From Proales similis (taxonomy: Eukaryota > Rotifera > Eurotatoria > Ploima > Proalidae): 64,000 nucleotides of DNA. Location: assembly GCA_019059635.1 (NCBI GenBank), contig JAGVRJ010000002.1:62001-126000 (forward strand). The letters are read 5' to 3'. The notes under the pieces are model-generated. The model saw only the letters and a program-made list of their open reading frames with translations. It did no database searches and was not told the DNA's origin. Below are positions 1 through 64,000 of this stretch, in pieces. The translations under genes and the position numbers were made by a program. Position 1 is the stretch's first letter. The number at the start of each line of letters is the position of its first letter.

Positions 1-1
1 T

Positions 2-556
2 TATGGAGAGGCTGTTTCGATTTGCTTTTGGAATGAACAAGAAAACTGGAAACCGTCCAGCTATGTAAACAAAATAGGCGAGAACTTACAGCGAGGACTT
101 CACACTCTATGTTTACTTGACATAAAGGTCAAAGAGAGGAACCTTGAAAACTTGATAAAGGGACGTAATATCTTTGAGCCTCCTCGATTCATGAGTGTTA
201 GTGAAGCTTGTGAGCAAATAGTCTCCATCATCAAAGAAATCAAACACAAAAGTTCTGCAGATGAGCCAGAAAGCGAGTACTGCGACAGAAAGCCTCTTAT
301 TCAACTAATCAATTCAGGAATTTTAAATGAAGAAACAATCTGCATCGGTCTAGCTCGAGTTGGCAAAGACGATCAAATGATTATCTGCGACTCGTTAAAA
401 GAAATGTGCAAACAGGATCTTGGTTCACCTCTTCATAGTCTAGTTATTGCCGGAAAGCTTCATCCAATTGAGATTGAATACGTAAGCATGTTCTATACTG
501 GAGAGAAGAACGAATTCAACAAATTGGTCGAGAAGCATAATAAAATCTGCTCCTAA
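2..556 (+). CDS. DPH5: Diphthine methyl ester synthase, 3' part (DPH5)
   Basis: This is the C-terminal 184 residues of DPH5, the SAM-dependent methyltransferase that builds the diphthamide precursor on a histidine of elongation factor 2. The reading frame is already open at the window edge, so the N-terminal half and start codon lie to the left. Family hallmarks are visible: GEAVSICFW near the edge, GLHTLCLLDIKVKE, EPPRFMSVSEA, CIGLARVGKDDQ and the C-terminal LGSPLHSLVIAGKLHPIE. No intron is needed in the visible part, and the frame ends at a TAA. EPRS follows on the same strand with its ATG 143 bp downstream. Identity rests on recognised family motifs; the 5' truncation is caused by the window only. 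Confidence 0.93.
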   Translation, partial: YGEAVSICFWNEQENWKPSSYVNKIGENLQRGLHTLCLLDIKVKERNLENLIKGRNIFEPPRFMSVSEACEQIVSIIKEIKHKSSADEPESEYCDRKPLIQLINSGILNEETICIGLARVGKDDQMIICDSLKEMCKQDLGSPLHSLVIAGKLHPIEIEYVSMFYTGEKNEFNKLVEKHNKICS

Positions 557-699
557 ACTCAGTTTATTATTCAGAACTAAAAAAGCAGACTACTGACCCA
601 GTATGCAAATTAATTTAATGAAACATTCGCAGAGATTCTTCACATTGATCGACGTTCTTTGATAATCTAGAATCTTAGCATTGAAACTTTAAAAAAAAA

Positions 700-4937
<4,238 letters not shown>

Positions 4938-5308
4938 ATTCGAATAAACAATCTTTTGAAACCGAATATCAAAGCCTGAGAACGTAATTTAAAACAGTTT
5001 AAAAATATAACTTCGCAAAAATCAAAAAAATTAACAAAGAATAGAAAAGTCAAGATAATAATAATAAAACCCAGAAATAGTTAAACCTCAATTGCAAGGC
5101 TCCGCTCTAGATAAAAGATGCTGATTATTGCAAAATGTTTTAATTAGAAACCAAACAGTGAGAAATCTGTTTTAAGATAAACCTAAGAAAGGATTTGAAT
5201 AGGATCAAATTAAGAGAATGTTGCTAAATTAAGCCCAGAAGACAGTGAACACAAGGAAAAATTCAACGATAAAAGGCAAAAACAAAGCGGCTTTTACATA
5301 AAGAAATA
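4938..5308 (+). other. Intergenic, EPRS 3' end and upstream region of repeat-protein gene
   Basis: This stretch is A-rich and non-coding. An AATAAA-type polyadenylation signal for EPRS lies just after its stop at about 4944. The rest is the presumed promoter and 5' UTR of the repeat-protein gene; I see no clear TATA box and no structured RNA. Confidence 0.6.
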
Positions 5309-8300
5309 ATGAAAACTTTCTTTAAAATATTGACTATATTAGGAATAGCTATATTCCTGACAACGAAATGCAATGCTTACAACAGCTATCAACAAGATCG
5401 TAAGAAAAAAAATATACAAAAATTGACATAAATCTAAAATCTAATATAAGAACTTAAAAGTAAAACAGTTGGACTACCTAAGAGCATTTGAACATCTGGA
5501 AACAGAACAAAATGATAAGATAGAATATTTTGAAGCAAAATTATATGCATTACAGGAAAATTTCAAAATAACCGAAGAACAAAACTTGAATATAATTTCA
5601 ATTCACTTGAGAAACTTATTGAAAACAACAAGTAATGATATATTATCACAATATATTCAAGATTTAAAAAACCAAAATGAAAATAAGACAAACATAAAAT
5701 TAAACAGAATCAAAGAATACATTTCGGAAATGAAAGAAGATTTGATAAAAATTGAAAAGAATGAAAAAACTAAAATCAAAAATAGACAAAAAAACGATAT
5801 GGAATACACAAGTGACGAAATACATCTAATAATAAAAACGATTTTGGACCTAAACTTGAAAAAACAAAAATATTTAGAAAAATGGATAGAAAAACTAGGT
5901 ATTTTTTCCAAAAAGGTAAATAAAGAATACATGGATAAAAAAATAAGATTTGCCTCATTCATAAACGATCAACCTGTGTATGGAAACAAGTTAAAACTAT
6001 TAGAAAAAAAAAATTTAATAAAAATATTAAAAGATGATAGCCAGTATCGAATTTTATTAGAAAAAGAACTACTGTATGGAAAGAACCTTATAAAAAGTCT
6101 CGATGAAAAAACAAAATCCGTATCCGAAAGTCTAGAAATGGCGAAAGAAATATTGAAAAAATCAGAATATAAAGAAGATAAACATTATGACAAAGCATAC
6201 TATATAAAAACAACCAAGAAAACCGAACCAACAGACGACGACACAACGACCAAGAGAACCAAACCCACGGACGACGACACCACCACCAAGAGAACCAAAC
6301 CAACAGACGACGACACCACCACCAAGAGAACCAAACCCACGGACGACGACACCACCACCAAGAGAACCAAGCCAACAGACGACGACACCACCACCAAGAG
6401 AACCAAACCAACAGACGACGACACCACCACCAAGAGAACCAAACCAACAGATGACGACACCACCACCAAGAGAACCAAGCCAACAGACGACGACACCACC
6501 ACCAAGAGAACCAAACCAACAGATGACGACACCACCACCAAGAGAACCAAGCCAACAGACGACGACACCACCACCAAGAGAACCAAACCCACGGACGACG
6601 ACACCACCACCAAGAGAACCAAGCCAACAGACGACGACACCACCACCAAGAGAACCAAACCCACGGACGACGACACCACCACCAAGAGAACCAAGCCAAC
6701 AGACGACGACACCACCACCAAGAGAACCAAACCCACGGACGACGACACAACGACCAAGAGAACCAAACCAACAGATGACGACACCACCACCAAGAGAACC
6801 AAACCCACGGACGACGACACCACCACCAAGAGAACCAAACCAACAGACGACGACACCACCACCAAGAGAACCAAGCCAACAGACGACGACACCACCACCA
6901 AGAGAACCAAACCAACAGACGACGACACCACCACCAAGAGAACCAAACCCACGGACGACGACACCACCACCAAGAGAACCAAACCAACAGACGACGACAC
7001 CACCACCAAGAGAACCAAACCCACGGACGACGACACCACCACCAAGAGAACCAAACCAACAGACGACGACACCACCACCAAGAGAACCAAACCAACAGAC
7101 GACGACACCACCACCAAGAGAACCAAGCCAACAGACGACGACACCACCACCAAGAGAACCAAACCAACAGACGACGACACCACCACCAAGAGAACCAAAC
7201 CAACAGATGACGACACCACCACCAAGAGAACCAAGCCAACAGACGACGACACCACCACCAAGAGAACCAAACCCACGGACGACGACACCACCACCAAGAG
7301 AACCAAACCAACAGACGACGACACCACCACCAAGAGAACCAAACCAACAGATGACGACACCACCACCAAGAGAACCAAGCCAACAGACGACGACACCACC
7401 ACCAAGAGAACCAAACCCACCGATGACGACACCACCACCAAGAGAACCAAACCAACAGACGACGACACCACCACCAAGAGAACCAAACCAACAGACGACG
7501 ACACCACCACCAAGAGAACCAAACCAACAGACGACGACACCACCACCAAGAGAACCAAACCCACGGACGACGACACCACCACCAAGAGAACCAAACCAAC
7601 AGATGACGACACCACCACCAAGAGAACCAAACCAACAGACGACGACACCACCACCAAGAGAACCAAACCAACAGACGACGACACCACCACCAAGAGAACC
7701 AAACCCACGGACGACGACACAACCACCAAGAGAACCAAACCAACAGACGACGACACCACCACCAAGAGAACCAAACCCACGGACGACGACACCACCACCA
7801 AGAGAACCAAACCCACGGACGACGACACAACCACCAAGAGAACCAAACCCACGGACGACGACACAACGACCAAGAGAACCAAACCAACAGACGACGACAC
7901 CACCACCAAGAGAACCAAACCCACGGACGACGACACCACCACCAAGAGAACCAAGCCAACAGACGACGACACCACCACCAAGAGAACCAAACCAACAGAC
8001 GACGACACCACCACCAAGAGAACCAAACCAACAGACGACGACACCACCACCAAGAGAACCAAACCAACAGATGACGACACCACCACCAAGAGAACCAAGC
8101 CAACAGACGACGACACCACCACCAAGAGAACCAAACCCACGGACGACGACACCACCACCAAGAGAACCAAACCAACAGACGACGACACCACCACCAAGAG
8201 AACCAAACCCACGGACGACGACACCACCACCAAGAGAACCAAACCCACGGACGACGACACCACCACCAAGAGAACCAAACCCACGGACGACGACACCACC

Positions 8301-11300
8301 ACCAAGAGAACCAAACCAACAGACGACGACACCACCACCAAGAGAACCAAACCAACAGATGACGACACCACCACCAAGAGAACCAAACCCACGGACGACG
8401 ACACCACCACCAAGAGAACCAAACCAACAGACGACGACACCACCACCAAGAGAACCAAACCAACAGACGACGACACCACCACCAAGAGAACCAAACCAAC
8501 AGATGACGACACCACCACCAAGAGAACCAAACCAACAGACGACGACACCACCACCAAGAGAACCAAACCAACAGACGACGACACCACCACCAAGAGAACC
8601 AAACCAACAGATGACGACACCACCACCAAGAGAACCAAGCCAACAGACGACGACACCACCACCAAGAGAACCAAACCAACAGACGACGACACCACCACCA
8701 AGAGAACCAAGCCAACAGACGACGACACCACCACCAAGAGAACCAAACCAACAGACGACGACACCACCACCAAGAGAACCAAACCAACAGACGACGACAC
8801 CACCACCAAGAGAACCAAACCAACAGATGACGACACCACCACCAAGAGAACCAAACCAACAGATGACGACACCACCACCAAGAGAACCAAACCCACGGAC
8901 GATGACACAACGACCAAGAGAACCAAACCCACGGACGACGACACAACGACCAAGAGAACCAAACCAACAGACGACGACACCACCACCAAGAGAACCAAAC
9001 CCACGGACGACGACACCACCACCAAGAGAACCAAGCCCACGGACGACGACACCACCACCAAGAGAACCAAACCCACGGACGACGACACAACGACCAAGAG
9101 AACCAAACCAACAGACGACGACACCACCACCAAGAGAACCAAACCAACAGACGACGACACCACCACCAAGAGAACCAAACCAACAGATGACGACACCACC
9201 ACCAAGAGAACCAAACCCACGGACGACGACACCACCACCAAGAGAACCAAGCCCACGGACGACGACACAACGACCAAGAGAACCAAACCCACGGACGACG
9301 ACACCACCACCAAGAGAACCAAACCCACGGACGACGACACCACCACCAAGAGAACCAAACCCACGGACGACGACACCACCACCAAGAGAACCAAACCAAC
9401 AGATGACGACACCACCACCAAGAGAACCAAACCAACAGACGACGACACCACCACCAAGAGAACCAAACCAACAGATGACGACACCACCACCAAGAGAACC
9501 AAACCAACAGACGACGACACCACCACCAAGAGAACAACCACACCAACAGATGACGACACCACCACCAAGAGAACCAAACCCACGGACGACGACACCACCA
9601 CCAAGAGAACCAAACCAACAGACGACGACACCACCACCAAGAGAACCAAACCAACAGATGACGACACCACCACCAAGAGAACCAAACCCACGGACGACGA
9701 CACCACCACCAAGAGAACCAAACCAACAGACGACGACACCACCACCAAGAGAACCAAACCAACAGACGACGACACCACCACCAAGAGAACCAAACCAACA
9801 GATGACGACACCACCACCAAGAGAACCAAGCCAACAGACGACGACACCACCACCAAGAGAACCAAACCAACAGACGACGACACCACCACCAAGAGAACCA
9901 AACCAACAGATGACGACACCACCACCAAGAGAACCAAGCCAACAGACGACGACACCACCAAGAGAACCAAACCCACGGACGACGACACCACCACCAAGAG
10001 AACCAAGCCCACTGACGACGACACCACCACCAAGAGAACCAAACCAACAGACGACGACACCACCACCAAGAGAACCAAACCAACAGACGACGACACCACC
10101 ACCAAGAGAACCAAACCAACAGATGACGACACCACCACCAAGAGAACCAAACCAACAGATGACGACACCACCACCAAGAGAACCAAACCCACGGACGATG
10201 ACACAACGACCAAGAGAACCAAACCCACGGACGACGACACAACGACCAAGAGAACCAAACCAACAGACGACGACACCACCACCAAGAGAACCAAACCCAC
10301 GGACGACGACACCACCACCAAGAGAACCAAACCCACGGACGACGACACCACCACCAAGAGAACCAAACCCACGGACGACGACACACTGACCAAGAGAACC
10401 AAACCAACAGACGACGACACCACCACCAAGAGAACCAAACCAACAGACGACGACACCACCACCAAGAGAACCAAACCAACAGATGACGACACCACCACCA
10501 AGAGAACCAAACCAACAGATGACGACACCACCACCAAGAGAACCAAACCCACGGACGATGACACAACGACCAAGAGAACCAAACCCACGGACGACGACAC
10601 AACGACCAAGAGAACCAAACCAACAGACGACGACACCACCACCAAGAGAACCAAACCCACGGACGACGACACCACCACCAAGAGAACCAAGCCCACGGAC
10701 GACGACACCACCACCAAGAGAACCAAACCCACGGACGACGACACACTGACCAAGAGAACCAAACCAACAGACGACGACACCACCACCAAGAGAACCAAAC
10801 CCACGGACGACGACACCACCACCAAGAGAACCAAGCCCACGGACGACGACACCACCACCAAGAGAACCAAACCCACGGACGACGACACAACGACCAAGAG
10901 AACCAAACCAACAGACGACGACACCACCACCAAGAGAACCAAACCCACGGACGACGACACCACCACCAAGAGAACCAAACCCACGGACGACGACACCACC
11001 ACCAAGAGAACACAACCCACGGACGACGACACAACGACCAAGAGAACCAAACCCACGGACGACGACACCACCACCAAGAGAACCAAGCCAACAGACGACG
11101 ACACCACCACCAAGAGAACCAAACCAACAGACGACGACACCACCACCAAGAGAACCAAACCAACAGATGACGACACCACCACCAAGAGAACCAAGCCAAC
11201 AGACGACGACACCACCACCAAGAGAACCAAACCCACGGACGACGACACCACCACCAAGAGAACCAAGCCAACAGACGACGACACCACCACCAAGAGAACC

Positions 11301-12791
11301 AAGCCCACGGACGACGACACCACCACCAAGAGAACCAAACCCACGGACGACGACACACTGACCAAGAGAACCAAACCAACAGACGACGACACCACCACCA
11401 AGAGAACCAAACCCACGGACGACGACACCACCACCAAGAGAACCAAGCCCACGGACGACGACACCACCACCAAGAGAACCAAACCCACGGACGACGACAC
11501 AACGACCAAGAGAACCAAACCAACAGACGACGACACCACCACCCAGAGAACCAAACCCACGGACGACGACACCACCACCAAGAGAACCAAGCCCACGGAC
11601 GACGACACCACCACCAAGAGAACCAAACCCACGGACGACGACACCACCACCAAGAGAACCAAACCAACGGACGACGACACCACCACCAAGAGAACCAAGC
11701 CAACAGACGACGACACCACCACCAAGAGAACCAAACCCACGGACGACGACACAACGACCAAGAGAACCAAACCCACGGACGACGACACCACCACCAAGAG
11801 AACCAAGCCAACAGACGACGACACCACCACCAAGAGAACCAAACCAACAGATGACGACACCACCACCAAGAGAACCAAACCCACGGACGATGACACAACG
11901 ACCAAGAGAACCAAACCCACGGACGACGACACCACCACCAAGAGAACCAAACCAACAGACGACGACACCACCACCAAGAGAACCAAACCCACAGACGACG
12001 ACACCACCACCAAGAGAACCAAGCCCACGGACGACGACACCACCACCAAGAGAACCAAACCCACGGACGACGACACCACCACCAAGAGAACCAAACCCAC
12101 GGACGACGACACCACCACCAAGAGAACCAAGCCAACAGACGACGACACCACCACCAAGAGAACCAAACCCACGGACGACGACACAACGACCAAGAGAACC
12201 AAACCCACGGACGACGACACCACCACCAAGAGAACCAAACCAACAGATGACGACACCACCACCAAGAGAACCAAGCCAACAGACGACGACACCACCACCA
12301 AGAGAACCAAACCCACGGACGACGACACCACCACCAAGAGAACCAAACCCACGGACGACGACACCACCACCAAGAGAACCAAGCCCACGGACGACGACAC
12401 CACCACCAAGAGAACCAAGCCAACAGACGACGACACCACCACCAAGAGAACCAAACCAACAGATGACGACACCACCACCAAGAGAACCAAACCCACGGAC
12501 GACGACACCACCACCAAGAGAACCAAACCCACGGACGACGACACCACCACCAAGAGAACCAAACCCACGGACGACGACACCACCACCAAGAGAACCAAAC
12601 CCACGGACGACGACACCACCACCAAGAGAACCAAACCCACGGACGACGACACCACCACCAAGAGAACCAAGCCAACAGACGACGACACCACCACCAAGAG
12701 AACCAAACCAACAGACGACGACACCACCACCAAGAGAACCAAACCCACGGACGACGACACCGCAACTAAGCCGGTTAAACCCAAGTTTTGA
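5309..12791 (+). CDS. Giant secreted repeat protein (about 2.47k residues), function unknown
   Basis: I do not recognise a family. Model: exon 1 5309-5399, intron 5400-5460, exon 2 5461-12791. Exon 1 encodes a signal peptide (MKTFFKILTILGIAIFLTTK, then CNA), so the product should enter the secretory pathway. Exon 2 starts with about 240 Lys/Glu/Ile/Asn-rich, cysteine-free residues that look helical or coiled-coil, then runs into about 182 tandem copies of TKRTKPTDDDTT and ends TATKPVKPKF. Each unit carries three basic and three acidic residues plus five threonines, so the array is net neutral, strongly hydrophilic and probably disordered. The threonines could be O-glycosylated as in mucins (inference). 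The N-terminal part is very AT-rich and the array is not. The start is chosen because it gives a signal peptide and an in-frame junction. The other frames over the array are open only because the unit is stop-free. Confidence 0.82.
6223..12775 (+). repeat. 36-bp coding minisatellite, about 182 copies
   Basis: Tandem 36-bp unit of the type ACCAAGAGAACCAAACCAAC followed by AGACGACGACACCACC, uninterrupted for about 6.55 kb. Phase is kept throughout: the only length changes I see are one +3 nt unit near 9535 and one -3 nt unit near 9957. Variation is mostly at a few sites (AAA/AAG, CCA-ACA versus CCC-ACG, GAC/GAT, ACC-ACC versus ACA-ACG) and almost all of it is synonymous in the coding frame. Longer blocks are duplicated: 10081-10440 matches 10441-10800 almost base for base (ten units). 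Thymine is nearly absent from this strand. Confidence 0.97.
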
Positions 12792-12926
12792 CTTTGAAAT
12801 TTCTTTTGAATTTATCATATAAATATAGTTATTTATCAAGTTTTTTCTAGCTTTTTTGAATTTTGTTAATTTTTTTTTGCTTCATCCTTGTTTAAATTGG
12901 TTCTCGTGTTTTCATTTTATTTCAAT

Positions 12927-15900
12927 ATGTCAGGGACTAGTATATCATATTCTATTTCACCCGCTAAGCCAGCTCAACATCGGAATCTTAATTCCGATGA
13001 GGATGCTATCCTTACCCTTGCACCATTTACAAAGCCACCAAAGATTAACTTTGGTAGCTGTCAACCTTTTCAGTCAATTCAACGTATTTTGCATATTGTG
13101 AATCCGCAAAATTTTGATCTTCAATTGGTTGTGTCAAACAAGGACCTTAATATTGATAAGCTTCAACTGTATGTTCCTGCGCTTACGAATGTTGTCTTCA
13201 AGATTAATTGGAAGCCAGAAAAACCTGACAACTATAAGTATACTATTCTTTTTGAGGTGTCTAATCAAGCTCGGCTCAAATTTTTGGTCCATGCATTTGG
13301 TGTCTGCTCTGCTCCGATCGCCAAGAAACGAAAGCCTCTTGGAATGCTTCAGCCAATTCGTTCTTCTGTCACGTCTCAGTCTAAATATCAGGCTATTTCT
13401 TCAGTTAATTCAGAGCACAAGGCATTTGTTAAATCGCAAATCTCAACTTTTAGTTTACAAGGGATTTGTAGCTCGGGAAAATCAACACATAGCTTTCCCA
13501 TCATACCAACTCCACGAAATGAGCTTCAATTGAATCAAGCTTATAGGCGGGAAACGCAGGTTATCTCACGAAATGAAAGCGATCGTCTTGCTGCAACTAT
13601 TACATCCGATAATACCTATTTTTCTAGCGAAGATCAAAATAGCTGCAATTTAGAAGGCTCAAAGAGTCAAATATCATATTCGAGCAGCATGAACCCAACG
13701 AATTTTAATTCAAGTCCTTCTTTCATTGACAAGACCGTGGTTATCGTTGCTGGTACTCAACCCGAACTTTTTAGAGAATCTAATAGAGAATCGCGCAGAT
13801 CAATCGACACAAGTTGTTCTCCTGGTTTGTCTTCTACTTTTCAGACTTGTCAATTAGCAAACGAAGCTGGGACAGATAAATATAACGCAGCGACACCTAA
13901 GCTTAGTGATTTTCTGAAAGCCAAAAACGTTAATCTTGATGATTCATTGGAATTTCTGAGACCTAAAAACGATTGTGTGCAAGAACAATTTACCGAGTTT
14001 AAGAATGAGAAAGTCAATAAGAATTCAGGTCCCTTAAGTGATCAGAACAATGTTTATAGTACCAATAATACTTTTTCTTACGATCAGAATTTGCTTAAAA
14101 TGGTACGAGTTTGTCAAAGAGCTTGGCGAGCAAAGTGTTTCAGGCGAAAGTGGCGTGAGTTTATTACCAACATGAGATTTGAGCAAATGGAATCTTTGTT
14201 GGCAAGCAGTAAGAGCATCGCTATGAGTCTTACTGAACTACACCGGAAGCATGAAGAGCTTCTGGAAAACCAGCTAGCCAAGAGTACACAAGAAGCTCTG
14301 TTGCTCGATGAAGAGAAAAAGAAAGAACAACAGCATGTTTTAGAATGTGTGATAAAATGCCAACAGGCTTATCGAATGAAGCGATTTAGATCACAATTAA
14401 AAAAGATAAAGCTTGATCAAGAACGTTTGAATATATCTGCACATCTTATCCAACAATGGTGGCGCTTGTTTGCCCGGCAAAGAATTCAATATCTTCGATT
14501 GAGAGAAAATACTCTTAGAATTCAACGAATTTACAGGGAAAAACAGCTAGCGAAAGTAAGAGCAGCGCTGCTTATTCAATCATATTGGCGAATGTGGAAA
14601 ATTCGTCGCCAATTCTTAACAACCAAAGTGGCAGCCATCACAATTCAAAGATGGATTCGAAGCCAAAAAGATCGTTTCTATTTCTTAAAGCTTAAACGCT
14701 CTCTTCCCAGATTCCAGCGAGCTTGTCTTCACTGGTTATCAAGACGCCAAATTGCAGCCATAAAGATTCAAAGGGCTTTACGATATTACAACTTTCGCAA
14801 ATCGATGCATAGATATAGGGAGGCTGCACTTAAAATTCAAAACTGGCACAAAGAGATTAGGGAACGCTTAAGCTTTCTCAAAACAAAAAGACTTGTATGC
14901 AAGCTGCAATGTGAATGTCGAGCTTACCTCGCCAGGAAAACTATGAAAGAAAGACGAGCTCAACATGCAAAGAATTTGGAAGAAATTGAAATTCGCAAAG
15001 CTCAAGAAAAGGGTGCGATTCTTATTCAGGCATATTGGCGCGGTTATTGCGTTCGAAAGTCTACTAATCAGATGCTGGAGAGTATTCGTGGCCGTTTAAG
15101 CATTTACGTTCAAACTGGAAGCAGCAGCTCTACGTTGGGCGCTCGCATTATTCACTCACTTAAGCTTCTGCGAACACATTCGGTCACTATACAGCAACTG
15201 ATTCAAGCACTAACTGATCTAGAAAAGGTGACTCGGCTTTCTCCCGAATGTTGCTTATTCTTCACCAATGAAGGAGCTCTCCACATCTTGTACGATTTTA
15301 TCACAAGCTGCAATAGAAGCGTGCCCCACATGGATCTTATTAAAATATGTCTTCAAGTTTTTATGAATTTGGCCAAGTACCATCGAACTGCGAGCTGCAT
15401 TCTTGATCCATGCAACTCGGTGAATATTCTCGCAGATCTTCTTCAGGCCTATCATACAAGCAATCCGAGTATTTTCATGGATACATGCGCTTTGTTCATA
15501 ATCTTAGCTCAAAATGCTGAAATCAAGGAACGTCTCATAGCTGAAGAGCAGTTCGTCAAGAAGGTTCAAAGCATATCTTCAGTCCTAGAACGAAGAGCAG
15601 CATTACGTCACAAAAACCAGAGCCAACTGCAAGGCAAATCAGGACTTACTTCTTCAAAAGAACAAGCAACGCCAAATACCGTTCCTTACAATGCGTCAGC
15701 TTCGGCATCTACAAAAAAGACTAATGTCTTGGTGTTCTCTTTAATCCCCGACTGGAGTTTGTGCAAAAATTCACTCGATGTGCGGCTTATTGAGCCAGTC
15801 GGAGCAATAGAATTTTTATTGAGTACATTGCAATTAGAAAGGCTAGAAATGAGCTTATACCAGAAGCAAACTCCTATGAAGATGATAAGCTCAAAGAGTA

Positions 15901-15995
15901 TGGAAACGCTATCTACTGGCAAGAGAACAAAACAAACTTGTTCGGCAAAAAACAATTCAAAATCTCAAAAATCAATTTTATTCGATAAGCAATGA
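12927..15995 (+). CDS. ASPM: ASPM/abnormal spindle-like protein without CH domains
   Basis: Spindle-pole and centrosome protein of the ASPM/Asp family, 1022 residues, encoded without introns. Order: N-terminal ASH (MSP-like) domain at about 25-110 (INFGSCQPFQ, IVNPQNFDLQL, FKINWKPEKPDNY); a Ser-rich linker to about 385; a run of IQ motifs at about 390-710 with the usual IQxxWR pattern (LIQQWWRLFARQRIQ, LIQSYWRMWKIRRQF); then an armadillo-like C-terminal region at about 720-960. Human ASPM and fly Asp carry calponin-homology domains between the linker and the IQ motifs; I see none here. The ATG at 12927 (MSGTS) is preferred to one 39 bp upstream, which adds a hydrophobic stretch unlike the family. 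The gene begins 136 bp after the repeat gene. Confidence 0.8.
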   Translation: MSGTSISYSISPAKPAQHRNLNSDEDAILTLAPFTKPPKINFGSCQPFQSIQRILHIVNPQNFDLQLVVSNKDLNIDKLQLYVPALTNVVFKINWKPEKPDNYKYTILFEVSNQARLKFLVHAFGVCSAPIAKKRKPLGMLQPIRSSVTSQSKYQAISSVNSEHKAFVKSQISTFSLQGICSSGKSTHSFPIIPTPRNELQLNQAYRRETQVISRNESDRLAATITSDNTYFSSEDQNSCNLEGSKSQISYSSSMNPTNFNSSPSFIDKTVVIVAGTQPELFRESNRESRRSIDTSCSPGLSSTFQTCQLANEAGTDKYNAATPKLSDFLKAKNVNLDDSLEFLRPKNDCVQEQFTEFKNEKVNKNSGPLSDQNNVYSTNNTFSYDQNLLKMVRVCQRAWRAKCFRRKWREFITNMRFEQMESLLASSKSIAMSLTELHRKHEELLENQLAKSTQEALLLDEEKKKEQQHVLECVIKCQQAYRMKRFRSQLKKIKLDQERLNISAHLIQQWWRLFARQRIQYLRLRENTLRIQRIYREKQLAKVRAALLIQSYWRMWKIRRQFLTTKVAAITIQRWIRSQKDRFYFLKLKRSLPRFQRACLHWLSRRQIAAIKIQRALRYYNFRKSMHRYREAALKIQNWHKEIRERLSFLKTKRLVCKLQCECRAYLARKTMKERRAQHAKNLEEIEIRKAQEKGAILIQAYWRGYCVRKSTNQMLESIRGRLSIYVQTGSSSSTLGARIIHSLKLLRTHSVTIQQLIQALTDLEKVTRLSPECCLFFTNEGALHILYDFITSCNRSVPHMDLIKICLQVFMNLAKYHRTASCILDPCNSVNILADLLQAYHTSNPSIFMDTCALFIILAQNAEIKERLIAEEQFVKKVQSISSVLERRAALRHKNQSQLQGKSGLTSSKEQATPNTVPYNASASASTKKTNVLVFSLIPDWSLCKNSLDVRLIEPVGAIEFLLSTLQLERLEMSLYQKQTPMKMISSKSMETLSTGKRTKQTCSAKNNSKSQKSILFDKQ

Positions 15996-16279
15996 ATTGA
16001 GTTTTTTAAAATTCAAATTTACAAAGTTCTTCGTAGACTCGCTGCATGACATTATAAAAAAATAGATAAGAATGAACTGTAATTCTATTTGAAAAATAAA
16101 ATCTTTTTGGAACAATTTATATCGAAATCTTAAGCCAACAGTGGGTTGTAAAGCCAAACAAACTTTCCGGTTTTTGAACAGGGAAGTTCGTTTTGCTTCT
16201 CTACTTGAATTCATTCATGTGACTTGAGGAAAAAATGTATAAAATTAAGTAAAATAAAAAATTTGGTCAAAAGTGAGCA

Positions 16280-19200
16280 ATGTGTGCCTCGAGAGGCCTC
16301 GGTCAGCGAGAGGCCATTGAATTACTCTGCAAACAGATTCAAGTTTTATTGCAAGAATTCAAATCAGAGAGGCTATGCCTAAGATCAATATTAATTGATT
16401 ACTTGAAACAGAACAAGTTGGAAGCTCTACAAAATTTGATTCTCTTTCTGGTTTCAATTCTTCTTTTCATTGCCAATACAATTAACAGGTGAGAACTTTT
16501 CTTTTCGGAATTAAAAAGACAATAATTAATTAAACCCAATGCAACAGTCGAGTTTTGATTCCAGCTATTGTTCTAGTGGCCATTTCAATACTTAACGGGG
16601 TCGTCAACTTTTTTTCTCACTCAAAGCGTTGCTATATCATTTATGATAGGGCAAGATGCCTGTTGGCCGATATAAATTCCTTGCCCGAACAAGAAATACC
16701 GAGCTCTTCATTAGACATGGACTCTGATGAATCAATCAGCCAAACTGTTATACGAGAAGGTGTTAAAGTCAAAGTGCCGAAAAACATGCTGGTTAGTGGA
16801 GATTTAATTGAACTGAAGCCTGGCCGAATTTCGCCAGCCAAGTGTGAACTTTTGTCCCATTCTTCGGTAATAAATTCTCAGTTAATCTTGGCTTCAAAGT
16901 TCTAACAAAAACAATTTAAAAATTAGCACAGAATAGTTGAACTGGGAGAGCTGTTTTGTGCAAATGTGTCGGATAACGATCATCTGATAAATACAAACTA
17001 TTCGATGAGCTGTCAAACAAACGGATGCCTACTCGGTATAAACCAAAATCAGTACTTAGCCCGAGTGATTGCAACGCCATATATAGCGAGTTTGAAAAAA
17101 GCTCTCTATGGTCATAAGAGCAAAAGCGACTGTATCCTTCCAAATGAACTAAGACGTGCGCGACGCCTCATTCTTATTTATATTCTACCAATATTGACTC
17201 TAATCAATTTCCTGAGCGTATCTGGTTATTACGCCCTTCTTACCATGAGCCCGAGCCATCCAGATATGTTTTATGCTGACCGATTAATTTATTCTCTGCT
17301 ACCACTGCTCCCAGTGTCTTTTCCGGCATTCATGTTTCTTATGAGACTTCGTCAGACTGTAAAATTTCAAAGAAGACTTCAATCTTTCAAAACCTTGATA
17401 AAATCTCAATCAGCACATGTAATCAATTCAAATCGTAGGCAGCATGTTTCTTTCAGAGGATTAGAAAGTTCATCAATTGAAGAATTAGAACTTATAAATC
17501 AAAACGAGTTGAACGAAGAAGATGTCAGACGTCTTAACGAGCTCTCAGTGGAGAGTTTAATTGCGGCAATGCCTCAGCTTACTGTAACCAGGCATAAATT
17601 TCTTACTCAATGCTGTCTTAACTTGCAATATTACCTAAGAATGCTACGCTCCGTCATATTCGGAGGTTCAAAGGACGAGCACTTGGCTCAACTTTCTTTT
17701 GTATTCTTCTCTGACTTCCTTTTTGGTCTAGGAGTTGTCACAGTAAGTTTTAGAAGCTTTAAACTCAACGCTTTCTACAAGTATTAATCTGCCTTTCTGC
17801 CGACCTAACAGAACTTTTCCTGCATTGATAAAGACGGGCTACTTTGTTGGCCAAATGCGAGTCCTCGAAAATTGTGGATATTTGATTCTTCTGTCAATCA
17901 GAAAATGTCAAAAAAATGCGAAGATGCAGCTTGTGAAGAGAAACTTGAGCGAAACGACCTTCCAGCAGAAACTGAGAAAATTACGTTGGAAGAAGAAAAA
18001 GATGTCAGTGAGAAAATGAAAATGTTCACTCTGAGTGTAAATAGCATGTCTGGCCAACAATTAGAATTCGACGATGCCCACTGGATAAAATCTATTGACT
18101 CTCTTAAACCACTAGGCCTTGCCATTTTACTCAACACATGCAATCGAGAAACACTCCTCAGTCATGTATATTTAAACAATTGGCTCTCTTCATCTATGCC
18201 ATATCTCCAAGAGAGCGCTAACAATCACCGAGAATATCAGTTGATCGAAGAGAGCACGGCCAGCATTGAAATAAAGAAAGTCTTTGGCCGGGTGTGTCTG
18301 TGCTCACTTGCTGAATTAATTGGGTTTAATGTAGAACAGGCAAATAATCCGTATCAAATCAGAGCGAACATTGGACTCACACGGGCCTGTTTATTGTACG
18401 GGATGAGAAATAACCGAACACTGGAAATTAGCCTTTCTTCTATTCTTTGTTGTCTAGTCGAATGTAAAATGAGTAGCTCGAACCATTTGCAATCGCAAGG
18501 CAGCCCCGATCTCATCCTTGACTTATGCACTCATTACTGGAATGGGAAGACCATAAAAAAATTCAGCAACCGACAGCGCAGAGAAATTCAAAACATTTAT
18601 CGCCGCAATGAGAACGCAGGCCAATGTGTGGCATTTGCATACAAACCGGTCACCGAAGCTGAGCTACCCAGCAAATTGTTCGATTCTGCCGAGCTAAAGA
18701 CTGTACTGACTTTGCCTATCAAGAAAGTTCGAGTAAACTCAAATAGGAAAATCGGAGCTACCGTTTCTGAATCTGAATCAGAAAACAGTGAGGACTATGA
18801 GAGTAACCATGAGACTCGATCACTAGAAATATTGCAACCAGATTACTCTGTTGGTACATCATGCCAAAACGACGATAGTCTTATTGATTCAATCGAGTTT
18901 TTTTCCGGCCATATATTTCTGGGTATGGTCTCCACTCAGAACCAGCCAAAGAGTGATGTTATTAAATTGGTGGAAAAGCTGGACCGGTCATGCATACGAT
19001 TCGCATTTTTCAGCAAAGAAAATGAAAAGTCTAGTAGCATGTTTGCCGACATGCTCGGCTTGGACACTGGTTGGAACTGTCATATATCCCTGAAAGCACA
19101 AGATCAAGCATTCGACAAACTAGATCAAATTTGTACGAGGAAAATAAGAAAATGCTGCGAGTCCAGATTCTACTCACAAAGCGTGCCAGACTTGAAATGT

Positions 19201-21015
19201 TCAAGTAAAGAAAGAGGAAAGATCAAGAATGCTGATGCAGTTCTGAAACAAGAAACTGCTTCATTGTCAAGCCAGAGCACTGAATCGTTGAGTGGAAGTG
19301 AATTCTTTGGAAACGCGGTATGGAAATTTTCAAGTTGAGATGCCAAATTGGATTCTTTGATTTTATTTATTCTTCTCGTTAAAGGCAATGCTTCCAAGAG
19401 GTATAGAAAATATTCGTACGCATTTGAGAGACGGCATCGACTCTGTGCCATTGAACGTTCCTTTATTCACTGATTGTGACAAAGAGTCTGTGAGGCAAAT
19501 GATCAAAATAATGCAGGGAAACGGCGAGATCGTGTGTTGCATGGGCAGTTCACTCGATATGAACAACATGGAAATATTCACCGAGGCCAATGTCAAGTAA
19601 TTTTGCCCTTATTCAATTGCATGATGTTCCATTGAACTTAATCTTTATCCAAAAAGCATAAGCTTATTGCCCACTTTGAGCAGATCATGTGACGCAAGTT
19701 TAAGAGAATATGAAAGCACCATGAAGACAAGTGGCAAGCTTAACACAATCAATTGTGGCCTTCAACTGGACGAAAAAACTATGGCAATGATTCCATCGTT
19801 AATGTCATTTGCCAGAGAGACCGTTCACTCGTCTAGAGTGGCGCTTCGATTTATGCTCATGTCATGCATGTCTCTTAGTGTCCTGATCACTCTCTGCAAT
19901 GTATCATTCTCAGCACCGGTCCTAAACGGATTCCAGGTATTGAAAATGTTAGTCCTCCCTTAAATTTTCAATTCATTTTGCAATTTCTGCCAATTTAGGT
20001 TTTGATCATACTTTTGTTTAGCATTCCGGTATTGAGCATGTCTCTTATCCACCATAAAGAGAGCAGCGAGTTGAGATGCAGCCTGCAAAAGAATCGAAAT
20101 CTAATTAGTAAAGATGTGAGTTTTTTTGAAATACACCAGCTGCGCCCAGTTCTGTATTATCTTCAATTCTATTTGCAGGATATAGTTCAATTTGCAAAAG
20201 ATTTTACGGTCAAATTTTTGCCTTCAGTTCTAGTCTTGCTAATTTTTCATTCACTGAGCAGCTATTTGTCATGTCAGCATTACGCTCGTGTTCATTCACT
20301 ACCAACGTACACTTACAACTGCTACTTTGTTCTTAACTCAACGTAGGCTCATTCAGATCTCTTATTTAAGAAGCGAATGTTAACTCGCTTTCACTAGAGA
20401 GCCTCATCCCGACCTGTCAAATTGGATGGCTATCAATTCAATGAGTGCTCAGAGTTTAAGAGCAATGCAAATAATCAATTTGTTTATATTTTCGTTTTTC
20501 TTAAGTAGGTTCAATATTAGAAAATTTGTCCGACACTTACCTTACAAACAAATCAAGTCTTCATTTCTTCAAACTTTGTTCAGTCAGAACAATCAAGTTG
20601 GACATACTTTCCAGGCCGGAATAGCACTTGGCTCAAATCGGCACTTCTTGTGTAAACATTTGCGTCTATCTTGTAGCATTTAGTGAAGTTTAAGTCCAAA
20701 TGTTTTTAGTTCATTGATGCACTCTTTAAAGCTGGGACTTTCATTTGCACTCGAAAACGAAACCAGGAATGCGCTCATTGAACGCAGAATTCCCAATGAA
20801 ATGTGGATTCTCGTGATTGCCTGGCCTATACTGCTCGTTATTCTCAACGAAGTATACAAAATGTTCGAAATTAGGTAAGTAGCAAATTGTTTTATTTAAA
20901 TTATTTTTGGACGGTGAAGTATTGGCTAACTCGCAAAAGAAAAACAATAAGGCAATACAAAAAAATCAGACTTGAATTTGACACAAAGCTGGGGATGAAC
21001 TCGCCATTTGTTTAA
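16280..21015 (+). CDS. TMEM94: TMEM94, P-type ATPase-like ER membrane protein
   Basis: Multi-pass ER membrane protein resembling P-type ATPases, linked in the literature to ER magnesium uptake. Exons: 16280-16488, 16548-16866, 16927-17742, 17812-19317, 19385-19596, 19657-19936, 19999-20115, 20179-20342, 20398-20649, 20710-20874 and a last exon ending at 21015. The total is about 1,380 residues, close to the human protein. Matches include LVSGDLIELKPG, CIDKDGLLCWPN, FDDAHWIKSIDSLKPLGLAILLNTC, FAYKPVTEAELPS, FSGHIFLGMVSTQ, ETGWNCHIS (here DTGWNCHIS), LPRGIENIRTHL, VPLFTDC and the invariant end FDTKLGMNSPF. The usual DKTGT phosphorylation motif is DKDG here, as the family lacks the canonical one. 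The final junction does not resolve as in-frame GT-AG: the last donor (GTAAGT at 20875) is phase 2 and the nearest AG acceptor is phase 0. Confidence 0.92.
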
Positions 21016-21166
21016 ATAAACATTCGTTGATCAATAAAACTGAATTGGAAATGAATCTCATTCTGAAAGTGAAATGTTTGAGATGCAGAGCCAAAGTTAA
21101 TTTAGATTTGACAGTTGGTTCTAGAAGAAATAAAAAGAAGATTAATGTTCGAAAGATCAAACATCG

Positions 21167-22297
21167 ATGCAGCCTGACATTGAATATGAGGGCATAATGG
21201 CAAAGCCGGCTAAAAGAGTTCTTCCCAAAGACACAACGATTCAAATTTTTATGGAGAATGAAGCGTGTCGAGAACTTGGACCACGCTTGCTGCCCAAATT
21301 TAGTGCGCAGGAAATTCTCAGTCATTTGGAAAGCCCAAAAACGGAAGCCAAACAAGGAGGGTCCAAGCAGCAGCGCAGTTTGCAAAAAGAAAACAAAAAA
21401 TTAAAAGAACTTACTCGACTTTGCTTAGAAAATGAGAAAAAGCAAAGCGGTTTCAAGTCGGAGGAAGAAGATGATGGATACGCTGCACGAATGCAGGATG
21501 TAATGAAGTATTTAGCGAAAGATTTCCTGTTGGATTGCAAGCATCGCCTGGCATCTGATTCATTCGATGAGCTCATTCAGACATTGGCTGGATATGAGGC
21601 AAATCAGAGTGAGACTCATTTTCTTGAGACTATGAACAATTTAGTAAAAGAGAATCCGAACCTCAGCAACAAAATGGCTGCCTTTTTGACACCAGAGAAC
21701 GCACTGAAATTTAACTTGTTTGATCAGTCTATGCAATACGAAAAGTCGATAAAGTTCTTGAATAGGCTTGAGCTGTTCATGTTGGGAAAAGTGAGCTATA
21801 AAAAGCTTTTACACTATCTAGAGAACAGCTCTATACAATATGACGAGAAAAATTCAATCTTGTCAAGACTAGCTCTTGTCAAGGAGAGAATTCGAACGTC
21901 AAGCAAAAACAGCGCATTTATTGAAAGCGAACTCGAGTACCTGTTTGATGAGCGACTGGCCAACCTTAAGCCTCAGTACGAGGAAATTGATCTACTAAAT
22001 GCACCAACCGTAAATAATCAAGACTTAGAGTACGAAATAATTGATTTGACCAGGAACCAAGCTGCACTAAGCGAAGCAAATGGGACCAAGAAATGCTTGT
22101 GCTCTTGTCACCAATCTAACGAGAAACTAATTCCGAATGATCAAACTACTCGCGCAGGCTCTTCTATGAGCCACTGTTACACTTGCAGCCTCAAAATTAT
22201 CAACGGACGCCTTTATCTGAAACAAGATGGTCGAAAGCCACTGCCTGTCGAATATGTTTTGAGCGAATCGATTTCCAGCTCTGATGAGCAAAAATGA
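21167..22297 (+). CDS. GON4L/YY1AP-like PAH-domain protein
   Basis: A 376-residue single-exon ORF starting 152 bp after TMEM94. Residues about 150-230 (FLETMNNLVKENPNLSNKMA, FLTPENALKFNLFDQSMQYE, then a motif ending FLNRLELFMLGKVSYKKLLH) resemble the paired-amphipathic-helix region of GON4L/YY1AP1 and fly Mute, transcriptional regulators and histone-gene repressors. Near the C-terminus, CLCSCH and CYTCSLKIINGRLYL form a C-x-C-x3-CH ... C-x2-C set that may bind zinc, and GON4L appears to have a similar segment after its PAH domain. N-terminal residues 1-110 are Lys/Glu-rich and coil-like. The rest of a GON4L protein (SANT domain, long acidic regions) is absent. The assignment rests on pattern recognition and is moderate. 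Confidence 0.5.
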   Translation: MQPDIEYEGIMAKPAKRVLPKDTTIQIFMENEACRELGPRLLPKFSAQEILSHLESPKTEAKQGGSKQQRSLQKENKKLKELTRLCLENEKKQSGFKSEEEDDGYAARMQDVMKYLAKDFLLDCKHRLASDSFDELIQTLAGYEANQSETHFLETMNNLVKENPNLSNKMAAFLTPENALKFNLFDQSMQYEKSIKFLNRLELFMLGKVSYKKLLHYLENSSIQYDEKNSILSRLALVKERIRTSSKNSAFIESELEYLFDERLANLKPQYEEIDLLNAPTVNNQDLEYEIIDLTRNQAALSEANGTKKCLCSCHQSNEKLIPNDQTTRAGSSMSHCYTCSLKIINGRLYLKQDGRKPLPVEYVLSESISSSDEQK

Positions 22298-22691
22298 GTT
22301 TTTTTTTTTGAAAATAAATATTTTTTTTACTTTTGAATGCTTTACCCGCCTACTTGAGGCCAGATGTTTGTTCAAGTTTGATTTGATTAGAGCCGTGAAG
22401 AGAACTGTAAACTTAGCATGAGACTAAGTGAACTGTTTACAGGGCCGAGTGAGTTCAGCTCCCTTGACTACGTATGTGGCCTGAATACATGCATTCTGAA
22501 CAATAAGCATCACGTTCACTACAAACATGTGTTCATTAGCTGAGTGGTTGAAATTGCTTCGAACTGTGCTCGCTCAGTGGCTATATGATGTAGTCTGTCT
22601 GCTTATTTCATCTATCCAAATGACTGCATTAGATAACTAAATCAGCTCATATTTGTTTAGTACTCTTAATTAAGCGAACTAGCCTAGAAAG
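22298..22691 (+). other. Intergenic, upstream of CCT1
   Basis: Non-coding, about 390 bp. It holds the 3' UTR of the PAH gene, with an AATAAATA just past its stop, and the presumed CCT1 promoter. I see no other gene or repeat. Confidence 0.5.
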
Positions 22692-24820
22692 ATGTCTACT
22701 ATTGCCTTAACTGTCGGCGGCGAGAGAACAAGCGGTGAATCGGTTCGAACTCAAAATGGTAACTGCCCAAATCAACTCGAAATTTGAATTAAAACTTCAA
22801 AGAAGCGAAATAACAGTTATGGCTGCTTCCTCGCTGGCAAATATTGTGAAGAGCTCGCTGGGCCCGCTTGGACTCGACAAGATGCTGGTTGATGACATTG
22901 GCGTGCGTATTTTATTCTTCTTAGACCTGTTCAAAGGCGTCCATTTGAGATCAATTAAAGGATGTCACAATTACAAACGATGGAGCAACTATTCTTAAAC
23001 TACTTGAAGTAGAACATCCAGCTGCCAAAGTATTGGTCGATTTAGCTGATTTACAAGATCAAGAAGTTGGCGATGGTACCACTTCTGTGGTAAGCTTTAT
23101 TCCGTCTAAGTTCACCGAGAAGACTTAAGTAATCAAGTCCGTCTCAAGGTTATCATAGCTGCTGAACTTCTTAAGAATGCTGACACTCTGGTCAGACATA
23201 AAATTCACCCTACTTCGATCATTAGCGGATATCGATGGGCATGCAAGTAAGTTGGAGCAATGCTTTCATTGGCTTCAGATTCAAGAATTAAAGATATTTT
23301 CGCTCCAAGACTGGCAGTCAAGTACATCCAAGAGCATTTGAGCATCAACGTAGACGAACTTGGAAAAGATTCAATCATAAATGCTGCCAAGACCAGCATG
23401 GCGAGCAAAGTCATTGGCAGCGACTCTGATTTCTTTGCCAATATGGTGGTCGATGCCGCCAATCTGGTCAAAATAGTTGACAGCAAAGGCGCCTCAACTT
23501 ATCCTATCAAATCAATCAACGTCCTGAAAGCTCATGGCAAATCGGCGCGCGAGTCTCTTCTTGTAAGCGGCTATGCGCTCAACTGCACCGTTGCTTCTGC
23601 AGGTTTGTTCAATAAAGATAAGCTAAATAATTCACTTGCTGCCAAAATTTCGAATCATTTCAGCCATGGTCAAAAAGATACAGAATGCGAAAATCGCCTG
23701 CCTTGACTTCAGTCTTCAAAAGGCCCGCATGAAGCTCGGTGTTCAGATTGTTGTTGACGATCCTGACAAACTAGATGCCATTCGAGAGCGGTAAAGGGAA
23801 TTTTTCACATTTCTCAGCTCTTCAAAATTTAATTCGAGTTCAAAAGTGAGTCCGATATGACCAAAGAGCTGATCAAGAAGATTCTCGATGCCGGTGCAAA
23901 TGTTGTGCTCACCACTGGTGGTATCGATGATCTTTGCCTCAAGTATTTCGTTGAGGCTGGAGCGATGGCAGTTCGTCGCTGCAAAAAATCAGACTTGAAG
24001 CGAATCGCCAAGGCCACTGGAGGTAAATAAATAGTGACGCGTTTATTTGATTAGCATTTGCTTTATATAATTCTCATAAAATTAGCGCAATTTCTGACCA
24101 CACTGGCGAATTTGGAAGGAGAAGAGTCGATTGACGTGAGCATGTTGGGATCGGCTGAGGAAGTTATTCAAGAGCGTATTAGCGATGACGAGCTCATTCT
24201 CATTAAAGGGTAAGCTATTGTCACGATTTCGACTGAATGATTTGTCGGTTATCTCGAAACGAATCCTAAGACCAAAAGTGCGCACTGCTGCATCAATAAT
24301 TCTTCGAGGTCCGAACGATTTCTACTGCGACGAAATGGAGCGTTCAGTTCACGATGCTCTATGCGTCGTCAAGCGGGTACTTGAATCAAAGCAAGTAGTG
24401 CCCGGCGGTGGTTGTGTAGAAGCAGCGCTCTCAATTTATTTGGAGAACTTTGCCACTTCGGTAGCATCGCGAGAGCAGCTGGCCATCGCTGAGTTTGCCA
24501 ATTCCTTGTTGGTTATTCCCAAATGCTTGGCTGTTAATGCGGCAAAGGATTCAACAGATTTAGTTGCCAAATTGAGAGCCTATCACAACAATTCTCAAAT
24601 AAAACCTGAGCAGTATGATAAGCTCAAATGGTTCGGCCTTGATTTAATCGAAGGCAAAATTCGCGACAACAAGGCGGCAGGCGTATTTGAGCCAGCTGTG
24701 TCAAAGATCAAGTGTCTCAAGTTTGCTACCGAGGCGGCGATCACCATTCTCAGAATAGATGACCTCATCAAAATTACTCCGGAGCAAAAAGACCAACGTC
24801 ATCCCCACGATGACATGTGA
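22692..24820 (+). CDS. TCP1: T-complex protein 1 subunit alpha (CCT1/TCP1)
   Basis: Alpha subunit of the cytosolic group II chaperonin CCT/TRiC, which folds actin, tubulin and WD40 proteins. Exons: 22692-22758, 22817-22902, 22961-23089, 23149-23246, 23286-23602, 23664-23790, 23847-24022, 24086-24209, 24271-24820. They sum to exactly 558 codons (557 residues), matching the usual length. Landmarks: [55 protein letters not shown] (nucleotide pocket), [54 protein letters not shown], the apical/equatorial hinge and a short C-terminal tail HPHDDM. One intron (23247-23285) is only 39 nt. Identity and structure are very secure. Confidence 0.97.
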
Positions 24821-25478
24821 AAGCGCATTTATTTATGCAGGAATATATCTCGATCCCATTAGAGACAGGCACATTTTTATTCTAATATATACGCATCTCT
24901 CAGCCTTTTAAAAAGCCATAAATTCCAATAAAAATCCGCACCCGACCAACAAATAATAGCTCTGCGCGACGTTTCATAGAGTAAACTAAAAGAAAAAGGA
25001 AAGGTGAAAATGGAAAGTGATCAATTCAAGGTCATGGCACATTTGCCTGCGGGCATAGGTCAAAATTTCTATCTTCCGAGTCACCACCAAGCAGTGAACA
25101 TCCTTATTCTCTACAGATATTTATCTAAGTCCATGTCCTATATCTAACCTGCATGAGATTGATCGATTCATTCATGCGTGAAGGCCCCAGTCGAGGAAAT
25201 GATAGCTTTTAGAACATTACAGTCCCTAGCAAATTACTCTATCTCGCATCTATCACGTATTGAAATGACAGAGTTGATTCTTTTTATCATTTTTGTTTTC
25301 ATTTTTAATGACAGCCGAATGGAAAAAATGTCATATTGAGGTCGAGCAGGGCATTTGTACGCACCAAGCCGAATAAGAATTTCTCACTTAACGAACAAGA
25401 AACCAAACACTTGAACTTCATTTGTTGGACACTTACGATACACGTTTCGCACTTACACTGTTGACGGAAAGTTAAAAA
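24821..25478 (+). other. Intergenic, 658 bp
   Basis: The CCT1 3' UTR has an AATAAA at 24927. The remainder is the upstream region of the next gene. No convincing ORF, RNA gene or repeat is visible. Confidence 0.5.
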
Positions 25479-26687
25479 ATGGAAAAGAGTAATTCAATGA
25501 TTTCTTCTACCCGATCGAAAAGCCGAGATTCGTTACATCAATCAGCTGACAATAAAGCGCTCGCTGAATCAGAACTTACACGAGCAAAGAGCAGCGAGAG
25601 GATAATGATGGAGGAAAGCCGCAGCGAACTAGTTTCCAATCCTTCTGCTGGACAGCCTCGTGCCGGCCCAGCTAAAGTAGCCCAGCCGGTTATTCTGAAT
25701 AGCATTAATCCTCGAAGAATGATGAACAAGGTCCCAATGGGTACACCTCAGCTTCTTTCGGTTCGCTATTATGCGCCTGCCAACGGAGACTTTGCACAAG
25801 TCCCACTTCAGATGACACCATACTTCCAGCCTCCTCCGCCACCCCTCATGTATTCGAAATATTTTCCGGGTCCTAATGTATACGGGCAAAACATGCTGCC
25901 CATGCCTGATCGGGACCAAAAAACTAAAAAAATTGACAAACAAAAGCGAATCTCTACGACTGTCTATCAAGCATCGCAAACTTCTCCAGTAGCAGCCAAT
26001 TGGATTAAAACAGGCGCATTTGGTAACATGGTCGGCTTTTCTGGAGGGCAAAATGAGCGAACTCTAAAGCATGGCCGCAGCAATCGTTTTTACTATCTAA
26101 ACTCTTCATACGATGGAGATGAAGACAATGACTACAATCACATGATTTCAAAAGGCAACAAAAAAAGCAAGACATTCACCATTATTGGGCTGGTTGCTTT
26201 GATTCTATCACTTTTGATTGCCTTCACTGCAGTCGGTGTTTTGATCGGCTACTACTGGCCAGGTAAACTCAAACCAGACCCAAATAATTTGAATCTTATT
26301 TATGAAATGGGTTCAACCTAAGGTGCCAGCAACCGGTTCGAACCGAATAGCCGCTTGCTTAACTATACGGAAACAACTGTTGAGAATCAGACCATTGATC
26401 CGTCGAATACAACTGTTGTTATAGTCAACTCAACTGTTGCCAATCTGCTTGATTCTCAAGAGAATACTTCAACTCTTGAACCAACAACACAAAAGCTCGT
26501 TGAAATCAAGGATGATTTAACATTGACCAACAGCACTGCAGAATCGGTTATCAGCTCGACCACGGTAGAACTGACAAAAACTAAGGAAAAACAAGATTCA
26601 ATATCTGAGCCAAATGGCCCTAAAACTCTATCGTCAACAAAGCCAAATACCATTTCGGCGAATAGTGAGGAAATCACCAACGCCTAG
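25479..26687 (+). CDS. Single-pass membrane protein with Thr/Ser-rich ectodomain, unknown
   Basis: I do not recognise the family. Two exons, 25479-26262 and 26323-26687, give 382 residues with matching phase (GGT glycine split by the intron). Residues 1-225 are polar, with Ser/Lys-rich N-terminus and a proline run (YFQPPPPPLMYSKYFPG), likely cytoplasmic. One strong transmembrane helix follows (about 231-253, IIGLVALILSLLIAFTAVGVL). The C-terminal part of roughly 125 residues is rich in Thr, Ser and Asn-X-Ser/Thr sites (NYTETT, NTTVV, NSTVA, NSTAE), so a glycosylated, outward-facing tail is likely. Absence of an N-terminal signal and the basic cytoplasmic flank (KGNKKSKT) suggest type II topology. 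Without the intron, exon 1 would stop 57 bp further on. Confidence 0.75.
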
Positions 26688-26951
26688 ATCAGATTGAGTC
26701 TGCTTTATAAATGCACGTTATTCTTCTTTCTAGCCGCATTCTTTTTCTATGAATGCTTGGTCCGGGCTAATTAAGAGATCAATAAATTTAAACGCTAAGA
26801 AAAGATTTTTCAACCTTCATAGCAGTTGTATTCATTTTGGAGTTGAGTACTGAAGTAGTTGATGGAAGCCCGATGTTTATTGGTCATAAAAAATCCGACT
26901 GAGACGAAGGAGGAATCAGATTTGAAGGTTCTGAAGAGAAGAGGAGAAAAG

Positions 26952-30173
<3,222 letters not shown>

Positions 30174-31144
30174 AACATCCGCGTCGACCTTAGGCTGGCT
30201 TGCATGCTCGCCCTTTTCGTATCAGTGGTGGTTGGTAGAATACGTTCTAAACCCAAATCGACTTCTCATTCAATGTTAATTGGCGGCCATGACTTAAAAC
30301 TGAGTGGTTGATGAGTTTTATGAAGCGCGCAAACTCATAAAAAGCGAAAGCGGCGCTGGTCCAGTGACGAGACCTTAAATCAACTGGTTATTATGATGGA
30401 AATTGGCAAGTCAGAGAAAGCAAGGCGTATAAAGCTAGACAGAGAGCCAGCAAATGAGCAAGAAGGAGCGCATATTATGAATTTCATATTTCTCTATCCT
30501 TTGTCCAATTATGCTAAATTGCATCTAACTCAACTCGAATCAAACTCAATTACTCTAGTTATATCTTCTTGACCTATTCAGATACAAGGCCAACTTTTTT
30601 TGTTGACTATTTGCTTTCCTTTACCTTTTACTTTATTTGGGATATTCAAACTCAGAGTCAGATGATTTGGTTCACAAACCACAAATTGTTAAATTGAAAA
30701 GACTTTGATAATTTAAGATCTCAAATTCGAGAGTTTAAGACAAATTATTAATTTTTGAATGAAATCAGAAATAGAAACCGAAGTGAAATGTGCTGGAAAA
30801 AGTCAATTTTCCCGGTTAAAAACAAGCTTCTTCCGTGAAACAAAAAAATAGACAAAAACAGAATTATATTTTGCAATCTTTGGGGGGCTATAATCAAAAA
30901 TTTTTAATGAGCAGAAAGAGCTAAGGAAAACCATCTCGCTAGCTAGAAAATGGTAGATCAAAATAAAGTGCAATTTTGTCTAGTGTGAATGTCGCTTGCG
31001 AGATGGGCACACTACCGTGCGTTCATAATTTAGATGATGACGATGGTCTGGTGTACTGAAGCTTATTAAACTACTTCAACCCAATTTATATTTCAAATTG
31101 AACTCTTCATTTGCTTTATTGAGATTCATAAATTTAAGATAAAT
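30174..31144. other. Divergent intergenic region AAK1 / TVP23
   Basis: About 970 bp of AT-rich non-coding DNA between the AAK1 start (minus) and the TVP23 start (plus). It should hold both promoters. I found no ORF with family resemblance and no RNA gene. Confidence 0.5.
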
Positions 31145-32016
31145 ATGCTCAATGACACCGAGGAAGTAGCTCTTACCTTTGAGCATTCGAATCTGAACGA
31201 CGGGGCGAATGTGTTTACAAATCGAATAAGGTGAAAATGAGAATTTCTCCTAAATAGCTGGCCACCTTGATATTTAATTTATTTAAAACGTAGACATCCG
31301 ATAACAATATTCTTCCACATGCTATTTCGAACACTGGCCGTCGTTATTTATCTGTTCGCTGCCTGGGTCTCGAGGAATTTCATAACCTCATTTGTGATTA
31401 TAATGATTTTGCTGGCGATGGATTTTTGGACAGTCAAGAACATTAGTGGTCGCTTACTGGTGGGACTTCGTTGGTGGAATTATGTCGACGAGGAAGGAAA
31501 GAGCTCGTGGGTGTTTGAAAATCGAAAGGTGATTGGCAAAAACAAACAAAATCGACAGCCAACTCAATTTTATGTCTAAACCCTGTATTCTGAAAATTTA
31601 AGAGCACTACAAACAATAATCAACTGCAGACTGTGGTCATCTCAGCAGTGGAGTCTAACATATTCTGGACATCACTGATTGCTTTCAACCTTGTCTGGGC
31701 CTCATTCTTTTTCATTGCATTTTTAACGTTCAATTTTAAATGGATGGTAAAGAATATGAGCTACTCTTTTAAGAGACGTTTGTTGTAAACTGTATTCTTC
31801 AAGACGATTATAATCCTTGCACTAATGCTCAACGTTTCCAACACATATGGCTTTCTCAAGTGCAGATTCGGATCAGAGAACGAAATTCAGAATGCGGCCA
31901 GTTCATACATAGGAAAGCAAATGTTCATGTCGGTAAGTAGAATCAGGAATCGCACTTGTTTCAAACAGAACAATTACTCAAAATATCGGCAAGATGCTGA
32001 ATCGAGTGGGTGGTAG
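31145..32016 (+). CDS. TVP23: Golgi membrane protein TVP23 (FAM18)
   Basis: Small multi-pass membrane protein of trans-Golgi/endosomal vesicles, 213 residues. Exons: 31145-31230, 31294-31528, 31603-31746, 31804-31932, 31969-32016. Diagnostic stretches: [40 protein letters not shown] (near-invariant), [38 protein letters not shown] and YIGKQMFM. Four hydrophobic helices fit the family. The last intron (31933-31968) would be only 36 nt and is free of stops in frame, so a product retaining it is equally possible. In exon 2 I end at the GTGATT donor; a later donor is possible. Confidence 0.92.
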
Positions 32017-32953
32017 TGGCGCCAACAACTCTTCATTTCCCAATCAGACAAGAGGACAGAATTAGTTTAGTCTGAAGGATGAACCTTGCCGTAGCCCGTT
32101 TTGAATCTTATTACCAACCATACTATACGCTGTTATGAGTTTTCTTAATATTGTTTGCACGCCAGACATTTGATGAAGCGCATTAATTTAAAGAAATTTC
32201 GTTTGCCTCTAAATAAAATTATCCATGCAAAAGGCACAAGGATAGTTGCGCCTTTCTGCTTATATTTACAGTGAGCATAGTTGACTTTGAGCTGACTGGG
32301 AAAAGTATTTTTATCGAATTTATTGGTCGAGTGACGATAGGGGTGAAAATACTTTGAATTCATGAGAACAGGGATAAGAGGCTGATTGCCGAGAAATTTG
32401 ATGAGAATTTTCTCCCCTAGAGCAGAGCGCCAGAACATGGCCTCATTTAAATGTGTCGAAGTGAACAGACACCGTGTGGGTGTGAGTTGGCGCTTATTTA
32501 AAGCCGAGCTAGTTCAGAGCGAGTAATATTCGCAATTCATGTTTGTCTATCAGCATTGCCAGGCTCAGTCCTTTTTCTATTCTCGGCTATTCATGCGTTA
32601 AGAACGCCCACGGTTCTACCTAGGAGCGAGACGGGAAGAAGCAAGCTCGTACAAAGTCAGTGCTTGACGTTCAGTTCTTCTTTATGGAAAAAGGCGCATA
32701 ATTCGAATTGACAAAGCACATATTATGAATAAGGCATATTTGGCGAAGCATTCTTGAACGCTTGCATTCGTTGGTCCGTATGAATTATCATGTTGGCATA
32801 TAGTCTATGATATCTCCAATTGTTAAATTCGTTTCCTTGTCACTTTAGTATCGTCTTCATCGCCATTTCATTTTAATCTAAGCCCTTTAGACAATGAGAT
32901 TTGTTTGGAAATAAGAAAATATGGGTTCAACTTTAATGCTAAACTAACCAGTT
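32017..32953 (+). other. Intergenic, 937 bp
   Basis: 3' flank of TVP23 and upstream region of the first MARCH gene. The only sizeable minus ORF (32145-32438) shows no domain-like features. No repeats or RNA genes seen. Confidence 0.45.
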
Positions 32954-33748
32954 ATGGCTGATAGCGCCAGTGTAACGCGTGAATTTCTGGTCGGCGGAAA
33001 GGCCCATGATCAGAATGAATGCCTCATGATCGAACAGCAACAGCAGCAAAATCAAAAGAGCAGTTCAAATGACTCGGACGACGACAACTCGAGCATTTCA
33101 AGTCCATCTAGTGGTCTCATGTGTAGAATCTGCCATTGTGAAGAGACAAGCGAAGAGTATTTATTAACTCCATGCCGTTGCACCGGCACCTTGCGTTATG
33201 TTCATCAAGCATGTCTCCAGCAATGGCTCAAAAGTACTGGCATGAAGTCGTGCGAGCTCTGCAAATACGAGTTCGTCATGCAGACCAAAATAAAATCGCT
33301 TAAAAATTGGGAAAAATTGGACATGAACAATGTAGAACGACGCAAAGTTCTATGCTCAGTGGCTCTTCATGTAATCTCACTGACTTGTATCATCTGGTCC
33401 CTATACGTACTCATTCAAAAGACAGCACACGAGCTAAACGCAAAAAGCTTCGATTGGGCCTTCTGGGCAAAGCTAGTGGTTGTGGCTATCGGTTTTACTG
33501 GAGGCGTGGTGTTCATGTATATACAATGTAAACTCTATCTTCATTTGTGTATGCGATGGCGCCAATACAATCGAGTAATAATAATTCAGCCATTTGATGG
33601 CGACAATTTGAAAAAGAAAGCAAATCTGGACGACGAGCCCTCCAGCCCTGGAGAGAATCTCGCGCTCATCACAGACAGTAAACAACGCCCAGTCTCTAAC
33701 GCACCTCTTACCCAACCTGACACAGTCCTAAATATTGGCCAAGTATGA
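32954..33748 (+). CDS. MARCH8: RING-CH E3 ubiquitin ligase, MARCH1/8 type (copy 1)
   Basis: Membrane-bound E3 ligase that ubiquitinates membrane receptors for endocytic turnover; 264 residues, one exon. After a Gln/Ser-rich N-terminus, the C4HC3 RING-CH finger sits at about 55-105: [28 protein letters not shown], then CELCKYEF. Two transmembrane helices follow (about 128-150 and 172-196), then a cytoplasmic tail starting [12 protein letters not shown]. Order and spacing match MARCH1/8. The same strand carries a second copy at 35396 with the same layout and the shared IQPFD motif. Which of MARCH1/8/11 it is closest to cannot be settled by eye. Confidence 0.9.
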
Positions 33749-33961
33749 GCCGCAAGCATTTTTCAAATTCTAATTTTAGCGCTTTCCTTCTGATCTTGAC
33801 CTCCGCGAGCTTTTTTAGCTGATGGCAATTGTGTCTTTATTGTTTGTGTGCGTGTTTTTTTTTCTCATCAAAATAATGTTATTATCATTTTACACTAAGA
33901 ACAAGCTCGTCCGAGTGTTTATTTTTGACGCTTTAAATGAATCTCTCGAAAAATAATAGTG

Positions 33962-34902
33962 TCAAGTTTTACGGCGGGTAACGTGATCAAATATGACGAA
34001 CTGAATGTACTTGTCGGTCTCAATGTCGTATCTTACGGTGTTGTCGCCCGGTTCAGTCTGGTCGAGATGCGTTTAATCAAAGTAACATAAAATATGTTAG
34101 GGTCCTACCTGAGGGTCGACGTTGATTATTTTTCTATCACGTTTATTCTTGAACAGCAAACCCTTAAGACTTTCGGATATCACTTGGTAGTTGGGTGTGT
34201 TGTTGGATTCTATTTTCTGGCTCTCCCAGTTGTAAAAGCTCAGATCACTTGGTTTGGGCAGGAGGCGTTTTTTGCCCAAAAAGTAAGGTTCAAAGTCTTC
34301 GGTTTTAAGCCTGTGCGCGTAATCAATGTAACCAGAGATCTCCTGACCACGGGCATTGCGATCACGAACAAATATTATTGACTAAAACCGATGGTTGGTG
34401 TCTATTGGCTCGTGATGTGATTTAGATTTGAATAAGGTTTACAGTCATTTTTCCGGTTCTGTTAGCGTCCTCTCTTTTGGCTAGTTCGATCAATACGGGT
34501 TCGTTCAGTTCTTTCCCGGCGCTGGCTAAAATGCTTGAAAAGAGAATACCGATAGTTTTGTTGATTTCCTCAGTTGAAATTTAACCATAAAAGCTATATT
34601 TACTGCTGTTGACTTTTGCGAGCAAGTTTACTCGCTTCAGCAGCTTTTTTTCGCGCCTCGAATTCTTCTCTTTTTAAATTTTCACCACTGCCTCTGTAGC
34701 CAAGCTCGATTAGCTGTCGCGCTAGCTCCTCATCCTTTTTGTTTCAAATTAAGTGGTCGGGTCTTAGGCAATCTTTGCACTTGCTTTTTTGACTCACCTC
34801 TAGATAGTACAGGTCTTGAGTAGTTATTTGCGAGTCGAGAAATTCCTCGTAGGTCGCAAATTCAAGTGCAATGTCATTTTCGTTTGTAGTCTCTTCGTTC
34901 AT
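33962..34902 (-). CDS. CFAP299: Cilia- and flagella-associated protein 299 (CFAP299)
   Basis: Conserved axoneme/sperm-associated protein. Exons 5' to 3': 34902-34798, 34734-34604, 34533-34443, 34381-34109, 34057-33962; sum 696 nt, giving 231 residues against about 233 in human. Landmarks: [98 protein letters not shown] and the C-terminal DHVTRRKT. The ATG at 34902 is the first in frame and fits the family N-terminus ([11 protein letters not shown]). It lies between two MARCH genes on the opposite strand and is divergent to copy 2. Confidence 0.96.
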
Positions 34903-35395
34903 CTCGATTAGTTGGCCTATCGCAATTGCCCGAGTCAACCCCAACCGTTCATTACCGACTTGGTTGACATGGAAACCAAACGAGCCGCTCTACAAGCGAA
35001 TGCAAATGCGTATTTTTATCATCGAAAAAACTTTTTCATCTAAATATTGCGTTCGATTCAGTCGCTTTGCGGATGATGGGGGAAGAAGAGCCAAATTATT
35101 GGGCATTCATTGGCTCGAACCGTTCCTTGTTTGCCTAAAAGTACCAAGATAGAAAATATATTTATAAAAAACGCGAGCGATTACGACATACGAACTAAGT
35201 TTGAAATGTTAGCTAGCACACACAAATTGAGAATAGGCACACCAACGAGGGCCGAAGAAGCGTGAGACGAGATAAAGGGAGGGTCGAGTTTGCTCACATA
35301 ATTGCGACAATGCGAAAAAAAACCGAGAAGCTAAATAAGAGGCGGCAATAGTTAGCGAGAAGAAAAACGGTTTTAATGCGATTTAAGACTGCACT
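34903..35395. other. Divergent promoter region CFAP299 / MARCH copy 2
   Basis: A 493-bp region between two head-to-head genes; no ORF of note. Both promoters must lie here. No clear TATA box is seen. Confidence 0.45.
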
Positions 35396-36072
35396 ATGTC
35401 AAGAGAGCGAGAGCATGGAGAGCTGTTGATAACTGGACCGACAATAGAAACGGCCCCTCCGCTCAAGCTGCCGAATGATCCAGACGAGTCGGTTGAAGAT
35501 GCTGAAAGACACCAAGAGACGATCAGCGAAGCAATGTGCAGAATCTGCCACGACACGTATCCCGACCTATTTACTGCCTGCAAGTGTAAAGGCTCGCTGG
35601 CATTCGTCCATCAAAGCTGCTTACAGACCTGGCTAAAACTTAACCGTAAGATTTCAGATCATGAGTCACTTTTTCACAATTTTCACTCGGCTTCGATATT
35701 GAAGACTCAAAGCAATGCGAGTTGTGTCGTCATGAATTTCTGGTTAGATCGCGTCTGAAGCCGATCAGGCAATGGGAACAGGTGAAGCTAAAGCGCGAGT
35801 TCAAACGAAAGCTGATATGGGATTCGTTTCTTTATCTATTCGCCATAGCCTGCAACATTTGGACCCTTTCCATATTCCTGAATATAATCTTCAACCGAAT
35901 CAGTCACAAGCACTTTGATTGGATGCTTATTGCCATACTCATACTTTGTTCCACGAGCTGGCTGGGAGTGGCATGTTTCACCTATTCATTTGTAAAGATA
36001 AACATCAAATTGGCGAGTAAATGCCTAAATCACAATCGAACAATGGAAATTCAGCCATTTGACCATGTTTAG
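35396..36072 (+). CDS. RING-CH E3 ubiquitin ligase, MARCH type (copy 2)
   Basis: Second RING-CH ligase, 205 residues, exons 35396-35645 and 35705-36072 (phase 1 junction). The finger spans the intron: [34 protein letters not shown], then CELCRHEF, completing C4HC3. Two hydrophobic helices follow ([40 protein letters not shown]). The tail is cut short at [11 protein letters not shown], right after the IQPFD motif that copy 1 also has, and lacks the longer cytoplasmic tail of copy 1. Copy 1 has no intron, copy 2 has one. Likely a diverged local duplicate acting on membrane proteins in the endosomal system. Confidence 0.88.
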
Positions 36073-36489
36073 CCAAGCTACGTGAAGTTTCGTTGCTTTT
36101 TTATTTATTCTTTTATTTGCTACTCGAAATAATGAACGTTCTTTCTGTCACAACGAATTATTGCCATCATATTTAAGTGGAATTTAAGCGGAAAATAAAC
36201 TTGTGGATTGATCATTTTTTAATCAAAACGAACGATTGCTTTAATTCCCGTCGCAGTCAAACCATTTGACCAATGTATGAGACGCATTCATAATAAGCGT
36301 TTATTTCAAATTTTTTTGCTTTCTTTCTGCTTTTATGAGTGTGTGTGTACGTGCGCGTGAGCGGTGCGATCTTAGTTCTTTGCCCAATTGCATAAGTTAG
36401 CTTTGGCGATATCCAAACCAAGTCGCAATTTCAAGTTCTTATTGAATTTTATTGAATTGAATTTTAGTTCATTCATAGTAGCAACACCA
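36073..36489 (+). other. Intergenic, 417 bp
   Basis: 3' flank of MARCH copy 2, with an AATAAA-type signal near 36195, and upstream region of CISD2. It holds a short alternating GT tract near 36340. Nothing else recognised. Confidence 0.45.
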
Positions 36490-37026
36490 ATGGAAACATT
36501 CAGCAGCTTTTTCCGACAAAGTGTTCCCAACTACTTTGTACAGCTTCCACTGCCAAACAGTTTTGGCGGCCTCTTGTCTCTTTCTGGTGAGTCTGTGCAA
36601 AAATTTCGGATATGAATCGCAAAGCTTACCAAATTTTCGAAATTCTCAAGGTCGGGAATGGCTTCAATTAGTGCCATTTTTGGCCTCGCTTGGTTTAGTT
36701 GGATACATCTCGTACAAGGAGATAAATGATTATGTGCACCGTCGAGAGCTAAACTGGGTCAATAAAGACTATTGCAAGAGCAAAAACAAAATCGCCGACA
36801 TTATATCAAAATCGGAAATCAACGCTGCCATCGAGAAAAACGACAAAGTGGCCTACTGCCGCTGCTGGAAGTCGGCTACGGTAGGCAAATCATTTTCCAA
36901 CGCCTCTTTTTAGAGTCGCATGTTTAATTGGGCTTTTTTGCATAGTTCCCGTACTGTGATGGCTCTCACGCCAAACATAACGCAGCAACTGGTGACAATG
37001 TTGGCCCGCTAGTCTTCAAGAACTAG
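36490..37026 (+). CDS. CISD2: CDGSH iron-sulfur protein 2 (CISD2/NAF-1)
   Basis: NEET-family 2Fe-2S protein of ER and mitochondria-associated membranes, linked to calcium and autophagy control. Exons 36490-36586, 36651-36880, 36946-37026 give 135 residues, the same length as human CISD2. Residues 1-35 contain a targeting region (YFVQLPLPNSF), a transmembrane helix follows (LVPFLASLGLVGYISY), then the CDGSH domain [20 protein letters not shown], with the three Cys and one His that bind the cluster; the motif is split by the last intron. The end NVGPLVFKN is typical. Single CDGSH with N-terminal anchor fits CISD1/2, and the EWLQLVPFL segment favours CISD2. Confidence 0.96.
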
Positions 37027-37308
37027 AGTTTCGAATCAAGCTTCGAAAACGAGACCAGCTTTGATTAGGTTTAAAAGCGTCGATAGTCTTATTAAACAAA
37101 ATTGCGCTTTGAACGATTTCTTAAATAAAATCATTTTAATTCGAATATTCAGCAGTAAATTGGTCAATTGCCTCTCGGACTCGGCAATTATTCGAGAACA
37201 TCTATTCTAAGTGTCTCATTTCATCATCAATTTACTATTCGATTAAACCGATCAACTGACATGAAGCCATAAAGCAAGAGCGATCACTAGCTAAAGAGGA
37301 GAATGAAG

Positions 37309-38930
37309 TCATTTTCGTAAATCGACAAGCTCCACTCGAAGGGTTGAGTCTATCTGAACATGGTCACATTGCTTTAAGCAAAAAACAAATTTAGGCTGCA
37401 ATCCAATTAAATTTTGGTGTGAAATCCAATAATTTACTTCAAATAATGGCGGATTGGAACAGTGTGGATGAAATCCAGAGAGTCTGCACGAGCCGATCTC
37501 ACTCATTCCTGCAGAGGGGGTCAGGGCGAATATTCCGACTCTTTTTTGAGTTCAAAATGAGTTTTGGTCTATCTGGTTGATCATGTTCACTTTCGGGCTT
37601 ACTCATTATGGCGTGGTGCGCAAACGATCGCAATGGCCTCTGAGACCATGACCTGGTAGCCAAACTGAGTGTGCAAGTCCACGCTGGACAAAAAGGCTGT
37701 TTGAGATGGATGAGTCTTGATGCGTTCGAGTTGATCGTGGTCATTTGACAATCATAAATATAAAAACTGTTCACTCACATGAATCCAGCCCAAGGTTATC
37801 AAGTTGAGACGATCGATAACTTCGAACAATTCGAATTCTTCTTCTGTCGCGCATGTATCGCTGGTTCCTGATTGCTTGGGCAAAATGCAATGGCTTATTA
37901 CAAATGCGTTCATGCTCTGTGTTATTAGAAGGTAAAAACTGATTTGGCAGACTGACTGGCAAGTGTGAGCTCTCATGAGATGATTACCAGTCGTCCAGCC
38001 AAGATTCCGCATGTTTCAATGTTTCGGTCGGTATTGGTTCGGGCCAGCTGCAGAAATCTGTCGCTCAAATCGAAAGGCACTGCAATCGGTCTGTAATTGT
38101 GAATATTTTTCTTTTCAATTAAGCGTGGTTTGAGACTTCGGTCGACAGTTGGCGCTGGTTTGGGCTTTGATTCAGAATCGTTCTCAAACACAGTGAATGA
38201 TGGCTCGTTGAAAATGGGTAGATTATTTTGTCCATCAAACTGCTGCCTTCCGCCATCTTCTGGCTTTTCGATTTTTTTACCAGTTTCTTTAGTACTTGTA
38301 ACGGTCTCTGATGCTTTCTTCAAATTCTCTGCTTCCTTGACAAACCAAAGTCTTATTGCGTTCAAGAGGATGACAAATTCTAGAAATGCTGAACCTTTTG
38401 TTTTAGATATTCTTTTCTTTGATGAGCAAAAGTCTCTTTGATGTATAGCTTGAGCTTTTCTGCCCTGGGCATTACCAAATCTCGAAGTTGCTTTAAATAA
38501 GAGCGTAAATCGGAATGTTAAATGTTTAAAATGCGAGGCCGATAAGTGAAACACCAAATGGCATTTGCATACCTTTTGACTTTCTTGCAAGAGCCTGCGC
38601 TCACATGATTTGTATTGTGGATGCGTTTTTAGTTTTTCACCAAACAATCTATGATTCGGTCGAGTTTAAGTTAGCCAAGAGAAAAGAGGATGAAAAAGCC
38701 TACGTCGCGTATCGGCCATAAATGACGAAAGCGGGGAAGAAATTCCTCTCTTTGTAGTAGACATCGGCCATACGTAGCATTTCAGATCCACTTCGAAAGT
38801 ATCGTTCAATAGAACATGTTGGATGCAATTCGATTTGACAATGGCAGTCAAAGAACTTGACAAAGCGGGCATGAGGGTCATCGATCAACTCCCAGATTGA
38901 CAAACTTAGGTCATCTTGATTGCTGGCCAT
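37309..38930 (-). CDS. STAMBP: STAM-binding deubiquitinase AMSH (STAMBP)
   Basis: JAMM metalloprotease that cleaves K63-linked ubiquitin chains on endosomes with ESCRT-0/III. Exons 5' to 3': 38930-38704, 38648-38573, 38490-38395, 38335-37988, 37916-37779, 37715-37603, 37540-37438, 37371-37309; sum 1164 nt, 387 residues. N-terminal MIT-like helical region: [39 protein letters not shown]. Linker: PTVDRSLKP, as in human. JAMM domain: [28 protein letters not shown] with the zinc-binding H-x-H ... S-x2-[21 protein letters not shown] and terminal VELVDLRK. The H-T-H motif itself is interrupted by an intron. Confidence 0.95.
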
Positions 38931-39180
38931 TTGAATATATATTTTAGTTGATCAAAAACCGTCTTTCTTTCATTTCGCTTGCATAATATTATACATTTCG
39001 AACGCAAAATTATTCACCAATCTGATTAGTCATATGAGGCTTACAGTCATTTAAGTTGGCCGAAATACACCAATACAGTGAGTGAATGTCGAGGAAATAA
39101 ATCAAATATCGAATTTCTAAACTTTATTTGAAACGATCGAAAGAAAAGGCTCTAAAAAGAGTGAAATGTCTATTCATGCT

Positions 39181-40310
39181 CTAAACACAGCAGAAAGGGT
39201 AGTCGGTTTGAAATCCAGTGAGGCCGCAAGCATACTGATATAGCTGCTCATTAGCGAATGCAGGACAGTTGGCTTGAATAGAGAACAAAAATAATCGAAC
39301 AAATTTCAAATGAATTAGTGGAACGGAAAAGATTATTAATTACCTGTTCCTAGAATTGTACCACAGATTCCCCGAATAATAGATGGGTTCTGACACTGGC
39401 GGGATTGACTGTCAAAAACGTAGCCCGGGATGCATTGACTGACGGATGCGACTCCATTGACACATCTAGGGACCACATAAAGAAAAAATTCTAAGCACGA
39501 AAACTTAAATGACTCTTGCCTACCTGTTAAAACGAGAACAGTCGCCAAATATAGGCGTGAGATCTTGGGATGGTAAGCATGCTGGAGCAGCTGTAGTCGC
39601 AGGTGAACCGCAAACACCGGCCACATTCTCTGGGTGGTTACACACTCTCAGGTTGGAGTCAAAGACAGTTCCTGCTCCGCATGAGAATACAAATCTGTTT
39701 CCATTGGCGCATCTAGAAGGCAGCTGATTTTTCGTCTCGTCGCATAGCGGGCTATGGCCTTACCGGTAGAATTTGGTGCAATCACCAGGCACCACGGTTA
39801 GGTCTTCCGCTGAAGTGCACTGCGAGGCTATCAAAAATTTTTCTAAGATTGCTCCTGATCCTGATGGTTTTAAATTTACCCAAAGTAGCGGCAGGCGCCA
39901 GAGTTGTAGCCGATCCAGACCCAACAGTTCCACAAACACCGGCAACATTTCTTGGGTGATTGCAGACTCTCAGGTTGGAGTCAAAGACGGTGCCTGCTCC
40001 GCAAGAGAACACAGATCTTATTCCATTCGCACATCTAGAAGGCAGCTGAGTTTTCTTATCGTCGCATAGCAGGCTATGGCCTTACCGGTAGAATTTGGTG
40101 CAATCACCAGGAACCACGGTAAGGTCCTCCGCTGAAGTGCACTGCGAGCCTATTTTAGTTTAACTTTAATCCTACACGCTTAATTTCTTATTCAGTAGGT
40201 AGGTTACTCTGTCTTTTGGCAATGCGACGACACTCCAAGCCAGCAAGGCTGAACAACAATAAAGCTAATATGGCAATCTTGATCATTTTAAGATATTTTA
40301 AGAGTTTCAT
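39181..40310 (-). CDS. Secreted peritrophin-type chitin-binding protein
   Basis: Secreted protein of 262 residues. Exons 5' to 3': 40310-40208, 40149-40086, 40034-39880, 39827-39764, 39712-39524, 39465-39344, 39272-39181; all phases agree. A signal peptide (MIKIAILALLLFSLAG after a short MKLLKYLK lead) is followed by three six-cysteine ChtBD2 modules. The first two each start SQCTSAEDLTVVPGDCTKFY and end at GVCG, and the third runs from CLPSQDLTPIFGDC to ICG. A half-module follows with CPAFANEQLYQY and a CCV end. Modules 1 and 2 are nearly identical, including their introns, so the duplication is recent. Expected role: binding chitin in cuticle, gut lining or egg coat. An alternative start is the inner ATG at 40286. 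Confidence 0.9.
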
Positions 40311-40748
40311 GAAATTCGTCTTGAACTTAAGCTCTTTTATAGGCATTAACTGCGAGCGTAGGCGTTGACTGCCCAAAAACAGTTTATCTTGATCATGTTT
40401 CACTCTTGATTGAATTAAATGTTAAAAATGAAGAAAAATGATATTTGAGCAAGTAATGCAAGGGAATTAGAGAAAACTAATGATATTTTGTGAAGTGAAA
40501 CGATTTTCCCATCAGACAATTTGATTTATTCACATTTTTAATTAAATCATCTATTGGCTTTTAGGGCTGGTCTAAAGCATCATTTGTCAGCCAAAGTGGG
40601 GTGATGTTTGACAACAGTGACAGAAAACTGCAAGAGAAAATTAATTTTTGGTATTTATTTAATTTTTTTTTTATTCGTTAAGTGAGAAGCTCTGATCAAA
40701 CAGCCAACGTAGAAGGATAAATCTTTTCTCAATATTTACACCAAGAGC
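40311..40748 (-). other. Intergenic between chitin-binding protein and RBM22
   Basis: Both flanking genes are on the minus strand, so this is the RBM22 3' flank and the chitin-binding gene's promoter. AT-rich, no gene seen. Confidence 0.45.
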
Positions 40749-41977
40749 TTATTTTCTTTTGTTGGCTTTTGTGCCGCTAGAGCTCGGGTAGGCGGACGAC
40801 AAGTTAAAAAAGTCGTTTTTGAACTCATTTGAGGGCATCGGTAGGGCTTTTGAAATTCAATATTTAAACCGGGCGTCGACAAGTGTAATGATATTCACAA
40901 AATACTTACGAGGAGGAAGGCCAGGCGTAAGTTTATAAGTTTCTTCGCTCGGCATTTTTGAGCTCAGAAGGGCTTTGGGTTCACTTTTCAAACGGAAATG
41001 TTTTAATTCGACTATTTAAGTTTTAATGTAAAAACAATTTTCCTACTCAAGTTGGCTCTTGTCAGTTTTGACGAGCTCTTGATAACGTTTCATAAGCTTG
41101 TCAGCAACAGGGTCATTAATTCCGTAGTAGCGATCACGAATGTTTTGCTGTGAAAGTGGATCTTCGGGATCGGTGGGCAGTTCGTGCCGATATGGACATT
41201 CCTCGCCTCTTTTGCATTCGCCCTTAACCCAAAACGAGCAGACATGAGGCCGGTTGCGTTTATAAAACGGCGTTTTTCGAGCTAGTTTGCTCAATATCTC
41301 GTTCTTGGATGTAATCTTTCCAAGCTCTCCATAAGCTACTGTGCTATTTGATTCAGCCATCTGAATTGAATTGGTTAAGAATGACCTAATTAAGAGACTG
41401 GATAATGAAATTTTAAATTTACCTCTTTCTCTGCTATTTGCCCGTAGTATTCTTTATTCACTGCTGAACGAGGCACTTCGTCCGAGATCTTGAGGGCCTC
41501 ATCACGAATCTGGACCGGCAGACCTTAAAAAAAATTTCACCCTATAAAGATTGATTGCGTTTATTTTTTAATTGCAAATCGTCACCATATTCCAAGTCGA
41601 GCAGACAAGTCTGGCAAACGTTCTTGAGTTTGCTGCATGTTTGGCAGACTTCAGTCTTTTTGTAGCGCATTCCGGTGCCCGGACACCATCTAAACGTGGT
41701 AAAGGGACGACTGCATATTTTGCACTCTGCGCCGTATTTATCTTTCATCTTTGATGACCAATTTTTATAAGATCGAGCGCTTTTTGCAAAATAAAGAGGC
41801 TTGCTTCGTTACCATTCGAATGTAGGGATTGTTACCGAGGCAGGTTTCGCACAAGATAGGAAAATTCTTAAATGATGAAGATTAAACTTTGATTTATTGA
41901 ATTTTGTCGATGCCTGTACTCACCGAGTCTTCCCATGCTTGGCGATTGTAAGAATTTGAAGAAAGACTCACGGCCAT
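40749..41977 (-). CDS. RBM22: Splicing factor RBM22 lacking the RRM domain
   Basis: Spliceosomal protein of the catalytic core (Slt11/Cwc2 type) that contacts U6 snRNA. Exons 5' to 3': 41977-41924, 41866-41813, 41748-41586, 41523-41423, 41360-41047, 40983-40910, 40846-40749; sum 858 nt, 285 residues (human 420). N-terminal Cys-rich ring: [54 protein letters not shown]. Then the CCCH finger [19 protein letters not shown] and [19 protein letters not shown]. In other animals an RRM of about 75 residues follows; here the protein passes through a 35-residue stretch into the family C-terminus ([22 protein letters not shown]) and ends KANKRK. Every junction is in phase and no room exists for an RRM. 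Confidence 0.9.
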
Positions 41978-42704
41978 TGTTAATCGGTGAGAAATGTGAA
42001 TTCAATTGGGCTACGAGTTTCTGGCATCCGATCTGCCCACTTAATATAGATGCATGCGTAAAATTTATAATCACCAACTTATGTGAATTGTCTTGACAAA
42101 ATATTTGACCGGGGCGATTGAATTACTGTTTGATTTATTTGGTTCTTTTTAACCTCGTCATTTTTCTAAGGCGTATTTAGTGAACTATGCTTCTTCTATT
42201 TTCTAATTTTAAATTTCTCAGAAATAGAAAACTTTTGAAAACTAAATTAATTAACTTTTCGAAGCTCTTCGAGGCAAAAGGCAACGATTGAAAATTAGAT
42301 TTCAATTTGACGTGGTTTAAAAAAAAGGAAACAAACTGTTAAAAAAGATCAAGAAAAAATTGAGGAAAATAATTGATAAATAAAGACTTGCGAAATTAAC
42401 GCAAAATGGCCAAGAAAATTTGAATTAGCCTATGGGCTAAAAGGCAGCATAAATTATGAGGAGTTCTTATTATGGCTGCAAGTGCTTATAATAACCAAAT
42501 CGATTGCTGAATTGCTGAATCGATTCCATTTCTAGCAGTTGAATGGTGTCAATCTTTTGAATATTACACACATCGGCCCGTGTATTATCTAAGAGCATTT
42601 CAGCAAAAGGATATATTTTACAAAAAGTGAAATTATCTCTCCACACCATAACGTGAGTCATGCTAAGGAGAAGAATTTAATCTGTTGGGAGCGCGTTGTT
42701 GGTT
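41978..42704. other. Divergent intergenic region RBM22 / MAP2K4
   Basis: About 730 bp containing both promoters. A 63-codon minus-strand ORF (42470-42661) starts with an ATG but has no recognised family; I do not call it a gene. Confidence 0.4.
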
Positions 42705-44338
42705 ATGTGCTTCAGTGTATTCAATTCATGTATTGCGAGCAGTGCTAATAGCAATTCACAATCTTTGCCAAAATCAGAGTCGAAAGCATCGAGGTCGGCA
42801 TTTGACGACAGACAAAAGCTGGTGGCACAAGAGCCCAAAGAAGAGAATCAGCCAATAGAAGAAACTCAGCTTGATAGAGCGTCCGAAAGCAGTCAAGCAG
42901 TTGATACGTCTGATTTTGATCTATTGCAGCGAACATCGTCTCTATCTCCTTCTACCCCTCCGATCGAATCACATTTATTCGAATTTAGCCCCATCAGCTC
43001 AATGGATATAGGTCTCGGTGGTGGGAATGAGCCGCCCAAACGACCAGCCCTGACAGGCTTTGGTCAATTTACGATTCGTCAGCCTGAGCTCAAGCTTGAG
43101 CAGCTCAATCGCAAGAAGAAAGCCTTCTATTTCAATCAAGATAAGCTTGACGAGAAGCCCAACAATTCAAATGACCAAGGAGAGGAACTAGAGCAGCTCG
43201 CAACGTCTCTGCATAATCTTGAGCCCAGTCCGGACTCAAGGGCTGGTCGGAGACATGTTCGGCATCATTCGCGAAGCAAACTACGCGATGGACGTCTGTT
43301 GATTGACGATCGTGAATACGAATTCCAGATGAACGACATTGAGCCGCTTTTTCAAATAGGACACGGAGAATTCGGAAGTGTTCACAAAGTCAAGCATTTG
43401 CCCAGTGGCACTGTGATGGCCATGAAACGTGTTGGTCCCACTGTCGGTTCGCAAGTCGAACGTCGAAAAGTTTTAAATGAGCTTCATTTTGTCACCAGAT
43501 GTGATCCTTATGAGTTTGTAGTGATTTTTTACGGAGTCAAAATAAATCAGGAGCCGGTAAGAAATATAGACAAAAACTCTTCGCGTTTATTCAACTAACA
43601 TTTAACTCAAGGCCGACTGTCTGATTTTCATGGAGCTTATGGACAGTTCGTTAGACAAGTTTTATCGATTCATTTATGAAAAAAAGCAACAACAAATTCC
43701 AGAAAGAGTGCTCGCGAGGATAGCCAAGGCTACCTTGAGTGCTCTAAATTATCTAAAAGAAGAGCTTCACATAATCCATCGCGATGTTAAGCCGTCAAAC
43801 ATTTTGATCAACAGGAAGGGCTGCATCAAGATATGCGACTTTGGCATTAGTGGTCAACTGGTCGACTCCATTGCTGCCTCTAGAGACGCCGGGTGCCAAC
43901 TCTACATGGCGGTTGGTCATAATTAAACGCGATAATAATTATCTCCATTTTAAACGAGCTTTCAACTAGCCCGAGCGGATAGATCCTAACAAACAAGACG
44001 TAAGAGGATATGACGTTAGATCGGACGTCTGGAGTCTTGGACTGACACTCTATGAGCTTGCGACTGGAAAATTTCCATATCCCGAATGGAGTAATTTATT
44101 CCAACAGCTCAAATTGGTAGTTGACGGAGAACCGCCGCGTCTAGAAGAAGAGAGACTTTCGGAGACTTTTAGAGATTTCGTAAACACTTGCCTGCGAAAG
44201 TCAAAAGAGGATAGACCCAAGTACAATGCACTATTAAAGCACCCGCTAATTACAGAACAACAGAGCAGTCAAGAGGAGGTTGGAGCTTACTTCACCCCAT
44301 ATCTTGACGAAATGAAGGCTAACCTTCCCAATTGTTGA
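42705..44338 (+). CDS. MAP2K4: MAP kinase kinase 4 (MKK4, JNK/p38 pathway)
   Basis: Dual-specificity kinase activating JNK and p38. Exons 42705-43556, 43612-43911, 43970-44338 give 506 residues. A long Ser/Glu-rich N-terminal region (to about 205) precedes the kinase: glycine loop [17 protein letters not shown] lysine, [18 protein letters not shown] (MKK4-like rather than MKK7), [84 protein letters not shown]. The activation-loop phosphosites are SIAAS where MKK4 has SIAKT. The third exon begins with PER of the APE motif. The usual JNK-docking site could lie in the N-terminal extension; I did not locate it. Confidence 0.93.
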
Positions 44339-44460
44339 AAACTGATTAACTTATTTACAAACTCTTTATTCGATTAAACTGGCTCGTACAATTTAGAGCT
44401 GAAAAGAATATTGAAAAGATGACATGTTTGTTCAAGAGACTGCACGAATGTGTGAAATGC

Positions 44461-45321
44461 TTAAGCCTTTTTGGGTTTAGCTGCCTTTGGCTTTGCGGCC
44501 TTGGGCTTGGCAGCAGGCTTCTCAGCGCTCGCCGCTGGGGCGGGAGTCGGAGCGGGTTTCTCGGCCGGCTTTTCTGCTGGCTTTGCAGGCTCAGCCGCCG
44601 CTTTGGTCTTCTTTGGCGGAGAAGCAGCGTCCGACGGCGCCGAGGAGGCGGGGGTCTTGCGTTTCTTATTTTCCTTGGGTGCGGCTAGCTTCTTGACTAC
44701 TGACGCCTTTTTGACTGTGACTTTTTTGGCCGACGTTGCGCTCTTGGGTTTGGCTGATACGGCTTTCTTTGGAGTTTTGGGTGCTTTGATAAGTGTCTTT
44801 TTGGCTTCGCCGTCTTTGGTTTTCGCTGTCTTTTTGGCTTTAACTACAGATGCCTTGGCGGCGGCTTTAGCTGCCTCCTTTGCTTCGCGTTCAGCTTTCT
44901 TGGCCTTTTCCTTCTCCTTTTTCAATTCTTTTTTCTCGTTTTCCTTCTGTTTGTCACCGACTTTAAACGACGCGATCGTTTTTCCGTGCTTGAGAAGGCC
45001 TGAGTTAAGACCGTTCTTGAGACTCAGGTTGATGCGAGTGGTTGCCTTCTTGGGTTCAAGTTCCGAGTATTTCGTTAAAATGTATTTGTTTATAGCTTGT
45101 CGAGATGAGCCTTTAGGATCGTTAAAGCTCTGAATTGCTTCGATAATCAGCGTTATAAAAGGAGGATGAGCAGGCTTGTCTCCCGCGGCAGCTTTCTTGG
45201 GCGCAACGGCAGCCTTGGGCTTGGTGGTTTTGGCCTTGGCAGGAGCAGGCGCGGCTTCAGTTGCCGGGGCGGGCGCTGGTGCGCTCTCAACGACCGGAGT
45301 AGAGGTAGCCTGTTCGCTCAT
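44461..45321 (-). CDS. Linker histone H1
   Basis: Histone H1, 286 residues, intronless. An acidic/Ala-Pro N-terminal tail is followed by the winged-helix globular domain at about 48-115 (HPPFITLIIEAIQSFNDPKG, SSRQAINKYILTKY, INLSLKNGLNSGLLKHG) and a long Lys/Ala/Pro tail with KK and PKKA repeats. The ATG giving MSEQATST is chosen over an in-frame ATG 33 bp upstream. The C-terminal tail contains an unusual Lys/Glu stretch (QKENEKKELKKEKEKAKKAE) right after the globular domain. Linker histones bind the nucleosome dyad and linker DNA. It lies downstream of FNIP on the same strand. Confidence 0.95.
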   Translation of the reverse strand: MSEQATSTPVVESAPAPAPATEAAPAPAKAKTTKPKAAVAPKKAAAGDKPAHPPFITLIIEAIQSFNDPKGSSRQAINKYILTKYSELEPKKATTRINLSLKNGLNSGLLKHGKTIASFKVGDKQKENEKKELKKEKEKAKKAEREAKEAAKAAAKASVVKAKKTAKTKDGEAKKTLIKAPKTPKKAVSAKPKSATSAKKVTVKKASVVKKLAAPKENKKRKTPASSAPSDAASPPKKTKAAAEPAKPAEKPAEKPAPTPAPAASAEKPAAKPKAAKPKAAKPKKA

Positions 45322-45826
45322 ATTGGTTGTTGAATGGTCGACTTGAGAGTTCAAGTTATTAGCAAATGTGATTCAATCAAATGTGTTCTCACTGGCGGGA
45401 AAGGAGAGGATATTTATTCTTGCGACCTGCGAATCAAAATAGAGTTCACTCGGACGGCGGAGCGTGCGCTCGATGCGTGAACTCCGCGCTGAACGACCTT
45501 CAACTTAAACAATGTCCAAGTTGACAACTTAAGTCTATTGGACATCCGGCGTGAGCATAATTAAAACTGGACAATTATGTTATATCCCTAATGTGTCTTT
45601 TGCCGAATCTTGGCACGGACAAGCAATTTTGGGCCTCGGTCAGACTTATGATGCTCTTTCGAGCAATTAGTATCAAAATTCATCGCTTGAAAATATATTG
45701 ACGCACCAAAGCGCCGAGGGTTGCTTTTATTGGAAAAATAAAACTCATGTTTCATCATCAATGTTGTGTAGTTAGTCAGAAGAGTGTAATAAATAGAAAG
45801 AGAACGGTGATCTCATAAAAAGCGTG
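45322..45826 (-). other. Intergenic, FNIP 3' flank and H1 promoter
   Basis: About 500 bp between two minus-strand genes. It should carry the FNIP polyadenylation site and the H1 promoter. No gene seen. Confidence 0.45.
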
Positions 45827-48376
45827 TTAGGCATAGGTGGCATGGTAAACCGCCCGAAGAAAGTCGAGTTCGCATTCTTCTTCCAGTTCGAGCATGTTCA
45901 TGATTTCTTTCTCGGTCAAGTCGTCATTCGCAGTTAACAGATGTAATGACCAAGATTTGCTGACCATTTCTTGAAGTCTATCTTCAATATGCATCATGAC
46001 CTATGGAAGCAAATTCAAATGGCTGCCGACTCCACGTCAACAACAGAAACTTACAAATTCGCTATTCGCCACGTCCAGCAGTCTTGCGGTCGTCCGCAAT
46101 GATTCGAAAAATTTGCTCACAAGAGGTAATCGACAACCAGGCAGTCCGGTCTCATCTGGCTTATGTTCACTTGAATATATGTTTACTTGCCTTCAAGAGA
46201 AGAAAAACAGCTCGTACGAATTTCACTTTAACCAGCCGGAAAGGAAGTTTGACTTACATTTGATCGACATCAACGACTATGTACATGGACTCGGCAATTG
46301 GCTCGTCGAGAATAGAATGTGATTTGCTAAATCGAAGCAACCCGGGCAGTTCGGACAGGAAGGACCGGTCGCCTGTGCCATGAAGGACCAAGTCAAATAC
46401 AAAATGCTCGCAGTAAGAAGCTATAAGAGAGTTTCCATATTCCAAGTCTGAACTAGAACACAACTCCTGGACCTCCAGCAGCGGGACATCGGTCTTTCCA
46501 GTCATCTGTTCGTCCAGGCTGACTGATACCTCATGAAATGACTTGCGCACCAGGGCACCGCATCGAATAAAGTAACTTAATAAATGCAAAATACGAACAA
46601 CCAAAGCACGATCTTGTCCAAGGACGACCGTACGAACTAGGCGCAACTCGTCATGTTTGACGGCGCCGAACAAATCACTGAGCTGTGCCCAGAGCGCATT
46701 GTACGGATTGGTCCGTTCAAGTGAGCTTGTCCACGAGACGTTATGTTTGCGAAGTCGATTCTGTCCTTGGCCTGATTTTTCGCGTTCAATGACGCACTGT
46801 AAAACCGTATTTGTCCAACTTAAATTATAGCGTAGAACGGCCGACAGGACAAGCGACATGAAAGCGACCAGGTTCGGGTGGCTACCATTCGAGTGATTGT
46901 GATTCTTAGCAGTTTTTTTGCTTGTAGATGTTTGGAATGTTTGCCGAATGGTTTCAAAAAAGGCTGCTCGCATTGAACTTGGCGAGGAGAGATGCACGTT
47001 TGACAATGACTGTTCGATTGAGTCGAGCTGGAGCAAATTCTGAGTAAAATTTCGAGCGACTTTGGCCCATGCTCGAGTTTCGCATTTCTCGTGCACTGCT
47101 GCCAACCACGCTGGTTCGCTTAGACGCTCCAAGTTGTAAAAGCTGTTGAAGTTCTGCTCGAACTTGAGAAAATCACTATTGATACGATTGCTGAACACTA
47201 AATAGGCTGTAATTAGCTTCCTGCTGCCCGGGTAGTTTGGTAAATGGGTTTCGATTATTTTTTGCCTGAGTCGCTTGAATTGATGTTCAACCAGCGGAAG
47301 GTGAGAGAAAAGAAATTCAACAAAACTGAAACAGAATTGAGTTAGTTGTCAGGCCCATGCGTCGATCGTAGCTTACCGTTCAAATGAGTTTTCCAGGCTA
47401 CTGTTCGATCTGCTTCTGGGAGAGTGGCCAGAGTTCGAGCATGGCGACGACGAAATTGACTCTGGAGGTGAAAAGGCAAAAGGTAGTTCGTCGGCTGTTT
47501 GAGCATGATTGCTGGAACGAGGCATCGAAAACACAACAGCAACTCCAATTTTCAATCTAGAAGATCTTGAATTTGACTGACGAGAACTGCTTGACGGAGG
47601 TAGTTGACTGCTAGGTGACATGGCTGGAGATCGGTCGGCAACAGGACTTCCATCCAGCGATTCGGCGCTTATCAAGGTGTTGCTCAGCGATCGCATGAGG
47701 CGTTTGAATGCTCCATGTTCCCTCGTTATTGTGCTCGTACCAATACATGACGCAGGCATGCTGAAGCTTGGAGAGCGAGCGATATTAATTGTCTCGCTGG
47801 CACCTAGTGATCCAGCCATTGATTTGTTCGCGGAGTTTTCAATCAGGATCGGACCCGTGCGTGGACTCGGTCCGCAGCTGAAAGAGAATACGTTGCTTAT
47901 CATTGCCTGATTCGTGTTTCTATTCATTAAAACAGCTTTTAAGGTCACTGTCAAGGTGCTGATGATTAAAAATCAAGTTACTTCATGACATGAACCTTGA
48001 GCGCCGAGCGATTTGACACTGTCATCGGCAAAGTACCAAATATCATTGAACTCAATGCAGCAGAGCTACTTGTTTGATATGGCGGTGGCTGTGCACCCGC
48101 TTGAGCTCGCCGTCCAGGAGCATTTGAACGAGGCTGCGAGTCGAATATATCTTTTCGGTTTCCTTTTTCGTCTTCGATCATGACAACAAGTCGAAGGCGC
48201 AATTGCTGCTCGTTTGATGGAGCGGGCGCCTCCTCCGATTCACTCATGGGTTTGAGCCGGGGAGTGCGCAATCGATCTGGTAGGGTTTGTATAGGCAGCG
48301 AGCGAGCCAAGACATGTCGGGCCTTGATGCTCTCGATCGGTTCGGCTCGCCGGTGAAAGCTTTCCAGTAGTGACAT
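45827..48376 (-). CDS. FNIP1: Folliculin-interacting protein (FNIP1/2)
   Basis: Partner of folliculin in the lysosomal complex that controls RagC/D-mTORC1 and AMPK signalling. Exons 5' to 3': 48376-47982, 47958-47377, 47325-46258, 46190-46055, 46000-45827; sum 2355 nt, 784 residues, phases consistent. The N-terminal longin-type region includes LRLRLVVMIEDEKGNRKDIF, the conserved block SSMIFGTLPMTVSNRSALKV and MISNVFS; a Ser-rich middle follows, then the DENN-type region FVEFLFSHLPLVEHQFKRLR, and FMSLVLSAVLRYNLSWT. The C-terminus LVSKFFESLRTTARLLDVAN, then VMMHIEDRLQEM, matches the FNIP end. It is shorter than human FNIP1 (about 1,166), mostly in the linkers. Confidence 0.93.
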
Positions 48377-49335
48377 TGTTTAGCTTAACTACGCTAAAAC
48401 AAATCTAAAGCATAAAACGGCAGCGTGGAACACGGCATGCACGTTGCACTCATTATGAAATTACGACGCAATGCTTTTAGAAGCCAGTCAGAAAGTGAAC
48501 GAGTAGAATTGCGCAAATGCCAATATGCGTGTGATGTGCGACTAGCACATGGGCCGAATGATGACCGAGTTGGCGAGAAGCCAGGACGCGCCGACCGTAA
48601 TTATATGCGGCCGGTCACTTAATGGCTCATTATGTTCCCTCTTGGGTTGCACTCAAAGCAACTGGCTCGTTCGAGCCGTAAATCATCACTCTTGATTTAC
48701 AACCATTATCATTTTTACAATCACTTTTCGCCTAACATTCTATTTGTCTTTCTTGAAATGGTCAATCCGAATACTGGCATTAAATGCAAGCGCATGAAAC
48801 CCTCTCAGACCATCCTATAAAACAAAGCCTGAATCGATAAAAGAGAAGCGGTGGCAGAATAAATCAAGCTGTTGAGTCATCATCAATGGAGCAAGGTTAA
48901 AAAAAAAAAGAAAAATAAAAGAACACGCCTTGACAATACGCTTAAACAGAATTGCTCAAAAGCATCCCTGTCCTTTAATTTGATTCATTTATTTCAATCA
49001 ATCTCATGCCGATTATTCAAAATTAAAGCATAAATTCAGTCCCGAATCGATGAGTAAAATGTAAACACAAAAAGGTGAAATTGGAATGGGCTTTGCTGCT
49101 TGAACACTGAATGATTAATGCAGAGGTGAAAAATGTTGAATTCAATCCTGAATCGTCGCAATACCCTGTCCGCCCCCGCTACAATATTCCGACCGCAAAA
49201 TAAACCAGCGAACATTTTGTTAAGTTGGAATTGCCGGCAAATTCAAAAGCTGCACATCGCACCGGTCAAAATTTGAATTCGCAAAAAGCGCTCGACAAAC
49301 AGGTCGTTGGAAAGCCGGTGCTTAAAGGAGACCCA
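48377..49335. other. Divergent intergenic region FNIP / PUF60
   Basis: About 960 bp holding both promoters. A short upstream ORF (49133-49276, 47 codons) precedes the PUF60 start by 59 bp. Nothing else recognised. Confidence 0.45.
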
Positions 49336-51176
49336 ATGGCAACCGATTTGCCGGTAAGACAAGCGATAAACTGACTCTGCTTGACGGCTTATTTAACACA
49401 AATGTCGTTCCATCTCTTATATATGGCAGGCTTCACTTAAAAAGCCACGATTAGATGATTCGACAAGCAAGAATGACGCGGCCAGGAAGGCGGATAAGTT
49501 TCATATTGAGACACCGAAAATATCTTTCACCGAACTGAAGCCAAGAAGGCCGCATTCACCGTGCCAAGAACTCGAGCCAGTATCTTATTATCTGCTCGGT
49601 CCCGGTGCCAAGAAAGATCCGAATAAACTGAGCAAACGAATTCTAACGCCTGAATACGAAGAAGCTATAAAGAAAGCGAAAAAGTTCGCAATGGAGCAAA
49701 GCGTTCGTTTCGCCCTGGTAAAACAACAACAGCAACAGCAAAAGCAACAGCTCGAGCTTATAAAAAAACAACAAGCTCTGCTCCTCATGTGCCGTATTTA
49801 TGTCGGAAGTATTTATTACGAAGTAAAAGAAGAAGCGGTTCGATCGGCTTTTGAAGAGTTCGGACCGATTCGCTCGATCACCATGTCGTGGGACGCAGTC
49901 ACCAACAAGCATAAAGGGTTCGCATTTATTGAGTTTGAAATGCCCGAAGCAGCTCAGCTGGCCTACGAGCAAATGAACGGCTGTCAGCTAGGAGGCAGAA
50001 ACATCAAAGTCGGCCGACCAAGTAACATGCCTCATGCCCAGCCGATCATAGATCAGATGAACGAGGAGGCCAAACGCTTCAACCGAATCTACATTGCCTC
50101 TGTACATTCGACTTTGGCCGAGCCCGAAATTCAAAGTGTTTTCGAAGCGTTCGGCACCATCAAGTCTTGCAAGCTTGTGCGTGACTGCCAAACGGGCCAA
50201 CATAGGTAATTAGAAGAGCATGAAGCAGTTGCACCTCAATCTCACTCTCTGCTCAAGAGGATTCGGCTTTATCGAATACGACAATACTCAATCGGCTGCG
50301 GATGCGATTACTTCAATGAATGGATTCGACCTTGGAGGGCAGCTAATAAAAGTCGGAAGAGCAATAACACCACCCGATGTAATGCCCAATACGGCAACTT
50401 CAACGCAGCTCACTGGCAGCTCTGCGTCAAACTCGGCTTCGAATAACGACACCACAAACAGTTTTCCATTTAGCAACAATCCGTTTGAAAATTCTCCAGC
50501 CTCTCCGAAATCAAATCAGTCGGTGTCGACAAATAAACCGACTGATAGCAAGATCGACAACACCCAGCAGAGTAGAGGTAAATATTGATCTATGATTGAT
50601 TGTGAGATGGAGCATCCGCTAACACGACACAGTTGATTTGGCCAAGAGCAAAGCTCAAGCCGTTACGGCACAGCAGCTGGAGGCCAAGAGCAGGGCAGAG
50701 AGCCTGAGAATGATCGAAGAGCAGCAGACAACTCTTGAACAGCAGACAGATATGACTCTAAAGGGAAAAGAGCAGCGAATGATTCTAATGCATAAGCTAA
50801 TGCAGCGCAAGATCGACTCAAGAGTTCTCATTCTTCGCAACATGGTCGGCCCGGAGGACGTTGATTCTGATCTACAGGAGGAGATCACCGGTGAATGCCT
50901 GTCTGCGAAAAATCGTGAAAAATAAATTCGAATTTGCCAATTTCTTTAGACGAGTGTGCCAAATTCGGACAAGTCATTCGAGTGGTTATTTACCAAGAAA
51001 AGCAGGGCGAACACGAAGGAGCCGAAGTTATTGTAAAAATATTTGTCGAATTCTCAACCGCCAATTCAGTGGACTCAGCGGTAAATAGCCTAAACGGACG
51101 TTACTTCGGTGGCCGAATAGTCAAAGCGCAGACCTATGACCAAGCAGCCTACGATGCGCGCGACTACTCTGGTTGA
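49336..51176 (+). CDS. PUF60: Poly(U)-binding splicing factor PUF60 (Hfp/FIR)
   Basis: U2AF-related splicing factor acting at 3' splice sites, also known as FIR and fly Half pint. Exons: 49336-49353, 49430-50205, 50258-50577, 50633-50890, 50950-51176; sum 1599 nt, 532 residues. Segments: [20 protein letters not shown], Gln-rich helix, RRM1 ([44 protein letters not shown]), RRM2 ([47 protein letters not shown]), a Ser/Thr/Asn linker, and the C-terminal UHM ([31 protein letters not shown], with RYF in GRYFGGRIV). The RYF is the UHM signature that binds ULM tryptophans. Start at 49336 is the first ATG in frame; an upstream exon cannot be excluded. Confidence 0.94.
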
Positions 51177-51371
51177 ACAGCCAGGCGTTCTTGATTGGCA
51201 AAGAGTCCAAAATAGTAAAAACAACGAGAAGAGTATTGCGAATAAATTTGAATCAAACATTGCCTCAAACCATGCCTCGACTTAATGGCCGTTGAAGAAT
51301 GCAAGCCATAGAAAGCTTGCAGGAAAAATGCTGATTCTAAGTCCTGAAATGTAATTGAAATCTAAAAGAAG

Positions 51372-54300
51372 ATGAACGTGGCTGAGATGGCAGGCAATGC
51401 TGAAGCGGCCGTCTACAATCCGGCTCTAATCCAAGAGCAGTACGTTCCTCTATCTACGATTTTGGACACGGCCATTCAGCGGACTTATCATCAGCTCATA
51501 ATCATGATGGACATGTGAGTAAAACCCGTTGATTGAACTTGGAAGAAAGTGTTCATGAATTGTTCAGGTTCCCGGAAACGAATGACCGAGACAGGTACAT
51601 ACAGATTGTAGCGAGCAGTCAGCTTTACAATAGAAAATTATGATCATGCTTTACACTAGGAAAACAAAGTTGATCACCTTTGCATGCAAGACGCGACAGC
51701 TCTTCATCCGCATCTATTCACTGGTCAAATTCATTCGTTCAGCGCACATAAACGTTTCGGTAAATTTCGGCAAATTAGCCTTGCATGAATTATGTTTCTG
51801 ATTTTGATGCCTTGTTGTAATTTAAAAGAATATCATGTCATTTCTTGAGCAGCAATCGTTCATATTTGTAGACACAGCCGATTTTCTGTTTCATCTTGCA
51901 CGCGAGAAACTTGTGAATGCGAGGTGCGTTGAGTTTAATACAGGGGCACTGGTGGCGTTGGTTAGTTGATCGGATTTAAGATTGCCAAGCTACTCAATAT
52001 TGACCGCAGTCGATGTACTTACCTTGGGTACCTACACAAAAATGCCAGCATGCGTAAAGGTAGACAAATTCTACAAAAATTTCTGTGTTAACATATTAAG
52101 CGCCAAGGGCACTCAAGGAACGCATCGTGCCAACCGAGCCGATTGAGGACGAGGATCGGCAAAGAACCTTAGCAAGCCTGAATAGAATAATTCAATGTCG
52201 CCTGGCGCTTTCTGAGCTGCCGAGTCGGATGCGTGATTTTAAAATCGGTGCCCGTCTAATCTTGGCACATTCGCCATTGCAGAAATTTAATTACTCGTGT
52301 TCTAGAGCACGGTTTTGTCCGCTTTCGAGTGGCTAATGAATTCGAAGCGATGCTCACACTGATGGGCGACGATTTTAAAATGCCCTGGCGACTCCTACGC
52401 TTGAAAATTCTAGTCCAAGATGCTCAGGATCCAAGTAAGACTTGGGCTGCCCTCAGTTTCTCCTTAGTCCAACGGCTAACCCCACACAGATCAAGCGCTT
52501 GTTCATGAGCTTCAAATCAATTATATTCATCAAATTGTACAGCAGCGACTTAATGAAAATGCTAAGCCTCTAGTGGAGCTCTACAAATCAATACGTAAAG
52601 ATCTTATTGCTCAAAACGAATTTGAACATTTAAAATAAGCTTCTTGCTATCATTCCAGACTTTTTCGCTCAGTCACTTCAACTTGAAGTCCTCTATCAGC
52701 AGGTGATTTGAGTTTTGCAATTTCATGAGGCTTCAATTCAATTTACCCGACATGCCTGAAAAATCAAGATGAATCAATTGAACAGATTCACATTCGGTCG
52801 ATTTTATAAAATCGCTGAGTACAACAACTGGAAAAAGCTCACGGTCAAGTATTGGCTCGAGTACTCGCAGAGAAATCAATACGGTAACTGTCTACCGACA
52901 ACTATTCGATTTATTTCGATTTTCAAACGAATTTGCAAACATGAAAAGACTTTCGCTTCACGGTTGCTACTCATGAGTCGAGCGACTACTTGGCCACAGT
53001 TCATTACCCGCCAATCAATTGGCGGGATCACAAGCAAATAGACTCGATACTTCGCGGTGATGAGCTGCTTATCGAGAAGCTTGTTTACGAGACTGTCCAA
53101 TTGCGCTCGATTCGTCGTCTTCAGGTAAACAGTTTTCATCTTCCATTATTTTGTTGGCCAACTCTTCACCGAGTGAAAATATTCGAAAGGATTTAATGCA
53201 AGTGTTTCAATCGGTTCCATGTTGTCGAGGTAGAATGACTGAAAAACTCATGTTTGATTCGGCAGAGTTTAGAAGCTAATCACAAATCTAGTCACATTGA
53301 TAACGGACAAGCCAGCGCTAAAACTTGAATTCGCCATCAGTCAGCTTGAGTCCCATTGCATCCTGATCCAAATCGACTTTTATTCAGGCCTTTACCAGTT
53401 GCATATTCCTCATGGAGGAACTGGTGAGACTGAAGCTCTCATCTGATTGATGTCATTAATCACTGATAAAATTTTAAGTCAATAATCTGAAAGCATTGAT
53501 CGAGCAGTGCATCAACACCGATTCGGAGAAATTGAACTCGCACCTTGGACGATTGAGGTGGGCTGATTTGGTCGTGCTCGTTTGTACTTTACAATAGAAG
53601 TGATATTTTGAAATTGAAGAATTTTGCTTTTGCTCAAACGATTTGAAGCACTTTGCGAGCAACAGGGACTCAAATGCAGCAGCGAGCTGTTTGTGAGTGC
53701 TTACGAGCACGAAAAGCTGAGAGAGAATTACAATGAAATTGTGGCCGAACGCATTTATATTCAACTAAAGAACTGCGAGAACAGAATGATTGTAAGTAAA
53801 TTTGAATTCTCAAATGGAATTGTTTTGACGAATTCGGACACACTGACTAGATGATAACTGTTCATCAAGAAGAAGAGAAAAACGAACTCTTGCCTACCCA
53901 GCCAGTTTCTATTTGGCTCAGAGTGAACTACTACATTTTGTCTTTGGGCAAGTGTCGCTTCGATGGCGAATTAGACGCCAACAAGCCATTTATTAAGCTC
54001 TTGAATATGGAGCGAGTAGAAAAGAACGAGTATTTGTTGAGTGAAAAGCGTAGCCGGCAGCCATGTGTGCGGGCCTTTTTGAGGACTCTGCTGCAGCTTA
54101 TGGAACAGCTCTCATTCAACGGTCTCGCAACAGTCCTGAACGCTAACGATTTTGTTAGCCAAGAAGTAAAACTGGGGCTCAACGACGCATTCAAATTCGA
54201 TGGAGTGAGTCTTCTCACTCGGCCCAGTTTGAGTGCTCGCGACCAGACCGAGTTTGAATATGTGCAAGAAATGAGCGACGAGCTTTGGAGCTCCTTGCTC

Positions 54301-56949
54301 ACTCTGATTATACGGCCCAAACAGTTCAGGGATTATTTGAACACGGCTCTTCCTGTGCTCCAATTTACTAAATCGCCGCTGCAGAGTTATCAGAGTCGAT
54401 TTACGCTCATGCTTGAGTTTACATTCAGCAGACGGCTGCTACAAGCTGACAATGATGAAAATGAGAATCTGCTTGACGTGCACGCGATTTCGGTTCAATC
54501 GTACAATTTAGAGCAACTGTGCGATCTGATTCAGACCGAATGGGTTGCCATGTGTCGAATGTACACTTTGATCAAAGAAGTTAAAGCGACACTCAGCCGA
54601 TATCCTGAGTTCGCAAAGCAGTTCAGAGTGAAACGAGCCACCTTTAAGAGTCTAGTGCTCAAGTACGGACCGGCATTTTCATACACTATTGAGTTTAGAT
54701 GGTCCAAAGAGCAACGTTTGTTCAACATATTTCTGGGCGTCGATAGATTCAAGTCGCTGCGCACCCAAATCGACAATCCACTCGTAAACTATCATTTCTT
54801 TTTCATTCATGAGATAAAGAAATTCTTCCGCCAGGATCGATCCGTAGTCAATCTGGTTCAAATGCTCAACTGCACTTGTGTGTGTGCCTACGCTTTGTTC
54901 AAATTGAACAATTTGCCCAAGTTCTATTCGAAGCCCGGCTCGCAAGCCGTCCACACTCTGCCTGGCTACATGATGGTCATTTATTCGATGAGTCACTTTA
55001 AGATATTTTATTATTCTCGGTATTGCGTCGAAATCCGAGTCGAACAAAACGGCTTGGTGTCGGTGCGCGATGCCGCTTTTCTTCTCACCGATATGAGCAG
55101 TGTACTGGAAGACATACATCCAATTCAGAACTTGAGCTCGTTTGTAAATTTGTTTGTGGATGAAAATGTGAACGAGCTGCTCAAGAGACAAAGATTTGAT
55201 GTGGACGATGAGTATCCTTCGACGCCCTCTCTGAATTCAGTTGGAGCAAATTTGACTCAGTCTCAGCCAAGCGTCGGACCGCCTTCAAACCAGCACGTAT
55301 TCCTGCCACCCACCTCACCGGCCGTGCAGCCACGTTTGAACACGTCAATTACAACTCCGTCGCCGGCACCAAGCTACTTTGCGCAATCACCTGCGCCGAG
55401 TTCAAATCTGCCAGCCAGCGCCCAGTCGCCCAGTTTTCCGAATTTCGGATCGCCTGCCATCTCCCACACGTCGCCTACTCTGGGCAGTCAGCCCATGGGC
55501 CATGGTCAGGGCGCGGCACCGATTCAATCGCCGACCTCCTACATGTCGCCGGCCCCTTCGAGCCAAATGGCTGCCACTTCTCAAAATTATTCTATTCAAT
55601 CGCCAGCTAACTTTATGGACATTTCTATGCCCAGTCCTGCCCAGCCAAGCTCCGTCCAGACTCGTTCGCCGTATATTGGGCCCTCTCCAAGCACTAATAT
55701 GCCAACTCCCGGCTATTGTATAACAAAGGACAGTCTGGAAGATCAAACGAAATCGTTCAATCAAAAGCCAGCGAGTCAAAACTCAGCTCAAGCCAGTGTT
55801 CAAAGTTCATTGGGTGCAAATCAGCCGCAGAAAAAGTTCAAGTCTGTAGTGTTGCCCATTCATGTGACCGACGTTAGTTTCGTCAAAATGATCCGAGTAT
55901 CAAGCGAGGCTAAATGCTCGCCTCTAGAGGCGTTCTTAGCCTCTAATCATATGAGACGAGTGATGCTAAAAGAGATTCAAATCGATCAACAAAACGTAAG
56001 TGTTGATAAAAGCGCTATTTAATTTTCCTTTGAGCTAAGAGATTAAATGTTGCCTAGTACGCGCACAAAAATTTTGAAACGAGCTACTTCAAAACTGCGC
56101 TTCTCGAATTTCAAATTCAACAAGAGATAAGCGCAGCATACAACGCATTTTCTCTGATCATAAATCCGACCAACGAAATACCGACCGACTCGATTCAGAA
56201 ATATTTCAATAGCCGAATATTGGCGTACCCATATCGCTCAACTAGTTTAATCTCATTTCTCAACATTCTCACCTTGGCCGACATGCGAATGCTCAAGGAC
56301 ATAACGCAGCTGTTTGACTATGAAATGGTTTCACATTTTTCTTTTTCAAACATTTTTCACGATTATCGGACTATGGCATGAAATGTGCTTTCGATGTTTT
56401 TAGAATCCGAGTTATTTCAATTTTCAATGGCGCTTGAGATTCGTATGGACCGCATATCACAACTACATTGTGAAGAACGCTCGTTCGCCACTCATTCCGC
56501 TGTACCTGGGCTCGCCGTTGGGATTTCAAAGACGCGACAAGACTTACTACATAACGGTATGATCCCAGTTTGACTTGAGAAAAGAGGCCATTTATAGCTG
56601 ATAATTGGGCTGTTTAAGCTTGAGATAATCAATCAGAATCGTGCACATCAGCAGTCACTTGCAACCATCAGCATATTATTTGCCTACGATCCAACAAGCA
56701 ACCTGATTCAATTTGAGCTGTTAAAGCCTTTGAACGACAATAGCCCGGTTTACAATCAATACGAAATTTTTCTCAGCAAAATAATCGGCAACAAGCAAAA
56801 AGGTAATTTGACTATAGCAACAAACAATAAGCTGGCCAATAGACGATAATTTTGATGTTTATCTAGACGCGGCCAACTTATCGTTATTGGGCGTTGTCTA
56901 CGATCTACTTACCCAGTTGCCCACCCAAGTCAACCCATCGCACGGCTAA
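51372..56949 (+). CDS. MED14: Mediator complex subunit 14 (MED14)
   Basis: Scaffold subunit joining head, middle and tail of Mediator for RNA polymerase II transcription. The gene has many short exons (first ones 51372-51514, 51568-51594, 51660-51759, 51829-51923, 51981-52059) and one large exon (53851-55995). Matches run the full length: TRQLFIRIYSLVKF, MSFLEQQSFIFVDTADFLFH, LPSYSILTAVDVLTLGTYTK, ERIVPTEPIEDEDRQ, FRVANEFEAMLTLMGDD, PWRLLRLKILVQD, the central beta-rich part, CVRAFLRTLLQLME, FVNLFVDENV, a Pro/Ser/Gln-rich linker (about 55200-55760) and the C-terminal LKWRLRFVWTAYHNYIVKN-like region, ending PTQVNPSHG. The exon joint between 52059 and about 52108 is phase-inconsistent with GT-AG as I read it. 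Estimated length is roughly 1,450-1,500 residues. Confidence 0.93.
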
Positions 56950-58885
56950 GGCGCAGAGACAAGCACTCAATTTTAACTTAAAATTTTTTCGGCTCAATCA
57001 CATTCATTTCAGAATAAATTTTGATGCATAAATCAAAACGCTCATTTAAGAAGGGCACACGCGGTGAGACTTGTCGAAATTCGGCGACCTGACTAGCCAA
57101 GTTAAGAAGATGTTTGCGCGGCGAACGCTTATCAGCGCACAGGGCCATCATGATCAGCATGGGAGAAAAGAGAAGAGGATGAGAAGGAGAAAAGCGGTTT
57201 CAGTAAAGGCTCAGGTATGCGCTTAGGTTGAAGCGGCATATCTAAACGAAGAGGAATAGAATGAAAGCGACCGCTGAGCGTCTAATACCGAGTCGAACGG
57301 TAAAAGTCGCGTATGAGATGACGAAATGGGAGCGAATTAATGAGAAAAATCCTTAATCTGCTCAGCGAGCGAATGAGCAAACGCCAGTCTGCGCCTCATT
57401 CGCCCATTCATGTTCTCATTCGTTGCCGGCACAGATTGCATTTAGACAATTTATGCAAACAATATATGACTTTGCTTCAATTTCGATCATTAGAGGGGAG
57501 GGTGGCGGGCGCGAGGAGATGAGCGAGCGGCGCCGCAATCAAGCGACTTGCTGATTAAGTTGAAAAGGTTAAGCATTCTTGTTTGCGCAAGCGGCTGCTC
57601 ACTTCAAGGCGTACAGAGGCGCTCGGAGCCGGAAAGATTCGTCCAACTTGTTGATCTAAACCGGCTCATGTTATTTGCTGCACCGTTTACCTGTTTGTGT
57701 GTGTATGTGTGCGGGCTAGGTGGATACTAGACAAACAAGCGTCAGGCAAGTCGGCCACTTGTCTAGAAAGGCTTTGTGCGTTTACATTGCTGCAGGCTCG
57801 AATAGAGACAAGCATCGGGAGTGGTCAATCGCAGAGGCCGCACTGGTGGAGTCAATGTCCGGCCAGTTAATCTAGCCGATCGGTGATCAGCAACAAAACC
57901 CGACTCTTTAACGGCGTCAGAAGCGGGAGAAAGCGCGCGGTGCATGAAACCCGGGAAGACATTTGGCCGCAGAAGAATACAGAAATCGTAAATCTCTCCC
58001 TCTGTCTCTTTTTTGTTCAAAGCATTCAAAGCGAGGAGCGATTGAGTAAACACAAAAGGGCAGCGTGTTTACAAGTCATTGCGCGAGCCTCAGCGGTAAA
58101 AACGCTTCCAATTAGAAAGTCATAAAAAATACGAGTCGTTGGTGTCAGAAGAGCAGGCCTAATAAAGCGGCCTAGTTGGTTTCAATTAACTTATCTAATT
58201 TACTTTCACACAGCCACCGGCCGGGCAACGGAGAGAGCTCATTTGCTGGCGTCGTTTAACAAAGGCGTCTGGTGCGCGCGCGCGGTTCTAATCGCTTTAC
58301 GATGCACATTTTTCCAATTCGGACAGCTCGTTTGCTTTAGTTCACCATCCGCTCCTGGCTTTATTTAAACGGTGCCGGGCGATCAGTTTGCTTAGACTCG
58401 CTCTTTTGGACGCGAAAACAATTCATCACTTGGACCGAAAGCAGGCAGCGCGCTGTGGACCGAGTTTATTTAGACGATTCTCAGCACAAGTGATTAGCTC
58501 GACAATTGCTCGATAAATGCCAATGCGGCAGTGGATTTGGACACCTTGCCTCGGCGTGAGAACAAGTGTGAGACCAAGAGAGCAAAGACGCACAGAGAGC
58601 ACGAGAGAGAAAGGGGCGAAGAGCCAAGCGAAGGCGAGAGTGTTGGTAAACATTCAATTAGACCAAAACTAACTTGATTAGTTAGTTAGGCACCGAATGT
58701 TCCGGTGTGGTCAACAGATCAAATAAATTTTGCTTCCTTCAACTCGCGCCCAAGAGTCAAATTCGCAACTATGAGATAATTTGAGTGATTGGCATCGAGT
58801 GTTCTTCTAGGTGTCGCTTGCCGCTACCTGTTCGGCCGCCGCTCGCGGTCCAAGTCAATCAGAGAGTGATGCAACCGTGCGCGCG

Positions 58886-58992
58886 CCAATTGGCTCTCTC
58901 TAGCTCGCGCTTTATTGGTGCACACCAATCCACGACCCTCGCGTCTGATTGGCCAGCGTTCTAATTTCTCTATTTATCGTATCGTATAAAAG
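58886..58992 (+). promoter_or_regulatory. CCAAT cluster plus TATA box (candidate distal Brachyury promoter)
   Basis: CCAAT or its complement occurs at 58886-58890, 58889-58893, 58914-58918, 58925-58929 and 58948-58952. A TATAAA lies at 58985-58990. Spacing of 33-100 bp between the CCAAT boxes and TATA is typical of a core promoter. Transcription would begin about 59015, some 455 bp upstream of the Brachyury ATG. Function is inferred from motif arrangement only. Confidence 0.45.
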
Positions 58993-59391
58993 TCCGCTTG
59001 AGAATGTTCAGATTAGTTATGAAGCCAGGCCAGCAATTTACTATTTGATGTTAAGTAAACCTAACCCGCTTACGACCAACGACGCAGTCGGACCCGGCGT
59101 GCCACGCTTGCACGCATTGTGGCGGCCTGTGCTCCGCTCTTGGTATCAACCATTGATCTAACCCATCCCGATCCGAGTGGAGCGTGTTTACGGTGTGTTC
59201 GAACACAATTATCGTTTAAATTAGGCTTCAATCAGTTGGCCCCACAGGCAGCTGAACGAGAGCGTTTCTTTTCATATCCAATATTGAAATTTAACGTTCA
59301 CTCGCTAAACAGCGCGGCCCAATTTTCTAATCATTATCTATTTACTTGCTCTAACCTTCTTTATTGTTGAATTGGGTGCACACTATCGTCC

Positions 59392-59400
59392 TATATATAT
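59392..59400 (+). promoter_or_regulatory. TATA box, candidate proximal Brachyury promoter
   Basis: The sequence TATATATAT sits 73-81 bp upstream of the Brachyury start codon. A start site 25-30 bp downstream would leave a 5' UTR of about 45 nt. It could be an alternative to the CCAAT/TATA site 400 bp further upstream, or a chance AT run. Confidence 0.4.
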
Positions 59401-59472
59401 GAGCATTTCGCGTGAATTCCTCTTCATCTGTTCTTTTTTTGACTTGGCTTAGAAGTTGCTCGCAACGCTAGT

Positions 59473-61533
59473 ATGGTTATTCACAAAGTCGACATGTTCA
59501 AGGACATGGGCAGCTCGCAGCAGCAAATGCATCACCTCAGCCAGCAGCAGAGCACGCCGCTGCCACACCAGCCAATTTCGATCAAACTAGAAGACAGAGA
59601 TCTCTGGATGCGTTTTTTCGGCAAAACCAACGAGATGATCGTCACCCGATCAGGACGGTAAGTCCCAATTCGTTCAACTCGCACGTGTGCCACAAACATT
59701 CAACAATTCGACGCATTTTCAGCAACATGTTTCCAGTGCTCAAAATTAGCCTATCTGGTCTTGACCCGAGCTCAATCTACGAGGTCATTGTTGACTTCAA
59801 GCAAATCGACAACCACAAATGGAAGTACATTAACGGCGAATGGCAGCAAGGAACAAAGCCAGATCCAGTTCAGCTCAAGTGCGAGTACAAGCATCCAGAC
59901 TCGCCTAACTTTGGATCGCATTGGATGAAAGACAGCATTTCATTCAACAAAGTCAAACTCACCAACAAGCCGCCTAACAAGGGCCAGATTCAGTTGAATT
60001 CACTTCACAAATACGAGCCGCGAATAATTGTGTTCAAGCTAAATGCTAACATGCGTGAAAAGGTCGCCGAGACTAGCTTTCACGAGACCCAATTTATTGC
60101 CGTCACTGCCTATCAGAATGAAGAGATAACTTCGCTCAAGATCAGGTACAATCCATTTGCCAAAGCCTTCCTCGACGTACGCGATCGGTAAGTCGATATT
60201 TAAGTCTAAAGCCATTGGTCTCAGCACAGACACTTATTTTATTCCAATTTTAAAGGCCCCACGGCGAAGGAGTTGACGAGCTTGGCGACGATGCCAGAAT
60301 GCAGCTGGGAATGAACTGTAAGTTTTTCATTTGATCGGCGCCAATATTCAGCTTTCTTGACGATTAACAACCTTTTAAGTCAGCGGATTCTACAATGGTT
60401 CTCTGATGAACCACGGCTCGATTGGCCCAAGCGATGTCGGATTTAATGAAACTCCTTATAACCAGTTTGCATATCAGGCAAGCAAAGAACTGGTCGACCT
60501 CAAGAATTATGTTTTGCCCAACTCGTCGAGCCAACGGAGCACTGCAGGCGCCGATAGAGCCCGAAGCGGTGTCAGTTCGCGTAGAGCAGCGCCCTATTCA
60601 ATGCCGTACAATTCGCAATCAGCCTTCAGCAATGAGCCTGATGCCAGTCGACACATTTCTTCCTCGTCACCTCTGTCCGCCTCTTCGACAAGCTCAAATT
60701 CTTCAATGAGCTCTGCATGTGTTGCTTCAATCAATCAGCATCTCCTAACGCCCAATAGCCTCTTGAGTCCCCATCCGATGCTTGGTAGCGGTAGCCAGAC
60801 AGTCGACCCCAACAACCCGAACGCATATGGCACTTCGAGTCTGGATAACTGGAACATGCTAACTCCGAAATGTGAACCTGGCCAACTAAGCACATGTCTT
60901 CAGATTGCATCCTCACCAAGCATGGACCCTTGCACCTCATCTCCACTTGCCGCCACCACCTGCACAACTCCGAGCTCATATTTGACCAGTAGTTCTCCAT
61001 CGTACGGCACTCCCTCCACTCCCTACTGGTCTAGCAAATCCTACTTTCTGAATTCGGGCCCAAGCTCTGCTCATCATCATCAACAATTTTCAAATTCAGC
61101 CAACTATTCTAACTACGCGGCGGTCGCTGCGGCTGCAATGGCTGCCTCAAATTTTTATCCTAATCCTATGCTCACCAATCAGAGCAGCCCATCACCTTCA
61201 GTTTACGGCCAGAATTACTCTTACAATTCATCCTCATCATCATCATCATCGTTCTATGACTCCACAAATAACGTTCTCCTTAATCATTTAACAGTTGCAG
61301 CAAATAGCACATCACCAATTGGGTCAAACGAGGCCAAGAGCAGCGACAGCTCAGAAGGCCTGGATTGCGGCAAGGCATTGAGAGGCGCGTTGGGTTTAGA
61401 TTCGTCATCGGTTTGCGCAAACGACAGCGGGTTTCACTCTCCTCGAAACGAGTTGAAAAGCACCTGTTCTCCGGCTCTGCTAAAAGCGGGTGAAAATGAT
61501 AGCAGCGGCCGAAAGGGCATATGGAGCGCATGA
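59473..61533 (+). CDS. TBXT: T-box transcription factor Brachyury
   Basis: Sequence-specific activator of hindgut, notochord or mesoderm programmes, depending on the phylum. Exons 59473-59657, 59723-60187, 60256-60317, 60380-61533; sum 1866 nt, 621 residues. The T-box begins at about residue 40: [131 protein letters not shown]. The C-terminal half is Ser/Thr/Asn/Pro-rich with [10 protein letters not shown] and LDNWNMLTP, echoing the SPY and DNW motifs of Brachyury tails. No introns occur in the last 1.15 kb. The N-terminus before the T-box is Gln/His-rich ([11 protein letters not shown]). Confidence 0.96.
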
Positions 61534-62553
61534 ACTGTCTAAATGACATTGTGTCCTATGCAGTCTACTCCGCGCAGCCTAATGACAAATACGGCGTTAT
61601 TTTTGTAGTTAAGCAAATTTCTCTCGCACTGCCATTAATTATAATGTTCGCTCTGAATTTAATATTTTTAGTAGTCTGTTCATTTGAATAAATTGGGTTA
61701 ACTCGAGCTGTTTTTTAAAATTATTTTGTTGACTCCCCTGAGTTGGCCTGTGCATTGAGTGTGGGCATTCAGTTAGAATGGAAATTAGGCTCGTTTGATC
61801 AACGAATTGAATCGCCGCCGTTTGGTCTTTAGTGACTTACAAATGACATTGGCAATATTTACTTTGCACACCTTTCAAAGCGGCAATCTTATACGCAATG
61901 GCCAAATGGTCGGTCGGTCAGTCAGTCGCGCAGGCGTTCACTGGCCGGTGTTTGCTGTCTACTGACTAGGGACTGCCTCCCATTCATTGCTTAATACATT
62001 TTTAATTGCGCAATGGCTTTGCTTCTTCCGAGCGAGCCGGTGAGTTTAAAATACTAAACAATTAACTGGCCTCAACTGGTCATTGAGTTAGGAACGGATG
62101 TTTACAAACCAAATAGTTGCACTTCTAAGCTGCACACGGCCCCAGCGACAATTTAACGATCAATTGAAAATTCTCGCTTCTTTCTTCTGCTCATTCAATC
62201 GACCGGATTCGACCATCCTGCCAAACATAAATGGGCATCGAACAAGCGCGAAAACTGTTAATTTGCCAAACTTGGGGATCAATTAGGGATTAAGGGAGAC
62301 TCATCTCCAAGAAGGAAACACAGCCAACGAGAGAGAGTCAGAGAGAGAAAGGCAAAATAAAAAGAGAAGAACGAGTCGAGTTAAGTCGGCGATCAGTCGA
62401 GCCGGAAAATCGAACTTAGAGCTCAAATATTCATGGATTAGGGGCTGAATGCCAGCCCAGATGCATTCTCTGTCCCTGGCTTTCTAGTCAACATTCTAAG
62501 GCGTTAGATTTATACTTCACATGAACAGGGAGATAAGCGAATGTGAAAATATT
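61534..62553 (+). other. Intergenic, Brachyury 3' flank
   Basis: About 1 kb between convergent Brachyury and the MPV17L2-like gene. It has an AATAAA at about 61688 for Brachyury and a GA-rich microsatellite tract near 62325-62370. No gene seen. Confidence 0.5.
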
Positions 62554-63126
62554 TTATTCATGCGGCTGGCCGTAGACCACATAAGAAACAAAGGCGTCAA
62601 AGCCAAGAGAAACGGCGTTGTCAAACAAAAGTCGGAAACGAAGTGGCACATAATAAAAATTAAAAAAAGAGGCAAGAGGCCAAAGAGTCCAGTCGACGAT
62701 CAGAATCTGCCAGCCTTTCTGCTTCAATTCGCTGCCTAGTTGACGCTGGTCGTCCAAAAGAGAAACCGTGCCGAAGAACAAGAGAATGCATAGTGGCGAG
62801 AATACAAGTTGGTTGAGGAAGATTTTCGCTAGCATTGACTTGGCCGTCTTTTCTGGCAGACGCCGCTCGATCAGATTATACCAATAATGCGAAAATATTC
62901 CTAGACTCAGACCCGTGCATGCCATTGTACGAGTGCGGGTCAGATCGATTGAACGCTTATCGCCAGCTGCCGCCTTTTCTCTGAACTGCTCGAGAAAATC
63001 GCCCAGCGAACTGCAGCCAACTGATATTGCAATGTTGGTTACTATCAGGTGACGAGAGAATAGGCGCTGATTTAAACTGGCTAGCAGGGGCCTTATTCGG
63101 CCCAGACACGCTGCAGCTGACCTCAT
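62554..63126 (-). CDS. MPV17L2: MPV17/PMP22-family membrane protein, MPV17L2-like
   Basis: Mitochondrial or peroxisomal inner-membrane protein of 190 residues in a single exon; MPV17L2 supports mitoribosome assembly. An N-terminal region (MRSAAACLGRIRPLLASLNQ) could be a targeting sequence. Family landmarks: LFSRHLIVTNIAISVGCSSL, GDFLEQ, SIDLTRTRTMACTGLSLGIF, SHYWYNLIERRLPEKT, KIFLNQLVFSPLCILLFFGT, WQILIVDWTLWPLASFFNFY, YVPLRFRLLFDNAVSLGFDA and FVSYV. VTN near the start and SHYWYNLIERRLP favour MPV17L2 over MPV17. Start at the ATG on 63124-63126. Confidence 0.92.
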   Translation of the reverse strand: MRSAAACLGRIRPLLASLNQRLFSRHLIVTNIAISVGCSSLGDFLEQFREKAAAGDKRSIDLTRTRTMACTGLSLGIFSHYWYNLIERRLPEKTAKSMLAKIFLNQLVFSPLCILLFFGTVSLLDDQRQLGSELKQKGWQILIVDWTLWPLASFFNFYYVPLRFRLLFDNAVSLGFDAFVSYVVYGQPHE

Positions 63127-63449
63127 AAATTCTGCTTCAGATCCACTGGATCTCTCTCTCTCCCTCCAACGGAATCAAACAAGTTGGAGACATAACTACA
63201 GAACGAGCAGCAGAATGAGCTGAAGAAAGGTGTAGGAGTAGAACACGCTTGCGTAACGCCAGTCTGCTTAATTATGAAAGCATAAAATATATAATTTTTT
63301 AATCTAAACAATTGGGCAGATTTCTGAACGCTAGAAAATAAAAGGAAAATGTTCGGAACAAGAAGCCGGGCGTTTAATGAAGCCGGTTAAGGTAACGTAG
63401 TACGGACCACTCGATGAAAATGAACAATCGCCATCGATCCTTTAGTGTA
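63127..63449 (-). other. Intergenic, upstream of MPV17L2-like gene
   Basis: A CT/GA run at about 63145-63165 and an AT-rich TATA-like stretch near 63285-63300. Presumed promoter of the MPV17L2-like gene; no coding exon seen. Confidence 0.4.
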
Positions 63450-63959
63450 TTAAATGATGATAAAAATAGTGCTATTACTAATCTGAATTAATAATGAAAA
63501 ATAACCATAAGCCAAGTAAGACCGGATTAGGGGAAATAAGGACCGTGAAGGGCGGGCGAATATAATTTCGAAATGACTTGAAGGAAGGATTACTTCGAAG
63601 CCGATTTTCTTAAATTTCCTCTTCAGACTGGAAGAAAAGATCGAAGCGTCATTAAAACGAAAAACGATCAGGCCGTATATCGCATGTAATTCCCGACCGG
63701 TCTGAAAGCATGGCGAAATCCAAGCCAATTTTCGGATTATCCATTTTTCACTCGAGGATTTTGTTTGGCAAATTGGCATTGATTCTATTTTATCAACATC
63801 CGACGCATCAAACCTGCTCATATAAATCTGATGCTTTAAATTAAATTCTTATTCTATGTAGATTTACGTCTTCCTCTCTGGACTGTTTGCCATCAATGCA
63901 TCTTTTGACGCAGCCACGATTGCATTTGAGGCCGATAGACCGATCATCTCATTAGACAT
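63450..63959 (-). CDS. Possible two-exon hypothetical gene
   Basis: I do not recognise a family. On the minus strand an ATG at 63959 opens MSNEMIGLSASNAIVAASKD ... ANSPERK, ending at a GTAAAT donor (exon 63959-63868). A phase-matched acceptor after GAGCAG leads to a second exon from 63813 (FDASDVDKIESMPICQTKSS, EKWIIRKLAWISP) that stays open to 63450, giving 151 residues. The first half has natural-looking coding composition; the last 60 residues are hydrophobic and low in quality, so a further splice or a different end is possible. The plus strand over 63862-63971 is also open but has no start. Low certainty. Confidence 0.3.
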
Positions 63960-64000
63960 TAAGGATTGAATAACGCAACTGTGCACCATAAAGATCAGTG

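Follow-up and report, generated by a model that had tools for sequence, protein, structure and literature searches.

A gene of Proales similis, a tiny marine monogonont rotifer of about 0.1 mm, encodes a predicted precursor of 2,473 residues, in which a signal-like peptide is followed by a Cys-free domain and an array of 182 units of 12 residues, with charges arranged in alternating blocks of +3 and -3. It is rather probable that the product is a bulk-secreted polyampholyte of the mucin or glue type; its secretion, glycosylation, self-association, gland of origin and use are features that we infer from the translated sequence. The gene lies at positions 5309-12791 on the plus strand of the window, that is, the whole stretch of 64,000 nucleotides that was analyzed.

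Exon 1 (5309-5399) begins with the ATG at 5309 and contains the signal-like peptide and the start of the mature protein. The signal-like peptide, MKTFFKILTILGIAIFLTTKCNA, has 23 residues, with the cleavage site chosen by eye. A predicted phase-1 intron of 61 bases (5400-5460), recognized from sequence only, follows with GT..AG borders (GTAAG...AAAAG), and an alternative in-frame acceptor ends at 5484 (frame worked out by hand). The exon 2 part of the N-terminal domain (5461-6212) is rich in Lys, Leu, Glu, Ile and Asn, Cys-free, and has a GC content of 24%. The 182 units, of 36 bases each, form an array at 6213-12761, according to the bounds of Tandem Repeats Finder, and the C-terminal tail TATKPVKPKF comes after the last DDD (12759-12788), followed by the stop codon (12789-12791); all these features are located on the plus strand. 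The mature protein has a mass of 279.6 kDa, as computed from the translation, and contains no Cys, the single Cys of the precursor being in the signal-like peptide. The gene bounds, the intron, the signal peptide (as a signal-like sequence) and the Cys-free N-terminal domain of the initial annotation were thus recovered. The assembly was sequenced by PacBio (PMC11954553), and the searches of the species' own genome covered its 15 contigs and 32,716,893 bases.

The gene is flanked upstream by a gene similar to Glu/Pro tRNA synthetase (EPRS; window positions 2-4936, named partly by eye) and downstream by an ASPM-like gene with ASH and IQ motifs (12930-15995). Further along the window, a MARCH-type RING gene (32948-33748), a Med14-like exon just under the Pfam cut-off (53851-56022) and a T-box exon (59472-60191) were located. 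For the MARCH-type gene, the best organism-named match among the best 120 of 354 was from Brachionus plicatilis, with 63% identity; 16 matches without an organism name ranked higher. A search for the COX1 family in the P. similis genome gave no match.

In the array, Tandem Repeats Finder detected a period of 36 with 181.9 copies and 94% matches over 6213-12761, and the count by protein is 182, as the roughly 182 copies of the initial annotation had it. At the protein level, 173 of the 182 units are identical (TKRTKPTDDDTT). The variants comprise three units ending in TL and six others that occur once each, the first and the last unit being among these. A standard unit is composed of five T, three K/R, three D and one Pro, with neither Ser nor Gly. 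Over its 2,192 residues, the array contains 908 Thr (41%) and 8% Pro, and in single 100-residue segments the Ser+Thr content reaches a minimum of 39%. Half of the residues are charged and arranged as +3 and -3 blocks; with 545 K/R and 547 D/E, the net charge is -2, which agrees with the neutral array of +3/-3 units with five threonines initially described. The segregation of charge is high (approximate kappa of 0.42 with blob 5 and 0.29 with blob 6) and was above 500 of 500 shuffles both times. As a reading of the sequence, the earlier description of a secreted, near-neutral and very hydrophilic repeat protein is supported.

The length differences between units always amount to whole codons. 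A block of nine units recurs in its order of unit types, and such a recurrence was matched or exceeded by three of 1,000 shuffles. This fits a growth of the array by unequal exchange, despite the fact that adjacent units resemble each other no more than expected by chance (identity of 0.15 at lag 1 vs 0.18).

The mature N-terminal domain, composed of the end of exon 1 and of exon 2, has 258 residues, 45 K and 6 R among them, and a net charge of +7. It is present in a single copy, matching only itself in the P. similis genome. Database searches with this domain, as proposed in the initial annotation, returned no significant match. In detail, all matches in the Pfam scan of the N-terminal 284 residues were below the cut-off, NCBIfam gave no match for the domain, and none was found among the PDB sequences at E 1. 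Two protein searches were equally negative at E 1: the one with a 341-residue query, which scored the 7,986 candidates with the most words in common and in which repeat words may have displaced other candidates and candidate lengths were limited, and the one with the segment 7-256 of the full-length ORF among 2,172 candidates. The domain may therefore be called an orphan within the reach of these searches. The initial annotation had given it about 240 residues, which is near the size found, and had considered it helical. The latter should be regarded as a guess, because the single-sequence AlphaFold2 model, almost all helix, has a mean pLDDT of 54.6 and is not trusted, and hydrophobic residues show no excess at spacings of 3, 4 and 7 residues (z of 0.30, -0.23 and 0.46).

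The composition changes abruptly within this one gene: the N-terminal domain has a GC content of 24% and the array one of 55%, with T nearly absent from the plus strand of the latter (AT skew of 0.96-0.98 in 1-kb blocks from 7001 to 12000). The GC content of the window is 42.8%, and that of the assembly is given as 45.5%. A codon index was computed with nine stretches of the P. similis genome as reference, five from tubulin and four from actin. The reference itself scored 0.692 and the array 0.538, followed by seven flanking exons with 0.358 and the N-terminal domain with 0.229. In simulations, 3.7% of the units based on the usage of the flanking exons and 88% of the units based on the reference usage reached the array value. 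Codon use in the array is mixed: Arg is encoded by AGA in 181 of 181 codons, and AGA makes up 6% of the Arg codons in the reference genes. The index of the array thus lends weak support at best to a possible high expression, and that of the N-terminal domain points the opposite way.

The openness of the array is in itself no argument for coding, because the repeat leaves several frames free of stops on both strands. The variation between units was analyzed in 179 of the 182, without the tail unit and two others whose length had changed. It consists of 16 distinct variants in 275 variant cells, which cannot be counted as independent because units are copied from each other. In the sense frame, 265 of the 275 cells and 10 of the 16 distinct variants are synonymous, where about 26% would be expected; the seven variants present in at least four of the 179 units are all synonymous. 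The protein sequence of the repeat unit is under constraint. This pattern, together with length changes only in whole codons, speaks against an expanded minisatellite lying in an ORF that is rarely or never translated, and so does the sense frame upstream of the array, which continues through 256 AT-rich codons without a stop (5445-6212, of which the first 16 bases belong to the predicted intron), compared with a longest open stretch of 112 codons in 2,000 dinucleotide shuffles. Such a minisatellite would, on its side, agree with the short homogenized repeat and its recurrent nine-unit block, and with an orphan domain of 24% GC, a codon index of 0.229 and no relatives found; we consider it improbable. 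One antisense frame, which would encode a repeat of VVSSSVGLVLLV, is nearly equal to the sense frame in its variants (264 of 275 cells and 9 of 16 distinct variants synonymous) and has the higher codon index (0.639 vs 0.538). However, its ORF (6200-12811) lacks a Met and is little longer than the array itself, whereas the sense frame connects the array to the long upstream open stretch and the signal-like exon. The sense strand is preferred because of this context, and coding on the opposite strand is very improbable.

With the sense frame accepted, two other kinds of secreted product compete with mucus or glue. The first is a structural coat protein, whether of cuticle, egg shell or glycocalyx, or else a secretion of male accessory glands; the signal-like peptide and the long repeat would suit it equally well, and PMC13403294 describes male rotifers as having prostate-gland secretions by which mates may be bonded. 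On the contrary, the chain offers no Cys for cross-links, its N-terminal 284 residues contain no Pfam domain above the cut-off, and no feature found points to eggs, integument or males, so that this explanation seems unlikely, if less so than the others weighed here. The second is a peptide precursor, in which convertases would cut after each Lys-Arg and release the decapeptide TKPTDDDTTT in 172 identical copies, along with a few variants. It is kept because of the 180 Lys-Arg pairs of the array, which on cutting would give the 172 identical TKPTDDDTTTKR, as opposed to none in the N-terminal domain, and the signal-like peptide would serve it too. Nevertheless, about one pair would be expected by chance in that domain (45 K and 6 R; calculated by hand, with K at 2.5-17% of residues), and the conservation of Lys-Arg is uninformative since nearly the whole unit is conserved. 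A glycine for amidation before the dibasic site is common, though not universal, in multi-copy peptide precursors; here Thr precedes Lys-Arg in the unit, and the product would lack any hydrophobic or aromatic residue. To our knowledge, the copy number is also far above that of peptide precursors. If this improbable reading were true, the gene would rank as exceptional in copy number among the peptide precursors of animals.

By the operational definition given in PMC2515642, which asks for Ser+Thr above 25%, prolines, and many repeats of at least 10 residues over more than one-third of the length, the P. similis protein counts as a mucin: its mature form has 38% Ser+Thr and 7.6% Pro, and repeats make up 89.5% of it. 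The mucin-like proteins of Drosophila described there have the same high Ser/Thr content, prolines and long repeats, and several of them are likewise without known domains. Unlike those mucins, as far as that source describes them, the P. similis unit is half charged in +3/-3 blocks and contains no Ser, and its glycosylation is presumed.

A similar layout is found in the Drosophila glue proteins Sgs1 and Sgs3, which are described in PMC6352337 as having a signal peptide, long Thr-rich tandem arrays and a phase-1 intron near the start, with fast change and restricted relatives, as here. The differences lie in the arrangement and composition. The intron of Sgs1/Sgs3 interrupts the signal peptide, whereas that of P. 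similis comes after it; the extra segment is C-terminal in Sgs1/Sgs3 (about 120 residues in Sgs1 and 50 in Sgs3, compared by description) and N-terminal in P. similis, where the tail has 10 residues; and the Sgs1/Sgs3 repeats are dominated by Thr and Pro, whereas half of the P. similis unit is charged (PMC6352337). The protein, then, resembles the Sgs proteins by analogy of layout, and homology is not claimed. A signal peptide with a long Thr-rich array is an already known design, as described for the Sgs glue proteins (PMC6352337). What is unusual relative to the known systems compared is the 12-residue unit, balanced, block-charged and near-invariant, together with the number of its copies and the N-terminal orphan domain. 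The earlier statement that no family with this architecture is known holds in that the searches gave no relative for the N-terminal domain, but it has to be modified in view of the mucin definition (PMC2515642) and of the Sgs1/Sgs3 layout (PMC6352337).

In rotifers, the secreted biopolymer Rotimer is reported to have a predicted SCO-spondin component, R-SSPO/1, and Euchlanis dilatata to have uncharacterized disordered proteins with a repeated STTRPTGTT, one of them of 284,572 Da with 18 copies (PMC12154537). This source is internally divided, as its discussion places the STTRPTGTT proteins in all biopolymer samples and its abstract gives the peptide as absent from Rotimer. The Euchlanis proteins resemble the P. 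similis one in being rotifer proteins with a Thr-rich repeat, and the size given for one of them is comparable (284.6 kDa vs 279.6 kDa for the mature protein here). They differ, by description, in the unit itself and in its number, with 18 nonapeptide copies against 182 units (PMC12154537). In the P. similis genome, the STTRPTGTT repeat had no match at E 1, and an invented TTTTKP repeat had none at E 0.001, both searches being made without a positive control.

A VWD search of the genome gave 29 matches in several places. One of them adjoins an SCO-spondin-like gene on the minus strand of contig 15 (872500-882000), with a long ORF at 647-4051 of that stretch; in the stretch inspected around a VWD match on contig 5, no Thr-rich array was present. 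The two peptides that were published for Euchlanis R-SSPO/1, DSSNDL and PNCRDGSDE, both occur in the contig 15 gene, together with Thr-rich arrays of the GTTT type. The DNA of this gene includes two 12-base tandem arrays, and in its long ORF Pfam recognized C8, TIL and six stretches of the LDL-receptor class A type. Because of these peptides and matching domains, P. similis probably has the Rotimer SCO-spondin. R-SSPO/1 itself is described as Cys-rich with VWD, C8, TIL and LDL-receptor domains (PMC12154537), whereas the array of the present protein is Cys-free and its N-terminal 284 residues have no VWD or LDL-receptor class A match in Pfam. Similarly to R-SSPO/1, it is a proposed part of a secreted rotifer polymer, and the P. 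similis gene with the R-SSPO/1 peptides of PMC12154537 also bears Thr-rich arrays. The contig 15 gene may provide a setting for the array protein, whose tie to Rotimer is by analogy only. Another likeness is to the rotifer mate-recognition proteins MMR, described in PMC3495898 as monogonont proteins with a signal peptide and near-identical repeats that are kept alike within the gene. However, MMR is a globular glycoprotein, in which a full repeat measures 261 or 276 bases (87 or 92 residues) and occurs one to nine times (PMC3495898), in contrast to the 12-residue unit here.

The mucin- or glue-type polyampholyte is favored because a signal-like exon, a long in-frame domain and the array stand together with the synonymous pattern of the variants. 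Agreement with the mucin definition of PMC2515642, the charge segregation and the codon index of the array add to this, as do, by analogy, the Thr-rich repeat proteins reported from E. dilatata biopolymer samples (PMC12154537) and the contig 15 gene. Counted against it are the lack of Cys and of a known assembly domain, the half-charged unit so unlike Sgs1/Sgs3, the mixed codon use and the STTRPTGTT repeat without a match in the genome. In this favored explanation, the signal peptide would direct the chain through the ER and Golgi, and many of the 908 array threonines may be O-glycosylated to give a long hydrated chain. The alternating +3/-3 blocks would allow reversible binding between chains and to surfaces, with the chains remaining soluble and hydrated in sea water, and a block-charged polyampholyte of this kind might phase-separate into a glue that tolerates sea water. 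The N-terminal domain would pack, assemble or anchor the chain, and the product would be part of mucus, foot-gland glue or an exuded filament. Among the roles initially proposed (mucus, glue, cuticle or egg-coat material, or protection in drying), mucus or glue is the best-supported class, although the role itself is one that we infer; no feature was found that speaks for or against protection in drying.

The array is a clear case of a coding minisatellite, in which the DNA varies and the protein sequence is held. If the favored explanation is true, an animal of about 0.1 mm would build a material from a near-perfect repeat with balanced blocks of charge. The sequence is simple, and synthetic peptides would allow its adhesive or hydrating behavior to be examined. 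With a probe or antibody directed at the unit, the gland could be located, which would provide a molecular handle on the mucus, glue or exuded filaments of rotifers.
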